This document shows, one piece after another, positions 1-64,000 of a stretch of DNA of 64,000 nt (positions are counted from its first letter, which is position 1; each line of letters starts with the position of its first letter). The stretch is from Thiomicrorhabdus sp. Milos-T2. GTDB taxonomy: Bacteria > Pseudomonadota > Gammaproteobacteria > Thiomicrospirales > Thiomicrospiraceae. Position numbers and translations under genes: made by a program. The stretch covers positions 310,001 through 374,000 of the forward strand of contig NZ_KL370891.1 in NCBI RefSeq assembly GCF_000702325.1, written 5' to 3'. Under the pieces are notes generated by a model that worked only from the letters and a program-made list of their open reading frames with translations, searched no databases and was not told where the DNA came from.

Positions 1-729
1 ATCATCGTCTTCATCCATGGGCAAGACTTGCGCTAAACCTTCAGCAAGCCTCAAAGCCGTTTCAAACGATTCAGCTAAACGCTGTTTGATGTCATTGCGA
101 ACTTTAAAACGATCCACAATAACTTCAATATCATGTTTCTTATTTTTTTCTAATTGAATGGTGCCGTCTAAGTCGTAAATTTTGCCATCAATACGGGCTC
201 GTATAAAACCTTGCGCTTGTAACTCATCCAATAGGTGGTGATGTTCGCCTTTTTTACCTCGTACAATGGGAGCAATGAGTAAACACTTGCTGCCTTCTGG
301 TAAGGTTAAGGTGTGGTCAACCATTTGGCTAACGGTTTGGGCTTCTAAATCACAACCATGATGTGGGCAACGTGGTGTACCAGCACGAGCGTAAAGCAAA
401 CGCAAATAGTCATAGATTTCAGTTACCGTACCAACAGTAGAGCGAGGATTGTGAGAGGTCGATTTTTGCTCAATAGAAATGGCAGGTGAAAGCCCTTCAA
501 TATGATCTAAATCGGGTTTTTCCATGACGGATAAAAATTGCCGTGCATAGGCAGAAAGAGACTCCACATAACGTCGTTGTCCCTCAGCATAAATCGTATC
601 AAAAGCGAGTGAGGATTTACCTGAACCAGATAAACCCGTAATCACAATTAGTTTATCTCGAGGAAGGGTAACATCGATGTTTTTTAGGTTATGGGTACGA
701 GCACCGCGGATAACAATTTCTTCGAGCAT
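1..729 (-). CDS. uvrA: UvrA, excinuclease ABC subunit A (N-terminal part, cut by window edge)
   Basis: This is the first 243 codons of UvrA, the DNA-damage-sensing ATPase of nucleotide excision repair; the rest lies beyond the left edge. Reading leftward from the ATG at 729, the protein opens with the family's typical start ([15 protein letters not shown]). It has a Walker A P-loop GLSGSGKS at residues 32-39, then the conserved [15 protein letters not shown] and the UvrB-interacting region with SIEQKS and NPRSTVGT. A zinc-finger CPHHGC begins at about residue 120. The neighbour upstream on the same strand is a SIMPL-domain gene. Identification is very secure. Confidence 0.97.
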
Positions 730-737
730 TGGAAACG

Positions 738-760
738 ACCGTTTTAAATTAGCAAACGGC
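738..760. promoter_or_regulatory. Inverted repeat in the uvrA leader
   Basis: CCGTTT (739-744) and AAACGG (754-759) form an inverted repeat between the uvrA start codon and a minus-strand TATAAT at about 763-768. It could be an operator or a leader hairpin. It does not match the gammaproteobacterial LexA box (CTGT-N8-ACAG), so SOS control is not supported by what is visible. Confidence 0.3.
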
Positions 761-799
761 CATTATAGCAAGAAAGTAAAATCTTACGCGACTAGAGTT

Positions 800-811
800 A
801 CCAGGCCTGGT
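800..811. repeat. ACCAGGCCTGGT palindrome, copy 1
   Basis: Intact 12-base palindrome just past the stop of the SIMPL gene and upstream of uvrA. It is embedded in a longer imperfect dyad with AGAGT to the left and ACTCT to the right. One of eight intact copies in the window. Confidence 0.9.
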
Positions 812-816
812 CACTC

Positions 817-1554
817 TTATGGCGTTAATAAAAGAGTGCCTGTAATGGTCACGTTTAATTTACTTTGACCCACTTTAACCGCGGGTGCCGCCATATCAGA
901 AGACATCATGGCCATTTCTGAGCGTGCATATCTTGGTTGAGGGGTATAGCCGTTAGCGTTATTAATACGAGTCTCTAAAATTCTAAATGAGCTAGCTTGA
1001 AAGTTATTAGCAATGCGTTGGGCTTGCTTGCGGTAACTTTGAATTGCTTTATCGGTTAACTGAGCCATAACTTGTTTTTTTACCGAATCTGAAATACCAA
1101 ACTGCATTGATTGATACGCTAAGTAAGGCTGGATTTTAGTCAAAATAGCAATTAAACCGGGTTTGTTTTCTATGCTCAACACCAAACTTTGTTGCCCGCG
1201 CCAGTGACTAATGACCTGTTTTTTATAGATGGGCCTAATGTTGTATTGGTTGGTTTGAGTAATGATTTCTGGATAGGCTTTTAGGGCTCTGATTGCCGCC
1301 TGCATTTTTAGGTTGATTTCATTCGCCACAGCCTGTGGACTAATGCCCTCGGCAACTCGATTAAAGGTCAGTGTAATGCGGTTGTTAGCCACATTCTGCG
1401 ATTCCGTAATAGAAAAATGCACTTTATTACCCTTGGTATAGCTATCATCTTTATAGCTATCGTCAGCATTTACCGTTAGAGACGTAACACTCAGCAATAG
1501 CAAGCTTAAAATAAAAATCGGTAATAAAAACGCGGGGTAAGTCGTATTATTCAT
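817..1554 (-). CDS. SIMPL (DUF541) domain periplasmic protein
   Basis: A secreted protein of about 245 residues. A hydrophobic signal segment (about residues 8-32) is followed by a SIMPL/DUF541 domain, recognisable from the pattern ITESQ...[13 protein letters not shown] near its start and the later [19 protein letters not shown] and [10 protein letters not shown] blocks. The family is found in the periplasm or outer membrane; its biochemical role is not well defined. The ATG at 1554 is chosen because AAAGGAA lies 6-8 bases upstream. A TTG at 1569 would add five residues but falls inside a palindromic repeat and has no better ribosome site. Confidence 0.85.
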
Positions 1555-1566
1555 GATAATTCCTTT

Positions 1567-1582
1567 CAACCAGGCCTGGTTG
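1567..1582. repeat. ACCAGGCCTGGT palindrome, copy 2 (extended CAACCAGGCCTGGTTG)
   Basis: Sixteen-base perfect palindrome immediately upstream of the SIMPL gene's ribosome site; the 12-base core is at 1569-1580. Copies 1 and 2 therefore bracket that gene. The remaining 240 bases to the next gene show no other clear feature. Confidence 0.9.
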
Positions 1583-1821
1583 TTTTTAAAATTGAAACCT
1601 TAATGTTTATTCCATGCTTATGACTATAGTTAGAGATTAAAATTAATTTGTAAGAAGTCGCTTCGAGTATTCATCTCGAGCATAGGTCTCATTATAACTG
1701 TCAATAAGTTGTATTCGATTATAGCTCTAGTTTTTGTCAACGGTGTTATAATTCCGCGTTATTTGTTATTAAAAAATAGACCTGATTTCTCAGATTAATT
1801 AAACATTGAGACACAAAATAA

Positions 1822-3201
1822 ATGATTGAACATTCTAATGTCATGAGTCCTACAGAAAAACGAGCCGCGTTCTCTATTGCAGGTATTTTTTCTACCCGAA
1901 TGTTAGGTCTCTTTATGATATTTCCTGTATTTGCATTATTTGCACATCAGGAATTTAACGGTATAACGGGTCTACAAATTGGTATTGCCATGGGGATTTA
2001 TGGCCTTACCCAAGCGTTTTTGCAAATTCCATACGGAATGCTTTCAGATAAATATGGTCGTAAACCGCTCATTATTGCGGGTATGTTTATTTTTATGCTT
2101 GGCTCGATAGTCTGTGCCATGGCCGACTCTATTGAAATGATGATTATTGGACGAGCGATTCAAGGTATGGGGGCTGTTGCCGCAGTGCTTATGGCCTCTG
2201 TAGCAGACTTAGTCTCAGAACAGTTTCGTTTAAGAGCCATGTCAATTGTAGGAATGACTATTGGTTTCTCATTTACCTTGTCATTAATCGCAGGGCCATT
2301 ATTAGCCAGTGTATTTGGGGTAAGAGGTATATTTTGGACAATTGCTGCCTTAGCGGTTGCGGGTATGCTACTTGTTAAATATGCAATGCCTGATATTGAA
2401 AAACAACAGTTTCAACGTGAAGCCGAAGCTGATCCTAGTCAATTTAAAGAGATTCTAAAAAATCCTCAACTGCTGCGTCTAGACTTTGGTGTATTTGTGC
2501 TGCACGCCATGTTAACCGCCATGTTTGTGGTTTTACCTCTTACTTTAAAAGATTCAGCAGGCCTGGTAGTGACTGATCATTGGGAAATTTATTTACCTGT
2601 TATGATCCTGTCATTTGTATTAATGGTGCCCTTTATTATTCAAGCCGAAAGCCGCGGCAGAATGAAAATGGTATTTGTAGGCGCTATAGCGACTCTAACT
2701 CTAATGCAACTTGGTTTTGCCTTTGTAGCACCAAGCTTTTGGACACTATTTGCATTATTGTTAATCTTTTTTACCGCTTTTAATTTATTAGAAGCATCTC
2801 TCCCCTCATTAGTCGTAAAACTTGCTCCAGCAGATAAAAAAGGAACCGCCAGTGGTGTGTTTTCAACCAGTCAGTTTTTAGGCGCCGCTTTAGGTGGCGC
2901 AATGGGGGGTTACTTCTATCAGCATTATGGGCATGATGGCGTGTTCATTTTTACCGCAACCATTGGTGCTTTATGGACATTAGCCGCTTTAACAATGGAA
3001 AAACCTCTTCCATTAAGCATTGCTTCACTGGCGATTGAAGACCTTAAAGAAGGTGAGATTGAAAGTATTCAAAACAAATTGTTATCCTACGACGGTATTT
3101 ATGAAGTGGTAGTATTAGCAGATGAAAAACGTGTGTACTTCAAAATAGACAGAAAAGTTGTCGATGAAGCTGCGTTAATTAATTACATAGAACAAAGATA
3201 A
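1822..3201 (+). CDS. yajR: YajR-like MFS transporter with C-terminal cytoplasmic domain
   Basis: A 459-residue major facilitator superfamily exporter with about 12 membrane helices. The MFS signature between helices 2 and 3 is clear (PYGMLSDKYGRKPLI, about residues 72-86), as is the motif at helix 5 (GFSFTLSLIAGPLLA). After the last helix (about residue 390) there is a soluble domain of about 65 residues (EDLKEGEIESIQNKLLSYDGIYEVVVLADEKR), matching the ferredoxin-like YAM domain that marks the YajR subgroup. The substrate is unknown; an antiporter role is inferred from the family. It sits next to ssb, as drug-efflux-type MFS genes often do in gammaproteobacteria. Confidence 0.82.
   Translation: MIEHSNVMSPTEKRAAFSIAGIFSTRMLGLFMIFPVFALFAHQEFNGITGLQIGIAMGIYGLTQAFLQIPYGMLSDKYGRKPLIIAGMFIFMLGSIVCAMADSIEMMIIGRAIQGMGAVAAVLMASVADLVSEQFRLRAMSIVGMTIGFSFTLSLIAGPLLASVFGVRGIFWTIAALAVAGMLLVKYAMPDIEKQQFQREAEADPSQFKEILKNPQLLRLDFGVFVLHAMLTAMFVVLPLTLKDSAGLVVTDHWEIYLPVMILSFVLMVPFIIQAESRGRMKMVFVGAIATLTLMQLGFAFVAPSFWTLFALLLIFFTAFNLLEASLPSLVVKLAPADKKGTASGVFSTSQFLGAALGGAMGGYFYQHYGHDGVFIFTATIGALWTLAALTMEKPLPLSIASLAIEDLKEGEIESIQNKLLSYDGIYEVVVLADEKRVYFKIDRKVVDEAALINYIEQR
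2558..2567. repeat. Partial palindrome CAGGCCTGGT inside the MFS gene
   Basis: Ten of the 12 palindrome bases, encoding A-G-L-V of the transporter. Similar 10-base matches lie at 11873, 12183, 13557, 46909 and 57652, and the 8-base core at 29713. Confidence 0.6.
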
Positions 3202-3221
3202 ATTGTAAAATTAATAAGATT

Positions 3222-3303
3222 AGACCTTTGCACCAGACGGCGGCATGAATAAAAATGGTTTTTACCATATTTTTCTTTCGCGCTTCTGGGGTACAAAGGA
3301 CTC
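3222..3303. repeat. Decayed short foldback related to the 159-bp element
   Basis: An 82-base segment between yajR and ssb starts AGACCTTTGCACCAGA and ends with the near-complement TCTGGGGTACAAAGGACTC. Its middle has AAAAATGG...CCATATTTTTCTTTCGCG, as in the arms of the full element. It appears to be an internally deleted, mutated copy. It probably lies in the ssb 5' region and may contribute a leader hairpin. Confidence 0.6.
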
Positions 3304-3336
3304 AAGATATAAATTAAAAATAGAGAGAGCAATTGT

Positions 3337-3936
3337 ATGCGTGGTGTGAATAAAGTCATTTTGGTGGGAACCTTAGGTGCAGACCCAGAAGTGAAATATG
3401 CGGCAAATGGTAATGCCATTGCAAACCTAAGTGTGGCAACCAGTGATGAGTGGAATGACAAAAACACTGGGCAAAAACAGCAAAAAACTGAATGGCATCG
3501 TGTTTCTATGTTTGGAAAATTAGCTGAAATTGCTGGCCAATACCTTAAAAAAGGCTCACAGGTTTATCTTGAAGGTAAATTGCAAACCCGCAAATGGCAA
3601 GACCAAAATGGTCAAGACCGTTATACCACTGAAGTAGTGTTAAGTGGTTTTGAAGGCAAAATGGAGATGCTTGGCGGGGGTAATCGTCAAGGTGGTGACG
3701 CATCTTTTGGTGCTGGTAATGATTTTAACCAAGCGCCCATGGGTAACCAAGGTGGTCAAATGGGTGGTGCACCTCAGCAAGGTGGTTTCAACCAGCAGCC
3801 AGCACAACAACCAAGACAACAAAACCCAATGGGACAACAAAATGTACCGCCAATGGGTGGGCAACAGCCAGCACAACCACAACGAGCACCAGCTTATGCA
3901 CCTAATGACTTTGACGATGATGATGTTCCGTTTTGA
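3337..3936 (+). CDS. ssb: Single-stranded DNA-binding protein
   Basis: A 199-residue SSB. The OB fold occupies about residues 1-108 ([21 protein letters not shown], later [29 protein letters not shown]). A flexible Gln/Gly/Pro-rich linker follows, and the protein ends in the acidic tip FDDDDVPF that recruits partner proteins. It is somewhat longer than E. coli SSB because of the Q/G linker. SSB acts in replication, recombination and repair. An IS3-family element begins 46 bases after the stop and separates the gene from the terminator at 5307. Confidence 0.97.
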
Positions 3937-4012
3937 AGTGTACCTGATTTTAAAATACAGTAAATTTAAAATTGTTTAAAATGTACCGTCCTGATATAGG
4001 TTGACACTTTTT

Positions 4013-4837
4013 TCAGGTTAAAAACGCTCGATGAACTTCGTCGGGCGTTTTGTATTTTAACGCCAAGTGCGGTCGTTTTGTGTTGTAAATCTCAATCGAC
4101 TCTTTCACCATTTTCTTAGCCTGCTGGATATCTTTTGGCTTGGTTAACAAGAATTCATTCTTCAATATCCCGTTGACCCTTTCTGCTAAAGCATTCTGAT
4201 AACAGTCATAACCATCTGTCATCGAACAGGTAATACCATGCTTTTGATGGAAGTCTTGATAGATTTTTGAGCAGTATTGTATCCCTCCATCTGAGTGATG
4301 GATTAACTCGCCTTGGTATTGTCTTGATTTTACTGCTTTCTTTAAAGCACTGAGAACAGGGGTGGCTTGAAGCGTATCGTGCACATGGTAGCCAACGATT
4401 TTACGCGAATAAGCATCGGTGACTAAGCTTAGATAAGCTTGCCCATTTTGCAATGGTAAATAGGTGATATCCGCCACCCATAGTTGTTCAGGTGAACATG
4501 CCAGTTCCTCTCGAGGCTTTTCCTTTAGTAAATTAGGATGCCTATAGAACCGATGATGACTGTGCGTAGTTTTATGATAGGCGCGCTTATTAACGACTAA
4601 TAAACGCTGCCAACGCAGTAAGTCAAACAATCGATCTCGTCCTATCTTCAACACTTCTTGAGCTTGAGAGAGTAATAAGTGTTGTAACTTTCGAGTGCCT
4701 ATACGAGGCTGTTCCATTCTTATCTCACGAACAAAATCCAGTACCGCCTGATACTGTTTTTCTCTCTTTTCTTGTCTTGCCAACTCTTGATAATAAGCCT
4801 GACGGCTAATCTGCAAAAACCGACAAGCATTGCTCAC
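4013..4837 (-). CDS. IS3-family transposase OrfB (DDE integrase core)
   Basis: A 274-residue catalytic subunit with an HTH_21-type N-terminus and an rve integrase core. The DDE triad is visible: the first D in WVADITYL, the second in HHSDGGIQYCS, and E in ALAERVNGILKNEFL, followed by the YNTKRPHLALKYKTPDEV tail typical of IS3. Its ATG overlaps the TGA of OrfA as ATGA, so translational coupling is possible. The usual IS3 -1 frameshift is not needed to reach this ORF. Confidence 0.94.
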   Translation of the reverse strand: MSNACRFLQISRQAYYQELARQEKREKQYQAVLDFVREIRMEQPRIGTRKLQHLLLSQAQEVLKIGRDRLFDLLRWQRLLVVNKRAYHKTTHSHHRFYRHPNLLKEKPREELACSPEQLWVADITYLPLQNGQAYLSLVTDAYSRKIVGYHVHDTLQATPVLSALKKAVKSRQYQGELIHHSDGGIQYCSKIYQDFHQKHGITCSMTDGYDCYQNALAERVNGILKNEFLLTKPKDIQQAKKMVKESIEIYNTKRPHLALKYKTPDEVHRAFLT

Positions 4838-5244
4838 GTTGAGCCCTTGGATCTGTTTTTGCGTGATAAGATGGCAAGCCGCTTTTTTGAGATACTGACT
4901 CCAAAGTCATCATTTAAGACTTTGACCACACCTTCAAAGAACTGCGCTTTTAGCTTTTCTTCGGCAAGTTGCTGCTCTAACTCTTTAATACGTTGTTCTG
5001 GTGTGGGTTTGGATTTTTCAGTTGGCATACAAATACCTCGTTGATGGCGGTTAATCGATGTGGAGTCTGTCCAATTTAACCGACCATGCTTGCGTAGCCA
5101 AGTTAAAACGGTTGAGCGACCTTGGATGCCATAACGAGCTTGTGCTTGTTTATAAGTCATTTCGCCTTTTTCAATTTGGTCTACAACAGACAGTTTAAAG
5201 GCGAGAGAATAATCGCGTTGGGTGCGCTTAGTTTTTGATGTCAT
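4834..5244 (-). CDS. IS3-family transposase OrfA (helix-turn-helix subunit)
   Basis: A 136-residue protein. The N-terminal helix-turn-helix (DYSLAFKLSVVDQIEKGEMTYKQAQARYGI) recognises the element ends. A Glu/Lys-rich leucine-zipper-like coiled coil follows (EQRIKELEQQLAEEKLKAQFF, about residues 83-103). It is co-directional and coupled with OrfB, and appears intact. Confidence 0.92.
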   Translation of the reverse strand: MTSKTKRTQRDYSLAFKLSVVDQIEKGEMTYKQAQARYGIQGRSTVLTWLRKHGRLNWTDSTSINRHQRGICMPTEKSKPTPEQRIKELEQQLAEEKLKAQFFEGVVKVLNDDFGVSISKKRLAILSRKNRSKGST

Positions 5245-5306
5245 TACTTTTTCCTTTTAAGAGTGGAAAAAGTGTCAACCTTATTTAGGACGGGTCAAAA
5301 TTACTC

Positions 5307-5334
5307 AAAAAGCCCGCGAAAGCGGGCTTTTTTT
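5307..5334. terminator. Rho-independent terminator, originally of ssb
   Basis: AAAGCCCGC-GAA-AGCGGGCTTT followed by a T run on the plus strand, with a complementary A run on the left so it could also serve lysR on the minus strand. The IS3 insertion now places it about 1.37 kb from the ssb stop. Confidence 0.85.
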
Positions 5335-5351
5335 ATGCCAAAAAATATTGT

Positions 5352-6275
5352 TTATGTTTTTGCTTTAAAAGATTTATCCCAATAAGGTTCTTTACCAAAC
5401 CGCTTAATTAGATAATCGATAAGCAACCTGACTTTGGGTGCCACTAATCGGTTAGTAGGGTAAACCGCCCAAATGGCATTTGAATCACTCAAAGAGACAT
5501 TCTCTAGGGTTTGCTGTAATTGACCTGATTGTATTTGTTGGTAGCAATTCCAAGTTGAATTGATTGAAAGTCCTAATCCAGCAACCGTAGCGTCACGCAT
5601 AACTTCTCCATTGTCTGTCATGAGTCTAGATTGGGTCTTAATGGCAATGGGTTTTTCATCTACAGATTCTGGGTTTTTAAAATACCAAACATCTAAGCCT
5701 CTAAGGTTAATGCAATCATGTTGTTTAAGGTCGTTCAGTGATTCAATCGGATTATGTTCATTAAGGTAATCAGGCGAGGCGCAGATCACTCTGTTGTCTT
5801 CAGCTATTTTTCGTGCAATCAAGTTTGAATCTTTTAAACTTCCAATGCGAATCGCCACATCAAATCCACCTTCTATTACATCCATAATAATGTCCGTCAT
5901 ACTTAAATCTATGGTGATTTGTGGATGATCTTTCAAAAAGTCAGTAATGGCAGGTAGTAGGTGTTGTCGACCAAAAGAGGCAGGAGCGGTTAGGCGAATA
6001 GTCCCGCTTGGTGTGCGGTTGCCAATGCCGATAGAGCCTTTTGCCTGTTCAACGCTTTCTAGAATTTCTTGGGCATGCGGTAAGAAAATTCTCCCTTCTT
6101 CAGTTAAAGAGATTTTTCGGGTACTTCGGCTTAATAAACGCGTGCCAAGCATCTCTTCTAATTTGCTGATATGTGCACTGGCAACGGCAGGCGAAAGTCC
6201 AAGTTCTTGACCCGCTTTACTGATATTTAATAAGGCGGCTATGCGGATAAAAAGTTTTAAGTGTTCAATATTCAT
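5352..6275 (-). CDS. LysR-family transcriptional regulator
   Basis: A 307-residue LTTR. The winged helix-turn-helix spans residues 1-60 (MNIEHLKLFIRIAALLNISKAGQELGLSPAVASAHISKLEEMLGTRLLSR pattern). The LysR substrate domain spans about 90-295 (GTIRLTAPASFGRQHLLPAI; GGFDVAIRIGSLKDSNLIARKI). It resembles the large subgroup that regulates divergently placed oxidoreductases. The divergent target begins at 6386 but has been destroyed by an IS, so the regulator may now be orphaned. The 110-base divergent region is AT-rich; no convincing T-N11-A operator could be chosen over background. Confidence 0.88.
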   Translation of the reverse strand: MNIEHLKLFIRIAALLNISKAGQELGLSPAVASAHISKLEEMLGTRLLSRSTRKISLTEEGRIFLPHAQEILESVEQAKGSIGIGNRTPSGTIRLTAPASFGRQHLLPAITDFLKDHPQITIDLSMTDIIMDVIEGGFDVAIRIGSLKDSNLIARKIAEDNRVICASPDYLNEHNPIESLNDLKQHDCINLRGLDVWYFKNPESVDEKPIAIKTQSRLMTDNGEVMRDATVAGLGLSINSTWNCYQQIQSGQLQQTLENVSLSDSNAIWAVYPTNRLVAPKVRLLIDYLIKRFGKEPYWDKSFKAKT

Positions 6276-6385
6276 TTTCAGTAAAATCTATAAACTGTTT
6301 GTTTTTTAGGCTGTATTATAAATTTATTCAGTAGGTATTAGAATTGTTTTGTCAGATTAAGCAATTAAATACAAGGATAAAAATA

Positions 6386-6475
6386 ATGAAAGCAATGGTT
6401 TTAAATGAATATGGTTCTTCGGCAAAATTTTCACAGCAAGTTGTTGCCAAACCTCAGATAAAAGAGGGTCACGTC
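6386..6475 (+). pseudogene. Truncated MDR / quinone-oxidoreductase-like gene (5' fragment)
   Basis: The start of a zinc-type or quinone-reductase-like medium-chain dehydrogenase (MKAMVLNEYGSSAKFSQQVV...) with a good ribosome site (ACAAGGATAA). After 30 codons it runs into the 1270-bp IS and stops at a TAA within it (6494-6496). Everything after this point is missing from the window: the sequence beyond the IS belongs to a different family. The LysR regulator is divergent and was probably its controller. Confidence 0.75.
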
Positions 6476-7745
6476 ACTGCTGTCCCACTTAGCTAAAATG
6501 AAAAAGCCTGAATCCATACAGATTGTTACAATGTAAGTACCACCAAACATATGTAATAACAGAGGATTCAGACTATGAGCTTTCATAATACAGTATTATC
6601 ACAAGTCTTAAAAATGTTTCCGAGACTTGAATTTGAAAAGCTTTCAAGCATTCATGATGGGAAATGACGAAGTGACGCTTTAAGTCGCTGGTCTCAATTT
6701 GCAGCCTTGGCGATTGGCCAGATAGGTGCACGCCATAGCCTTCGAGATATTGAAGCCACAATAGAGTCACAACCCCAACAGCAATATCATTTAGGCAGCC
6801 AAAAAATAAAACGCACGACATTCAGTCGAGCCAATGAAAAGCTAGATTATCAGTTCTATTCTGACTTGTTTTCTAAGCTTTACAAACAATGCTCTCAGCA
6901 CTCACCAAAACATAATTTCAGATTCAAATCAAAGCTATTCTCGTTGGATGGTTCTCTTATTGATCTTTCCATGAAGCTTTTTCCATGGGCGGATTACAAT
7001 AAGAAAAAATCAGCCATGAAACTGCATATTGGACTTGATCATGATGGCCTTATCCCAGCTTTTGCATCCTTAACAGGAGCCAAAGAGTCTGAAATGAAAC
7101 AAGTTGATTTATGGAAGTTTCCAAAGGGAAGTGTACTCGTTTTTGACAAAGGTTATAACAACTTCAGCTGGCACAAAGCCTTGAGTTCAAAAGGGTTGGT
7201 ATGGGTAACAAGAATCCGAGGCAATGCAAAGTATAAAGTTGTAAAAACGTTACCGACGACAAAAAACTTAAACATTATTTCTGATCAGATCATTGAATAC
7301 ACTGGACAGAAATCCCTTAGAGAAAACTTACCCGCTATTCGCTTAGTGAATTATTACGACCCCGTCACGCAAAAAGATTATCAGTTTATTACCAATCAAA
7401 TGAACTGGTCAGCTCAGACAATTGCAGATATATATAAAGAGCGTTGGCAGGTAGAACTCTTCTTTAAATGGATCAAACAAAATCTAAAAATCAAAGCTTT
7501 TTTAGGTAACTCTAAAAATGCGGTAATGACTCAAATCATGGCCGCATTATGTGTTTATTTGATTATCGCTTTTCTTAAGTTTCAATCAGGATCGAAAAAG
7601 AGTTTTCAGCAGATTTTAAGATTACTACAAATGAATCTATTTATTAGAAGGCCGTTAATAGAACTTTTGAAGCCACCACCTAATGTAGAAAACGTGAGGC
7701 CCCAAATGAGTTTAGGCTTGGTGAGAAATTAAGTGGGACAGCAGT
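6476..7745 (+). mobile_element. IS4-family insertion sequence, 1270 bp, copy A
   Basis: Same element as 54361-55630. Ends are ACTGCTGTCCCACTTA on the left and the exact complement TAAGTGGGACAGCAGT on the right. The flanks do not share a target duplication (left ...GGTCACGTC, right GGGGTGAAATC...), unlike copy B. Different genes lie on either side, so DNA has probably been lost by an IS-adjacent deletion or by recombination between two copies. Confidence 0.92.
6575..7732 (+). pseudogene. IS4-family transposase with nonsense mutation at codon 31
   Basis: Matches the 385-residue transposase of copy B except for an in-frame TGA at 6665-6667 where copy B has AGA (Arg31). The remainder is open, with the DDE residues visible (D in LDGSLIDL, D in VFDKGYNN, E in [13 protein letters not shown]). 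A downstream restart would lack the N-terminal DNA-binding region, so the copy is probably dead unless copy B acts on it in trans. Confidence 0.9.
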
Positions 7746-8242
7746 GGGGTGAAATCGATGTTCGCTTTCGAGTGAACACACTCGCTCCCTATATTTTGGC
7801 TAAATCGTTATTGGAAAATTTAACTCACACGGCAAGAGTTGTTAATTTGGCCTCAGCGGCCCAAGAAAAATTTGATTTAGATTTTTTAAAGGGCAAAAAT
7901 TATTCGAACCCAATGCAAGCTTACTCTGAGAGTAAATTAGCTTTGATTGCATGGACCTTTGCAATGGCACAGTCTCAACAAAATGATATTCAATTCATCG
8001 CAATTAATCCAGGGTCTTTACTTGCCACAAAAATGGTTAAAGATGGGTTTGGAATTGAGGGAAAAGACTTGTCGATAGGTTCAGATTTACTGGTTGAAAC
8101 GGCTATTAGTGATAAATTTATAAATGCTAATGGTCTCTATTTTGATAATGATATTGAAGCCTTTGCAAAACCAAATAAAATGGCAATGGATTTAACACAA
8201 CAGGGGTTATTAATTAGTGGAATGAATCAACTTGTGTCGTAA
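7746..8242 (+). pseudogene. Short-chain dehydrogenase/reductase, 3' fragment
   Basis: About 165 codons of an SDR C-terminal half. The frame enters from the IS. Visible family features are the N-x-L segment (FRVNTLAPYILAKSLL), the catalytic Ser region (VVNLASAA), the YxxxK active site (YSESKLALI) and the nucleotide-loop region INPGSLLATKM. The N-terminal Rossmann glycine motif is missing, so it cannot be a functional enzyme. An ORF starting with GTG inside the IS gives a 169-residue product that is probably meaningless. Confidence 0.85.
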
Positions 8243-8278
8243 AGTCGTTTTGCTTTTTTCTGAAAAAGAGAGCTAAGG

Positions 8279-8316
8279 TAAAAACAGCCCCCAATTTTTT
8301 TCATTAACTCCAATAT
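8279..8316 (+). repeat. Short dispersed motif shared with 36360-36391
   Basis: AAAACAGCCCCC...TTTTTTTCATTAACTC follows the SDR fragment. The same string with few changes is inside the diguanylate cyclase pseudogene at 36361-36391, where AAAACAG...CTGTTTT pairs as a small hairpin ending in T's. A partial relative (CCCCCTGTTTTTAT) is at about 35889. It resembles REP-type scars, but that is inference. Confidence 0.45.
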
Positions 8317-8323
8317 TTACATT

Positions 8324-8482
8324 GAGACCTTTGCACGAGATAGGTGCGAAAGAAAAATGAGGGAAAATTTGCCTGATTGCGGCGGAAAACGTAGGGAATA
8401 GCTAGCTATTCGCAAGTTTTTCAACAAAAATCGGGTGAATTTTAACCATTTTTACTCGTACATACTCTCGTGCAAAGGTCTC
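8324..8482. repeat. 159-bp foldback element (MITE-like), copy 1
   Basis: Ends GAGACCTTTGCACGAGA and TCTCGTGCAAAGGTCTC. The whole length is a near-continuous inverted repeat about the centre GAATAGCTAGCTATTC-like core near 8403. It is flanked by a 5-bp duplication ACATT (8319-8323, 8483-8487). It encodes nothing. The right-hand duplication includes two bases of the chemoreceptor's stop codon (8486-8488). Confidence 0.88.
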
Positions 8483-8485
8483 ACA

Positions 8486-10357
8486 TTAAAACTCTTCCCA
8501 TTTTTCAGCGTTTGCCGGAATTTCAACAGTATTTGAATCTGTTGAAAATGATGATACTTTGTTATTTTCCACAGGCTGGATATCAACAATCTTCTGCTGG
8601 TTTTTTATTCTTTTTTTGTGAGGCGTTTGGGATTGATGCTGCGTACCTCTATTAAAGAATCCCATGGTGTGATTTAAAGATTCAGACTGGTCTTTTAAAT
8701 TCTCCGCAGAAGCTGAGGTTTCTTCAACTAATGCGGCATTTTGTTGAGTGACTTCATCAATTTGCGTTATTGCTTGATGAACTTGATGAACACCTTCAGC
8801 CTGTTCAGTAGAGGCTTGTGCGATTTGAGTTATCATTTGCGTGACTATCTGTATGGCATCATTAATGTCAGTTAACATCTCACCAGAATCACTGGCTAAT
8901 TTTACGCCTTGCGTCACTCTTGTTACGGTTTCTTCAATAAGATTTTTAATATCTTTAGCAGCTTCTGCAGACTTTTGTGCTAAGTTTCGAACTTCTCCTG
9001 CAACGACAGCAAAACCTCTTCCATGTTCTCCTGCTCTAGCGGCTTCAACAGCGGCATTGAGTGCCAGTAAGTTTGTCTGAAAGGCGATGCCATCAATGAG
9101 GGTGACAATATCAGAAATTCGGTGACTCGACTCTTGAATGTTTTCCATTGCGTTAATGGTATCCACCATAATCGTCTGACCACTTTTTGCTTTTGACTGA
9201 ACATCATTAGAGACTTGTTCTGCTTCTTGTGCATTTTGAGTATTACTTTGCACTTGAGAGTTCATCTCATTCATCGTCGCGGAAGTTTCTTCCAAAGCAG
9301 CCGCTTGTTCCTGAACTCTCTGGCTTAAATCTAAAGCACTCGTCGCCACTTCACCTGACACATCATTGACGGTATTGGCGGCTTCTAATGCTTCTGAAAT
9401 AACATCTTGTAACTTAGAACCTAGCTCTTCAATCGTACCTGATAATTTTATGATATTTTGGTCATAAAGAGATGCCGCATCTGGGTCGATGTGATTTTGC
9501 ATTTGCGCCGATAGGTTTCCACCTGCCATTTTATCTATAACATTGGAGGCATCATCAATAACCTTATCCAATAAAATAGCATTTTTGTTTGAACCAATAT
9601 CGGTTGCATATTTTATGACCTTACAGACCTGTCCATCAGGATTTAATATAGGGTTATAACTTCCTTCCAACCATACGGTTTCGCCATTTTTTGTTTTGCG
9701 TTCGTAAGTATCTGAAAAGGCCTGGCCTTTTGCAAGATTATCCCATAATGCTTTATAAGCTGGGGTTTGTGCAAAATTGCCAACGGCAAACATGCTATGG
9801 TGTTTTCCTTGTATTTCGCTTAGAGTGTAACCCATGATTTTTAAAAAATTGTCATTGGCTGTCAGAATATTGCCTTGAGTATCAAATTCAATCGTGGCCA
9901 TAACCGAATTAATGGCATTAATCTCTGCTTGAACTTCTATTTCATGTTGTACTTTTTCTGTAATATCCGTCGCAAATTTTACAAATTTATATGGTTTACC
10001 AGTCTTGTCTAAAATGGGGTTGTAACTCGCTTCCAGCCAAATCGTATTCCCATTTTTAGCAATTCTCTTAAATCGGCTAGACACAAAATCACCGGCTCTT
10101 AACTTTCGCCAAAAATCTTCATATTCAGCGCTAGATGCTTCTTCAGGTGCTATAAATATTCTATGAGGTTTGCCTACAATTTCTTCAAGTTCATAGCCCA
10201 TTAGATGTAAAAAATTTGGATTGGCTGTTAATACCTTTCCTGATAGGTCAAATTCAATAATGGCACTAGATTTTTCAATTGCATTGATAAAGGCGGCTTG
10301 TTCATCTAGTATCTTGGTTTGTTTATTGATTTTTTGCTTATATTCTCTACAAAACAT
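8486..10357 (-). CDS. Soluble PAS-PAS methyl-accepting chemotaxis protein
   Basis: A 623-residue chemoreceptor without membrane helices. Two tandem PAS domains span about residues 20-135 and 140-260; each ends in a PAC segment ([55 protein letters not shown]). A linker and the cytoplasmic signalling hairpin follow (about 320-560), with the conserved tip [43 protein letters not shown]. It resembles Aer-like or BdlA-like PAS receptors that sense redox or ligands and signal to CheA/CheW. The ATG at 10357 has AAGAGG seven bases upstream. A foldback element has inserted at its stop codon without changing the protein end. Confidence 0.93.
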
Positions 10358-10601
10358 ATGTTTTACCTCTTGTTAAGTATTTTTTCTATATAAATTAATT
10401 GGTTAAGTTTTACGTTAAACTAGTTTTGAATTTAATAGCGATTTATATTCTGCTTTACCAAAGATTGTGCTAAAAACATAAGCATGTTCTATTCCAAAAC
10501 TTCACTAATAAAATTATCAGAAAAAATAGTAGCGTCTTAAACTGCCTGTATAAAGAGGTTGCTAAGGTATTTATTCAGAACAGGCAAAGAGATTTCATAG
10601 C
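10358..10601. other. Intergenic region, no recognised feature
   Basis: This AT-rich 244-base gap lies between the chemoreceptor start and the end of the outer-membrane factor gene. It must hold the chemoreceptor promoter, but no confident -35/-10 pair or terminator hairpin was found. Confidence 0.5.
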
Positions 10602-12041
10602 TTAGGTATAGAGTTTAGGTTCTTGCCAATTGCCACCAAGCGCTTTGTATAAATTGACCAAAGCAGTTGAGTGAGCAAGTTTTAAATTTACGCTATTTAT
10701 TTCAGCATTAAATAAGTTTCTTTGGGCATCCAATACTTCTAGATAACTTGAATAACCTGCGTCAAAGCGTTTTTGCGACAGATCCAATATTTGTTTAAGT
10801 GCGGCCACTTGGCGTTGTTGTGCCGCTAGTTGCTGGCTGCTGCCTTTAAGGTTAGTCAGTGCATCCAACACCTCTTTAAAAGCCGTACGGATGGTTTGTT
10901 GGTATTGAATGACTAACGCTTGCTTTTGTGCCTTAGTTATTTGTACCTGCGATTGACGTTTTCCATAATCAAAAATGGGGGCGTTAATTGCAGCTGAAGT
11001 ACTCCAGCTAACAGAATCATCGGTAAATAGTTCATTTAAGGCTTCACTTGAAAAACCGAACAAACCACTCAAACTGATAGACGGATACAATGCGGCTTTG
11101 GCGGCACCAATATTTGCATTGCCGGCAATGAGCTTTTGTTCCATCGCAATAATATCAGGACGACGTTCTAACAAGTCAGAAGGTAATCCTTTAGGAATCG
11201 GCAAACTATTAAGTGAGTTTAAGTCTTTAGTTTTAAATGAGCTGGCAGTCATTTGCGTTAAGGCTTTTGGCGATTGACCGACTAACACTGATAGGGCATG
11301 AAGCTGTAAATCACGTTGCTGCTGTTGCTGTTGTAGAGAAATTTCAACCGAGGCTAGTTCAGATTCCGCTTGGTGAACATATAACGGGGTAACACTGCCA
11401 TATTTAAGCTGTGTTTGTCGAAGTTGTAAGGCACCTTGACGAGATTCAACTGTGTTTTGCGCAATATGCACATTTTGATTTAAGGCCATTAAATTTAAGT
11501 AAGCTTGGGCGACTGCGGCAGTGACACTTAATTTAATGGTTTTTTGATCTGCTTCAGTCGCTTTTAAGTTGGCCTGTGCTTGTTGTTTAAGGGCATCATT
11601 TTTTCCCCATAAATCAATCTCATAACTTAATAAGCCCCCTAAAGAAAAAGCACCATAAGTATATTCAGAACCAACAGGGTATTCATTTAAGGAATTTTTT
11701 GATCTTCCCAATGAACCGCTTGAACTTAACTCTGGATATTGAGCGGCTTTACTTTGATTTGACACTGAACGTGCCTGTTGCAAGTTAAGCTGAGCTAGCG
11801 CAATATCACTATTGTGAATAAGCGCTTCTTTGATTAATTTTGCTAAGGTGTCATCGCCAGACAGTTGATTCCACCAGGCCTGTTCATTTAGATTTAATTG
11901 ATTACCGACTTTAGGCTGTAAGTGATTCCAACTGCTCTGAGTTGGCAGTTCTACTTTAGGTTTTTCATAAGTCGGTATTTGGCTACAACCTGTCAACATT
12001 AAGACAGGAACAAGAGCCGAAATGGTGATTAAATTTCTCAT
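10602..12041 (-). CDS. Outer-membrane efflux lipoprotein (OprM/NodT family)
   Basis: A 479-residue outer-membrane factor. The lipobox LTGC (Cys19) follows a short signal peptide, as in OprM-type lipoproteins. Two repeated TolC-type efflux domains are present (EQAWWNQLSGDDTLAKLIKEAL...; the NIGAAKAALYPSISLSG and DAGYSSYLEVLDAQRNLFNAE signatures). It forms the exit duct for the adjacent RND pump. Its ATG overlaps the pump's TAA by one base (TAATG), so the genes are translationally coupled. The gene carries a near-palindrome match at 11873. Confidence 0.94.
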   Translation of the reverse strand: MRNLITISALVPVLMLTGCSQIPTYEKPKVELPTQSSWNHLQPKVGNQLNLNEQAWWNQLSGDDTLAKLIKEALIHNSDIALAQLNLQQARSVSNQSKAAQYPELSSSGSLGRSKNSLNEYPVGSEYTYGAFSLGGLLSYEIDLWGKNDALKQQAQANLKATEADQKTIKLSVTAAVAQAYLNLMALNQNVHIAQNTVESRQGALQLRQTQLKYGSVTPLYVHQAESELASVEISLQQQQQQRDLQLHALSVLVGQSPKALTQMTASSFKTKDLNSLNSLPIPKGLPSDLLERRPDIIAMEQKLIAGNANIGAAKAALYPSISLSGLFGFSSEALNELFTDDSVSWSTSAAINAPIFDYGKRQSQVQITKAQKQALVIQYQQTIRTAFKEVLDALTNLKGSSQQLAAQQRQVAALKQILDLSQKRFDAGYSSYLEVLDAQRNLFNAEINSVNLKLAHSTALVNLYKALGGNWQEPKLYT

Positions 12042-15000
12042 TATTTAGACTCCATTGGTGAGTTTTCAATCGCTTTTTTATCTGTTTTTTTGAAAGAGAA
12101 TCTTTCAGATATGCCCGCAACCCAACGGAAAAACATGGGTACAAATAGTGGTGCTAATAAAGTTGCCGCAATCATTCCTCCTACCAGGCCTGTACCCACT
12201 GCGTGACGTGCTGCAGCACCTGCTCCTGTGCTCAACATAAGAGGTATTGCAGCAATAGTAAAGGCCAAAGAGGTCATCACAATCGGTCTAAATCTTAATT
12301 TAGCCGCTGTTTCTGCCGCTTCAACCAATGACAGTCCTTGTTTGTGTTTTTGTATGGCAACTTCAACAATAAGTATGGCATTTTTGGCAGATAGACCGAT
12401 TAAGGTTAATAAGCCCAGCTGGAAGTAAATATCATTTTGTAGGCCACTTAATTTAACCGCAATAGTTGCTCCTAATACGGCAAATGGAACAGCGGTTAGC
12501 ACCGCAAGAGGAATTGACCAGTGTTCATACTGTGCCGCTAAAATTAAGAAGACAAACAGTAAACCAAATATAAAGGCCTGGTTCCCCGAGCTAGAAGACT
12601 GTTTTTCTTGGAATGCTTCACCCACCCAACCTAAGCTATAACCCGTTGGCATGACGTCATTAGCCACTTCTTCAAAAGCCGCTATCGCTTGACCAGAACT
12701 ATAGCCTGGAGCAGGTTCTCCCATTAACTTAGCGGCAGGGAAAAGGTTAAAACGATCCACAATATCGGCACCTGTGCTACGTTTTATGCTAACTAAGGCA
12801 CTTAAAGGAACCATTTGACCAGTTTGTGAACGCACAAAAACTTGAGCTAAATCTTCTGGTTTTTCACGGAAGTTAGATTCAGACTGTAAGTTCACTTTAT
12901 AGATACGACCATATAAATTGAAGTCATTCACATAAAGCGTTCCAAAGGTCGCTTGCATTGCAGAAAAGACATCCGCAACAGGTATTTGCATCGCTTGTGC
13001 TTTTTCACGGTCTAAAGTGATTTCATATTGAGGAACTTTAGTGGAGAAAGTTGTCCGTACCGATTTTAATTCAGGGCGTGCCGTGGCCTTTTTAATCAAT
13101 TCGTCGGTGACTCTACTTAAGGCTAAAGAGCCATCTCCAGTACGATTTTGTAAATAGGCTTCAAAACCACCTGTCATACTCATTCCCATAATGGTTGGCA
13201 TGCCAATTGGAATACTAAACGCATCTGGAATCGCCATCAACTGACCAAATAGTTGACCTAAAATCGCTTGTAAACTTTCGTCTGGTGCAGTTCTCTCATC
13301 CCAAGGTTTTAAGCTGACAAAAGAGACCGCGGCATTGGATTTATTGGTAAATGTTTGTAAATCAAACCCAGCAAAACTGATTGCATGAGCCACACCAGGG
13401 TGTTGGCGTAGCATTTCTGACGATTTATCACGAACCACCTCGGTACGAGACAATGAAGCCGCTGGCGGTAAATAGTTAAGTACAAACATAGTCCCCTTAT
13501 CTTCTTGGGGAAGTAGGCCTTTTGGAACAGTGCCTAATGTTTGATAGGTTATCGCTACCAGGCCTGCAAAAAGTAATACGCTGATTAAGCTGTAACGCAT
13601 AATCGTTCTAACACCCGCTGTAAACCCACTGGTAATGCGTTCAAAAAAGCGATTAAAGTATAAGAAAAAGCCTGTGTGTTTTTGATGTGCGGATTGTAAT
13701 ATATTGGCACATAAAGCGGGTGTTAAGATTAGAGCCACAATTCCTGAGATAGTGACAGAAATAACAATGGTAATGGCAAACTGCTTATACATTTGACCTG
13801 TTAACCCACTAATAAACGCAACAGGGATAAACACCGCAGCAAGTACTAAAACAATCGCCACAATCGGGCCGGTTATTTCACTCATCGCTTTAATGGTTGC
13901 TTCACGTGGAGAGAGGTTTTCGGTTCGCATGATTCGTTCAACGTTTTCTACCACGATAATGGCGTCATCCACCACAATACCAATGGCGAGTATCATCCCA
14001 AACAAGGTCAGTTGGTTGATTGAGAATCCAAGTAGATACATTCCGATAAAGGTACCAATGATAGAGACAGGTATCGCCAAAACGGGAATCAACGTTGCGC
14101 GTGCATTTTGTAAAAATAGATAGACCACTAAAACCACTAAAATTAGGGCTTCAAACAGTGTGTAGATTACTTTCTCAATAGAGATATTGACAAATTCAGT
14201 CGTGTCATAAGGTACCGAATAATCAAGACCTTTTGGAAAACTATTAGAAAGTTCTGCTAATTTTTTATCAATAAGATCAGAGGTTTCTAAGGCATTTGCC
14301 CCAGGCTTTAAAAAGACCCCAATCGGTACCGTTGGTTTACCATCATAGGTTGCATTAAAATTGTAGTCTTGAGCCCCTAATTCAACCCGAGCAACATCTT
14401 TTAAACGTAAGGTATTACCTTGTTGTTCGGCTTTTAAAATAATGTTTTTAAACTGTTCAGGCGTTGATAAACGACCTTCAGTCGTGACGGTATAAGAAAA
14501 GGCTTGAGGATTTGCCATGGGTTCTTGGCCAAAACGTCCCGCAGCAAACGGAGAGTTTTGTGACTGAATGGCATTATAAACATCACTTGGTGTCAGTTTG
14601 TATTGTGCTAATTTATTTGGGTCTAGCCATATACGCATAGAGTAATCTTTAGAACCAAATTGGCGAGCCTCTCCCACGCCTGGAATACGGGCGAGTTCGT
14701 CTAAGACGTTAATTAAGCCGTAATTGGCAATAAATACGGTATCTAAACTCGAATCTCCAGAATAGAGCGAAATCACTTTTAAGATACTGGATGACTTTTT
14801 ATTGACATTGACACCAGCACGTTGAACTTCGTTTGGTAGTTTGCTTAATGCACCTTGAACCTTGTTATTAACATTAATATTTGCCTGGTCGATATCCGTA
14901 CCAATTTTAAAGGTAACGGTAAGCGTTAATGTCCCTGAAGATGAAGTCACTGAGTTGATGTACAACATGTTATCTACGCCATTAATCGCCTGTTCTAAAG

Positions 15001-15193
15001 GTGCTGCTACGGTTTGTGAAATGGTTTCGGCACTCGCTCCAGGGTAGGCGGCCGTTACCGCAACTTGTGGCGGTACTATTTCAGGATATTCAGCAATGGG
15101 TAAGCCTTTCATGGCAAGGAACCCTGCGATAATCACCACAAAAGACAGCACACTGGCTAAAACAGGGCGATCAATAAAAAATTTAGAAAACAT
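12041..15193 (-). CDS. HAE1-family RND multidrug efflux permease
   Basis: A 1050-residue inner-membrane drug/proton antiporter of the AcrB/MexB type. It starts MFSKFFIDRPVLASVL. The proton-relay Asp pair lies in helix 4 (AIGIVVDDAIIVVENVER). The porter domain has PGASAETISQTVAAPLEQAI and the C-terminal half FVFLILAAQYEHWSIPLAV and GLSAKNAILIVE. With the adaptor and outer-membrane factor it forms a complete tripartite pump. Near-palindrome matches occur at 12183 and 13557. Local TetR control is implied by the divergent regulator at 16574. Confidence 0.95.
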   Translation of the reverse strand: MFSKFFIDRPVLASVLSFVVIIAGFLAMKGLPIAEYPEIVPPQVAVTAAYPGASAETISQTVAAPLEQAINGVDNMLYINSVTSSSGTLTLTVTFKIGTDIDQANINVNNKVQGALSKLPNEVQRAGVNVNKKSSSILKVISLYSGDSSLDTVFIANYGLINVLDELARIPGVGEARQFGSKDYSMRIWLDPNKLAQYKLTPSDVYNAIQSQNSPFAAGRFGQEPMANPQAFSYTVTTEGRLSTPEQFKNIILKAEQQGNTLRLKDVARVELGAQDYNFNATYDGKPTVPIGVFLKPGANALETSDLIDKKLAELSNSFPKGLDYSVPYDTTEFVNISIEKVIYTLFEALILVVLVVYLFLQNARATLIPVLAIPVSIIGTFIGMYLLGFSINQLTLFGMILAIGIVVDDAIIVVENVERIMRTENLSPREATIKAMSEITGPIVAIVLVLAAVFIPVAFISGLTGQMYKQFAITIVISVTISGIVALILTPALCANILQSAHQKHTGFFLYFNRFFERITSGFTAGVRTIMRYSLISVLLFAGLVAITYQTLGTVPKGLLPQEDKGTMFVLNYLPPAASLSRTEVVRDKSSEMLRQHPGVAHAISFAGFDLQTFTNKSNAAVSFVSLKPWDERTAPDESLQAILGQLFGQLMAIPDAFSIPIGMPTIMGMSMTGGFEAYLQNRTGDGSLALSRVTDELIKKATARPELKSVRTTFSTKVPQYEITLDREKAQAMQIPVADVFSAMQATFGTLYVNDFNLYGRIYKVNLQSESNFREKPEDLAQVFVRSQTGQMVPLSALVSIKRSTGADIVDRFNLFPAAKLMGEPAPGYSSGQAIAAFEEVANDVMPTGYSLGWVGEAFQEKQSSSSGNQAFIFGLLFVFLILAAQYEHWSIPLAVLTAVPFAVLGATIAVKLSGLQNDIYFQLGLLTLIGLSAKNAILIVEVAIQKHKQGLSLVEAAETAAKLRFRPIVMTSLAFTIAAIPLMLSTGAGAAARHAVGTGLVGGMIAATLLAPLFVPMFFRWVAGISERFSFKKTDKKAIENSPMESK

Positions 15194-15235
15194 GGTTTTT
15201 CCTCAGATTAACGGTTTCATTTAATGGGTTTAATA

Positions 15236-15256
15236 CGGTGAGACCTTGCACGGTAA
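15236..15256. repeat. Possible decayed end of the 159-bp foldback
   Basis: GGTGAGACCTTGCACGG between the pump and adaptor genes resembles the foldback terminus with one base lost. No matching partner end is visible, so this is a weak call. Confidence 0.35.
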
Positions 15257-15274
15257 TAGACAACAAAGTCATTA

Positions 15275-16453
15275 TTATTCAGCGTGTTTTTTATCTGTTT
15301 TACCAGCGGTATTTGGTTTGTTTGGCAATATTGATACGGGGGTTTTAGGGCGTAACTTTATAAGGTTGTTTGTGACGACAATATCCCCATTAGATAAGCC
15401 AGAATCGACTAACCAATTTGAGCCTTTTTCATCCCCTAAATGAACAGGAGCTAAATCTGCAATGCCATCCGTAACCTTATAAACAAAAGATTGACCCCCC
15501 ATCTGTAAAACTGCTTTTTTAGGAACGATGGATACATTTTGACGAACTGAGTCGGTCATTCTTAAACGTACAAATGATCCAGGCATTAATTGTTTTGATT
15601 TATTATCAAATACGGCTCGTGCCTGAATGCTACCAGTTGTTGTGTTGATGTTGCTGTCAACATAATCAATTTTTCCAGAGGTAATCTCATCATCCTTTGA
15701 ATTGATGATTTGTGCCGTCCATCGGTTTTTAGGAAGCGCCTTGAGTTTGCCTGCCTGAATTTCTTTTTGCTGTTGAATATAATCGGCATCAGGAATAGCA
15801 AACACCACATTGATTACATCTAATTGGGTAATGTTAGTGAGTAGAGAATTTTCAGAATTTGAGCCAACTAAGCTTCCAATATCTTGTTGCTTAATACCAA
15901 CAATACCAGAGATTTCGGCACGAACTTCAGTGTAATCCAAATCAATTTGAGTTTCATTTAATGCCGCTTTTTGACCTTCTAAATCCGCCTTAGCTAATTC
16001 AAGGTTAGATAAAGCAGTATCGACTTCTTGCGCACTGACTGCTTTATTCTTATATAAGCCTTTAACACGGTTATATTCTCTTTTTGCTTGATTGAGGTTG
16101 GCTTTTGCAACATTTACTTGAGCTTTTGCCTTTAGCACCAATGCTCGATATTTACGATCATCAATTTTATAAAGCAGTTGTCCGGCCTTAACTTTTTGAC
16201 CTTCAGTAAAAAATTTCTTTTGTAGAATTCCACTCACTCGTGCATATATATCAACTTGTTGAGCGGCTTGTGCTCGGGCAGAGTAATCAGTATAAACAGG
16301 AATATTGTCTAAATGAACGGTTATCGCTGCAACAGGAACTGCTTGCGGTTTATGACTTGAATCTGCCGCAGAAACAAATAGAGGCATAAATAGTAATGCC
16401 CCAATAACACTTTGAATTAAACCTTTATTAGGATTTAAAAATGCTGAAAACAT
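15275..16453 (-). CDS. RND efflux periplasmic adaptor (membrane fusion protein)
   Basis: A 392-residue adaptor of the AcrA/MexA type. A signal peptide covers about residues 1-30. The lipoyl half-motifs follow (VDIYARVSGILQKKFFTEGQKVKAGQLLYKID), then an alpha-hairpin (ALVLKAKAQVNVAKANLNQAKREYNRVKGLYKNKAVSAQEVD) and the second lipoyl half (VRAEISGIVGI). No lipobox Cys is evident. It bridges the pump and the outer-membrane channel. It is the first gene of the operon, with the ribosome site AAAGGAA before the ATG. An inverted-repeat operator lies upstream. Confidence 0.93.
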   Translation of the reverse strand: MFSAFLNPNKGLIQSVIGALLFMPLFVSAADSSHKPQAVPVAAITVHLDNIPVYTDYSARAQAAQQVDIYARVSGILQKKFFTEGQKVKAGQLLYKIDDRKYRALVLKAKAQVNVAKANLNQAKREYNRVKGLYKNKAVSAQEVDTALSNLELAKADLEGQKAALNETQIDLDYTEVRAEISGIVGIKQQDIGSLVGSNSENSLLTNITQLDVINVVFAIPDADYIQQQKEIQAGKLKALPKNRWTAQIINSKDDEITSGKIDYVDSNINTTTGSIQARAVFDNKSKQLMPGSFVRLRMTDSVRQNVSIVPKKAVLQMGGQSFVYKVTDGIADLAPVHLGDEKGSNWLVDSGLSNGDIVVTNNLIKLRPKTPVSILPNKPNTAGKTDKKHAE

Positions 16454-16488
16454 GGTAATTTCCTTTGTAAATAATCAATATTTTGAAG

Positions 16489-16510
16489 AAGTGTAGCATA
16501 CACTACACTT
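16489..16510. promoter_or_regulatory. Probable TetR operator between the efflux operon and its regulator
   Basis: AAGTGTAG and CTACACTT are perfect 8-base arms separated by CATACA. A second dyad, GTGTA-GCA-TACAC, is nested in the left part. The site lies between the divergent adaptor and TetR genes, where such repressors bind. Binding by the local TetR protein is inferred from position. Confidence 0.75.
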
Positions 16511-16573
16511 TTATGGCAATCACTTATGAGGTACAATACCCATAAAAATTAAAAGTGAATAATTAGCGATATT

Positions 16574-17209
16574 ATGCGAAAAGCAATACAACAATCCATT
16601 TCTGAGCCATGTAATAAAAGGGGCTTAGCGCGTCAGCAAAAATTTTTAGAAACAGCAGAAGAACTATTTTTGACCTCAGGCTATGCGAATACCAGTGTTA
16701 ATGAGGTTGTGAGATTATCGGGCGGTTCTTTAGGGACCTTATACCGTTTATTTGGTAATAAATTGGGTTTGTTTGAAGCGGTTTTTAAACGTCTGGCCAT
16801 GAACTTTTTTAGTGAATTAGAAGAAGGTGTGGTTTGGAGTGATGACGTAGAAAAAAGTTTGATGACCTTTGGGCGGCATATGCAAAGTGTTGTGTTAAAA
16901 CATGATGGCATTGCTATTTATCGTTTAGTTTTAATGGAAAACAATGACGATCAAAAAGAGATTCAAAGAATTTACTATAAATATGGGCCTCAGGTTGGCA
17001 TAGAAATGTTAGCTTCTTATTTGAGAGAACAGGTAAGGCTCAATAAAATTGCGCCTATCAATGCTGATATTGCTGCCACCCAATTTATTGAAATGGTTAA
17101 GGGATTATTTGTGAATAGACTGCTTTTTGGTGAAGATATTTCAGAAGAAGAGGTGGAAATAGCTTTGGTTCAAGGCGTGCAAATTTTTATGAAAGGTATT
17201 AGTAAATAG
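16574..17209 (+). CDS. TetR-family transcriptional repressor of the efflux operon
   Basis: A 211-residue TetR/AcrR-type regulator. The N-terminal helix-turn-helix (about residues 18-65: FLETAEELFLTSGYANTSVNEVVRLSGGSLGTLYRLFGNKLGLFEAVF) fits the family consensus. The all-helical C-terminal part would bind inducer and dimerise. It is divergent from the RND operon and shares the operator-containing 120-base gap, so repression of both transcripts is the simplest reading. Confidence 0.92.
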   Translation: MRKAIQQSISEPCNKRGLARQQKFLETAEELFLTSGYANTSVNEVVRLSGGSLGTLYRLFGNKLGLFEAVFKRLAMNFFSELEEGVVWSDDVEKSLMTFGRHMQSVVLKHDGIAIYRLVLMENNDDQKEIQRIYYKYGPQVGIEMLASYLREQVRLNKIAPINADIAATQFIEMVKGLFVNRLLFGEDISEEEVEIALVQGVQIFMKGISK

Positions 17210-17220
17210 ATAATTGATAA

Positions 17221-17249
17221 AAAGCCATTTTATCTAAATAAATGGCTTT
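17221..17249. terminator. Bidirectional terminator after tetR
   Basis: AAAGCCATTT and AAATGGCTTT pair around an 8-base loop. The T run is better on the minus strand, where it would stop transcription coming from the ectoine side; on the plus strand it follows tetR. Confidence 0.7.
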
Positions 17250-17300
17250 GATTTACTGCACTGCATTTTTAAATTAGATCAACGCTTTTACTTTTTACCT

Positions 17301-17318
17301 TCTACCAGGCCTGGTAGA
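17301..17318. repeat. ACCAGGCCTGGT palindrome, copy 3 (TCTACCAGGCCTGGTAGA)
   Basis: Eighteen-base perfect palindrome past the tetR terminator and at the 3' end of the symporter pseudogene. The core is at 17304-17315. Confidence 0.9.
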
Positions 17319-17329
17319 TTATCTAACAT

Positions 17330-17912
17330 ATTTTTTACTTTTTCCTAACTGATACTCGCTTAATGCGAGCATGGCTAAACCAGCGATAAACCCAAAAGTT
17401 AACGCATAGATATTGGTGAGATAACCGCCATAAGTAAACAGACTAAAGATCACTATTCCCACAATGATAGCGGTGATTGAACTGATAGCGGTGATTGAAC
17501 TGATAGCTGAAGTTTCTCGACCGAGTGCTAATCAGAATACCAGCGGTGCAAAAGCCGAATCTAGCATTCCCCAGGCATCTAAGACCAAATTAAAAATGGT
17601 TTGGTTATTACTCATTGCAAAACTTACGGCAACGACTAAGACGATAAACGTTGAAAATTTAGTTAGCCAAATTGATTGCGTCGGTGTTACCGTTTAATCT
17701 CGGCTTAAGAACGCTGAACAGGCTAGAATAAGTGAATCAACAGTCGACATGGTCGCGGCAAACAGGGCCTCTAAAATCAAACCAACAAATAGTGGGTGCA
17801 TGTTTTTTCCAGCAACTAAATAGTCTGATGGTGTCTATTTGCTTACAAAATAGCTGGAGACACTAATAAAAAAGAAGAGTAATAAAAAAGTGATAAAAGC
17901 ATATAGAATCAT
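17330..17912 (-). pseudogene. Decayed sodium:solute symporter (SSS/PutP-like)
   Basis: Reading leftward from an ATG at 17912 gives a membrane segment with an in-frame TAG, then DYLVAGKNMHPLFVGLI joined directly to LEALFAATMSTVDSLILACSAFLSRD. The second segment matches the late conserved helix of PutP-like symporters, so a large central part is deleted. Further stops occur after SRD and after APLVF, and the remnant continues to about GKSKKYVR near 17330. An 18-base tandem duplication lies at 17465-17500. An osmolyte transporter would fit next to the ectoine operon, but the substrate is not readable from the remnant. Confidence 0.8.
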
Positions 17913-17930
17913 TGAAAGAGTAGCCTTTTT

Positions 17931-18833
17931 TTAGCCATTGCTAGTTGTGCTTGTTAGGTGTTGATCAAGTAAGCTTTGAAACTCAGGTAGTTCCAGTAAG
18001 TTTGTAAAAACGGGATCGTCTGTAATTTGTTCGAAACTGCCTTCTGATAACTGGATGTTTTTTTCTAGGTAGTTTAAGGCTTCTGGAATTTTGTTCAGCA
18101 AGGCGTGTGCTCCGGCAAGTTGATAAAATGCATGGGCATTTTCAGGATCAAGCTTCAAAGCATTTTGGCAAAGGTTGATTGCCCATATAGGTTCATTAAT
18201 TTCCAATGCAGCATCGGCCTTGTAGGTTAACGCTTCTACATTTTCCGGATCAATTTCGAGTATTTGGTCGTAAATTGAAATTTTATTGTGACTGGAGTTT
18301 TCTTGAGCGGCTTTGAGCCAAAGTGTATGAATTTCTTGATGTCTTTCAAGTTTATTTTGTGCTTGCAGAATCCCCCTAGATTTTTTATTTAAGGCTTCTT
18401 CCATCTGGTCAAGGCGCTCTTCATAACTTCCTACTATGGCATTTACTTTTGAATCAGCTAAATGATGAATCTTGTCTTTGATATCTCGAATGGAGGTCCA
18501 ACCAAGCATCACTAGCACGGAGCTGACTCCAGCGATAAGATAGAAAAAGTATGTAATTGTATCGGTTGCGTAGCTAGTGACCTTATCAACGGTTCTAATT
18601 TCTCGATCAACCACTTCCTTGGTCAGATTGACCTCAAGTTTATGCATGTCGATGCGTAGTGCTTTAACTTCATCAACCAAGTATCGTTCAATAAAAGGGT
18701 TGTATAAAGGCTTTTTCAACTGATTAATATGTGCTGAAGCTTCTTCATCTGTAACTTGATCATCATTTGATATTGCTTTTATTGGATAAAGTAAACAAAA
18801 GATGATGAACAGCGTTGTGCTTAATGAGCGCAT
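17931..18833 (-). CDS. Membrane-anchored TPR protein in the ectoine operon (function unknown)
   Basis: A 300-residue protein. A signal peptide spans about residues 1-21. A charged coiled-coil region (about 45-85) leads to one membrane helix (TITYFFYLIAGVSSVLVMLGW, about 92-112). A second coiled coil follows (about 120-165), then at least two TPR units near 185-265 (IDPENVEALTYKADAALEI; LDPENAHAFYQLAGAHALL). The start overlaps the end of the aspartokinase gene by 13 bases, so the two are co-translated. I do not recognise a named family. The context suggests a role tied to ectoine synthesis or osmotic sensing, but this is inference only. Confidence 0.8.
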   Translation of the reverse strand: MRSLSTTLFIIFCLLYPIKAISNDDQVTDEEASAHINQLKKPLYNPFIERYLVDEVKALRIDMHKLEVNLTKEVVDREIRTVDKVTSYATDTITYFFYLIAGVSSVLVMLGWTSIRDIKDKIHHLADSKVNAIVGSYEERLDQMEEALNKKSRGILQAQNKLERHQEIHTLWLKAAQENSSHNKISIYDQILEIDPENVEALTYKADAALEINEPIWAINLCQNALKLDPENAHAFYQLAGAHALLNKIPEALNYLEKNIQLSEGSFEQITDDPVFTNLLELPEFQSLLDQHLTSTTSNG

Positions 18834-20263
18834 ATGGCGTTCCCATGGTTGTGAACTTCAATTAGACTTTGGTGAAGGGCTTTTATTGATATTTCATAAT
18901 CCGCTTCATTCACAAAAAACTGCATTTCTACTTGGCGTGTATTCTGATGAATAGCTTCGATATTGATTCCATTTTCATACAGGGTACTGACAGCATTGTT
19001 CAAGAAACCTTTAATGCGCATGTCACTTCCCATGGCTGAAACCAGAGAAACTTTGCTGTTCTGTATCGATGCATTGGGTAGTTTTTCTTGTAACTGTTTG
19101 GTTAAACGATTCACTTTTTTCAAAGAGGCATCGACAAAAATGGTGATAGTGTTTGCATTAAAGTCTTTATTGATGACTTTGCATTTTAGACGATTAGAAA
19201 TTTCGAGCAGTTGTTGTTCATAAAAAACTCGATTACCCATCATATCTTGGTCAAAAATTTCTACGGCTAATAAACGTTGCATACCGGCAATAATCTCAAC
19301 CTGGGGCGCTTCACTCTTATAATCTTCTGTAATGAGTGTTCCGTGGTGTTCAGGATCAAATGTGTTTTTAATGCGTAAAGGTATTTGCTGTTTTCTTAAG
19401 CCTTGAGCTGCACTAGGATGGATGGCCTCCATGCCTAAGTTTGCAAGTTGATCAGCTATGTCATAATTGGTTTTACCAATAGGGACAACTTGTTCTTCAC
19501 CTACTAATCGTGGATCTGCACTGCTTAGATGGTATTCTTTATGAATAACCGCTTCTGAAGCCTTTAATTTGACGGCAATTCGACTAAAGGTCATTTCACT
19601 GTAACCACGGTCATAGGTTTGCATGAGGTTTTCAGAACAGTGTGTGTAGCCCGTTACAATCGGAAGAGTTTGGCTGAGGTCAATTTCAGAAAAATGAATT
19701 GATATCATTTCATCTAATGAAAGTGGGTTTTCAGTTTGCCAACCAGTCAAATCAACAAATTGGGTATTGATGCCTTCGGACTTTAAAAGATGCGTTAAAT
19801 TCCAAGCGCTGTGTGCTTCCCCAAGGCTTGCGAGGAGCTCTCGAACGGTTAGTAGATGGCTTTCGAGCGAAAAATGACCATGACGACATAGGTTTTGTAA
19901 GTAGTTTAATAATTGCTCGGTCTCTGCAATTCGCTTGTTAATAAAGTGATTAGCTTGAAACGCCATATCCGAATCGTCAAAAAAGTTAGCGTTGATATGA
20001 TTTAGCTTTTGGCCGAGATCTTCAAGTGCAACTTGCCAGTCTGCATCTGTATCATCATTTGCAAATAGTCCATATACGCCTGGTTTTCCAGACTTTTTAT
20101 GCTCTAAAAGATCATCTGTTACACCGCCATAAGCGGATACTACGAAAATTCGATTATAAGGGTTTTCTGGTAAGAGCATGATGTTATCACGTACGGCTTG
20201 ATATTGACTCATTGAGGTGCCACCGATTTTCTCGACACTGAGTTTATTGTTTCTGTTGGACAT
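18821..20263 (-). CDS. ask: Ectoine-specific aspartate kinase (Ask_ect)
   Basis: A 480-residue aspartokinase that phosphorylates aspartate to feed ectoine synthesis. It starts with the kinase motif VEKIGGTSM and contains RIFVVSAYGGVTDDLLEHKK, typical of the Ask_ect subgroup, plus GYSEMTFSRIAVKLKASEAVIHKEY. Two C-terminal ACT domains cover about residues 330-475. A feedback-resistant form clustered with ectABC is known from other halophiles. It is separated from ectC by a 72-base gap with a terminator-like hairpin, so its expression may be lower than that of ectABC. Confidence 0.93.
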   Translation of the reverse strand: MSNRNNKLSVEKIGGTSMSQYQAVRDNIMLLPENPYNRIFVVSAYGGVTDDLLEHKKSGKPGVYGLFANDDTDADWQVALEDLGQKLNHINANFFDDSDMAFQANHFINKRIAETEQLLNYLQNLCRHGHFSLESHLLTVRELLASLGEAHSAWNLTHLLKSEGINTQFVDLTGWQTENPLSLDEMISIHFSEIDLSQTLPIVTGYTHCSENLMQTYDRGYSEMTFSRIAVKLKASEAVIHKEYHLSSADPRLVGEEQVVPIGKTNYDIADQLANLGMEAIHPSAAQGLRKQQIPLRIKNTFDPEHHGTLITEDYKSEAPQVEIIAGMQRLLAVEIFDQDMMGNRVFYEQQLLEISNRLKCKVINKDFNANTITIFVDASLKKVNRLTKQLQEKLPNASIQNSKVSLVSAMGSDMRIKGFLNNAVSTLYENGINIEAIHQNTRQVEMQFFVNEADYEISIKALHQSLIEVHNHGNAICAH

Positions 20264-20286
20264 TTATATTCTTAATATAGTTCATG

Positions 20287-20313
20287 AAATAAAAGGCCTC
20301 ATGATTTGAGGCC
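20287..20313 (-). terminator. Intercistronic hairpin between ectC and ask
   Basis: GGCCTCA and TGAGGCC pair around a 5-base loop, and on the transcribed minus strand the hairpin is followed by TTTTATTT. It looks like a terminator or attenuator that lets only part of the ectABC transcription reach ask and the TPR gene. Confidence 0.7.
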
Positions 20314-20335
20314 ATTATCTACTTTGCAGTCAACC

Positions 20336-20728
20336 TTATTCTGGCAGGTTGTAAGAGCCATCTTTGTCATGGGTTTCACGACCCGTCACTGGCGGGTTGA
20401 AAACACAAACCATACGCATCTGAACCCCTTTGTTGGCACTTAGAATATGCTGGTCATTCTCATTTAAAGCATAAACGGTACCTTCCTTTATTGGGTGGGT
20501 AATCCCAGTCGTTTTATCATATATTTGACCTTCACCTTCAATGCAGTAGACAGCTTCTAAATGGTTTTTATACCAAAGGTGTAAATCTTCATTTGGTTTG
20601 ATTAGTGTGTCATGTAGCGAGAATCCCATACCATCTTTGGCTAACAATAAACGACGGCTATTCCATTGTTGGCTGTCAACATCGGCTTCTGTTCCAATAA
20701 TGTCATCATATAAGTTACGAACAATCAT
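20336..20728 (-). CDS. ectC: L-ectoine synthase
   Basis: A 130-residue cupin that cyclises N-gamma-acetyl-diaminobutyrate to ectoine. It starts MIVRNLYDDIIGTEADV and has the cupin residues in LHLWYKNHLEAVYCIEGEGQIYD and LNENDQHIL, with FNPPVTGRETHDKDGSY near the end. It matches the family length. It starts one base after the ectB stop and is the third gene of the operon. Confidence 0.97.
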   Translation of the reverse strand: MIVRNLYDDIIGTEADVDSQQWNSRRLLLAKDGMGFSLHDTLIKPNEDLHLWYKNHLEAVYCIEGEGQIYDKTTGITHPIKEGTVYALNENDQHILSANKGVQMRMVCVFNPPVTGRETHDKDGSYNLPE

Positions 20729-20729
20729 T

Positions 20730-21992
20730 TTATACTTCCTGTGTAATTACTTTTTTAATCGCATTTTGAAGAATATCAAAGCCTTCATTAATTAATTCTT
20801 CAGAAATAACTAATGGCCCTAGGAACTTAATTACTTCGCTATCGGCTCCAGCGGTTTCAATGACCAATCCATTATCAAAAGCGGTTGAACAAATAGCCGA
20901 TGTTAGTTCTGGTTTTTTAAACTCCATACCCCAAATAAAACCGTGGCCACGAATTTCACGAATTAGGTTTGGAAAGGCTAGAGCAATCTCTTCCATACGT
21001 TTTTGAACAATTTTAGATTTAGCTTTGGTTTGCTTAACCAGTTCATCATCTGCCCAATATTTTTTAAGTGCGGCGGTTTGTGCAACAAAGGCCAGGTTGT
21101 TTCCACGGAAAGTTCCAGAATGCTCGCCAGGACTCCATTTGTCTAGTTCTGGTTTCATTAAAACTAAAGACATTGGATGACCCGCACCAATTGATTTGGA
21201 TAGGGTGACAATATCAGGTACAACACCTGCACGTTCAAAACTAAAAAACTCACCAGAGCGACCGTTGCCAACTTGAATATCATCAACAATCATTAAGATA
21301 TCGAAATCATCACAGATTTTACGTAGGGACTGTAGCCATTCTTCTCCCGCTACGTTAATCCCTCCTTCAGCTTGAATTGTTTCTAAAACAATTGCCGCAG
21401 GGAGTTCTGTTCCAGAAGAGTCATCTTCAATAATTTTACGTAGGTAAGCCATCGTATCGACTTTGTCGCCTAGGTAGTTGTGAAATGGTACTTGGTAGGT
21501 ATAACCAGGTACACCGTAGTTGTCATCATGATAATAACTGTTACCGGTAATGCTTAAAGATCCCATCGACATGCCATGGAAACCATTGGTAAAAGACATA
21601 ACTTGTTTACGGCCTTTTACTTTACGTGCGATTTTAAGAGCAGTTTCAATTGCGTTAGTGCCAGTAGGTCCTACAAATTGTAATTTATAATCTAATTCAC
21701 GAGGTTTTAGAATGATATTCACAAAGGTTTCTATAAAGTCACGCTTGGCAACGGTAGCCATATCTAAGGCGTGACTGATACCATTATTTTGTAAATATTC
21801 GATAACGGCGTTATTAATAACCTCATTATTGTGACCGTAGTTTAATGCGCCAGCTCCTGCAAAGAAATCGATATATCGCTTGCCACCTTCATCCCAGATT
21901 TCAGCCATTTTAGCTGTGCTAAACACTGTTGGAAAAGAACGTACATAACCTCGTACTTCAGATTCGTATTCATTGAAAATTGATAAAGACAT
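20730..21992 (-). CDS. ectB: Diaminobutyrate-2-oxoglutarate transaminase
   Basis: A 420-residue class III aminotransferase converting aspartate semialdehyde to L-2,4-diaminobutyrate, the first committed ectoine step. Visible are FNEYESEVRGYVRSFPTVF at the start, FVGPTGTNAIETALKIARK (cofactor phosphate site), IVDDIQVGNGRSGEFFSFE (PLP aspartate) and TLSKSIGAGHPMSLVL with the PLP lysine. It is 17 bases from ectA. Confidence 0.97.
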   Translation of the reverse strand: MSLSIFNEYESEVRGYVRSFPTVFSTAKMAEIWDEGGKRYIDFFAGAGALNYGHNNEVINNAVIEYLQNNGISHALDMATVAKRDFIETFVNIILKPRELDYKLQFVGPTGTNAIETALKIARKVKGRKQVMSFTNGFHGMSMGSLSITGNSYYHDDNYGVPGYTYQVPFHNYLGDKVDTMAYLRKIIEDDSSGTELPAAIVLETIQAEGGINVAGEEWLQSLRKICDDFDILMIVDDIQVGNGRSGEFFSFERAGVVPDIVTLSKSIGAGHPMSLVLMKPELDKWSPGEHSGTFRGNNLAFVAQTAALKKYWADDELVKQTKAKSKIVQKRMEEIALAFPNLIREIRGHGFIWGMEFKKPELTSAICSTAFDNGLVIETAGADSEVIKFLGPLVISEELINEGFDILQNAIKKVITQEV

Positions 21993-22009
21993 CTTTGTCT
22001 CCTTTTATT

Positions 22010-22540
22010 TTAAAATAGGGTATTGATTAAGTTTTGGTTGTAAGGAGCACGTAAGCTATAAAGTTCTTCTGCTTCATGCCCTAAGTCTCCAAAGTGCTTT
22101 TCTTCAAGAAAATTTTCAACACTCACCGTTAAACGGTATTGCTCAGCAAAACTTTTAAACAGGTTTTGTGATGCTTTGTTGGATGGACTTATCGTGCAAC
22201 AAATCTCAGTTACAGTCGGTCTACGTTCTTGGTTTTTAACCAAGTGATAGAGTAGTTGTCTGCCTAAACCTTGGCCTCTGGCCTTTTCAGCAACGGCTAC
22301 TTGCCAAACAAATAGGCTGTCTTTTTCATCTGGACGGAAGTAGGCGGAAATAAAGCCGATGACTTCCTCATTTTGCACAGCAAGCACACAAGTATCTGCA
22401 AAGTGGGTTGCTTGTAAAAAATAGAGATAGCTAGAGTTTAAGTCTAGAGGTGGGGATTCTTTAATAAGTTCGTATATTTCAGCGCCATCATTAATAGTGG
22501 GCTTTCTAAATGTAATTAAGTTTTTATTATCAGGGTCCAT
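22010..22540 (-). CDS. ectA: Diaminobutyrate acetyltransferase
   Basis: A 176-residue GNAT-fold enzyme that acetylates diaminobutyrate at the gamma amino group. It starts with the EctA pattern FRKPTINDGAEIYELIKESPPLDLNSSYLYF and has the acetyl-CoA loop ARGQGLGRQLL. It is the first gene of the operon. An upstream 19-base palindrome at 22774 may be the operator. Confidence 0.97.
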   Translation of the reverse strand: MDPDNKNLITFRKPTINDGAEIYELIKESPPLDLNSSYLYFLQATHFADTCVLAVQNEEVIGFISAYFRPDEKDSLFVWQVAVAEKARGQGLGRQLLYHLVKNQERRPTVTEICCTISPSNKASQNLFKSFAEQYRLTVSVENFLEEKHFGDLGHEAEELYSLRAPYNQNLINTLF

Positions 22541-22963
22541 GGTATGTATTTATATTTATAGGGTGTGTTGATTAAATCAACCAATCGCAAGTTCGTTATA
22601 GCGTTAAGTATTAACAAAAATGGATTGTAAGATATGGTGTTCAGTGCTTTTTTAAGGGTGCAAAGAGACCTAGTAAAAAATTCGTACCATACGATTGATT
22701 CCTCGGGACGTATCCTCTGGATTAGACTTGACCTAAATCGGTCTAGAGTAAGAGGGCGCCTAAACGCAAAAGAAATTGTATTTAATACAATTAAATTTAA
22801 GATATTTAATCCAATGGATTTATAAATTCTTTTATATGATAACAAACTAGAGTTATATTTCAAGGCCTAGACTTTTCAGATGCTTGTAAATTAGGCTGAA
22901 GGTGATTGGAAGAGTTTATGGATTTGTGAAGCGTTCTGTACAAGTGGTATAGCTATGACAAGT
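22541..22963. other. Upstream region of the ectoine operon
   Basis: This 423-base non-coding stretch lies between ectA and the palindrome/IS junction. It is AT-rich near the gene and contains one clear dyad at 22774-22792. Short open frames here have no family features. The 1298-bp IS begins at 22975, about 434 bases from the ectA start, so promoter elements further out would have been displaced. Confidence 0.6.
22774..22792. promoter_or_regulatory. Perfect 19-base palindrome upstream of ectA
   Basis: AATTGTATT-T-AATACAATT, about 235 bases upstream of the ectA start. The symmetry suggests a dimeric repressor site, comparable in kind to MarR-type EctR operators of methylotrophs, though no ectR-like gene is in the window. 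Confidence 0.5.
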
Positions 22964-22974
22964 ACCAGGCCTGG

Positions 22975-24272
22975 CACTAGTGTCCGGAATAATATTTCAG
23001 TACCACAATTCATATACCAGCCTCCCATAGCGGAAGTTGGTATTTCTTAAACTCTTCCCGTTGTTGTTTTCGCCTAAAGTATTCACTCTGCTGAATAGGT
23101 CTTTCAAACAACCCATGAGCAAGCCGCCAAAACGTTACTCTCAACGGTTCTGCTGACTTATTTTTCATCTGTTCAAGCTTAATCAATAGATACACAATAA
23201 GGGCTGATAGCACTTGGATACGAACAGCATTACTGTTTTGGCCAATGAAGCTTTTGATTTTGAGGTGTTGTTTAATCCATTTAAAAAATAATTCAATTTG
23301 CCAGCGTTGCTTGTATAGATGGGCAATCTCTTGAGCTGAACGCTCGAAGTCATTGGTAATCAATACCAATTCACCTTTATTATCGTCACGTTTGACAACA
23401 ACACGGCGCATCTGGAATTGACCAAGACGTTTTTTCTGGCTTGAACCACTAAACTCAATGCATTGGTCTTCAAGAATATGAGGGGCTTTTTCATCGAGTT
23501 CGTAGGATTGTATGACGGTAATTGCCGCTCTTTTTTTCAAACGACAGACCAGCTGGATTTTTTGGTCATTGAGCTTTTTCCACCAGAGGTAGTCTAAGTA
23601 CCCTTTATCCATCACATAGGTTGAACCTGGTTCTAAATTCCACTCTCGTGCTTGAGTAATATCAGGAATATTGGCCTGTGTGATTTCAAAACAAACAGGG
23701 ACTTGGTTGGATAGTTCTAGTTGCATATGCAGCTTAAAGCCTGTGACTCGAGAACCTTGTACTGCCCAGTCAAAACCTTTACCGAGCAGTTGAATTGGAG
23801 AAGAGTCTATTAGATAGGTAAAAGCGTGGAGTTCTTTTCGTAATTGTCGATTCACACCAGCCATGAGTTGTTGGCAAAGTGCTTGATAGACATCAGCAGA
23901 GCGTTTACGGTTTGCTTCAGATAATGTGCTGCGTTTCAGCTCTTTTACGCCTAAGTGGTAGTGGTGAGAGGATTGGGCGTTAAACCCTTCAACCAACTGG
24001 CGTAATGATTTAGTGCCACTAAGTTGTGCGTACATCATCGCGACTAATTGATTCCAGCTACTAAACCCTTTGGCGTGTTTGTCGGTTTGATATTGATGAA
24101 CAAGTGATTGAAAAGTGGTACGAATGGGTTTTAAAAATTGGGCAAATCGGGTAGAGTTAAACATAGCCGTAATCTCATTGTTTTTGAAGTCTATTTCGTG
24201 GTGGAAATACTTCTATCCTAGGAGTTACGGCTTTTTTGTCAAGGCTTTTAATATTTATTCCGGACACTAGTG
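22975..24272 (-). mobile_element. IS4-family insertion sequence, 1298 bp, copy 1, in the ACCAGGCCTGGT palindrome
   Basis: Terminal repeats are CACTAGTGTCCGGAATAA and its complement. The flanking duplication is CCAGGCCTGG (22965-22974 and 24273-24282), so the empty site was ACCAGGCCTGGT. The DNA looks the same as copy 2 at 33793. The 10-bp duplication fits IS4-type elements. Because CACTAGTG is itself a palindrome, the exact outer boundary could shift by a few bases. Confidence 0.92.
23010..24164 (-). CDS. IS4-family transposase (1298-bp IS, copy 1)
   Basis: A 384-residue DDE transposase. An N-terminal DUF4372-like region (FSSWNQLVAMMYAQLSGTKSLRQLVEGF) precedes catalytic D residues in YLIDSSPIQLL and YVMDKGYLDYLWW. 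The YREK signature with the catalytic E is in [19 protein letters not shown]. It is intact, and its protein is identical to that of copy 2, so both copies are recent and probably active. Confidence 0.95.
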   Translation of the reverse strand: MFNSTRFAQFLKPIRTTFQSLVHQYQTDKHAKGFSSWNQLVAMMYAQLSGTKSLRQLVEGFNAQSSHHYHLGVKELKRSTLSEANRKRSADVYQALCQQLMAGVNRQLRKELHAFTYLIDSSPIQLLGKGFDWAVQGSRVTGFKLHMQLELSNQVPVCFEITQANIPDITQAREWNLEPGSTYVMDKGYLDYLWWKKLNDQKIQLVCRLKKRAAITVIQSYELDEKAPHILEDQCIEFSGSSQKKRLGQFQMRRVVVKRDDNKGELVLITNDFERSAQEIAHLYKQRWQIELFFKWIKQHLKIKSFIGQNSNAVRIQVLSALIVYLLIKLEQMKNKSAEPLRVTFWRLAHGLFERPIQQSEYFRRKQQREEFKKYQLPLWEAGI

Positions 24273-24288
24273 CCAGGCCTGGTAACTT

Positions 24289-25659
24289 TTATTGAGCCTT
24301 ATTGGCTGTTTGGTCATTGTCTAAAACTTGCAATAATAGTTGAAACTGTAAGTTATTTTTAAGCAGTGAGCGTCCCGCTTTAATTAATTTGGTAATTTCT
24401 GGTTCAGTAAGCGTTAAGCTGGTTGGAATGAGGTTGAATTCCGCTCGTTCTTCATTACTGGGAAGTTGGTCGAAGTTGAGTTTAATAAAATGAGGCACGA
24501 CCTTTTGAGTGGCTGTAGAAAGTTCTTTACCCCATTTTTCTAAGCTTTTTTCAAACAATTGCAGTGTAGCAATATTGTAGCGATGAATTTGAATGTCAGT
24601 CACCGCATCCATGCTTTGCTGAATACTTGGGCTTTCGTTGGTTAATCGTATTGATTTAGTGGATTGGGTTGATGCGTCTACAGCAATTACCGCAATGTGT
24701 TTCACATTATGTTTACCCACTTTTTTCATAAAAGCGTTGGCCCCACCAGAAAGTTCAATCGCTTCATAAATCGCTCTTAACCCTAAATTATCACTAATCC
24801 CACCGTCTACTAAATGTAGGTAGGGATAAACCGTATTGGTGTAACTTTTTAAGCCGCTAATGGTCTGCTGGAGTTCATAATTAGTTTTAGAGATATTAGC
24901 TAATTTTTTAAGCCTTTGGTTAACGTTATTATTGCAGGGGTAGTAGTTTTTGAGAACAACAGGATTAAAAACAACTGGCACAGCAGAAGAGGCGGTAACC
25001 GCTTTTGCTAAAGGAAAATCATTAATGTTTGAGCAGATTAGGTCAAAGTAATCCTGTGTAAAAGAGAAGCGAACTCCATTGCTTAAATCTGTGGCATTAA
25101 TGAGTATTAAAGGTCTATTTGGTTTATTTAAATCGGAAAATGTTGCACCTTTAAAGATAGATTGATTATAGAGTTGCACAGCCATCTCGGTGCGTCCGGT
25201 GCTACCAAACCATTGAAAAGGGTTGAGTAAGCCGCTAATTAATTGATACTCAATGTCCTGCTTTAGCATGACTTTTTCAAAGTCATCAAACGTTCGTTTA
25301 CCTTTTAAACCATAGTAAGCTGCAATAAAACTTCCTCCGGAAACAGAGCTAATAATATCGACCTCATCAAGAAGAGAGAGGTTTTTGTGTTGTAAACGAA
25401 TCGTTGTTTCATTTAGCTCTTGCAACACGCCATAAGCCAAAGCGGCAGCTCGAGTTCCACCTCCTGAAAAAGTTAAAACTAATGCAATATCCCCTTGTGG
25501 TTTGTTTTGAATAACCGAACTCATTGAGTATTCATGCTGGGAGGGGGTTAAGTTTTTTTTGTATTTGTCGTTACTTATTACGCCAATGGATGAGCACCCT
25601 GCGATTATAAAAAAAAGTAGGGAAATAAAGGTTAGTTTTAAAGCGGTAAAAAGTTGCAA
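24289..25659 (-). CDS. Patatin-like phospholipase lipoprotein
   Basis: A 456-residue lipoprotein. The signal peptide ends in a lipobox IAGC (Cys22). The patatin fold has the oxyanion loop SGGGTRAAALAYGVL (about residues 65-79), the nucleophile elbow SVSGGSF (GxSxG-type, Ser about 109) and the catalytic Asp in VDGGISDNLGLRA. It would hydrolyse acyl lipids in the envelope. The start codon appears to be TTG at 25659, since no ATG precedes the signal peptide; CCAGG lies upstream. The stop is six bases from the palindrome repeat flanking the IS. Confidence 0.88.
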   Translation of the reverse strand: MQLFTALKLTFISLLFFIIAGCSSIGVISNDKYKKNLTPSQHEYSMSSVIQNKPQGDIALVLTFSGGGTRAAALAYGVLQELNETTIRLQHKNLSLLDEVDIISSVSGGSFIAAYYGLKGKRTFDDFEKVMLKQDIEYQLISGLLNPFQWFGSTGRTEMAVQLYNQSIFKGATFSDLNKPNRPLILINATDLSNGVRFSFTQDYFDLICSNINDFPLAKAVTASSAVPVVFNPVVLKNYYPCNNNVNQRLKKLANISKTNYELQQTISGLKSYTNTVYPYLHLVDGGISDNLGLRAIYEAIELSGGANAFMKKVGKHNVKHIAVIAVDASTQSTKSIRLTNESPSIQQSMDAVTDIQIHRYNIATLQLFEKSLEKWGKELSTATQKVVPHFIKLNFDQLPSNEERAEFNLIPTSLTLTEPEITKLIKAGRSLLKNNLQFQLLLQVLDNDQTANKAQ

Positions 25660-25814
25660 AATATTTAGCCTGGTAAAAGTTTTTTACATCTTATCATGAC
25701 TTTTATGCGTGTAGTTTTTGTTAGAAAGTCGTTTTGTAAAAAATGTCATTAATTTTAATTTAATGCTTCATTAATTTGCGTTTTGGTCGATACCTTACTT
25801 AGAGGTATCCTAGG

Positions 25815-26432
25815 ATGAGAAATAACAAGCCGGTTGCTCCTGCTGTAAGGTATTTTTTTAAACGTTTAGAAAAACGTTATGAGCAAATTCAACAAGCGAT
25901 TAAAGCCGAAGCCTTTTCCAAACAAGAAGTTGAGTTTGATAAGGTTGAGGGGTTTTTTAGACAAATCATGACTCAGAATATTTTTATACATACTGTTGGG
26001 TTAAATGGTAAGCATGAGTCTACGATTTTATCTAAAGCCATTTTTAGTATGAATAGGGTTGTGAGACTTTATTACAGTACGAGTTTTGATGAAAATAATA
26101 GTGGTTTTCTTAGAATAAGGCCGGATAACGATATGCAAGCGATTGTTGTAGAGCGATTGCATGGTTATCGACCTAAGGCTGAAGTTTTATATGTTGGTAA
26201 ACAGCAATGTCATGTTATTCGTTTTATGGTTCGCTGGTTAATTCGTCGAGTTGACTGGGATAAAACTAAGTTAAATAACTTAGATTTATATAAACGTTTT
26301 CTTGAAGAACAAAAGTTAGAGCTTGAAGAGCAAATTGCTGAAGCGGCTGCAAGGCAAGAGGAGGAAGAGATTCAAAGAGCTTTAGCAAAACATCAAACGG
26401 GTAACAAAGTAAGAAAAATTCACGCAACGTAG
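25815..26432 (+). CDS. Conserved-looking protein of unknown function
   Basis: A 205-residue basic protein with no signal peptide or membrane helix. Helical N-terminus (FFKRLEKRYEQIQQAIKAEAF), a central mixed region (MNRVVRLYYSTSFDENNSGFLRI...), then a long charged helix rich in Glu/Gln (LEEQKLELEEQIAEAAARQEEEEIQRALAKHQ) likely to form a coiled coil. I do not recognise the family. A 159-bp foldback element inserted at its TAG stop (26430-26432), which lies inside the target duplication. Confidence 0.7.
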   Translation: MRNNKPVAPAVRYFFKRLEKRYEQIQQAIKAEAFSKQEVEFDKVEGFFRQIMTQNIFIHTVGLNGKHESTILSKAIFSMNRVVRLYYSTSFDENNSGFLRIRPDNDMQAIVVERLHGYRPKAEVLYVGKQQCHVIRFMVRWLIRRVDWDKTKLNNLDLYKRFLEEQKLELEEQIAEAAARQEEEEIQRALAKHQTGNKVRKIHAT

Positions 26433-26433
26433 T

Positions 26434-26592
26434 GAGACCTTTGCACGAGAGTATGCACGAGTAAAAATGGTTAAAATTCACCTGATTTTTGTTGAAAAAC
26501 TTGCGAATAGCTAGCTATTCCCTGCGTTTTCCGCCTCAATCAGGCAAATTTTCACTCATTTTTCTTTCGTACCTATCTCGTGCAAAGGTCTC
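26434..26592. repeat. 159-bp foldback element, copy 2 (inverted orientation)
   Basis: Same length and ends as the copy at 8324 but inserted the other way round. The flanking duplication is GTAGT on the left and ATAGT on the right (four of five bases). The left duplication contains the stop codon of the preceding gene. Confidence 0.88.
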
Positions 26593-26641
26593 ATAGTGAA
26601 TTAAAAACGTAGTGAATTAAAGGTGAGTAACACCCTGAAAC

Positions 26642-26671
26642 AAAAAACCCTGTTTAAATCAGGGCTTTTTT
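26642..26671. terminator. Bidirectional terminator between the unknown gene and ispB
   Basis: AAAAAACCCTG and CAGGGCTTTTTT pair around TTTAAAT. The A and T runs on both sides suit termination on either strand for the two converging genes. Confidence 0.8.
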
Positions 26672-26708
26672 GTAGGTTGCTGTAGTGATTGTAAATAGCA
26701 TACAAAGC

Positions 26709-27689
26709 TTAGTGTGAGCGATTAACCGCTAGGTCAGCTAAAGAACATAAGGCGGTTTTTAAATCACTTGCCGCTAAATCCTCTATTGCCGTTTTAGCAA
26801 GTTGGGCTTCTTTTTGAGCAATTTCTTGGGTAAAGGTTATTGCACCAGAGTTTTTAATGATAGCAGTGACTTCATCTAATAAGTTGATGCCTTCGCTTTC
26901 AATTGCTCGGCGAATAATAGCTTTTTCATCCTCGCTGCCATTCTCAAGTACATAGATTAACGGAAGAGTGGGTTTGCCTTCTGCTAAGTCATCACCAATG
27001 TTTTTACCTAACTCTTCTTCATTAGCCGTGTAGTCAAGAGCGTCATCAATTAGCTGAAAGGCTGCACCCAAATGTTTACCATAGGCCACAAAAGCGTCTT
27101 CAAGCTCAGGTTTATTGGCCAAGATGGGGCCCATTTGAGTGGCGGCTTCAAAAAGTTTGGCAGTTTTACGATGAATAACTTCCATATAACGTTCTTTGGT
27201 CGTATCCGAATCATGGCAGTTTAAAAGTTGTAATACTTCACCTTCAGCAATCACGTTTGTTGCCTCAGACATGACTTGCATAATTTTTATTTCACCTGGC
27301 TCAACCATCATTTCAAATGAACGAGAGTAGAGAAAATCGCCTACCAGCACACTAGCGGCATTGCCCCATACTTCATTTGCCGTTTTGTTACCACGGCGAG
27401 TGTCAGATTCATCTACTACATCATCGTGTAATAAGGTTGAAGTATGAATAAATTCAATGACTGCAGCCATTAATTGATGGTTTGTCCCGTTGTAACCACA
27501 TGCACGCGCACTTAATAAAACCAGTAATGGGCGCAATCTCTTGCCACCACTGTTAATAATATAATGGCCAATTTGATTAATGAGGACAACATCTGATGAG
27601 AGTCTATTTAAGATTAGTTGATCAACAGCTTGAATATCATCTTGAATTAAGGCACGAATTTCAGATAGTGTCATGATGGTGATAGGCAA
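26709..27689 (-). CDS. ispB: Polyprenyl (octaprenyl) diphosphate synthase
   Basis: A 326-residue trans-prenyltransferase that builds the quinone side chain. First Asp-rich motif LLHDDVVDESDTRRG (FARM), second LIDDALDY (SARM), and the GGKRLRPLLVLL segment. The best start is TTG at 27689, which has GGAAGG five bases upstream; an ATG at 27674 lacks a ribosome site at proper distance. It is divergent from rplU, as in E. coli and relatives. Confidence 0.94.
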   Translation of the reverse strand: MPITIMTLSEIRALIQDDIQAVDQLILNRLSSDVVLINQIGHYIINSGGKRLRPLLVLLSARACGYNGTNHQLMAAVIEFIHTSTLLHDDVVDESDTRRGNKTANEVWGNAASVLVGDFLYSRSFEMMVEPGEIKIMQVMSEATNVIAEGEVLQLLNCHDSDTTKERYMEVIHRKTAKLFEAATQMGPILANKPELEDAFVAYGKHLGAAFQLIDDALDYTANEEELGKNIGDDLAEGKPTLPLIYVLENGSEDEKAIIRRAIESEGINLLDEVTAIIKNSGAITFTQEIAQKEAQLAKTAIEDLAASDLKTALCSLADLAVNRSH

Positions 27690-27940
27690 GAAGCCTTCCA
27701 GTTTTAATAAAAGACGCTTATTTTAGTATGAATAGTAAGTTGAAGCTAGTGCTAGACTTTCAAGAGTTAAGTTCTTAACCAAATCAATCGCGAAACAAGG
27801 GCTAATCTCTAGATTTTTTAATCAAAAAAACCAGGTGATTTACCTAAAAAAATGAATAAATAACGTCAAAATTAATTTAATAGTTTCAAACTCTTATTGG
27901 TTTTTTATGTAAAATGCAGGTAGGCATTTTACCTGAAAGC

Positions 27941-27958
27941 CTTACCAGGCCTGGTAAG
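27941..27958. repeat. ACCAGGCCTGGT palindrome, copy 4 (CTTACCAGGCCTGGTAAG)
   Basis: Eighteen-base perfect palindrome 34 bases upstream of the rplU -35 box. Core at 27944-27955. Confidence 0.9.
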
Positions 27959-27991
27959 TTAAAAATATTTATAAATTATTTTGCTCTTACG

Positions 27992-28020
27992 TTGACCTTA
28001 AGTCTAAAAAACTATATAAT
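27992..28020 (+). promoter_or_regulatory. Sigma-70 promoter of rplU-rpmA
   Basis: TTGACC (27992-27997) and TATAAT (28015-28020) with a 17-base spacer. This is close to consensus and fits a highly expressed ribosomal operon. The start codon is about 60 bases downstream. Confidence 0.88.
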
Positions 28021-28079
28021 TCCGCCTTCGCTAAATTAGCGGCTTATTAAAAAGAATTTAGATATCCGGGAGATATAGA

Positions 28080-28394
28080 ATGTACGCAGTTATTAAAACC
28101 GGTGGTAAGCAGTATAGAGTTCGTGAAGGTCAAGTACTACGTATTGAATCACTAAATGCAGAAGCAGGTGATGCAATTGAATTTGACGAAGTATTGATGG
28201 TAGGTGAAGGCGCTGATGTTAAAATCGGTACTCCTGTTGTTGAAGGTGCAAAAGTTGCAGCAACTGTTGAATCAAACGGTCGTGGCAAGAAAGTAACTAT
28301 CATCAAGTTCCGTCGTCGTAAGAACCGCTCTAAGACTAAGCAAGGCCACCGCCAAAACTTCACTGAAGTTAAAATCGGTAAGATTTCAGCTTAA
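28080..28394 (+). CDS. rplU: 50S ribosomal protein L21
   Basis: A 104-residue L21 with the standard start [23 protein letters not shown] and the basic C-terminal [24 protein letters not shown]. It binds 23S rRNA in the large subunit. A ribosome site GGGAG precedes the ATG. First gene of a two-gene operon with rpmA. Confidence 0.99.
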
Positions 28395-28460
28395 TATTTG
28401 AATCAAAAACGGCTGTTACTTCTTAATAGGGGGTAACACTGTTAAAAAAAGGACTATACC

Positions 28461-28718
28461 ATGGCTCATAAGAAGGCAGCAGGTAGTACTAAAAACGGTC
28501 GCGATTCTAATGCCAAGCGACTAGGTGTGAAAGCATTTGGTGGTCAGCAAGTTTCTGCTGGTAGCATCATTGTTCGTCAGCGTGGAACTAAATTCCACCC
28601 TGGTGAAAACGTTGGTCGCGGTAAAGACGATACCTTATTTGCGAAAGCAGACGGTGCAGTAGCATTCGTTTCTAAAGGTAAGCCTGTACGTACTTACGTA
28701 ACAATCGTATCTGAATAA
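28461..28718 (+). CDS. rpmA: 50S ribosomal protein L27
   Basis: An 85-residue L27 ([22 protein letters not shown]...). The N-terminus reaches toward the peptidyl-transferase centre in the ribosome. It follows rplU by 66 bases and is closed by a strong terminator. Confidence 0.99.
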
Positions 28719-28738
28719 TTTCAGTTTCAATTGTTAAT

Positions 28739-28767
28739 AAAACGCCCCGCTTAGACGGGGCGTTTTT
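28739..28767 (+). terminator. Terminator of rplU-rpmA
   Basis: ACGCCCCG and CGGGGCGT around CTTAGA, followed by TTTTT. Confidence 0.92.
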
Positions 28768-30110
<1,343 letters not shown>

Positions 30111-30166
30111 CATTAAACTATTTTATAAATTTCATAAACCGTCTTTTACAGGGTGCTTAAAACAAG

Positions 30167-31291
30167 ATGCAACGATCTGATTTAAAAACAACCAAACGTT
30201 GGGTAGTTAAGATAGGGAGTGCCTTATTAACTAACGATGGTAAAGGATTAAATCGTGAAGCATTAGCTCGCTGGGTCGAGCAAATGGTTGAGTTAAAAAA
30301 ACAGGGCGTTGAGGTTGTGCTGGTTTCGTCAGGCTCAGTTGCCGAAGGCATGAAAAGACTTGGCTGGGAGACTCGTCCAAAGTTATTAAATGAGCTACAA
30401 GCCGCAGCTTCAGTTGGTCAAATGGGTTTGATTCAGGCTTACGAATCTAAATTTTCAAGGTTTGATATTCACTCTGCTCAAATATTAATGACGCATGATG
30501 ATTTATCTAATCGTAAGCGTTATTTGAATGTTAAAAATGCCATTGAAACTCTTTTAGAATATGGTGTTGTGCCGATTATTAATGAAAACGATACCGTTGT
30601 AACGGATGAGATTCGTTTTGGTGATAATGATACGCTGGCAGCTTTAACGGCTAACCTTATCTCTGCAGATGTTTTGGTTATTTTGACTGATCAAAAAGGA
30701 CTTTACAACGATAACCCTCGCGAAAACCCAAAGGCAGAACTTATCTCTGAAGCACAAGTGAGTCGTAAAGATATTGAAGCGATGGCAAGTCCAGAAGGTG
30801 GGGCTTTAGGTAAAGGTGGTATGTACACTAAGGTCATGGCTGCTAAGCGTGCAGCACGTTCAGGAACAGCGACGTTAATTGCTTCCGGTCATGCAGATAA
30901 TGTTTTACCAAGATTGTTTAATGGGGATTCAGAGGGGACGTTATTGGTTCCAGATTTAGAACCTTTAACCGCTCGTCAGCAATGGTTAGCAGGTCATTTG
31001 CAAGCTAAAGGCACGCTTGTTTTGGATGAGGGTGCAGTTAAAGTTTTACGTTCTTCTGGTAAGAGTTTATTGCCTATTGGTGTAAAGTCTATGCGCGGTA
31101 ATTTTCAGCGTGGCGAGATGGTGGTTTGTTATGATGAATCAGGTCATGAAGTGGCAAGAGGTTTAATCAACTACTCCTTTATAGAAGCCAATCAAATTGC
31201 GGGACACCCTAGTCAAGCGATTGAATCCATTCTGGGTTTTATTGAAGATGAATCCTTAATTCATCGCGATAATATGGTTTTGTGCGAATAA
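30167..31291 (+). CDS. proB: Glutamate 5-kinase
   Basis: A 374-residue enzyme for the first step of proline synthesis. The amino-acid kinase domain spans about residues 1-260 ([58 protein letters not shown]). A C-terminal PUA domain spans about 280-360. It follows obgE by 56 bases, as in many gammaproteobacteria, and may be co-transcribed. Proline can add to ectoine in osmoprotection. Confidence 0.97.
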
Positions 31292-31374
31292 AGCTCAAAC
31301 CTTGTCTTTTCTGTTCTCTTTTTAATCTTTTTTTCTTTATCTTCTTGAATTGTAAAGATTCGCCCTTATATTTG

Positions 31375-31402
31375 TTGACACAAGCCGATAGATAGCTAAA
31401 AT
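31375..31402 (+). promoter_or_regulatory. Sigma-70 promoter of groESL
   Basis: TTGACA (31375-31380) and TAAAAT (31397-31402) with a 16-base spacer, directly ahead of the CIRCE element. A housekeeping-type promoter overlapped by a repressor site is the expected arrangement for HrcA control. Confidence 0.8.
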
Positions 31403-31404
31403 TA

Positions 31405-31431
31405 TTAGCACTCTCGTTATAAGAGTGCTAA
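31405..31431. promoter_or_regulatory. CIRCE element (HrcA operator)
   Basis: TTAGCACTC, nine bases, GAGTGCTAA: an exact match to the CIRCE consensus. It indicates that groESL is repressed by HrcA and induced by heat or unfolded protein. hrcA itself is outside the window. Confidence 0.96.
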
Positions 31432-31531
31432 TTTAGAAATATGCTGCTTTAATTTTTACTAAACAAGTCAAGATAAAGTCGCTTTAAAGTTTGCGCTATT
31501 ATCAACATTATTAAACTTTTAGGAGAAACCT

Positions 31532-31822
31532 ATGAACATTAAGCCATTACAAGATCGCGTTGTTATTCGTCGTGTAGAAGAGCAAAAAGAATCTGCAGGG
31601 GGAATTATTCTTCCTGGTTCAGCGCAAGAACAGCAAAATATGGGCGAAGTGATTGCTGTAGGTCCTGGTAAGGCATCTGATGCAGGGACTATTATTGCAA
31701 TGACGGTTAGCGTTGGCGATAAAGTGATGTTCGGTCAGTATTCTGGTCAAGAAGTAAAAGATGATGCAGGTCAGCCTGTGATGATCATGCGTGAAGACGA
31801 TATTATTGCGATTATTGACTAA
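31532..31822 (+). CDS. groES: Co-chaperonin GroES
   Basis: A 96-residue GroES (MNIKPLQDRVVIRRVEEQKESAGGIILPGSAQEQQNMGEV...) that caps the GroEL ring; the mobile-loop region EQKESAGGIILPGSA is clear. It has a strong AGGAGA ribosome site and is the first gene of the CIRCE-controlled operon, 61 bases before groEL. Confidence 0.99.
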   Translation: MNIKPLQDRVVIRRVEEQKESAGGIILPGSAQEQQNMGEVIAVGPGKASDAGTIIAMTVSVGDKVMFGQYSGQEVKDDAGQPVMIMREDDIIAIID

Positions 31823-31871
31823 TCATACTGATAGTCAAAGATATTTAGATTAAATATTCAAACAGAATTAA

Positions 31872-33518
<1,647 letters not shown>

Positions 33519-33525
33519 TTTTTGG

Positions 33526-33661
33526 TTGAGAAGCCCATTTTTACGCCATCTTCTGCGTTGATAATTTACTTTCGATGTTCATGGACGTAAATGGACATAA
33601 TGTCCACTGCGCTTCGGTTTAAATTATCGCCTTGAAGCTAACGCAAAACGGTTCTTCTCAA
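33526..33661. repeat. Imperfect 136-base foldback after groEL
   Basis: TTGAGAAG (33526) and CTTCTCAA (33654-33661) are the ends. Moving inward, TTTTTACG/CGCAAAA, ATCTTC/GAAGCT and GATAATTTA/TAAATTATC also pair, with GGACATAATGTCC near the centre. It lies between the groEL stop and the terminator. It could be a small non-autonomous element or an mRNA 3' structure. Its sequence differs from the 159-bp element. Confidence 0.6.
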
Positions 33662-33707
33662 CTCAAAAATTTATACCGCTTAACTCAAAAGTTTTCATTT
33701 TTGATTT

Positions 33708-33743
33708 AAAGCTCGAATTTACATGTTAAATTCGGGCTTTTTT
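33708..33743 (+). terminator. groESL terminator
   Basis: AAAGCTCGAATTTA and TAAATTCGGGCTTT pair around a short loop, followed by TTTTTT. Confidence 0.85.
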
Positions 33744-33792
33744 AGTATTTAAACCCTTAAAATTTAGAATTGATTCAAGTTACCAGGCCTGG

Positions 33793-35090
33793 CACTAGTG
33801 TCCGGAATAATATTTCAGTACCACAATTCATATACCAGCCTCCCATAGCGGAAGTTGGTATTTCTTAAACTCTTCCCGTTGTTGTTTTCGCCTAAAGTAT
33901 TCACTCTGCTGAATAGGTCTTTCAAACAACCCATGAGCAAGCCGCCAAAACGTTACTCTCAACGGTTCTGCTGACTTATTTTTCATCTGTTCAAGCTTAA
34001 TCAATAGATACACAATAAGGGCTGATAGCACTTGGATACGAACAGCATTACTGTTTTGGCCAATGAAGCTTTTGATTTTGAGGTGTTGTTTAATCCATTT
34101 AAAAAATAATTCAATTTGCCAGCGTTGCTTGTATAGATGGGCAATCTCTTGAGCTGAACGCTCGAAGTCATTGGTAATCAATACCAATTCACCTTTATTA
34201 TCGTCACGTTTGACAACAACACGGCGCATCTGGAATTGACCAAGACGTTTTTTCTGGCTTGAACCACTAAACTCAATGCATTGGTCTTCAAGAATATGAG
34301 GGGCTTTTTCATCGAGTTCGTAGGATTGTATGACGGTAATTGCCGCTCTTTTTTTCAAACGACAGACCAGCTGGATTTTTTGGTCATTGAGCTTTTTCCA
34401 CCAGAGGTAGTCTAAGTACCCTTTATCCATCACATAGGTTGAACCTGGTTCTAAATTCCACTCTCGTGCTTGAGTAATATCAGGAATATTGGCCTGTGTG
34501 ATTTCAAAACAAACAGGGACTTGGTTGGATAGTTCTAGTTGCATATGCAGCTTAAAGCCTGTGACTCGAGAACCTTGTACTGCCCAGTCAAAACCTTTAC
34601 CGAGCAGTTGAATTGGAGAAGAGTCTATTAGATAGGTAAAAGCGTGGAGTTCTTTTCGTAATTGTCGATTCACACCAGCCATGAGTTGTTGGCAAAGTGC
34701 TTGATAGACATCAGCAGAGCGTTTACGGTTTGCTTCAGATAATGTGCTGCGTTTCAGCTCTTTTACGCCTAAGTGGTAGTGGTGAGAGGATTGGGCGTTA
34801 AACCCTTCAACCAACTGGCGTAATGATTTAGTGCCACTAAGTTGTGCGTACATCATCGCGACTAATTGATTCCAGCTACTAAACCCTTTGGCGTGTTTGT
34901 CGGTTTGATATTGATGAACAAGTGATTGAAAAGTGGTACGAATGGGTTTTAAAAATTGGGCAAATCGGGTAGAGTTAAACATAGCCGTAATCTCATTGTT
35001 TTTGAAGTCTATTTCGTGGTGGAAATACTTCTATCCTAGGAGTTACGGCTTTTTTGTCAAGGCTTTTAATATTTATTCCGGACACTAGTG
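33793..35090 (-). mobile_element. IS4-family insertion sequence, 1298 bp, copy 2, in the ACCAGGCCTGGT palindrome
   Basis: Same ends and length as the copy at 22975. The duplication is again CCAGGCCTGG (33783-33792 and 35091-35100). The outer flanks are also complementary: ATTCAAGTTA on the left and TAACTTGAAT on the right. The empty site would therefore have been a perfect 30-base palindrome centred on AGGCCT. Confidence 0.93.
33828..34982 (-). CDS. IS4-family transposase (1298-bp IS, copy 2)
   Basis: A 384-residue protein identical in translation to the copy at 23010, with the same D, D and YREK-type E positions. It is intact. The complete identity of the two copies points to recent movement. 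Confidence 0.95.
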   Translation of the reverse strand: MFNSTRFAQFLKPIRTTFQSLVHQYQTDKHAKGFSSWNQLVAMMYAQLSGTKSLRQLVEGFNAQSSHHYHLGVKELKRSTLSEANRKRSADVYQALCQQLMAGVNRQLRKELHAFTYLIDSSPIQLLGKGFDWAVQGSRVTGFKLHMQLELSNQVPVCFEITQANIPDITQAREWNLEPGSTYVMDKGYLDYLWWKKLNDQKIQLVCRLKKRAAITVIQSYELDEKAPHILEDQCIEFSGSSQKKRLGQFQMRRVVVKRDDNKGELVLITNDFERSAQEIAHLYKQRWQIELFFKWIKQHLKIKSFIGQNSNAVRIQVLSALIVYLLIKLEQMKNKSAEPLRVTFWRLAHGLFERPIQQSEYFRRKQQREEFKKYQLPLWEAGI

Positions 35091-35138
35091 CCAGGCCTGG
35101 TAACTTGAATTGGTTTTTATCCAAAAAAGATAGCCATT

Positions 35139-35873
35139 ATGGAAAAACACCCTGTTTTATATTCTTATCGTCGTTGTCCTTATGCTATGCGTGCTCGAAT
35201 GGCAATTGCTTTTTCTGGGGTACAGGTTGATTAAAGAGAAATTGTTTTTTGGGAGAAGCCAGAACAGATGTTGTTGGTTTCACCTAAAGGAACGGTTCCG
35301 GTTTTAATTTTACCTGGTGGAAAGGTCATTGATGAAAGTCGAGATATTATGCTTTGGGCGTTAAAGCAAAATAAACAAGCTAACCAGGCCTGGTTGTTTG
35401 ATGATAATGCAGAAAAACAAGCTGAATTAAATGCATGGATTGATGCTTGTGATAACAAATTTAAAACGCATTTAGATCATTATAAATATGCAGACCGTTT
35501 TCCTGAGTTTTCACAAGATGAGTATCGAGAACAGGGTTGTGAGTTTTTAAATACCATAGAACAACAGCTTAAGGTAAACCAAGAATTAGTTTCTGAGAAT
35601 TCTGGATTTGCGTTAATTAATAATAAGCTATCCATGGCAGATATCGCCTTATTTCCATTTGTTCGCCAGTTTGCTAATGTGGATAAAGCTTGGTTTACGC
35701 AATCAGAGTTTATTTTTGTTAGGCGTTGGCTAGAACAGAATTTAGCTTTGAGCTACTTTCAAGCCATTATGAAAAATCGTCCTGTTTGGAACGCTAAGCA
35801 TCAACCATTATTGGTTGATGAACCCGAAATTTTATTTAAAAATCAATTTGTTGCTAAGGCAGAACAAAGCTAA
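35139..35873 (+). pseudogene. Glutathione S-transferase-like gene with an in-frame stop
   Basis: From the ATG at 35139 the frame gives HPVLYSYRRCPYAMRARMAIAFSGVQVD, then TAA at 35232-35234, then REIVFWEKPEQMLLVSPKGTVPVLILPGG in the same frame. The Cys-Pro-Tyr active-site region and the VPVL cis-Pro lie on opposite sides of the stop. Family members usually have Leu here, and TTA to TAA is a single change. The remaining 201 codons from the ATG at 35268 have a GST C-terminal helical domain but no redox site. Full length would be about 244 residues. Confidence 0.85.
35382..35395. repeat. ACCAGGCCTGGT palindrome, copy 5, inside a coding frame (AACCAGGCCTGGTT)
   Basis: Core at 35383-35394, read as N-Q-A-W-L in the GST-like frame (codons AC|CAG|GCC|TGG|T). 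Confidence 0.88.
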
Positions 35874-35972
35874 AATTCCGAAAATAACCCCCTGTTTTTA
35901 TATTGGCTTAATAACAATATATATGGCAAGGTAAATAAACGAGTAATCACTTGATCTAATTAGGAGGATTAG

Positions 35973-37482
35973 GTGGAGTATATCCGTTCTAAATCATTGT
36001 TTATTTTTATTATGTTGGGCGTTTTAATTCTCCTAACATTTTTGCTGTGGCAGCGATACACAGCGGAAGTAGAGCAATTTTCCGAGTTGCAGCAGACTCT
36101 AATAGAGCAGCAAGCCTACCAATCGGCTAAAGATTATAAAAAAACAGATCAATCTCTATCGAAACCAAATGACGGCAGTAAGCTTAGATGTAACTTGGTT
36201 AAGAAGTTTGTCATCATTTCAACAGATAGAGTCTATTCAAGAAGCAATGCATAATCGTCTTAAGCTGTATTTTCCTAGTATGTATGCATTTTCTTACAAA
36301 CTTTTAAAACTCATTTTAAATATTTACCTAAAATCCCTTTATTTTAAATGACTTAGACCTGAAAACAGACCCCTGTTTTTTTCATTAACTCGCATTTCAA
36401 TTGCAGATGAAAACGGTGAGCAAATAGGGGGAGATATTGATCTATTTATCTCTAATATCTGTCAGTCGGATATTTCTAAACTTGCAAAGATGTTTAAACC
36501 AGACGTGCCCTATTTTGATTACGAACCCTATATTCATGCTAAAAATGGTGCTTACCATTTCGACATGATGATTCCTGCTTTTATGCAAGGACAAAAATTA
36601 GTCTTATTCATGAGTTTTAAGGCTCCTATTCTCAGTCAAATACTTAAAGAACACATTATTTCTGAACACCCTGTTTTCTTAGTGCGTAAAGATATTCCTG
36701 ATTTAATTGAGGTAACATCAAGTGCGGTAAGAGAAGAGTTAAAACGGCCTATAAAATTAAACGCTGGTGAGATTAGCCGAATAGGTGCAACCTCATTTGT
36801 AGACTACACAAAATGGAAGGTCGTCGTCATTGAAAATGCAAAAGTGATGAATAACTTTAAACATGAGCGTCAGCTTGATATGGCGATTATCTTTTTGGTT
36901 TTATTTGTGTTCTGGGCAGCAGTGACTTGGTTAGGGTTACATTATGAAAATAGGCGAGGTACGTTATTATCCAAACTATCTCATCAATCTCTTCATGATG
37001 CTTTAACAGGTTTAGTTAACCGACGAAAATTAAATCAAGAGCTTTCTTTTGCGATTCAAGAAGCGCATGATTTTAAGTGCTTTAGTGTGATACTCTATAT
37101 GGATTTAAACGGTTTTAAAGAGGTTAACGATAGTTACGGCCATGATGTTGGCGATGCCTTATTAATAGAATTTGCAAAAAGGCTAAAGCAGCTTACCAGG
37201 CATCACGATGTGGTAGCAAGGTTAGGTGGTGATGAGTTTGTGGTTTTATTAAAAAATCTAGGGAGTTCTCCTGAAGAGATTCAGGGTGCAATAGAAGATG
37301 CATTGAAGCGTTTTGAAGTTAAACTTAATGCTAATTATGATTTGGCTGGTATTAATCAATCATTAAAATGTATACCGAGTATTGGTTCGGTTGTATTAGA
37401 TAATCATATTCAAAGTGTGGATGAGATCTTAAAACGAGCAGATTTTAAAATGTATGAGCAGAAGAAAGCGTTTAAAATATAA
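35973..37482 (+). pseudogene. Membrane-bound diguanylate cyclase (GGDEF), broken
   Basis: A GTG start at 35973 with AGGAGG upstream gives one membrane helix (LFIFIMLGVLILLTFLLW) and a periplasmic stretch. The frame then slips near 36165: AVSLDVTWLRSLSSFQQIESIQEAMHNRLKLYFPSMYAFS continues in another frame. About 100 bases of unrelated AT-rich DNA (about 36293-36393) interrupt it, and the gene resumes at ISIADENGEQIGGDIDLF. The remainder has a second helix (about 36880-36950) and a GGDEF domain with RLGGDEFVVLL. The 330-residue ORF from 36490 lacks most of the sensor. Confidence 0.82.
36361..36391 (+). repeat. Dispersed hairpin motif inside the GGDEF pseudogene
   Basis: AAAACAG-ACCC-CTGTTTTTTT followed by CATTAACTC; the same motif follows the SDR fragment at 8279. 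It lies in the inserted segment of the pseudogene and has terminator-like form. Confidence 0.45.
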
Positions 37483-37574
37483 ATAGGGGCTGTCCTAGAT
37501 AACCCATCACTTAACCTTCTTTAATATTGAGTTAAATACTCTTTTAAAGTTATGTAAATCAACCAGGAGTACAA

Positions 37575-38468
37575 ATGTCTGAACATCATCACCATAATGT
37601 GAGTGGTAAAAATCTTTTTATCACGATTATTTTAAATATCATTATTACTCTATCGCAAATTATCGGGGGAATTATTTCAGGGTCTCTTGCCCTGTTAAGT
37701 GATGCTTTGCACAATTTTAGTGATGTACTAGCACTCGGTATTGCCTATGTGGCAAATAGGCTTGCTGCCAAAGATAATACAAAAGAGAAAACCTTTGGCT
37801 ACAAGCGTGCGGAGATTATTGCGGCACTTTTTAATGCATCGGTACTTATCGGCATTGGTATCTTTTTAATTATTGAAGCTTTTCATAAGTTTTATCATCC
37901 AGAGCCTATTAATTCTGTATGGGTCATTGCTCTTGGTTTGCTAAGTATTTTGCTTAATGCGGCAAGTGTTCTGCTTGTAAAAAGCGATGCTCATGACAAT
38001 ATGAATATCAAAGCCGCTTATTTACATCTATTAACGGATGTCATGACAAGTATTGCCGTTGTTGTTGGTGGCTTACTTATGTACTATTTTGAAATATTTT
38101 GGGTTGATCCACTGGTTTCAGTCATCATAGCCGTATATTTAATTTGGGCTTCTTTTGGGTTAGTAAAAGAAAGTTCAGCGATACTGATGCAGTTTACTCC
38201 AAAAGAGATTGAGTTAGATTCAATCGTTAATACCGTTGTTCAAGAATCAAAAATTGATAATGTACATCATATTCATGTATGGAAACTCGATGACCATCGA
38301 ATACATTTAGAAGCGCACTTAGATTTTAATGAAAATATTACACTTCAAGAAGCAACCGAAGTTATTGAACGGTTAGAGCTAACTTTAGCGGAAGCATTTG
38401 ATATTACTCACACTACATTTCAATGTGAGTACAACCGGTGTGATAATAAAGAAATCGTACAAAAATAA
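37575..38468 (+). CDS. Cation diffusion facilitator (Zn2+/Cd2+/Co2+ exporter)
   Basis: A 297-residue CDF protein of the ZitB/CzcD type with six membrane helices. The His-rich N-terminus (SEHHHHNVSG) precedes the helix-2 metal site SLALLSDALHNFSDVLALG and helix-5 site HLLTDVMTSIAVVVGG, both HxxxD-type. The cytoplasmic domain has DNVHHIHVWKLDDHRIHLEAHL. It exports divalent metals using the proton gradient. The ribosome site CAGGAG lies upstream of the ATG. Confidence 0.93.
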   Translation: MSEHHHHNVSGKNLFITIILNIIITLSQIIGGIISGSLALLSDALHNFSDVLALGIAYVANRLAAKDNTKEKTFGYKRAEIIAALFNASVLIGIGIFLIIEAFHKFYHPEPINSVWVIALGLLSILLNAASVLLVKSDAHDNMNIKAAYLHLLTDVMTSIAVVVGGLLMYYFEIFWVDPLVSVIIAVYLIWASFGLVKESSAILMQFTPKEIELDSIVNTVVQESKIDNVHHIHVWKLDDHRIHLEAHLDFNENITLQEATEVIERLELTLAEAFDITHTTFQCEYNRCDNKEIVQK

Positions 38469-38513
38469 TTTGGGTATCCGTATTTTGTGATTGATTATCC
38501 AGTATTTTAAAAA

Positions 38514-38544
38514 TTAACCACGAAGACACAGAGGCACGAAGGTT
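38514..38544. repeat. CCACGAAGACACAGAGGCACG repeat, left arm
   Basis: This 31-base block starts TTAACCACGAAGACAC and ends GCACGAAGGTT. It is the inverse of the block at 38856-38886, with 28 of 31 positions matching. Confidence 0.8.
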
Positions 38545-38689
38545 AAAAAAACAAATAAAAGTGATTAGAAAATCATAGCCTAACGATCTTAAGTTATTTC
38601 TATAAGCTCTGTATTTGTAAAGTTTAACAGCGATTAATTTATTACGTTTAGTTTGGTTATTCGTTAAATTTAAGTTGGTATTAGTATTA

Positions 38690-38848
38690 GAGACCTTTGC
38701 ACGAGATAGGTGCGAAAGAAAAATGAGGGAAAATTTGCCTGATTGCGGCGCAAAACGCAGGGAATAGCTAGCTATTCACAAGGTTTTCAACAAAAATCAG
38801 GTGGATTTTAACCATTTTTACTCGTGCATACTCTCGTGCAAAGGTCTC
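38690..38848. repeat. 159-bp foldback element, copy 3
   Basis: Same orientation and length as the copy at 8324, with the centre AATAGCTAGCTATT. It is flanked by the 5-bp duplication TATTA (38685-38689, 38849-38853). It lies between the two CACGAAGACAC arms. Confidence 0.88.
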
Positions 38849-38855
38849 TATTAGA

Positions 38856-38886
38856 AACCTTCGTGCTTTCGTGTCTTCGTGGTTAA
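38856..38886. repeat. CCACGAAGACAC repeat, right arm (inverted)
   Basis: Complement of the left arm at 38514. If the foldback is removed, the arms would be about 150 bases apart. This kind of repeat is seen around small accessory genes in other bacteria; nothing coding remains here. Confidence 0.8.
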
Positions 38887-39122
38887 AAGGTTTGTTTAAT
38901 CAGATAGCACAGAGGCTGGTAAACTTCTGCAATAAAATATTTTTCCTTAATTTGGTCACATCTTTGGTACCCGCTTTACTCGTAAAAGCTCCTTATCATT
39001 ATAAGAATGATTTCATCCTAAAAAAATTCAAATTAATGTGATTATAGTTGTCAAAAGTTTTATTCAATTGCTGGATGCTTGTAAAATAGCCATATCTAGC
39101 TAAAGCGTAATTAGGAAATCAA

Positions 39123-40166
39123 ATGTCAGAAGTAAAAGTAGGAATTGTAGGTGGAACAGGTTATACCGGTGTAGAGTTGCTTCGTTTGTTGGCAAACCAC
39201 CCAAATACAGAGGTTGTAGCGATTACTTCGCGTAGCGAAGCTGGTATGCCGGTTGCTGAGATGTTTCCTAATTTACGTGGTTTTTACGATTTAGCTTTTT
39301 CAGAACCAAGTCTTGAAGTACTAAAATCTTGCGATATTGTATTTTTTGCAACACCTCATGGTGTGGCAATGAGTATGACGCCCGAGCTTGTTGAGGCAGG
39401 TGTTAAGGTTATTGATTTGGCAGCAGATTTTAGAATTAATGATTTGAATGTTTGGGAGGACTGGTATGGAATGCCTCATGCGTGCCCATCGATTATGGAT
39501 GAAGTGGTCTATGGTTTGCCTGAGCTTTTCCGTGAAAAAATTAAGACTGCCCGTGTGGTGGCAAATCCAGGGTGCTATCCAACAGCGGTTCAACTTGGCT
39601 TTCAGCCTTTATTAAAAGCGGGCCTAATCGATATTGACCACTTAATTGCGGATGCTAAGTCTGGGGTTAGTGGAGCGGGTCGTGGTGCAAATGTAGGCAC
39701 TTTAGCGGCTGAAACCTGTGAAGGTTTTAAAGCGTATGGTATTAATGGTCACCGTCATCTTCCTGAAATTGCACAAGGGTTAAACCTTATGGCGGATGCT
39801 AAAGTCAATTTGACCTTTGTACCGCACCTTTTACCAACCATTCGTGGCATTGAAGCAACGTTATACGGAAAATTAAACAAAAATATTTCTCAGCAAGAAC
39901 TACAAAACCTATTTGAAAATACATACGGCGAAGAACCTTTTGTAGATGTCATGCCAGCGAATAGTCAGCCGGATACACGTTTGGTGAAAGGCTCAAATAT
40001 GTGTCGTATGGCGGTTTACCGTCCAACAGGGGGTGATGTGGTTGTGGTAACGTCTGTTATTGATAACTTGGTTAAAGGTGCAGCCGGGCAAGCGATTCAA
40101 AATATGAATATTATGTTTAATTTAGATGAAGATGCTGGCTTAAACCAAGTCGCCTTATTGCCATAA
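39123..40166 (+). CDS. argC: N-acetyl-gamma-glutamyl-phosphate reductase
   Basis: A 347-residue enzyme of arginine synthesis, reducing N-acetylglutamyl phosphate with NADPH. It has the nucleotide motif [22 protein letters not shown] and the active-site Cys in [14 protein letters not shown], then [11 protein letters not shown]. It is followed by erpA, an arrangement common in this group. Confidence 0.97.
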
Positions 40167-40310
40167 ACCTACAAATAGTCTCTATACTTTTTTTGTTATA
40201 ATAATTTTTTGGCTACATTTTTTGAGTTAGTAAGGAGCAACCCTAATGATTAAGGTCGCTTAACAATGCTTGTGAAGCTCAAAACTATAAAAATATAAAA
40301 GGAAACAGAA

Positions 40311-40652
40311 ATGTCTGATATTCCAAAACCACTAGATTTTACCGAAGCAGCAGCTGATAAGGTAAGCGGGTTAATAGAAGATGAACAAAATCCAAACTTA
40401 AAGTTAAGAGTTTATATTACAGGCGGAGGTTGCTCTGGTTTTTCTTATGGGTTTACCTTTGACGAAACTCAAGCTGATGACGACACCGTTGTGACGAAAG
40501 GTAATGTTACTTTATTAGTAGACTCAATGAGCTTTCAATATTTGGTAGGCGCTAAAATTGATTATTTAGAAGATCTTCAAGGTGCGCGCTTTGTAATAGA
40601 AAACCCAAATGCAACGACAACATGCGGGTGTGGTTCATCGTTTAGTGTTTAA
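40311..40652 (+). CDS. erpA: Iron-sulfur cluster insertion protein ErpA
   Basis: A 113-residue A-type carrier that delivers [4Fe-4S] clusters to apoenzymes. The three ligand cysteines are visible: [11 protein letters not shown] (Cys about 41) and TTCGCGSSF near the end. It has an AAAGGAAAC ribosome site. A decayed foldback follows the stop and may act as a terminator. Confidence 0.94.
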
Positions 40653-40676
40653 AGTTAGCACTGTTATAAACTTTTA

Positions 40677-40788
40677 GAGACTTTTGCACGAGTTGGGAAT
40701 GTAAGAAAAAAGTGAAAGAATTCTTAAAATTTAAGATAGAGAATTACGGCTTTTTTTAACCATTTATCGACTTGTGCAAAGGTTTCTT
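40677..40788. repeat. Decayed foldback related to the 159-bp element
   Basis: Starts GAGACTTTTGCACGAG and ends CTTGTGCAAAGGTTTC, complementary over most of the arm. The interior is shortened and altered (about 112 bases). It lies just after erpA. Confidence 0.7.
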
Positions 40789-40859
40789 GTATTTCTCTTA
40801 ATGCTCTAAAATGCTTTTAGAGTGTATTATTTTAGAGCATATTATTTTTAGGGCAATCT

Positions 40860-42038
40860 ATGCAGTATATTCCCGGTCTGGCAGGTGTTCCAGCCACAGA
40901 ATCTAAAATCTCTTATATCGACGGCCAAAAGGGTTTATTGACCTATCGTGGATATGATATTCAAGAATTAGCAGAATTTTCTTCTTTTGAAGAGACTACG
41001 TTATTGCTTCTGTTTGGTGATTTACCTACAGCGGATGAACTTGAACGTTTTGATAAGTTGCTTAGAGATAACCGTCGTATTAAATATAATATTCGTGAGA
41101 TTATGAAAAACTTGCCTTCAACAACCCATCCAATGCACATGTTGCAAGTGGTTGTAGCAAGTTTGGCAAGCTTTTATCCAAGTACTGAATATATGAAAGG
41201 TGGCTTTGAAAACCAAGACTATATAAACAGTGTAACGGTAAAAATTATTGCTCATATGGGTACTTTGGTAGCCAATTGGGAGCATATTCGTAATGGTTAC
41301 GATCCCATTGAACCTCGTAAAGATCTTAATTACGCAGAAAACTTTTTATACATGTTAACCGGTGAAGAGCCAGATAAAGATTGGGCTCGTATCTTAGATG
41401 CCATTTTAATTTTACATGCTGAACATACTATTAATGCTTCGACTTTTACTACGATGGTTACCGGGTCAACTTTAGCTAATCCTTGTTCGGTTATTTCATC
41501 GGCAATAGCTTCATTGTCTGGCCCTTTGCATGGAGGCGCTAACCAAAAAGTGATAGAAATGTTAGATGAAATTGGTTCTCCTGAAAATGCCAGAGCTTAT
41601 GTTGAAGAGCGTTTAGCGAATAAAAAGGTTATTTGGGGAATGGGGCATCGAGAGTATAAAACAAAAGATCCACGTGCGAATATTTTGCAAAAGCTTTCAA
41701 CAGAGTTATTGCTTAAAAAGTCTAATGCTGGAGAATTGAGTAAATCGTTTGATACCGCAATGGAAGTAGAAAAAGTTTGTGAAGAGCTTTTAGGTCATAA
41801 AGGCGTGTATCCAAATGTTGATTTTTACTCAGGGATTCTTTACAAAGAAATTGGTTTTGATCCAGGTCTATTTACCCCGATATTTGCGGTAGCTCGTTCT
41901 GCAGGCTGGATGGCGCATTGGCGTGAGCAGTTGCAGAACAACAAAATATTTAGACCTACTCAGGTTTATAAAGGTTCAGGCAAGTCGTGTTATATTCCGC
42001 TTGAAAAGCGGGGTCAAGGTGACAACGAATTATTATAA
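40860..42038 (+). CDS. gltA: Citrate synthase
   Basis: A 392-residue citrate synthase of the shorter dimer-type subgroup; it lacks the N-terminal extension of the E. coli enzyme. Active-site residues are visible: His in SGPLHGGANQKVIEML, His in WGMGHREYKTKDPRA, and Asp in YPNVDFYSGILY. It condenses oxaloacetate and acetyl-CoA. A methylcitrate synthase role cannot be ruled out from sequence alone, but no prp genes are nearby. Confidence 0.9.
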   Translation: MQYIPGLAGVPATESKISYIDGQKGLLTYRGYDIQELAEFSSFEETTLLLLFGDLPTADELERFDKLLRDNRRIKYNIREIMKNLPSTTHPMHMLQVVVASLASFYPSTEYMKGGFENQDYINSVTVKIIAHMGTLVANWEHIRNGYDPIEPRKDLNYAENFLYMLTGEEPDKDWARILDAILILHAEHTINASTFTTMVTGSTLANPCSVISSAIASLSGPLHGGANQKVIEMLDEIGSPENARAYVEERLANKKVIWGMGHREYKTKDPRANILQKLSTELLLKKSNAGELSKSFDTAMEVEKVCEELLGHKGVYPNVDFYSGILYKEIGFDPGLFTPIFAVARSAGWMAHWREQLQNNKIFRPTQVYKGSGKSCYIPLEKRGQGDNELL

Positions 42039-42090
42039 AGTACCTTGTTTTCTAATATTTGCTAATATCTACTAAAAATAACTAGAAATG

Positions 42091-42121
42091 AAAAAGCTCA
42101 GTTAATTTCCTGGGCTTTTTT
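42091..42121. terminator. Terminator between citrate synthase and anmK
   Basis: AAAAAGCTCAG and CTGGGCTTTTTT pair around TTAATTTC. It serves the converging plus-strand gltA and possibly minus-strand anmK. Confidence 0.8.
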
Positions 42122-42170
42122 CGTTTTTGGTGGTTTTGTTCATTAACTTTTATTCATTAACTCTCTTCAT

Positions 42171-42190
42171 CGACTCTTGCAAAAGTCTAT
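42171..42190. repeat. Possible remnant of a foldback end
   Basis: GACTCTTGCAAAAGTCTA resembles the right terminus of the 159-bp element and is itself a small dyad. It lies just after the anmK stop and is preceded by CATTAACTC, a string found in the dispersed motif at 8279. Weak call. Confidence 0.3.
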
Positions 42191-42197
42191 AGGGTAT

Positions 42198-43334
42198 TTA
42201 AGGGTGCCAAATACCACCTAAAACCGCATCTCTTGTCGCACCGGTTACAGCAGATAGCGCAACCGTTCTATTTTCAATTCTTTGTTTAGCTAACCAGCCA
42301 CACATCATCGCTTCAACAGCATTTGGGTTAATTTTAGCTTGTTTAGAACTAAGCACTTTATAATCGGGTAAATGGTGTTGTAACCTTTCTAGTAAAAAAA
42401 GATTATAAGCTCCACCCCCAACAATCCAAATATTAGGCACGATTGATTGCGACTCTAGTTCTTTTGACCGCGGAATAGAGTGAATTTGTTCTGCAATGCT
42501 TTGAGCCGTTAATTCACATAAGGTTGCCAGCATATCCACACTGGATAATTTGAGCTTATTTTCATTAAGAATCTCTTCAATCCATTGGTAGTGAAAGGTC
42601 TCTCTACCTGTGCTTTTTGGATGCGTTTTAGAAAAATAAGCGTGGTCTAATAGATGTTTTAATAGATTAGTATTTACAGTGCCTTTACGAGCATTTTCTC
42701 CACAAGGATCATACGGTATATTTAGTTCTCTCTGACAAGTTTCATCCATCAAAGCGTTACCTGGCCCGGTATCCCATCCAACAACCTTTTCATGACGGAT
42801 TTTTCCAGGTAGATAGCTAATGTTAGCAATGCCACCAATATTAACCACAAAACATGGTTGGGCTTCTTCAAACACAGCCTGGTGAAAGGCGGGGGCAAAT
42901 GGAGCGCCTTGACCTCCTAAAGCCATGTCATCCACTCTAAAGTCGGCTGCAGTAGTAATGCCGGTAGATTTGGCAATAAAAGCAGGGTGTCCTATTTGTA
43001 ATGACATGGGCACTTCGGGCGCATGATAGATGGTTTGTCCATGACTTCCAATTGCGGTAACATCGATTGGATTAATATCGTTTTTTAAAAGAAGTTTTTT
43101 AGTTGCCTTGCAAAAAACATCTGCTACCTGCTTTTCGAGTTCACATAGTTGTTTTAATGCAATATTAGGCTTTAGGTTAAGCTCAATTAACGCCATCTTA
43201 AGGTCAGGGGATAAGGGGATGGAGATAAAATCGATTAGTTGAATTTTTTGTTGTGCAGTAGTTATTAACGCCGCATCTACTCCGTCGGCACTGGTGCCGG
43301 ACATTAAGCCAATGAAGTAGTGGTTTTGCGACAT
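42198..43334 (-). CDS. anmK: Anhydro-N-acetylmuramic acid kinase
   Basis: A 378-residue sugar kinase that cleaves and phosphorylates 1,6-anhydro-MurNAc released from cell-wall turnover. The nucleotide-binding start is IGLMSGTSADGVDAALI, followed by IGSHGQTIYHAPE, VVNIGGIANISYLP and GWDTGPGNALMDE. Its ATG abuts the stop of the peptidase gene with no gap, so the two cell-wall genes form an operon. Confidence 0.96.
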   Translation of the reverse strand: MSQNHYFIGLMSGTSADGVDAALITTAQQKIQLIDFISIPLSPDLKMALIELNLKPNIALKQLCELEKQVADVFCKATKKLLLKNDINPIDVTAIGSHGQTIYHAPEVPMSLQIGHPAFIAKSTGITTAADFRVDDMALGGQGAPFAPAFHQAVFEEAQPCFVVNIGGIANISYLPGKIRHEKVVGWDTGPGNALMDETCQRELNIPYDPCGENARKGTVNTNLLKHLLDHAYFSKTHPKSTGRETFHYQWIEEILNENKLKLSSVDMLATLCELTAQSIAEQIHSIPRSKELESQSIVPNIWIVGGGAYNLFLLERLQHHLPDYKVLSSKQAKINPNAVEAMMCGWLAKQRIENRTVALSAVTGATRDAVLGGIWHP

Positions 43335-44654
43335 CTATTCAAAATTCCTAACAATTTGAGTAGGTGCGTCTAGGCGGTTAAGCTGGGTAAGAAAGAAATG
43401 ACTTTTTTTCTTAAATTCATTTCTATATTTTTTAGGAACTGGACCGGCAGCGGGAAATTTCACTTTTAATGGGTCAACATGTTTACCGTTAATACGGAAT
43501 TCATAGTGTAAATGCACTCCGGTTGCTAAACCTGTTTGCCCCATATAACCAATGACATCACCTTGTTTAACAAATTGACCTCTTCTATATTTACCAAACT
43601 TATTAAGGTGACCATAGACGGTTAGGTATTTCCCTGCATGTTGTACTTTGATGTAATTTCCATAACCGCGGGCTTTACCACGAGCAACAATTTTACCGTT
43701 ACCTGTTACATGAATAGGGGTATTTAAGGGTCCACCATAATCAACGCCGCGATGAGATCGCCATTTTTTTAAGATAGGATGAAAACGTCTTGGTGTAAAT
43801 TTAGAGGTAATACGAACATAATCCACCGGCGCTCTTAAAAAAGCTTTTTTAAGGTTGTGGCCTTTGTCATCGTAAAAGCCGATGACTTCTTTATTTTTAC
43901 GTAAGATAAACGCATTGTGAACATTTTGACCTTTATTTGTGGTGATTTGCGCGGCCAGAATATCTCCATCACCTAGGTACTCACCATTAAGGTAACGGGT
44001 TTCGTAGATTACTTTCAGTGTGTCGCCCTTGCGAAGCTGACGAATAAAATCAATATCCCAGGCAAACATGTCAGCGATTTGCATAATGCTTTTTGCACTT
44101 AACCCAGCTCGTTTAGCGGCTAGATAAAAAGGGCCGTTAATCGTTGCAAAAGCGGTCTCTGTTCTAATTTCAACCTTAGCTTTCTTCTCATGAATTTGAT
44201 AGCCGTTGTCGGTTTTTATAACTTCATAGGCCAGAGTTTTGCTTTTTGGATAGAGAATTCTTTGTAATTTGTCGTGTTTATCCACCCAAATTTTTAACTT
44301 GTCACCGACTCGTAAGTTGGTAATTAAGTTACTGTTTTTTAAGTGCCCTAGGTGGTAGGTCGTAGAAGCATTGATGTTTACTCTGTATAAAGCGGTGCTT
44401 AATGAATCATTTTTACCAATCTTTACGGTATGTTCTTGCCAGTTAATTTCTTTTGATTGATCTTTTGCCTCCGCGGTTGCCTCATCTGTTGTTTTCTTGT
44501 CGAAACCCTTATTAATTTCAGGTAGTGGAAGCGTGATTGTTTTTAGAGGCGCGTTTGCTAGAGCAGAGAGAGGGGCTAAGCTCATGCTAAGAATCATTAA
44601 GGCGAAAGTGTAGGTGATTTTAGTGGAGTTAGAGGACATAAGCCTGTTTTTCAT
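43335..44654 (-). CDS. mepM: M23-family murein endopeptidase (MepM-like)
   Basis: A 439-residue secreted peptidase. A signal peptide covers about residues 1-34. OapA/LysM-like segments lie in the middle (about 70-270). The LytM/M23 domain at about 295-400 has the Zn ligands in HRGVDYGGPLNTPIHVTG and GVHLHYEFRING. It would cut peptide cross-links during wall growth. It heads an operon with anmK; a minus-strand TATAAT lies near 44697. Confidence 0.92.
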   Translation of the reverse strand: MKNRLMSSNSTKITYTFALMILSMSLAPLSALANAPLKTITLPLPEINKGFDKKTTDEATAEAKDQSKEINWQEHTVKIGKNDSLSTALYRVNINASTTYHLGHLKNSNLITNLRVGDKLKIWVDKHDKLQRILYPKSKTLAYEVIKTDNGYQIHEKKAKVEIRTETAFATINGPFYLAAKRAGLSAKSIMQIADMFAWDIDFIRQLRKGDTLKVIYETRYLNGEYLGDGDILAAQITTNKGQNVHNAFILRKNKEVIGFYDDKGHNLKKAFLRAPVDYVRITSKFTPRRFHPILKKWRSHRGVDYGGPLNTPIHVTGNGKIVARGKARGYGNYIKVQHAGKYLTVYGHLNKFGKYRRGQFVKQGDVIGYMGQTGLATGVHLHYEFRINGKHVDPLKVKFPAAGPVPKKYRNEFKKKSHFFLTQLNRLDAPTQIVRNFE

Positions 44655-44823
44655 GTGAGTTCTTATTTTATTTGAAGTTTAAATTAATCACGCACATTAT
44701 AACGAAATGAAGCCTAGGTAACACTAGCTAATATGAACTAATATGAGCTAATACTAGAATCGAAATCTTTTAATGATGTTTTAAGCTTTTTTAAGGCTAT
44801 TTAAGTCTATTGTATGCAGATAT

Positions 44824-45090
44824 TTATGAACGTCCTTTAACTTCAATAATAATTGAAAAATTATCTTCATGTTGGTTTGTCGTCAAAAGTTGATGTTTAT
44901 TGACTTTACACCAACTAGCAATGTCTTTTTCTGCACCAGGATCGGTGCAAATAATTTCAATGGTTTTACCAGGCCTGGTACTTCTCACTTGTTGCTGTAA
45001 TTTAATCACCGGCATTGGACACTTTAATCCTTTAGCATCAACCTGATGGTCTATTTTAAATTCAGCAGTTTGATTGTTTTGAGTTGTCAT
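44824..45090 (-). CDS. tusA: TusA/SirA-family sulfur carrier protein
   Basis: An 88-residue protein with the family core VDAKGLKCPMPVIKLQQQV, whose Cys carries persulfide sulfur, and ICTDPGAEKDIASWCKVNKHQLL. TusA proteins feed tRNA thiolation and, in sulfur oxidisers, cytoplasmic sulfur transfer. A palindrome copy is embedded in the frame. It is divergent from glyQ. Confidence 0.93.
   Translation of the reverse strand: MTTQNNQTAEFKIDHQVDAKGLKCPMPVIKLQQQVRSTRPGKTIEIICTDPGAEKDIASWCKVNKHQLLTTNQHEDNFSIIIEVKGRS
44967..44980. repeat. ACCAGGCCTGGT palindrome, copy 6, inside tusA (TACCAGGCCTGGTA)
   Basis: Core at 44968-44979, read on the minus strand as T-R-P-G with codons ACC|AGG|CCT|GGT. Confidence 0.88.
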
Positions 45091-45315
45091 TATTAAGCCT
45101 TTTTAATCAATAAAAGAGTTTTGCCCTTGGGTGAAAAGGGCTTCTAAAAACCGTTAAATTTTTTGAGACAGGTTTTTTCGTTAAAAAAGTAGGCGTTACC
45201 TGTTTTTGGTTATTTTTGACAATACAAAATACGTTATAATTACGCAAATTTTTTAACCAAAAATCGTGTTTTTGAGTGTTTTGATTTTACAACGAATTGA
45301 AACTCAATAAATAGG

Positions 45316-45371
45316 GTTTGAAAGACCATGAGAACTTTGTAGGAGTGAATTTACTTTTGCAAAGGTCTCAC
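45316..45371. repeat. Decayed foldback in the glyQ leader
   Basis: GAAAGACCATGAGAACTTTG near the left and TTTTGCAAAGGTCTCACAAG at the right; the right end matches the 159-bp element terminus well, while the left arm is degraded. It lies about 30 bases before the glyQ start. Confidence 0.5.
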
Positions 45372-45398
45372 AAGATATTCTTTAAAGAGGTTTTGACT

Positions 45399-46325
45399 GT
45401 GTCGGCACAAGCAGCAACAGATATTCGTACATTTCAAGGGTTAATTCAAACCCTACAAGCCTATTGGGCAGAACAAGGCTGTGTGGTCATGCAGCCTTAC
45501 GATAATGAAATGGGGGCGGGTACTTTTCATCCATCTACATTTTTAAGGTCTATTGGCCCAGAACCATGGCGCGCAGCTTATGTCCAGCCATGTCGTCGTC
45601 CAACAGATGGGCGTTACGGTGAAAACCCAAATCGCTTACAGCACTATTACCAGTTTCAGGTAATGTTAAAACCTTCTCCAGATAACATTCAAGAATTGTA
45701 TTTAAATTCATTAAAAGTAATGGGTGTTGATCCGCTTGAACACGATATTCGTTTTGTAGAAGATAACTGGGAATCCCCTACGCTGGGTGCTTGGGGATTA
45801 GGTTGGGAAGTGTGGATGAACGGCATGGAAGTCACGCAGTTTACCTATTTTCAACAAGTAGGTGGTTTAGAATGCCGACCTGTTACCGGTGAAATCACTT
45901 ATGGACTTGAGCGTATTGCTATGTATTTACAAGGCGTTGATTCGGTTTACGATTTAGTTTGGGTTGATGGCCCTGCTGGAAAGGTCACTTATGGTGATGT
46001 TTTTCATCAAAATGAAGTCGAAATGTCTACCTATAACTTTGAAAAAGCCGATACCGATATTTTGTTTAGAACCTTTGATGAGTGTGAGCAAATATTTGCC
46101 AAGTTAGTTGAAGATAAACTTCCCCTTCCGGCCTATGAACAAGTATTAAAAGCTTCGCATGCTTTTAATATGTTAGATGCACGCCATGCAATCAGTGTGA
46201 CAGAACGAGCCCGTTTTATTGGTCGAGTACGAACTATGGCCAGACAAATTGCAGAATCTTATTATGAAGGGCGTGAAGCATTAGGGTTCCCGCTAGTTAA
46301 AGATCAATCTCAGGAGGCTAAATAA
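45399..46325 (+). CDS. glyQ: Glycyl-tRNA synthetase alpha subunit
   Basis: A 308-residue class II synthetase subunit ([46 protein letters not shown]...). The GTG at 45399 is preferred: it has AAAGAGG upstream and yields the usual family length. An in-frame ATG at 45318 would add 27 residues that lie in repeat-derived DNA. The end overlaps glyS by one base (TAATG). Confidence 0.96.
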
Positions 46326-48397
46326 TGAGCGTTAATACAGAAACATTTTTAGTCGAAATTGGAACAGAAGAACTTCCTCCAAAAGCGCTTAATAAATTAG
46401 CCAACGCGTTTGCAAGTGGTATTGAAAACGGTCTAAAAGATGCTGAGTTGAGTTACGGTAACGTCACGATTTACGCAGCGCCTCGTCGTTTAGCGGTAAT
46501 GATTGATGCTATGCAATTAAAGCAAGCGGATAAAGTGGTTGAACGTAAAGGTCCTGCAAAAAAAGCAGGTTTTGATGCCGACGGAAATCCAACCAAAGCC
46601 TTACAAGGTTTTGCTCGTGGTTGTGGTGCCGCAGTTGAAGACTTGGTAGAAATTGAGACTGACAAAGGTATTTGGATGGCTTACAACCTTGAACAAAAAG
46701 GTCAGCCAACCACGGCATTGTTAGCGGATATTGTTAACCAATCATTAGCTAAACTTCCCATTCCTAAGCGTATGCGTTGGGGAGATTCAGATGTTGAGTT
46801 TGTGCGTCCTGTCCATTGGGCAATGATGTTACTAGGCAGTGACGTCGTTCCGGCAACGATTTTAGGTCACACAACGTCTAACACCACTAAAGGTCACCGT
46901 TTTCATGCACCAGGCCTGCTAACTATTTCTAAACCAAGCGAATATGCTGCTAAATTAGCTGAAGAAGGTTATGTTTTAGCCGATTTTGCTGCACGTTCAG
47001 CAAAAATTGAACAACAGGTAAATCAAGTTGCACAACAAGCGGGTGGTACAGCAGTCATTGATGCTGATCTTTTAGAAGAAGTCACCGCATTGAATGAGTG
47101 GCCAACAGCGGTCGTCGGAGAATTTGATGAATCTTTCTTAAGCGTGCCTTCAGAAGCTTTAGTTTCAGCGATGGCAGGTCATCAGAAATATTTTCATATG
47201 TTAGATTCTGATGGCAAACTTATGCCAAACTTTATTACCATTAGTAACATTGAAAGTTCAAATCCAGCTTCTGTCAAATATGGTAACGAACGTGTGATTC
47301 GTCCGCGTTTAGCCGATGCGAAATTTTTCTGGGATCAAGATCGTAAAAATCCATTAGATGACTTTTTACCACGTTTAAAAACCGTTGTTTTCCAACAGCA
47401 GTTAGGGACCTTGTTTGATAAAGTTGAAAGACTTGAAAATCTTGCTGTAAAAATTGGTAAACCGTTAGGGGTTGATGGCGCTTTGTGCGAAAGAGCAGCA
47501 CGCCTATCTAAATGTGACTTAATGTCAGAAATGGTGGGTGAATTTCCAGATTTACAAGGTGTTATGGGGCGTTATTACGCTACGGCTCAAAATGAGCAAG
47601 CAGACGTTGCAGAAGCGATTGATGCACAATATCAACCTCGTTTTGCAGGGGATGATTTACCGAATTCTGCGGTAGCGCAAGCTTTAGCCATTGCGGATAA
47701 GCTGGACACTATTACCGGTATTTATGGCATTGGCCAATTACCAACTGGTGATAAAGACCCATTTGCTTTGCGCCGTGCAGCGCTTGGTTTATTAAGAATC
47801 ATGATTGAGAAAAATCTCGATTTAGATTTGCGTCTATTGATTCAATTCAGTTTAGATTCGCATGAACAAGTGCAAACAAATGATCAATTAGTTGATGATA
47901 TTTATGATTTCATTATCAGTCGTTTACGTGCTTATTATGCTGACCAAGGAATATCATCTGAACAATTTGAAGCGGTAAGAGTTTGTCGTCCAGCGCATCC
48001 AATTGATTTTGCTCAACGTATAGAAGCGGTTAAGGAATTTAGTCAGATGGAAGGCGCAGAGAGTTTAAGTGCCGCTAATAAACGTATTAGTAATATCTTA
48101 AAGAAAGTTGATGGTTCAATTACAGAAACGGTTAACCCTGCGTTATTTACGGAACCGGCTGAAACCAATTTATGGAATGCTTTAGATGCTTTGCGTGAGA
48201 CGGTTAGCAATCATATTGCAGCACGCAATTACATTACCGCTATTTCAGAATTGTCTACCATTCGTGATGCGGTAGATAACTTCTTTGATGATGTAATGGT
48301 TATGGCTGATGACGAAGCCGTTAAACAAAATCGTTTAGCATTGTTAAATCAGATTTATCAGCTATTCTTACAAGTCGCAGACATTTCACGTTTGTAG
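46325..48397 (+). CDS. glyS: Glycyl-tRNA synthetase beta subunit
   Basis: A 690-residue beta subunit, the tRNA-recognition partner of GlyQ. It starts FLVEIGTEELPPKALNKLANAF and contains RRLAVMIDAMQLKQ, KRMRWGDSDVEFVRPVHWAM, and the C-terminal anticodon-binding helical region. It is coupled to glyQ and closed by a strong terminator. Confidence 0.97.
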   Translation: MSVNTETFLVEIGTEELPPKALNKLANAFASGIENGLKDAELSYGNVTIYAAPRRLAVMIDAMQLKQADKVVERKGPAKKAGFDADGNPTKALQGFARGCGAAVEDLVEIETDKGIWMAYNLEQKGQPTTALLADIVNQSLAKLPIPKRMRWGDSDVEFVRPVHWAMMLLGSDVVPATILGHTTSNTTKGHRFHAPGLLTISKPSEYAAKLAEEGYVLADFAARSAKIEQQVNQVAQQAGGTAVIDADLLEEVTALNEWPTAVVGEFDESFLSVPSEALVSAMAGHQKYFHMLDSDGKLMPNFITISNIESSNPASVKYGNERVIRPRLADAKFFWDQDRKNPLDDFLPRLKTVVFQQQLGTLFDKVERLENLAVKIGKPLGVDGALCERAARLSKCDLMSEMVGEFPDLQGVMGRYYATAQNEQADVAEAIDAQYQPRFAGDDLPNSAVAQALAIADKLDTITGIYGIGQLPTGDKDPFALRRAALGLLRIMIEKNLDLDLRLLIQFSLDSHEQVQTNDQLVDDIYDFIISRLRAYYADQGISSEQFEAVRVCRPAHPIDFAQRIEAVKEFSQMEGAESLSAANKRISNILKKVDGSITETVNPALFTEPAETNLWNALDALRETVSNHIAARNYITAISELSTIRDAVDNFFDDVMVMADDEAVKQNRLALLNQIYQLFLQVADISRL

Positions 48398-48440
48398 ACA
48401 GAGCGATAATTAGATTTTGATTATTACGGCTATGAAATTA

Positions 48441-48466
48441 AACTCCCGCAATTGCGGGAGTTTTTA
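48441..48466 (+). terminator. glyQS terminator
   Basis: AACTCCCGCA and TGCGGGAGTT pair around AT, followed by a T run. Confidence 0.9.
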
Positions 48467-48518
48467 TATTGAATGCACATCTATTTAGTTTTATAAAAGT
48501 CAAAGATTAAGGATAGCA

Positions 48519-49052
48519 ATGACTAAAATTATTGTTTTAGATCGCGATGGTGTGATTAATCATGATTCAGATGCGTTTATTAAATCCCCAGATGAGTGGC
48601 TGCCCATTGAGGGAAGTATTGAGGCGATTAAACGTTTGAAACAAGCCGGTTGGATTGTTGCAATAGCGACAAATCAATCAGGGATTAAACGCGGCTACTA
48701 TTCTCGTCAAACACTAAGTATGATGCATCAAAAATTTATTGACCTGCTTGATGGCGAGTTAGTCGATTGGATTAGTTATGCACCTTATTTATCAGAAGAT
48801 AATTCACCCGCGAGAAAGCCTGGAGTCGGAATGTTACAAGCCATTGAAAAGCGTTTTAATTGCAATTTGAAAAATGCACCTATGGTGGGCGATACCAAGG
48901 CGGATATGGAAGTCGCTCTTGCTAAATCAATGCAGCCTTATTTGGTTAAAACAGGTAAAGGAGAACGGACTTTGGCAAAGGGTGATTTACGTTTACAATC
49001 GATTCCTGTTTATGACAATTTAAATGCCGTTGTGGAGGCGTTATTAGCATGA
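48519..49052 (+). CDS. gmhB: D-glycero-D-manno-heptose 1,7-bisphosphate phosphatase
   Basis: A 177-residue HAD-family phosphatase in LPS heptose synthesis. The catalytic DxD is in VLDRDGVINHD (Asp8, Asp10), with ATNQSGIKRGYY and the C-terminal MVGDTKADMEVA. It follows glyS as in many relatives and overlaps the next gene as ATGA. It lacks one of the cysteines of the usual zinc loop, judging from YAPYLSEDNSPARKP. Confidence 0.92.
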   Translation: MTKIIVLDRDGVINHDSDAFIKSPDEWLPIEGSIEAIKRLKQAGWIVAIATNQSGIKRGYYSRQTLSMMHQKFIDLLDGELVDWISYAPYLSEDNSPARKPGVGMLQAIEKRFNCNLKNAPMVGDTKADMEVALAKSMQPYLVKTGKGERTLAKGDLRLQSIPVYDNLNAVVEALLA

Positions 49053-49798
49053 AAGTAATTTGGTTTATTCGCTCAATTTTGTTCGCAATAGGACAAATTT
49101 CAACGTTAGTGGTTTTTTCATTAGTTGGGCAGTTAACTCGTCCATTTTCGTTTAAAACACGTTACCAATTTATGCACTATTGGGCTAAGTTTTGTTTAGT
49201 GTGGGTTCGTTGGACTTGTGGGGTTAAGTATCGTGTGCATGGAGCTGAAAAAATTAACCCAAAAGAAGCTGGCTTAATCCTTGCTAGACATGAGTCAGCA
49301 TGGGAGACGTTTGCTTTTCAGGCGATTTTCCCAAGACAAGCTTATGTGCTAAAGCGTGAACTTCTTAAAATCCCATTTTTTGGTTGGGGTATGGCGTTGC
49401 TTAACCCTATTGCTATTGACCGTGGGGCAGGTAGAAAAGCGTTAAACCAATTGATTAAAGAGGGAACTGAACGACTACAGAATGGTGATTGGGTAGTCAT
49501 TTTCCCTGAGGGGACACGGATGCCGGCTGGAGAGCTTGGTAAAATCAATATTGGTGGGGCAATGTTAGCCACTAAGGCGAAAGCTCCGGTGTATTTAGTG
49601 GCACATAATGCCGGTACCTACTGGCCAAAGAACAGTTTTATTAAACAACCCGGCACCATTGATGTGTACATCAGTGGGCCTTTAAATGTGGCAGAGATGT
49701 CTGCTTCTGATGTTAATCAACAGATAGAGAATTGGCTGAGTCAACATTTAGTAACCGAAAACATGGTTGCAAAAGAGGAGACGGCTAAAACGGAATAA
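49049..49798 (+). CDS. plsC: 1-acylglycerol-3-phosphate acyltransferase (PlsC family)
   Basis: A 249-residue membrane-associated acyltransferase making phosphatidate. A hydrophobic N-terminus is followed by the catalytic H-x4-E/D-type motif RHESAWET (about residue 76) and the glycerophosphate motif FPEGTRMPAGE. It overlaps gmhB by four bases, and its TAA directly abuts the stator gene's ATG. Confidence 0.92.
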   Translation: MKVIWFIRSILFAIGQISTLVVFSLVGQLTRPFSFKTRYQFMHYWAKFCLVWVRWTCGVKYRVHGAEKINPKEAGLILARHESAWETFAFQAIFPRQAYVLKRELLKIPFFGWGMALLNPIAIDRGAGRKALNQLIKEGTERLQNGDWVVIFPEGTRMPAGELGKINIGGAMLATKAKAPVYLVAHNAGTYWPKNSFIKQPGTIDVYISGPLNVAEMSASDVNQQIENWLSQHLVTENMVAKEETAKTE

Positions 49799-50623
49799 AT
49801 GAGTAAATTTGCCACAATATTAGGAATCTTGATTGGCTCAATTATTTTAATATTGAGCATGATTGATTACCAACAAGGCCAGTTCATCTATGCTTTTCTT
49901 AATTGGCAGGGATTAGTCTTAGTTTTAGGTGGTACATTTGCAGCCATTCTCATTAACTACCCGCTTGGTCAAGTGGGCTGTGTCTTTAAAGGTTTTGCCA
50001 AGGTTCTAAGCTCTGAACCTGTGGGTTATAATGATATTATCGAAGAGATGGTCAATCTCAGTCATATCTCAAAACAAAAAGGTCTATTGGGCATAGAAAA
50101 CCAAATTGACCTTATTGAAGACCGCTATTTTCAATTTGCCCTAACTGAAATGTTGGTTTACCAAGATGTGACCATTCTTCGTGAAAGTCTAGAAAACCGT
50201 CTCTTTAATATGCGTTTACGTCATTTATCTTGCCAAGAAGTTTTTGGTAATATGGCTTCTTATGCCCCCGCTTTTGGCATGATGGGTACTGTCATGGGGT
50301 TGATTATTATGATGACCACTCAGGTGGCGGATACCGGTAATCCCTATGGAGGGTCTAATGGCCAAGATATGTTGGGCGGGCTATTAAGTGGTATGGGATT
50401 GGCATTAGTAACCACTTTTTATGGTGTTATGTTTTCTAACCTAGTGTTTATGCCCATTGCAGGCAAGCTTAAAGTGTTAACCGATGCCGAGGTTTTACGC
50501 AATGAAATGATTATTCAAGGAGTCATTGCGTTAAAAAATTCTGAAGCCACCTTGTTAGTAAAAGAAAAACTGTTAGCCTACGTGAATGAGAAGACTAAAC
50601 AAAAGTTTGAATCTTTAAGGTAA
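49799..50623 (+). CDS. MotA/PomA-like stator subunit
   Basis: A 274-residue four-helix ion-channel subunit. Features: MSKFATILGILIGSIILILSM (helix 1), LVLVLGGTFAAILINYPL (helix 2), a cytoplasmic loop at about 60-145, helix 3 ASYAPAFGMMGTVMGLIIMM with the conserved Pro157, and helix 4 MLGGLLSGMGLALVTTFYGVMFSNLVFMPI. It starts directly after plsC and is followed by two MotB-like genes instead of one. It may power motility or another envelope process; no flagellar genes are in the window. Confidence 0.88.
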   Translation: MSKFATILGILIGSIILILSMIDYQQGQFIYAFLNWQGLVLVLGGTFAAILINYPLGQVGCVFKGFAKVLSSEPVGYNDIIEEMVNLSHISKQKGLLGIENQIDLIEDRYFQFALTEMLVYQDVTILRESLENRLFNMRLRHLSCQEVFGNMASYAPAFGMMGTVMGLIIMMTTQVADTGNPYGGSNGQDMLGGLLSGMGLALVTTFYGVMFSNLVFMPIAGKLKVLTDAEVLRNEMIIQGVIALKNSEATLLVKEKLLAYVNEKTKQKFESLR

Positions 50624-50633
50624 GGGGCAATTT

Positions 50634-51443
50634 ATGTCTCTAATGCTAATTTCTCATTTGCTTAAAAACAAACAAAAAAAACTACCAGGCCTGGTAGATT
50701 CACCCGCTGACAATAGCGCTCATGAACTTCAACAGATTAAGCGTAATCGTTTGTGGCTATTAACTTATATTTCATTGTTTACCTCTTTATTAGCCTTTTT
50801 TATTTTAATTATCAGCTTGGTTGAATTAGAAGGCTCAACTCCCAAACGTAACTATCAAAAACTGGTTAATCAATTACATAAAGAAGTGCTTTTTTTAAAA
50901 GATAAACAGGCAATTTCATGGCTGCAAGTTGAAAACACCTTAACCAAAGGGGTTCGTTTAACGCTTACGCCCAATTTAGTTTCAAACACTTCTCTATTTG
51001 CTTCTGCTCGTGCGCAAATAAATCCCCGTTATTTGCCCTATTTACAGAGTATTGCGACTTTAATCTCTGAATTAAATGTAAAGGATTTTACAAAGCGCCA
51101 TGCCAAACTTATTCAGGGTATTGAAGCGGGTTCAGCCAAAGTCAGTTTTATGATTAGAATAGAAGGACATACAGATTCCAACCCTATGGCGGCCAATGCT
51201 CTGTTTAAAAATAATGTTGAGCTGAGTACTTATCGTGCTTATGCGATGATGGAGTGGTTACGTATTCACACAGGGTTACCTAGAAGGTTTTTTGCTATTT
51301 CCGGTTATGGCAGTTTTCATCCATTAACCGCTAACCTGCAAGATGCGGAAAACCGTAGAATTGAAATCTATCTAATTCCTTATATTAAAGAATTGCCGTC
51401 ACTAAATGCGACTAAAAAGCCTACTTCTGAGGTGTTGCCATGA
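50634..51443 (+). CDS. MotB/OmpA-like protein lacking the ion-binding Asp
   Basis: A 269-residue protein with one N-terminal helix (about 41-63: WLLTYISLFTSLLAFFILII) and a C-terminal OmpA/MotB peptidoglycan-binding domain (IRIEGHTDSNP at about 175-184, ENRRIEIYLIP). Aligned by eye with E. coli MotB (YADFMTAMMAFF), the ion-carrying Asp is Ser47. A palindrome copy lies in the codons for LPGLVD before the helix. It overlaps the next MotB-like gene as ATGA. It may be a non-conducting partner in a mixed stator. Confidence 0.82.
   Translation: MSLMLISHLLKNKQKKLPGLVDSPADNSAHELQQIKRNRLWLLTYISLFTSLLAFFILIISLVELEGSTPKRNYQKLVNQLHKEVLFLKDKQAISWLQVENTLTKGVRLTLTPNLVSNTSLFASARAQINPRYLPYLQSIATLISELNVKDFTKRHAKLIQGIEAGSAKVSFMIRIEGHTDSNPMAANALFKNNVELSTYRAYAMMEWLRIHTGLPRRFFAISGYGSFHPLTANLQDAENRRIEIYLIPYIKELPSLNATKKPTSEVLP
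50682..50697. repeat. ACCAGGCCTGGT palindrome, copy 7, inside the MotB-like gene (CTACCAGGCCTGGTAG)
   Basis: Core at 50684-50695, read as L-P-G-L-V (codons A|CCA|GGC|CTG|GT). Its reading frame differs from those of the copies in tusA and the GST-like gene. Confidence 0.88.
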
Positions 51444-52120
51444 ATGTGGTTATGGAAAGAGCTAAGTCCGCTTGGTTGCTTGCATTTGGAGATGTGATTA
51501 CCTTATTAATTACTTTTTTTATTATGACAATTGCTTTAAACAAAGGCGAAATTAGTAAAATTCAAAAATGGGTAGATAAACAAGTTACACAAAGTTATCA
51601 AAAGCTCAGTTTGGAGGTTGAAAAACAAAATTTACAAGTCATTAAAGTCGATAGAACTGCGAGAGGGGTTCTGTTAACCATACAAAGTGATAATGCGTTT
51701 AAAAGTGGCTCTTATCAACCTTCAGAACAACTCAACGCCGAGCTATTATCTTTAGCTAAGGTCATTACAAATATTCCACTCTTAAATATCAATCAGTCAG
51801 CAGAAAATAAAAAGGTCATTGAACAAGCCAAACAAGAAGGTATGCAATGGTATTCAGAGATAAGAATAGAAGGGCATACCGATAATGATCCTATAAACCC
51901 TTTTTCAAGATTACGAAATAACTACTTTTTAAGTACCTTAAGAGCTGAATCGGTTATGCAGGTTTTATATCTTAATAGTGGCCTTCCAGCGCAACAATTT
52001 TCAGTCTCTGGTTATGGAGAATGGCAACCCATTGCAGATAATCGTAGCGAAGAGGGTAAGCGCAAAAATCGCAGAGTAGAAATCTTAATGACAGCAAGTT
52101 TTCAAAAGGACACTCTTTAA
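51440..52120 (+). CDS. MotB/OmpA-like protein with conserved ion-binding Asp
   Basis: A 226-residue MotB-like protein. Its N-terminal helix AWLLAFGDVITLLITFFIMTIAL keeps the Asp (Asp18) in MotB/PomB context. The OmpA-like domain has IRIEGHTDNDP (about 141-151) and KRKNRRVEILM. It is shorter than flagellar MotB and starts within the end of the preceding gene. With the MotA-like protein it should form an ion-conducting unit; the upstream Asp-less paralogue is the unusual part. Confidence 0.85.
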   Translation: MNVVMERAKSAWLLAFGDVITLLITFFIMTIALNKGEISKIQKWVDKQVTQSYQKLSLEVEKQNLQVIKVDRTARGVLLTIQSDNAFKSGSYQPSEQLNAELLSLAKVITNIPLLNINQSAENKKVIEQAKQEGMQWYSEIRIEGHTDNDPINPFSRLRNNYFLSTLRAESVMQVLYLNSGLPAQQFSVSGYGEWQPIADNRSEEGKRKNRRVEILMTASFQKDTL

Positions 52121-52241
52121 TATTCAGGGTATTTTTCTATAAGAGACTTTATATGTAAAAGCTTAGATTTAATCAGACCGCGATTGAGAAGCCTTTTTAA
52201 ATATTAAGCCTTTGCCTTAAATATTGTCACTCAGGCTTCCC

Positions 52242-52271
52242 GTTACTTTTTGCAATTTGGCAAAAAGTAAC
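52242..52271. repeat. Perfect 12-base inverted repeat
   Basis: GTTACTTTTTGC and GCAAAAAGTAAC around AATTTG, followed by CAAAAAACAAACCCCGC. The string is adjacent to the larger foldback and may be part of the same element. Confidence 0.75.
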
Positions 52272-52282
52272 CAAAAAACAAA

Positions 52283-52407
52283 CCCCGCTCCATAAATGGG
52301 CAAGTTCTAAGCTTGTGAACTGAAAACGCTGAACTCGCTTCGCTCAAACAGCAGCGTTTTTTTACCGTTCACTACGCTAAGAACCTTGCACCATTTATTA
52401 CAAGGGG
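52283..52407. repeat. 125-base imperfect foldback
   Basis: From outside in, CCCC/GGGG, ATAAATGG/CCATTTAT, CAAG-TTCT-AAG/CTAAGAACCTTG, GTGAAC/GTTCAC and AACGCTG/CAGCGTT pair across the centre. The inner hairpin ends in seven T's, so it may also terminate the stator operon. It differs in sequence from the 159-bp element. Confidence 0.7.
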
Positions 52408-52557
52408 ACTTATGGCGTTTGTCCAAGCTTCAATATTAAGCACCATAAAAATGAAAAATAATTCTAATCTCATTATTATTGATTATTAAATTAGAATAAT
52501 AATTGACGATTGTTCGGTCAGATTTAGTTCAAATTTTTACACTTTATATTAGCTTAC

Positions 52558-52573
52558 TTACCAGGCCTGGTAA
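52558..52573. repeat. ACCAGGCCTGGT palindrome, copy 8 (TTACCAGGCCTGGTAA)
   Basis: Sixteen-base perfect palindrome between the stator operon and the chemoreceptor. Core at 52560-52571. Confidence 0.9.
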
Positions 52574-52703
52574 TCATGGGGTTGTTCTTTATCTGAGTGA
52601 TTACTCTAAACAAAACTGAACTAAACTAGCTCAATCATCACTAGGTTGACGCTTGTTGGTTAGGAGAGTGGTGAAACTTGGGACTCTATTTTCTAGAGAC
52701 AAT

Positions 52704-52728
52704 AAAAAAGCCTGTGTAAACAGGCTTT
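52704..52728 (-). terminator. Terminator of the split chemoreceptor gene
   Basis: AAAGCCTG and CAGGCTTT around TGTAAA; on the minus strand the hairpin is followed by TTTTTTATT. Confidence 0.82.
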
Positions 52729-52806
52729 AAGTGAGGGCTAATTAAGACTCATGGGTAACTATAAGCTTTACCGTTATAGCTTAGTTAGCATTATTTGTTA
52801 ACTGAG

Positions 52807-54360
52807 TTAAGATGTTGTTTCAAATTGACGAACGCTTTCAGATAATGAATCTACTTCTTCAACCACTGTATTGGCAGAGTTCAATGCTTGATTCGCGATT
52901 TGAACATTTTGTTGAGTTGTCTTATCCATGTCTGAAATTTGTTGGTTTAGATTTGAAATGCTATTGGCTTGTTCTAAACTCATTGAAGCCATTTCTGAAA
53001 TCATTTCACTGACACTATTAATCTCAGTATTGATTTCGCTTAAGGCATTACCCGATTTTTCAACCATCTCCGTTCCAGACTCAATCGCATTTACCGTTGT
53101 ATCAATTAAACCTCTAATTTCTTTAGCGGCATCGGCTGATTTTTGGGCAAGGGTACGAACCTCTCCGGCAACAACGGCAAACCCTCTACCTTGTTCTCCA
53201 GCTCTTGCGGCTTCAACTGCGGCGTTTAATGCAAGTAAGTTGGTTTGGAAAGCAATGCTATCAATTAAGCCGACAATTTCAGCAATTTTTTGACTAGAGT
53301 TTTGAATGCTGCGCATTGACTCAATGGTGTTATTCATAACAGAAACACCTTCCTGTGCTTGAGTACGTGCGCTGTTAGAAAGTTTATTGGCTTGGTTTGC
53401 ACTATCCGCCGACTGCTTAACTTCATGAGTAATGCTTTCCATGGTATCTGCCGTATGCTGAAGTTGTGAGGCTTGACTAGAAAGACTGTTTGATAAGGTT
53501 ACGCTGTCTCCTGAAATGCTTTGAGAGGCTTGCTGTAACATTCCATTCATTTGAGTCACATTGTGAATAAGACCGTTTAAGCTGCCAAATGCTGAGTTGA
53601 TTCCTTGTTTAATAATGTTAAGTTCACCTTTGTATTCCCCTTGAATCAATTGGCTCAAGCGGCCTGTACTTAAACGTTCAGAAGCTTGGTTTATTTCCGT
53701 AAAGGCATTTTGAACATTGTCTAAGGCGCTGTTTACATCATTTTTAAGCATCGCCAATTGTCCATGAGCCTCAATCTCAATACGTTGACTAAAGTCACCA
53801 TTTGATAGCGCAGTCATAACTCCGGTTAAACGAGAAATAATAGCTTCCGTCCCCTGCATAGCGTGGTCTACTTTATCACGAAGCTGACCTTTAACTTGTG
53901 GGTTCATGCGTACTGAAAAATCACCATTACTGAGTCCATCCATAATTTCTTCAAGACTGTTCATAGTATGGGTAACACTTTCTGCACTGTGGTTTACGGA
54001 CTCTTTTAAGATATTAATATCCCCTGCAAATTCTTGTTTGATACGTTGATCAAACTGACCCGCAGCAATGGCACTCATAACATCGTTAATTTGAGAAAAA
54101 GCCGCTTGAATTGAGCTCAATAACTTATTGGTTGCTAATACGGAAGGGTGAGATTCATGGTCTGAAATACGAGCAGAAAAGTCTGAATCTTCTGATACTT
54201 GGTTAATGGTCTTCATTACCGTATTTGAAACATCTGCTTCTCGTTTCATTATTATTGAATAGTAAACAAGCACTGTGGCTTCAATGACAACAAAAAGAGC
54301 GTGTAAGAAAGTGATTCCCCAATTACAGTCATAGTTGAAAAGCATAATGGGCATACCCCC
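52807..54360 (-). pseudogene. Membrane chemoreceptor, C-terminal part (split by IS)
   Basis: The 3' part of a methyl-accepting chemotaxis protein interrupted at 54361. After the junction ([38 protein letters not shown]) it has a string of at least three HAMP-like units (each ending in patterns such as [15 protein letters not shown] and [15 protein letters not shown]), then the signalling hairpin with [43 protein letters not shown]. The open frame now begins inside the IS, giving a foreign N-terminus. It joins in frame to 55631-56043 if the IS and one 11-bp duplication are removed. Confidence 0.92.
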
Positions 54361-55630
54361 ACAGCTGTCCCACTTAGCTAAAATGAAAAAGCCTGAATCC
54401 ATACAGATTGTTACAATGTAAGTACCACCAAACATATGTAATAACAGAGGATTCAGACTATGAGCTTTCATAATACAGTATTATCACAAGTCTTAAAAAT
54501 GTTTCCGAGACTTGAATTTGAAAAGCTTTCAAGCATTCATGATGGGAAAAGACGAAGTGACGCTTTAAGTCGCTGGTCTCAATTTGCAGCCTTGGCGATT
54601 GGCCAGATAGGTGCACGCCATAGCCTTCGAGATATTGAAGCCACAATAGAGTCACAACCCCAACAGCAATATCATTTAGGCAGCCAAAAAATAAAACGCA
54701 CGACATTCAGTCGAGCCAATGAAAAGCTAGATTATCAGTTCTATTCTGACTTGTTTTCTAAGCTTTACAAACAATGCTCTCAGCACTCACCAAAACATAA
54801 TTTCAGATTCAAATCAAAGCTATTCTCGTTGGATGGTTCTCTTATTGATCTTTCCATGAAGCTTTTTCCATGGGCGGATTACAATAAGAAAAAATCAGCC
54901 ATGAAACTGCATATTGGACTTGATCATGATGGCCTTATCCCAGCTTTTGCATCCTTAACAGGAGCCAAAGAGTCTGAAATGAAACAAGTTGATTTATGGA
55001 AGTTTCCAAAGGGAAGTGTACTCGTTTTTGACAAAGGTTATAACAACTTCAGCTGGCACAAAGCCTTGAGTTCAAAAGGGTTGGTATGGGTAACAAGAAT
55101 CCGAGGCAATGCAAAGTATAAAGTTGTAAAAACGTTACCGACGACAAAAAACTTAAACATTATTTCTGATCAGATCATTGAATACACTGGACAGAAATCC
55201 CTTAGAGAAAACTTACCCGCTATTCGCTTAGTGAATTATTACGACCCCGTCACGCAAAAAGATTATCAGTTTATTACCAATCAAATGAACTGGTCAGCTC
55301 AGACAATTGCAGATATATATAAAGAGCGTTGGCAGGTAGAACTCTTCTTTAAATGGATCAAACAAAATCTAAAAATCAAAGCTTTTTTAGGTAACTCTAA
55401 AAATGCGGTAATGACTCAAATCATGGCCGCATTATGTGTTTATTTGATTATCGCTTTTCTTAAGTTTCAATCAGGATCGAAAAAGAGTTTTCAGCAGATT
55501 TTAAGATTACTACAAATGAATCTATTTATTAGAAGGCCGTTAATAGAACTTTTGAAGCCACCACCTAATGTAGAAAACGTGAGGCCCCAAATGAGTTTAG
55601 GCTTGGTGAGAAATTAAGTGGGACAGCAGT
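54361..55630 (+). mobile_element. IS4-family insertion sequence, 1270 bp, copy B, inside a chemoreceptor gene
   Basis: Ends ACAGCTGTCCCACTTA and (inward from the right) ACTGCTGTCCCACTTA. An 11-bp duplication GGCATACCCCC flanks it (54350-54360, 55631-55641). The clean duplication and intact transposase mark a recent insertion. The length equals that of copy A. Confidence 0.95.
54460..55617 (+). CDS. IS4-family transposase (1270-bp IS, copy B)
   Basis: A 385-residue DDE transposase, intact. Catalytic D residues lie in [13 protein letters not shown] and [14 protein letters not shown]; the YREK-type E is in [26 protein letters not shown]. An N-terminal DUF4372-like region is present. A ribosome site AGAGG precedes the ATG. 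It could supply transposase to the mutated copy A. Confidence 0.95.
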
Positions 55631-56043
55631 GGCATACCCCCTATTTCAACTTGGTTAAGTTGTAAATAAGTAAGCAATAAATGGTGTACAGCGCCAACAG
55701 CCGCAGCAACGACAACGACTAACCAGTCTTTATAAAGCAGCAAGAAGGCTAGCCCAACAAAGATATGAAAGTGCATCTCTATGCGTCCCATTTCGGTTTG
55801 AATAAGGGTTGCAGAATAGAGCATTATAAAAACACCGCTAAGAATACCAAAACCTCTAGTGCCTCTTAGGGTAAAGTAACTTAGCAACGTTAAAGCAGCA
55901 ATGACAACGGTCATAGGTATAGCAAAGCTAAAAGTGTCATAATTGATAGGTGCTAATAGAGCCACAAAAGGGATGTGAGCAAGAAGTATAAACAGCATCT
56001 TTTTATCTGCTGAGAGTAGAGCAGGGTCTTTAGCTTGACTCAT
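55631..56043 (-). pseudogene. Membrane chemoreceptor, N-terminal part (split by IS)
   Basis: From the ATG at 56043 (TTTGGAG upstream), 138 codons encode a cytoplasmic leader and about five membrane helices (MLFILLAHIPFVALLAPI; FAIPMTVVIAALTLLSYF; GFGILSGVFIMLYSATLI; MHFHIFVGLAFLLLY; WLVVVVAAAVGAVHHLLLTYLQL). The pattern EMHFHIF...VHHLLL, continued after the IS by CNWG...HALFVVIE, recurs in chemoreceptors and cyclases of this type. Its His residues could bind a metal or haem, which is inference. The frame ends at the IS junction GGMP. Confidence 0.9.
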
Positions 56044-56144
56044 GGAAATCTCCAAAGTTAATTTTTAAAACGCCTTTTAAATGGCTTTTTTTAAGTTTAA
56101 GTTTAGGTTAAGTTAAGTTTAAGTTAATGTTGTAAACGTGCGGT

Positions 56145-56762
56145 TTACGATTTTTCTGCATACTGCGCTCTAAGTAGATTTAAATCTTCAATGACTTTGT
56201 CATAACGTAAATAAGTATTTTGATAAACCATTCTAATCTGTCCATCCGGGTCAATTAAAAAGATATTTCCTGGATGAGAAATCTCATAATCTTTGCCTTT
56301 TTCGGTACTGCCATCAGCAAAAAAGTAGGCTTTGTAGGAGCTGGCTACTTTTTGTATTTCTTGCATGCTAGTTGCGGTTAGTGCAAAAAAGTTTTTACCA
56401 AATTGATTAAAATAATCATTTAGCATTTCATTGGTATCTCGTTTTGGATCCATCGTGACAAAAATAAAATCTAAATCGGTGTTGTCCGTTTGGTGGTTAA
56501 TATTAAACATGACACCAACTTGGTTATGACAAACTTTGTCGCAGTTCAAATAGCCAAAATATAAAAACGTAAACTTACCTCTATGCTCCGCTAAGCGGTG
56601 GGGCTGGTTCTGTGTATCTAATAAGGTAAATCCAGGAGCCGGGTTATTCTCTTCACGGCCATAATATGGCCCTGTTTCTACCCAATAAAAAACCATAGGC
56701 ATTAAGAGCATAACTAATAGAGTTAAGCCCAATAGACCTAAAAACAGCGGTTTACGTTTCAT
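56145..56762 (-). CDS. SCO1/SenC-family copper chaperone
   Basis: A 205-residue membrane-anchored thioredoxin-fold protein for cytochrome oxidase Cu-A assembly or redox control. One N-terminal helix (about 5-28) is followed by the domain with the metal-binding CxxxC (CDKVC, Cys74 and Cys78) and the third ligand His163 in ISHPGNIFLIDPDG. The ATG at 56762 has TTTGGAA upstream; a GTG at 56801 has no ribosome site. Confidence 0.92.
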   Translation of the reverse strand: MKRKPLFLGLLGLTLLVMLLMPMVFYWVETGPYYGREENNPAPGFTLLDTQNQPHRLAEHRGKFTFLYFGYLNCDKVCHNQVGVMFNINHQTDNTDLDFIFVTMDPKRDTNEMLNDYFNQFGKNFFALTATSMQEIQKVASSYKAYFFADGSTEKGKDYEISHPGNIFLIDPDGQIRMVYQNTYLRYDKVIEDLNLLRAQYAEKS

Positions 56763-56899
56763 TAAAATTCCAAAGAACCCTTTTGCTAAAAAAGAAGACA
56801 CTGAAGCTATTGTAGGTTAGCTCTTATGGCAATATATGACTTTTCAGTCTTCAATTAAGCGTTTTTTATTTGTGTTTTGCATTAAAGCAATGAGTATGC

Positions 56900-57589
56900 C
56901 TATAACTGCCAATTGATAGGAGATTTATGATGCTGTTGTAGATATTGATTGGTTTTAGAAAAAGGTTTGCTTCCAAAGAAACCACGATAGGCGGATAGAG
57001 GCGACGGATGAGGGCTTTCAATCACTAAATGTTTTTGGCGATTAATCATTTTTCCTTTTTTCTGTGCGTAGGCTCCCCATAAAATAAACACAGTATTTGC
57101 AGTGTGTTCATTAAGGGTGGCAATAATGGTATCGATAAATTTTTCCCAACCTTTATTTTGATGAGAGTTTGCTTGACCCGCTTCAACGGTTAATACCGCA
57201 TTAATCAGTAAAACGCCTTGTTCAGCCCAGGGTTGTAAATAGCCGGTATGTTGATTATTCACCCCTAAATCTGTTTCAAGTTCTTTGTTTATATTAAGTA
57301 AAGATTTAGGCAAAGGCTTTACATTGGGCTGCACAGAAAAGCATAAACCATGAGCATGTCCAGGCGTTGGATAAGGATCTTGTCCTAAAATAACCACCTT
57401 AACCTTATCCAACGGCGTACTATTTAAACCACTAAACCAATCATTTTCTTTAGGTAAAATCTGTTTACCTAATTGCTTTTCAGATACTAAAAAAGCCTTA
57501 AGTTGTTGCATATAAGGTTTATTAAACTCTGGCTCAAGGTAAGGTAACCAACTATGGTCAATCTTAATTGCGGTATTTTCTTTTAGCAT
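56900..57589 (-). CDS. ung: Uracil-DNA glycosylase
   Basis: A 229-residue family-1 UDG removing uracil from DNA. The water-activating motif is VILGQDPYPTPGHAHGLCFSV and the minor-groove loop is ESPHPSPLSAYRGFFGSKPFS. The start codon is embedded in a remnant of the 159-bp foldback, which also supplies the sequence just upstream; a ribosome site is only weak there (GAGTAAAA). Confidence 0.96.
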   Translation of the reverse strand: MLKENTAIKIDHSWLPYLEPEFNKPYMQQLKAFLVSEKQLGKQILPKENDWFSGLNSTPLDKVKVVILGQDPYPTPGHAHGLCFSVQPNVKPLPKSLLNINKELETDLGVNNQHTGYLQPWAEQGVLLINAVLTVEAGQANSHQNKGWEKFIDTIIATLNEHTANTVFILWGAYAQKKGKMINRQKHLVIESPHPSPLSAYRGFFGSKPFSKTNQYLQQHHKSPINWQL

Positions 57590-57622
57590 TTTTACTCGTG
57601 CATAATCTCGCGCAAAGGTCTC
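57587..57622. repeat. Half of the 159-bp foldback over the ung start
   Basis: CATTTTTACTCGTGCATAAT followed by CTCGCGCAAAGGTCTC matches the right end of the element. The left half is missing. The leading CAT is the ung start codon on the minus strand. Confidence 0.75.
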
Positions 57623-57628
57623 TTCTAT

Positions 57629-58285
57629 TTAAGGGGCTAAACGACTAATTGACCAGGCCTGATGACTTTTGTTGGTGTCTTTTTCAAAGATAAAACGATC
57701 ATGCATACGGTTAGGGCGGCCTTGCCAGAACTCAAAATGATTAGGTATTAATCGATAACCACCCCAATGATCAGGTCGTTTTACTTCAATATGTTCATAT
57801 CGTTCGGCTTCAATGGCATAGTTTTGTTCAAGCATTTTACGCCCCGTTACGACCGAACTTTGTTGTGAACTTGCCGCGGCTAATTGACTATCGCGCGGGC
57901 GAGAATGAAAATAGTCATCAGACTGTTGTTCTGAAATCTTCTCAAGGTTGCCTTCTATACGAATTTGACGATCCATTTGCGGCCAAAAAAACAACAGTGC
58001 CGCTTTGGCATTTTGTGCAATTTGTTGACCTTTATGGCTGTCATAATGGGTATAAAATACAAAGCCTTGCTCGTTAGTCTCTTTTAATAAAACAACCCGG
58101 CTATGCGGTTGTCCATTGTTATCGACTGTACTGACTGACATGGCGGTTGGGTCAATGATTTGATTAGTTAATGCTTGATCCATCCATTGAGTAAATTGCG
58201 TAAAAGGGTCACTTAACAAGTCATTTCTTAAAAGCTCGGTGTAGACGTATTCACGACGTTCTTGTTGGTAGTCTCGATTTGGCAT
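57629..58285 (-). CDS. pdxH: Pyridoxamine 5'-phosphate oxidase
   Basis: A 218-residue FMN oxidase that makes pyridoxal phosphate. Features include AMSVSTVDNNGQPHSRVVLLKE, GFVFYTHYDSHKGQQIAQN, and the C-terminal RPDHWGGYRLIPNHFEFWQGRPNRMHDR with the substrate-binding Arg/His. It matches the family length. A full foldback element lies 21 bases upstream of its start. Confidence 0.96.
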   Translation of the reverse strand: MPNRDYQQERREYVYTELLRNDLLSDPFTQFTQWMDQALTNQIIDPTAMSVSTVDNNGQPHSRVVLLKETNEQGFVFYTHYDSHKGQQIAQNAKAALLFFWPQMDRQIRIEGNLEKISEQQSDDYFHSRPRDSQLAAASSQQSSVVTGRKMLEQNYAIEAERYEHIEVKRPDHWGGYRLIPNHFEFWQGRPNRMHDRFIFEKDTNKSHQAWSISRLAP

Positions 58286-58306
58286 AATAATGTGATATCA
58301 TTTTGA

Positions 58307-58485
58307 GAGACCTTTGCACGAGATAGGTGCGAAAGAAAAATGAGGTAAAATTTGCCTGATTGCGGCGGAAAACGCAGGGAATAGCTAGCTATTCGCAAGT
58401 TTTCCAACAAAAATCGGGTGAATTTTTACCCTCAAGGGGCACCTAGAACCATTTTTACTCGCGCATACTCTCTTGCAAAGGTCTC
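58307..58485. repeat. 159-bp foldback element, copy 4 (179 bp, with a 20-bp insertion)
   Basis: Same ends and orientation as the copy at 8324. Flanked by the 5-bp duplication TTTGA (58302-58306, 58486-58490). Near the right arm it has about 20 extra bases (CTCAAGGGGCACCTAGA region, 58430-58450) that break the symmetry. It lies between the divergent genes pdxH and parE, so it separates their promoters. Confidence 0.87.
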
Positions 58486-58535
58486 TTTGAATTAAATAGT
58501 TACTTGTTCTCCATTTTATCACTAGGAAATTTTCT

Positions 58536-60422
58536 GTGAGCGAAAACTACAACGCATCTGAAATTGAAGTCTTAACCGGGTTAGATCCTGTTCGTAAACG
58601 CCCAGGAATGTACACCGATACCACACGCCCTAATCACTTAGCCCAAGAAGTTATTGATAACAGTGTGGATGAAGCCATTGCTGGTTTTGCAAATGAAATA
58701 AACGTAACCCATTACAAAGATGGCTCTATGAGTATTCAAGATAATGGTCGTGGAATGCCGGTCGATATTCACCCAGAAGAAGGCGTTCCGGGTGTTGAAG
58801 TTATTATGACTCGATTACATGCGGGGGGAAAGTTTTCAAATAAAGCCTATCAGTTTTCAGGTGGTTTACATGGGGTAGGGATTTCAGTTGTTAATGCTCT
58901 GTCTAAAAAAGTAGAAATTGAAATTAAACGTGATGCCAAATTACATACCATTAGTTTTGCCAATGGAGACTTACTTGAACCATTAAATGTCACTGGTAAA
59001 GTTGGCAAGAAAAACACCGGGACTTTTGTACGTTTTTGGCCAGATGCCACATTTTTTGATTCACCTAAATACGCTTTAGGGCGATTAACCCATTTATTGC
59101 GTGCTAAAGCGGTATTAAGCCCCGGTTTAAAAATTACCTTTACCGATGAAGTGACAAATGAAACTCAAGAATGGTTTTATGAAAATGGTTTAAAAGATTA
59201 CCTAAATGACGCCTTAGATGGTCAAGATAGAGTACCGATTGAAGGGTTTATTGGTAGCAGTGCCACAGAAAACGAAGCCGTAGAATGGGCGATTACCTGG
59301 TTAGTTGAACCCAATGAAAACCTGATGGAAAGTTATGTAAACCTAATTCCTACCCCTCAAGGTGGTACCCATGTAAATGGACTACGAGCGGGGGCAACAG
59401 ATGCCATTAGAGAGTTTTGTGAGTTTCGTAATTTAATTCCTCGCGGTGTCAAAATCACACCTGAAGATGCGTGGTTAAATGTTGCATTTGTCCTCTCAGC
59501 TAAATTAAGAGAACCTCAGTTTGCCGGACAAACTAAAGAACGTTTATCCTCTCGAGAGTGCGTGCCGTTCATTTCTGGTGTGGTTAAAGATGCCCTAAGT
59601 CTGTGGTTAAACCAACATACCGAGGTGGCTGAAAAAATTGCCGAAATGGTCATTAATAATGCCTCTAATCGTAGTAAAAAAGCAAAAAAAGTCACACGTA
59701 AAAAAATTACCTCTGGTCCCGCCCTGCCAGGTAAATTAGCGGACTGTACAGAAAATGATTTAACGCGAACCGAACTCTTTTTGGTTGAGGGTGATTCGGC
59801 TGGTGGTTCTGCAAAACAGGCTCGTGATAAAAACTTTCAAGCCATTATGCCGTTACGCGGAAAAATTCTAAATACTTGGGAAGTCGAATCAGGGCAGGTT
59901 TTAGCATCACAAGAAATTCATGATATTAGTGTAGCGATTGGCGTTGACCCAGGTTCTGAAGATTTGAGTGGTTTACGTTACGGTAAAATCTGTATTTTGG
60001 CTGATGCCGATTCGGATGGTCTACACATAGCCACCTTGATTTGTGCCTTGTTTGTTCGTCACTTTGCAAGCTTGGTGTCTGAAGGGCATATTTATGTTGC
60101 TATGCCACCTTTATACCGAGTAGATGTGGGTAAAAAAGTCTTTTATGCTTTAGATGAACCCGAACGCCAAGGCATTTTAGATCGCATTCAGGCTGAAAAA
60201 ATGACGGGTAAAGTTTCCGTGACTCGATTCAAAGGTTTGGGTGAGATGAACCCTTTACAGCTTAGAGAAACCACCATGCTGCCCGAAACTAGGCGATTGG
60301 TTCAGTTACAGTTAAATAATACCGATGATGTCACCGAAGTTATGGATAAGCTACTCGCTAAAAAACGTGCCGCAGACCGCAAAATTTGGTTAGAAGACAA
60401 AGGCGATTTAGCTGAAGTTTAA
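58536..60422 (+). CDS. parE: DNA topoisomerase IV subunit B
   Basis: A 628-residue ATPase subunit of the decatenase. The GHKL ATP site has EVIDNSVDEAIAGFA, DNGRGMPVDIHP and GGLHGVGISVVNALS. The TOPRIM region has ELFLVEGDSAGGSAKQARD and ILADADSDGLHIATL. The length fits ParE; GyrB would be about 170 residues longer in this group. GTG start with AGGAAA upstream. parC is not in the window. Confidence 0.94.
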   Translation: MSENYNASEIEVLTGLDPVRKRPGMYTDTTRPNHLAQEVIDNSVDEAIAGFANEINVTHYKDGSMSIQDNGRGMPVDIHPEEGVPGVEVIMTRLHAGGKFSNKAYQFSGGLHGVGISVVNALSKKVEIEIKRDAKLHTISFANGDLLEPLNVTGKVGKKNTGTFVRFWPDATFFDSPKYALGRLTHLLRAKAVLSPGLKITFTDEVTNETQEWFYENGLKDYLNDALDGQDRVPIEGFIGSSATENEAVEWAITWLVEPNENLMESYVNLIPTPQGGTHVNGLRAGATDAIREFCEFRNLIPRGVKITPEDAWLNVAFVLSAKLREPQFAGQTKERLSSRECVPFISGVVKDALSLWLNQHTEVAEKIAEMVINNASNRSKKAKKVTRKKITSGPALPGKLADCTENDLTRTELFLVEGDSAGGSAKQARDKNFQAIMPLRGKILNTWEVESGQVLASQEIHDISVAIGVDPGSEDLSGLRYGKICILADADSDGLHIATLICALFVRHFASLVSEGHIYVAMPPLYRVDVGKKVFYALDEPERQGILDRIQAEKMTGKVSVTRFKGLGEMNPLQLRETTMLPETRRLVQLQLNNTDDVTEVMDKLLAKKRAADRKIWLEDKGDLAEV

Positions 60423-60429
60423 ATAACAT

Positions 60430-60447
60430 GAGACCTTTGCAAGAGAT
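60430..60447. repeat. Single foldback terminus after parE
   Basis: GAGACCTTTGCAAGAGAT matches the element end. No second end follows within 150 bases, so it is a solo remnant. It starts seven bases after the parE stop. Confidence 0.55.
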
Positions 60448-60567
60448 CATATCACTATAAAATTATAATTATTTAAGTATAGGTGATTGATACAATTCAT
60501 CATCTAAGTACTAATGATACAAAGATTCCAATCGAATAGTGGCAATTCACTGAAAAATAAGTTTGAA

Positions 60568-61341
60568 CTATTCTGTACGAGTCACGACTTCATTTTTTAC
60601 TCTAATGCTCATGAGCAAAACAATTAACACAATAGATGCTAAAAATACCAAGTTAACACTCATTCCCCCAATACCTAAACCACCATCAGAAATCGGCTGA
60701 ATCATAAAATCACCCAATGATGCTCCCAGTGGGCGAGTTAACACATAAGCTAGCCAAAAAGCTAATACGGTATTTAATCCAAAGAAAAAATACCCAATTG
60801 CAATAATGGCGATAGCGCCGCCAAAAATAGCCAAAGCGGTTGCATAACCAAGCGCTAAAGATTCAGAAAGCAAATCACCCACACCAGTTCCAAGAGCAAA
60901 GGCTAAAAGTATCACTACCCAGTAGTAAGCTTCTCGTTTGCCTGTATCTATGGAGTGAATGCTAAGTGTTTTTTCATTTTTGTACCACAAACCAAAACCA
61001 GCCAACATCGCCAGGGTAAACACAATTGAAAGTGTTTCTAAGCTGACGCCATAATTATCGACCAATATATCCGTAATCAGGGTACCATTGATACTCATCA
61101 ACACCACAATTGTCCAATACACAGCGGGCACATAAGTTTTGAACTTAGAAAATTGAACATACAAAAATAAAGCCATTACGCCGGTCATAATAATAGCCAC
61201 CAAAGGCATCCCTAGACCTAAGTCAAACGCCATATAATCTGCACCAGTTTCGCCAACCGTCGTTGATAGGGTTTTGACAACCCAAAACAGAAGTGTTACT
61301 TCCGGTACACGCAGTAAAAATTGTTTTAGTTGTTGATCCAT
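60568..61341 (-). CDS. DUF347-repeat (COG4705-like) membrane protein
   Basis: A 257-residue polytopic protein with about eight helices arranged as four repeats. Each repeat carries a small Thr/Gly-Glu/Asp-rich motif: KTLSTTVGETGADY, INGTLITDILVD, LGTGVGDLLSESLALGY and TRPLGASLGDFMIQP. This pattern marks the DUF347 family, whose function is not settled. It sits 59 bases downstream of the RND pump gene on the same strand, so the two may be co-transcribed and share a metal-related role, which is inference. Confidence 0.85.
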   Translation of the reverse strand: MDQQLKQFLLRVPEVTLLFWVVKTLSTTVGETGADYMAFDLGLGMPLVAIIMTGVMALFLYVQFSKFKTYVPAVYWTIVVLMSINGTLITDILVDNYGVSLETLSIVFTLAMLAGFGLWYKNEKTLSIHSIDTGKREAYYWVVILLAFALGTGVGDLLSESLALGYATALAIFGGAIAIIAIGYFFFGLNTVLAFWLAYVLTRPLGASLGDFMIQPISDGGLGIGGMSVNLVFLASIVLIVLLMSIRVKNEVVTRTE

Positions 61342-61399
61342 GTTTTTCCTCCTAAAAAAAAATCATACCTAGTTTAGGAAAAACATAGCATAGACATTA

Positions 61400-64000
61400 T
61401 TACGATTTGGTAAGGTTTTTTCTATGGAGAACTTTGTAGATAATCGGCATCATAATGAGGACTAAGGGAATTTGTATCATCAAGCCAGAAATAATTGCAA
61501 TCGCTAAAGGTTGCTGCATTTCAGAGCCTTGTCCAAGCGCAATAGCAAGCGGAAGTAATGCTAGGATTGCGGCAAAAGTCGTCATCACAATCGGTCTCAT
61601 TCTATTCATTCCCGCTTGAACAATAGCCTGCTGAATGGAGAAGTTTTGCTTCAAGAGTGCTTGATATTCTGAGAAGTAGAAGATAGATACTTCGGTCACG
61701 ATACCGATAATCATCGTCATGCCCATCATGGCAGTTATATTCAATTCCATTGAGGTTACCCATAACCCAGTAAAAACCATCCCGGTTGCCAACAGTGGAG
61801 CACAAAGAATTGCTATCGCCGCTGCAAAATCTTCATACAAGAATAAAAGCAGCAAAAAGATCAAGGCGATTGCCGCGATAAAAACCGCTATTAATCCTTT
61901 AAAAGCGATCTGTTGTTGTTTATAAAGTCCACCTAATTCATAGTAAATATTGTGAGGTAGCAAGTTGGGTTGTTTAAGCACCTGTTTGATATCTGAAATG
62001 GTAGACCCCATGTCGCGTCCTTCGATTCTTGCGGTCACCGCAATCATTTTTTTAAGATTTTCTCTAGTGATTTGCGGCTGGCCTGTTTCTGCTTTTATAC
62101 TGGCAACTCGACTCAACGGGAACAAATGACCATCTGGTGCTCTGATGGTGAGTTTTGCAATGTCCTCAATAGTTTGTCGTGATGATTTTGGCGTCCAGAC
62201 TCTCACGCCAATCATTTTGATACCTTTTTGAATTTTCGTCGTCACAATACCCGTTAACCATTGATTTATTTGAGTAGTGATATTTTCTGGGCTCATTCCT
62301 TCTATTGCAGCTTTGTCTCGATCTACCTTGACGGTAATGGCATCACCTGCTTGAACAACCCCATTTTTAATCTCCACCACGCCTTTGACCGAAGCAATAG
62401 CTTTTGCAACTTTGTCAGCAGTTTGGATTAAGCTTTTAAAATTATCCCCATATAATTTGATTTCAATGGGTTGAGGAACAGCCGTTAAATCACCAATTAC
62501 ATCTTCCATTAATAGCGCCGTTTCAACTTCAACCCCAGGTACCTTAGCAGCAATTTGATTTCTAATCTCAGACATCACTTGGTCAATTGGAGGTCTTGGA
62601 AAAGGTTTTAGTTTGATGAACATATCGCCTTGGTTAGATTCAGTAATTCCGCCTCCCAACTGCCCCCCTAATCTTGATGAGTAGGTGTCTACCGCGGGGT
62701 TATTGACAATGATTTTTTCAATTTGATTTACCACACGATCGCCTTCGGTAAGAGAGGTGCCGGGCTGTTGTACATAATCCAATATAAATCCGCCTTCATC
62801 CATATGTGGCATAAAACCACTCCCAACCTGTTTATAGGAATAGCCGCCAAGCAAAATAAGCGGAATTAAACCCGCAAGCAGCCAAGCAGGCTTAGCAAAC
62901 AGTTTATGCATAATGGTATGATATTGATTTTGTACAAAGGTAAATATACGACCTGAATCTTCAATATTGGCATCTTTTTCGCGCAATAAATGTTCAGCTA
63001 GCAAGGGGACCGCAAGCCATGCCATAAGAAACGAGGAGAGCAATGCTGTCGCCATAGTGATAGAAAGAGCTTGAAAAAAAGCTCCTGTTACGCCCGCTAA
63101 AAATGCTAGCGGAATAAAAATAATGATGGTTGCTGCTGAGGATCCTGCCAAGGGCTTTGTAAACTCAACCGCAGCCTCTCTTAAACGAAAAGCCAATGGT
63201 TCGTTAGCCTCATTTTTTTGTCGAATTCTTTTCACTAGGTGTTCAATCATGACAATACCATCATCCACAATTAGTCCAACCGCAGCAGCCATACCTCCTA
63301 GTGTCATGATATTGAAACTCGCTCCTAATAAATAAAGAAGCAATGATGTGATCGCTAATGACGCAGGTACCATTAGAAGCGCAATCATAGCCACTTTGAT
63401 GTTTCTCAAAAACACCATCAAAATAAACGCTGCTAACACGACACCAATAAGTATGGCATCTGTCACAGATTTTGAAGACGAAACGACCAGTTCACTTTGA
63501 TCATACCATTTAGAGATATGTAAAGAGGGAGGTAACTTATTCTGATAGCCTGAAAGACGTTTTTCTATTTCATGAGAAATGTTAACGGCATTGCTTTTTG
63601 GTTGTTGGTAAACCAATAAAAACGTTGCTGGCTCGCCATTGGCAGAGGTTTTTAACCAACTCGGTTTGATGTCTTTATGTATATTCGCTATATCTGCCAA
63701 ACGCACAAATCCATTGTTGCCAGACTTGATAACGGTATTTTCAAGCGACTCTAAGTTTTGCAAACGCGTGTCTGATAGTGTTAAGTAAAGCTTGTAGTGA
63801 TCTTCTAAGCGCCCAACAGCTTGAAGCACATTTGCCGCTGATAATGCTTTTACAACATCACTAAATGCCATTCCAAAAGCATTCAATTTGGAGGGATTAA
63901 CATCAACGCGATACTCTTCAGTATCGCCGCCCATTATTTTGATTTTTGTAACCCCGTCAATTGACGATAAAAGCGGAATCAGTTCCTGTTGTGCAATATC
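61400..64000 (-). CDS. CusA/CzcA-type RND efflux permease (runs off right edge)
   Basis: The window holds 867 codons of an RND permease, lacking the first helix and start. The helix-4 region GGMAAAVGLIVDDGIVMIEHLVKRIRQ carries the paired Asp of proton-coupled pumps. The periplasmic parts (MGGDTEEYRVDVNPSKLNAFG; GSGFMPHMDEGGFILDYVQQPGTSLTEGDRVV; LPHNIYYELGGLYKQQQIAFKGL) are of heavy-metal (HME) subgroup style. A CusA methionine triad cannot be assigned, so the substrate stays open. The frame is open to base 64000. Confidence 0.9.
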   Translation of the reverse strand, partial: DIAQQELIPLLSSIDGVTKIKIMGGDTEEYRVDVNPSKLNAFGMAFSDVVKALSAANVLQAVGRLEDHYKLYLTLSDTRLQNLESLENTVIKSGNNGFVRLADIANIHKDIKPSWLKTSANGEPATFLLVYQQPKSNAVNISHEIEKRLSGYQNKLPPSLHISKWYDQSELVVSSSKSVTDAILIGVVLAAFILMVFLRNIKVAMIALLMVPASLAITSLLLYLLGASFNIMTLGGMAAAVGLIVDDGIVMIEHLVKRIRQKNEANEPLAFRLREAAVEFTKPLAGSSAATIIIFIPLAFLAGVTGAFFQALSITMATALLSSFLMAWLAVPLLAEHLLREKDANIEDSGRIFTFVQNQYHTIMHKLFAKPAWLLAGLIPLILLGGYSYKQVGSGFMPHMDEGGFILDYVQQPGTSLTEGDRVVNQIEKIIVNNPAVDTYSSRLGGQLGGGITESNQGDMFIKLKPFPRPPIDQVMSEIRNQIAAKVPGVEVETALLMEDVIGDLTAVPQPIEIKLYGDNFKSLIQTADKVAKAIASVKGVVEIKNGVVQAGDAITVKVDRDKAAIEGMSPENITTQINQWLTGIVTTKIQKGIKMIGVRVWTPKSSRQTIEDIAKLTIRAPDGHLFPLSRVASIKAETGQPQITRENLKKMIAVTARIEGRDMGSTISDIKQVLKQPNLLPHNIYYELGGLYKQQQIAFKGLIAVFIAAIALIFLLLLFLYEDFAAAIAILCAPLLATGMVFTGLWVTSMELNITAMMGMTMIIGIVTEVSIFYFSEYQALLKQNFSIQQAIVQAGMNRMRPIVMTTFAAILALLPLAIALGQGSEMQQPLAIAIISGLMIQIPLVLIMMPIIYKVLHRKNLTKS

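Follow-up and report, generated by a model that had tools for sequence, protein, structure and literature searches.

A TPR protein gene in the ectoine operon

The window analysed here, a stretch of 64,000 nucleotides, corresponds to positions 310001-374000 of contig 1 of genome G000 (hereafter the window's genome). It carries a complete ectABC-ask gene set on the minus strand, followed by a gene for a 300-aa membrane protein with tetratricopeptide repeats (TPR), hereafter the TPR gene, and by the remnant of a symporter gene (Table 1). When the open reading frames were re-read, the coordinates of the TPR gene and the 13 bases that it shares with ask proved to be those given in an earlier sequence-only reading of this DNA, which had also described a signal peptide, one membrane helix and TPRs; we recovered these as an N-terminal hydrophobic segment, one later transmembrane segment and TPR models over cut-off. 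A transposase-like gene, recognised by its appearance, is located at 23010-24164 on the same strand, about 0.5 kb upstream of ectA, and an apparent RND efflux operon with a TetR-type regulator (PF00440, PF14246) converges on the ectoine operon from positions 10602-17209.

Table 1. Features of the ectoine operon region, in window positions.
Feature	Position	Strand	Remarks
Gene for 300-aa membrane TPR protein	17931..18833	-	ATG start; putative signal peptide, then helices in the periplasm, membrane (one) and cytoplasm, and a TPR domain
ask, ectoine-type aspartokinase	18821..20263	-	NF006614, 744 bits vs cut-off 536
ectC, ectoine synthase	20336..20728	-	PF06339
ectB, diaminobutyrate transaminase	20730..21992	-	TIGR02407
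ectA, diaminobutyrate acetyltransferase	22010..22540	-	TIGR02406
TPR gene/ask overlap, 13 nt	18821..18833	-	TPR gene start codon within 3' end of ask
GGGAA within last ask codons	18840..18844	-	possible ribosome binding site of TPR gene, inferred from sequence
Codons of transmembrane segment, residues ~92-112	18498..18560	-	ends in invariant G111-W112
Codons of three TPR repeats, residues 165-266	18036..18341	-	repeat frame is our own assignment
Decayed Na+/solute symporter remnant	17322..17912	-	stop codons and internal deletion; intact gene follows TPR gene in relatives

The operon and its gene order are those of the ectABC-ask_ect-(ectD) operon with EctR, as described in the available parts of a review (Czech et al., 2018; PMC5924519) and of a 2014 paper on EctD (PMC3979721). 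The associated genes named in these parts are ectD, ask_ect and ectR. The TPR gene is not named in them, in agreement with its placement by the earlier reading outside the standard ectoine genes, and 'tpr' occurs 0 times in the text of PMC5924519. We found no paper that pairs ectoine biosynthesis genes with TPR proteins, a statement that leaves room for a mention of the gene in the original EctR papers or in the 2022 neighbourhood study; one TRAP-transporter paper containing both ectoine and tetratricopeptide terms (PMC5812351) does not treat it in the portion available.

The junction between ask and the TPR gene

Among 75 distinct loci in which the TPR gene is linked to ask, the distance between the two genes is -13 in 53, -16 in 18, and -10 and -4 in one each; in the remaining two (L147 and L150) they are separated by a gap. 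In the same 75 loci, the spacing between ectC and ask ranges from -92 to +1389, and the ectA-B, B-C and C-ask spacings are all variable, with the commonest value present in 6/71, 4/73 and 4/75 loci, respectively. The dN/dS of the TPR gene is 0.10 against its 93% identical relative and 0.03-0.07 in three other pairs. These low values, together with the overlap of 13 or 16 nt in 71 of the 75 loci, argue that the TPR gene is not a chance open reading frame.

The ask codons around the TPR gene start usually read GCN ATA TGY, and a GG-containing stretch that may be the ribosome binding site of the TPR gene, judging from its sequence, directly precedes the start across ask-linked loci. Six ask genes of the window's family that lack an adjacent TPR gene (L076-L080 and L086) encode tails ending in AIASH or AIAKH, with loss of the ATG. 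The gap in L147 and L150 is filled by an ectD-type gene (5237-6595 in L147, TIGR02408; same cluster in L150), and a signal-peptide-like reading frame persists after the ATATG of ask in both loci, suggesting that ectD was inserted into an older junction between ask and the TPR gene.

Distribution of the TPR gene and linkage to ectoine genes

A search of genome contigs with the single sequence detected no relative, and a search with a 30-row alignment detected 508 encoding stretches, of which the best 80 were taken. In the other searches, matches through the repeats only (G041, G046, G053, G056, G057, G014 and G227) were dropped as not orthologous. Genes for ectoine biosynthesis adjoin the TPR gene in 58 of these best 80 of 508 loci, a count that tilts towards close relatives and for which the class and phylum samples described below are the fairer check; the gene is unlinked in the other 22, including one (L161) in which the contig end cuts right after ectD. 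The linked loci among the best 80, with the TPR gene either overlapping ask or beside other ect genes, belong to at least 16 genera: Thiomicrorhabdus, Hydrogenovibrio, Thiomicrospira, Methylophaga, Gilvimarinus, Neomelitea, Marinimicrobium, Spongiibacter, Microbulbifer, Methylomicrobium, Methylotuvimicrobium, Aestuariicella, Zhongshania, Marinobacterium, Teredinibacter and Pseudomaricurvus.

Orthologs of the TPR gene are present in 31 of 62 genomes of the window's family (after removal of the repeat-only match in G014), and their products are 47-93% identical to the window protein in the 30-row alignment, from which one of the 31 was left out. All 31 carriers encode EctC, versus 13 of the 31 non-carriers (a fragment only in G071). 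The TPR gene follows ask behind the ect genes in 24 carriers and is located elsewhere in seven (G013, G019, G023, G024, G026, G078 and G080), all of them ectC-positive.

The class sample consists of 369 evenly drawn genomes, with 14 matches that become 13 TPR carriers once G227 is dropped; ectC is detected over cut-off in 53 of these genomes and an ectoine-type ask in 14 (13 over cut-off). The ectC gene is present in 11/13 carriers vs 42/356 non-carriers (Fisher test, 1.3e-8, relatedness of the genomes being ignored), and an ectoine-type ask in 9/13 carriers (that of G269 below the family cut-off) vs 5/356 non-carriers. Since the latter five genomes (G164, G205, G209, G222 and G310) have an ectoine-type ask and no TPR gene, ectoine systems can do without this gene. 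Physical linkage to ect genes is observed in nine of the 13 carriers, eight that have the TPR gene on the same contig as ectC, plus G327, whose TPR contig ends inside ask. The ectC gene is elsewhere in the genome in G026 and G118 and was not found in G169 and G199. The 58 linked loci among the best 80 of 508 and the nine linked carriers of the class sample bear out the association with ectoine genes put forward in the sequence-only reading: homologues are not found mostly away from these genes.

In the phylum sample, the TPR gene has matches in 13 of 299 genomes, four of which lack ectC (G481, G660, G618 and G199). Of 13 carrier genomes searched for ectC, five were negative, these four and G169 of the class sample. 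Relatives from the ectC-negative genomes are among the most divergent (243-294 bits) and may be paralogues with a different function. The TPR family is thus not confined to ectoine producers, and it is some of the most divergent members that extend it.

In a tree of 116 rows, labelling the copies as ect-linked, EctR-linked or solo requires 12 changes vs 35.9 in shuffles. The five solo copies from the window's genus are placed within ect-linked copies in this quick tree, pointing to an exit from the operon. On the smaller side of the midpoint root, divergent solo and ect-linked rows are interspersed, and long branches leave the deepest joins unsure.

Architecture of the TPR protein

The 300-aa protein matches three TPR models of Pfam (TPR_17, TPR_19 and TPR_1) and one of NCBIfam (TPR_END_plus, at residues 235-289) over cut-offs, and no Pfam or NCBIfam family other than TPR models exceeded its cut-off. 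It is thus a TPR protein both by its 34-residue repeats over Pfam cut-offs and by its TPR fold matches. In 62 relatives, the mean K/R content is 3.0 after the membrane segment vs 1.0 before it, which makes an N-out/C-in topology likely.

An AlphaFold model built from 62 rows (mean pLDDT 88.6, pTM 0.63) presents one helix, from residue 46 to 110, that spans both the periplasmic part and the membrane, a break at the invariant G111-W112, a second helix from 113 to 177, then TPR helix pairs, with helices continuing to residue 298. The PDB matches listed cover mainly residues 161-287 (Z up to 16.1); the match list thus reflects the TPR domain, and the helices of the periplasm and membrane were folded only as part of the full-length model. 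Among the 50 matches listed, the TPR domains of the co-chaperones SGT, CHIP and Hop are some of the best (residues ~161-287, Z 14.5-16.1), but this likeness is that of the generic TPR fold and the clamp residues differ. MamA, LapB and other bacterial TPR proteins are matched weakly in NCBIfam through the repeats, far below the curated cut-offs.

Five residues of the predicted TPR groove (E200, Y204, D207, L210 and Q238) are the same in all 62 rows. The mean entropy of groove positions is 0.77 bits vs 1.61 bits for other non-core TPR positions (permutation, 0.00045), a conservation that suggests one preferred partner. Conservation is equally strict in parts of the periplasmic stretch 39-51 and of the membrane segment.

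Carboxylate-clamp TPR domains of the Hop/CHIP type are characterised by the residues K5, N9, N6, K2 and R6. At the corresponding positions, the window protein has H169, L173, Y204, H234 and Q238 in our own repeat frame. We rejected a carboxylate-clamp ligand, since in the 62 rows, with the same repeat frame, no clamp residue is among the three commonest at its position.

Genes downstream of the TPR gene

The first gene after the TPR gene in the 75 distinct ask-linked loci encodes a sodium:solute symporter (PF00474) in 32, a BCCT transporter (PF02028) in five, MdoG (PF04349) in two and something else in 36; these identities, like those of the EctR-like and liv genes mentioned below, come from Pfam/NCBIfam scans of one to three members per cluster, with BLAST clustering for the rest. 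The gaps between the TPR gene and the symporter gene are mostly 2-116 nt. The two loci with mdoG, a gene of osmoregulated periplasmic glucan synthesis, after the TPR gene at the end of the ectoine operon are from Gilvimarinus (L166 and L177); L301 is the genome of L177 a second time and is not a distinct third locus. In seven distinct loci of the Hydrogenovibrio type, the TPR gene is followed by a thioredoxin-like gene, then by an outer-membrane efflux gene. In L302 (genome G602), the TPR gene is divergent from a gene for a TRAP-type solute-binding protein (PF03480), and ectA, ectB and an EctR-like gene are located within 6 kb of it.

Symporters are known beside ectoine genes: importers of the EctI type (SSS family) adjoin ect clusters, according to the part available of PMC13342039, citing Czech et al. 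(2022), and in many of the loci studied here an SSF-family symporter gene comes right after the TPR gene. Unlike in those clusters, the TPR gene is located between ask and the symporter gene, and the symporters of our loci are assigned by family only. The part available of PMC7192451 reports that M. alcaliphilum 20Z takes up ectoine and names a TRAP-type transporter as a candidate; in L147 and L150, the symporter gene that follows the TPR gene encodes a further candidate ectoine importer.

These neighbours raise the possibility that the TPR protein is an accessory subunit or regulator of compatible-solute importers (SSF, BCCT, TRAP) and helps to recapture leaked ectoine. Such a role would fit the symporter gene that comes next, mostly within 2-116 nt, in 32 of the 75 loci, BCCT genes in six loci and the divergent TRAP-type gene of G602, as well as the import of hydroxyectoine and betaines by the SSS-type EctI (available part of PMC13342039). 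TPR proteins also partner transporters elsewhere, for instance TatT of the TPAT systems of Treponema, which works with a solute transporter (available part of PMC5812351). TatT is described there as a lipoprotein on the periplasmic side, whereas the TPR domain studied here is predicted to be cytoplasmic, with one membrane helix. Membership in the TPAT (TatT) group was rejected, given the predicted C-in topology and the presence of an adjoining DctP-type gene in one locus only, L302, among the neighbours scanned.

The window itself speaks against an importer accessory. Its symporter gene is a pseudogene, with in-frame stops and the loss of residues ~46-317 relative to the intact gene that lies 18 nt after the TPR gene in the 93% identical relative (G009), yet the TPR gene is under purifying selection. 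No other symporter copy was detected at 1e-20 in the window's genome, and no symporter match at this threshold in the TPR carriers G030, G036 and G008. The importer type is not constant either, and another gene comes next in 36 of the 75 loci. We therefore consider an importer accessory unlikely.

Unlinked copies and the EctR-like gene

In Marinobacter, the TPR gene is located between a divergent MarR gene and genes of a branched-chain amino-acid ABC transporter, the binding protein and LivH permease of which were identified in L299. The Marinobacter MarR protein is 60% identical to the MarR protein encoded divergently from ectA in L147, and in G583 and G548 the copy beside the TPR gene is the only close homologue, the next one being 32-33% identical; its position and this similarity led us to call the gene EctR-like. 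The EctR-like gene adjoins the TPR gene, and not ectC, in L298 and L299 (G548 and G583) and in named Marinobacter loci among L145-L198, and ectC and ask are about 0.8-0.9 Mb away from the TPR gene in G583 and G548. Overall, of 16 named Marinobacter loci, 13 had the MarR gene called next to the TPR gene; in L145, L175 and L176, it was not shown by the ORF caller. Ferrimonas sediminicola has a gene for a betaine-type BCCT transporter downstream of the TPR gene; a MarR gene of the same cluster is close by, and the stretch read contains no ect genes. An EctR-like MarR gene was also called at 39 of the 44 named, ect-linked loci that differ from the window's type by having either an ask less than 64% identical to that of the window or no ask.

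These arrangements are the basis of a proposal in which the TPR protein would be the missing osmotic signal input: its periplasmic and membrane helix would sense turgor or membrane state, and its groove would capture a cytoplasmic regulator, thereby releasing ectoine synthesis and uptake together. EctR, where present, is the suggested regulator because Marinobacter and, less closely, Ferrimonas keep the TPR and EctR-like genes together without ect genes in the stretch. The cue of EctR is stated to be unknown in the available part of PMC5924519. Three genomes from the window's genus (G000, G009 and G015) yielded no EctR homologue, such that another partner would be needed there, and we hold this signal-input scheme to be doubtful.

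Other solo copies have neighbours of a different kind. No osmotic neighbours were recognised at the solo copies of the window's genus (G013, G019, G023, G024 and G026), and the solo copies of group f184 have unrelated genes around them and are present in two genomes with neither ectC nor ask. The place in the operon may reflect nothing more than expression, and one could imagine a general envelope protein that merely borrows the ect promoter, with a function unrelated to ectoine. The five ectC-negative genomes among 13 carriers searched, the several solo loci with unrelated neighbours and the existence of ectoine systems without the TPR gene are in line with this explanation. It does not account for the strong co-occurrence with ectC and ask, for EctR-like, BCCT, SSF and mdoG genes as neighbours, or for the presence of ectC in every genome of the window's family that has an unlinked copy (seven in all), and it appears quite improbable to us.

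Candidate partners

The sequence-only reading had proposed two roles for the TPR protein, scaffolding of the pathway at the membrane or turgor sensing. As a membrane scaffold, it could bind Ask_Ect or EctABC in its groove and place the pathway at the membrane, next to the importer, with aspartyl phosphate being channelled into ectoine. The fixed overlap with ask fits such a role. The presence of an ectoine-type ask in nine of the 13 class-sample carriers is consistent with this model, as is the conserved Ask tail HNHGxAI of ask-linked loci; C-terminal tails are common TPR ligands. Several observations conflict with it. In M. buryatense 5G (G308; L158/L277), the TPR gene is kept beside ectABC without an ask between it and ectC, and a genome-wide search at 1e-60 detected no ask of the ectoine type. 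At the same threshold, 8 of 15 TPR carrier genomes searched, G308 included, gave no match to an ectoine-type ask, and we thus rejected an obligate partnership with Ask. Tails like HNHGxAI, which are possible ligands, also occur in genomes that have no TPR gene (G205, G310 and G011) and are lacking in the Asks of the TPR carriers G510, G591, G636 and G655. Finally, a pure Ask/Ect scaffold fits poorly with carriers devoid of any ectC or ask, and the carboxylate clamp of the Hop/CHIP type is not present. A membrane scaffold is accordingly rather unlikely in our view.

More generally, Ask, EctR, the symporter and EctC are each missing from some carrier genome, indicating that none of them is a single universal partner. 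Because each is dispensable, a strict enzyme scaffold seems less likely than a general osmostress adaptor, and the partners of the TPR protein may differ between lineages.

A putative membrane adaptor for compatible-solute management

Over wide distances, the TPR gene remains associated with ectABC-ask or, in the case of Marinobacter, with an EctR-like gene. The interpretation that we favour, with a probability of roughly 0.45, is that it is an uncharacterised member of the ectoine/compatible-solute gene set in halophilic Gammaproteobacteria, with a product acting as a membrane-anchored adaptor that is probably sensor-like. This reading draws on sequence comparisons and on the structural model, and the term sensor reflects the topology and the lack of an obligate enzyme partner. 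Translation of the TPR gene would be coupled to that of ask, such that the protein would be made when ectoine is made. The short conserved periplasmic module and the single continuous helix crossing the membrane could then report the state of the envelope or membrane under osmotic stress, and the cytoplasmic TPR groove would bind one specific protein partner and thereby adjust ectoine supply or solute uptake.

A major osmoprotectant of bacteria, ectoine is also produced industrially. The TPR protein is probably an overlooked part of salt-stress management in many marine and salt-loving bacteria and, if its proposed function holds, would offer a handle on osmosensing or on the coupling of ectoine synthesis to uptake.
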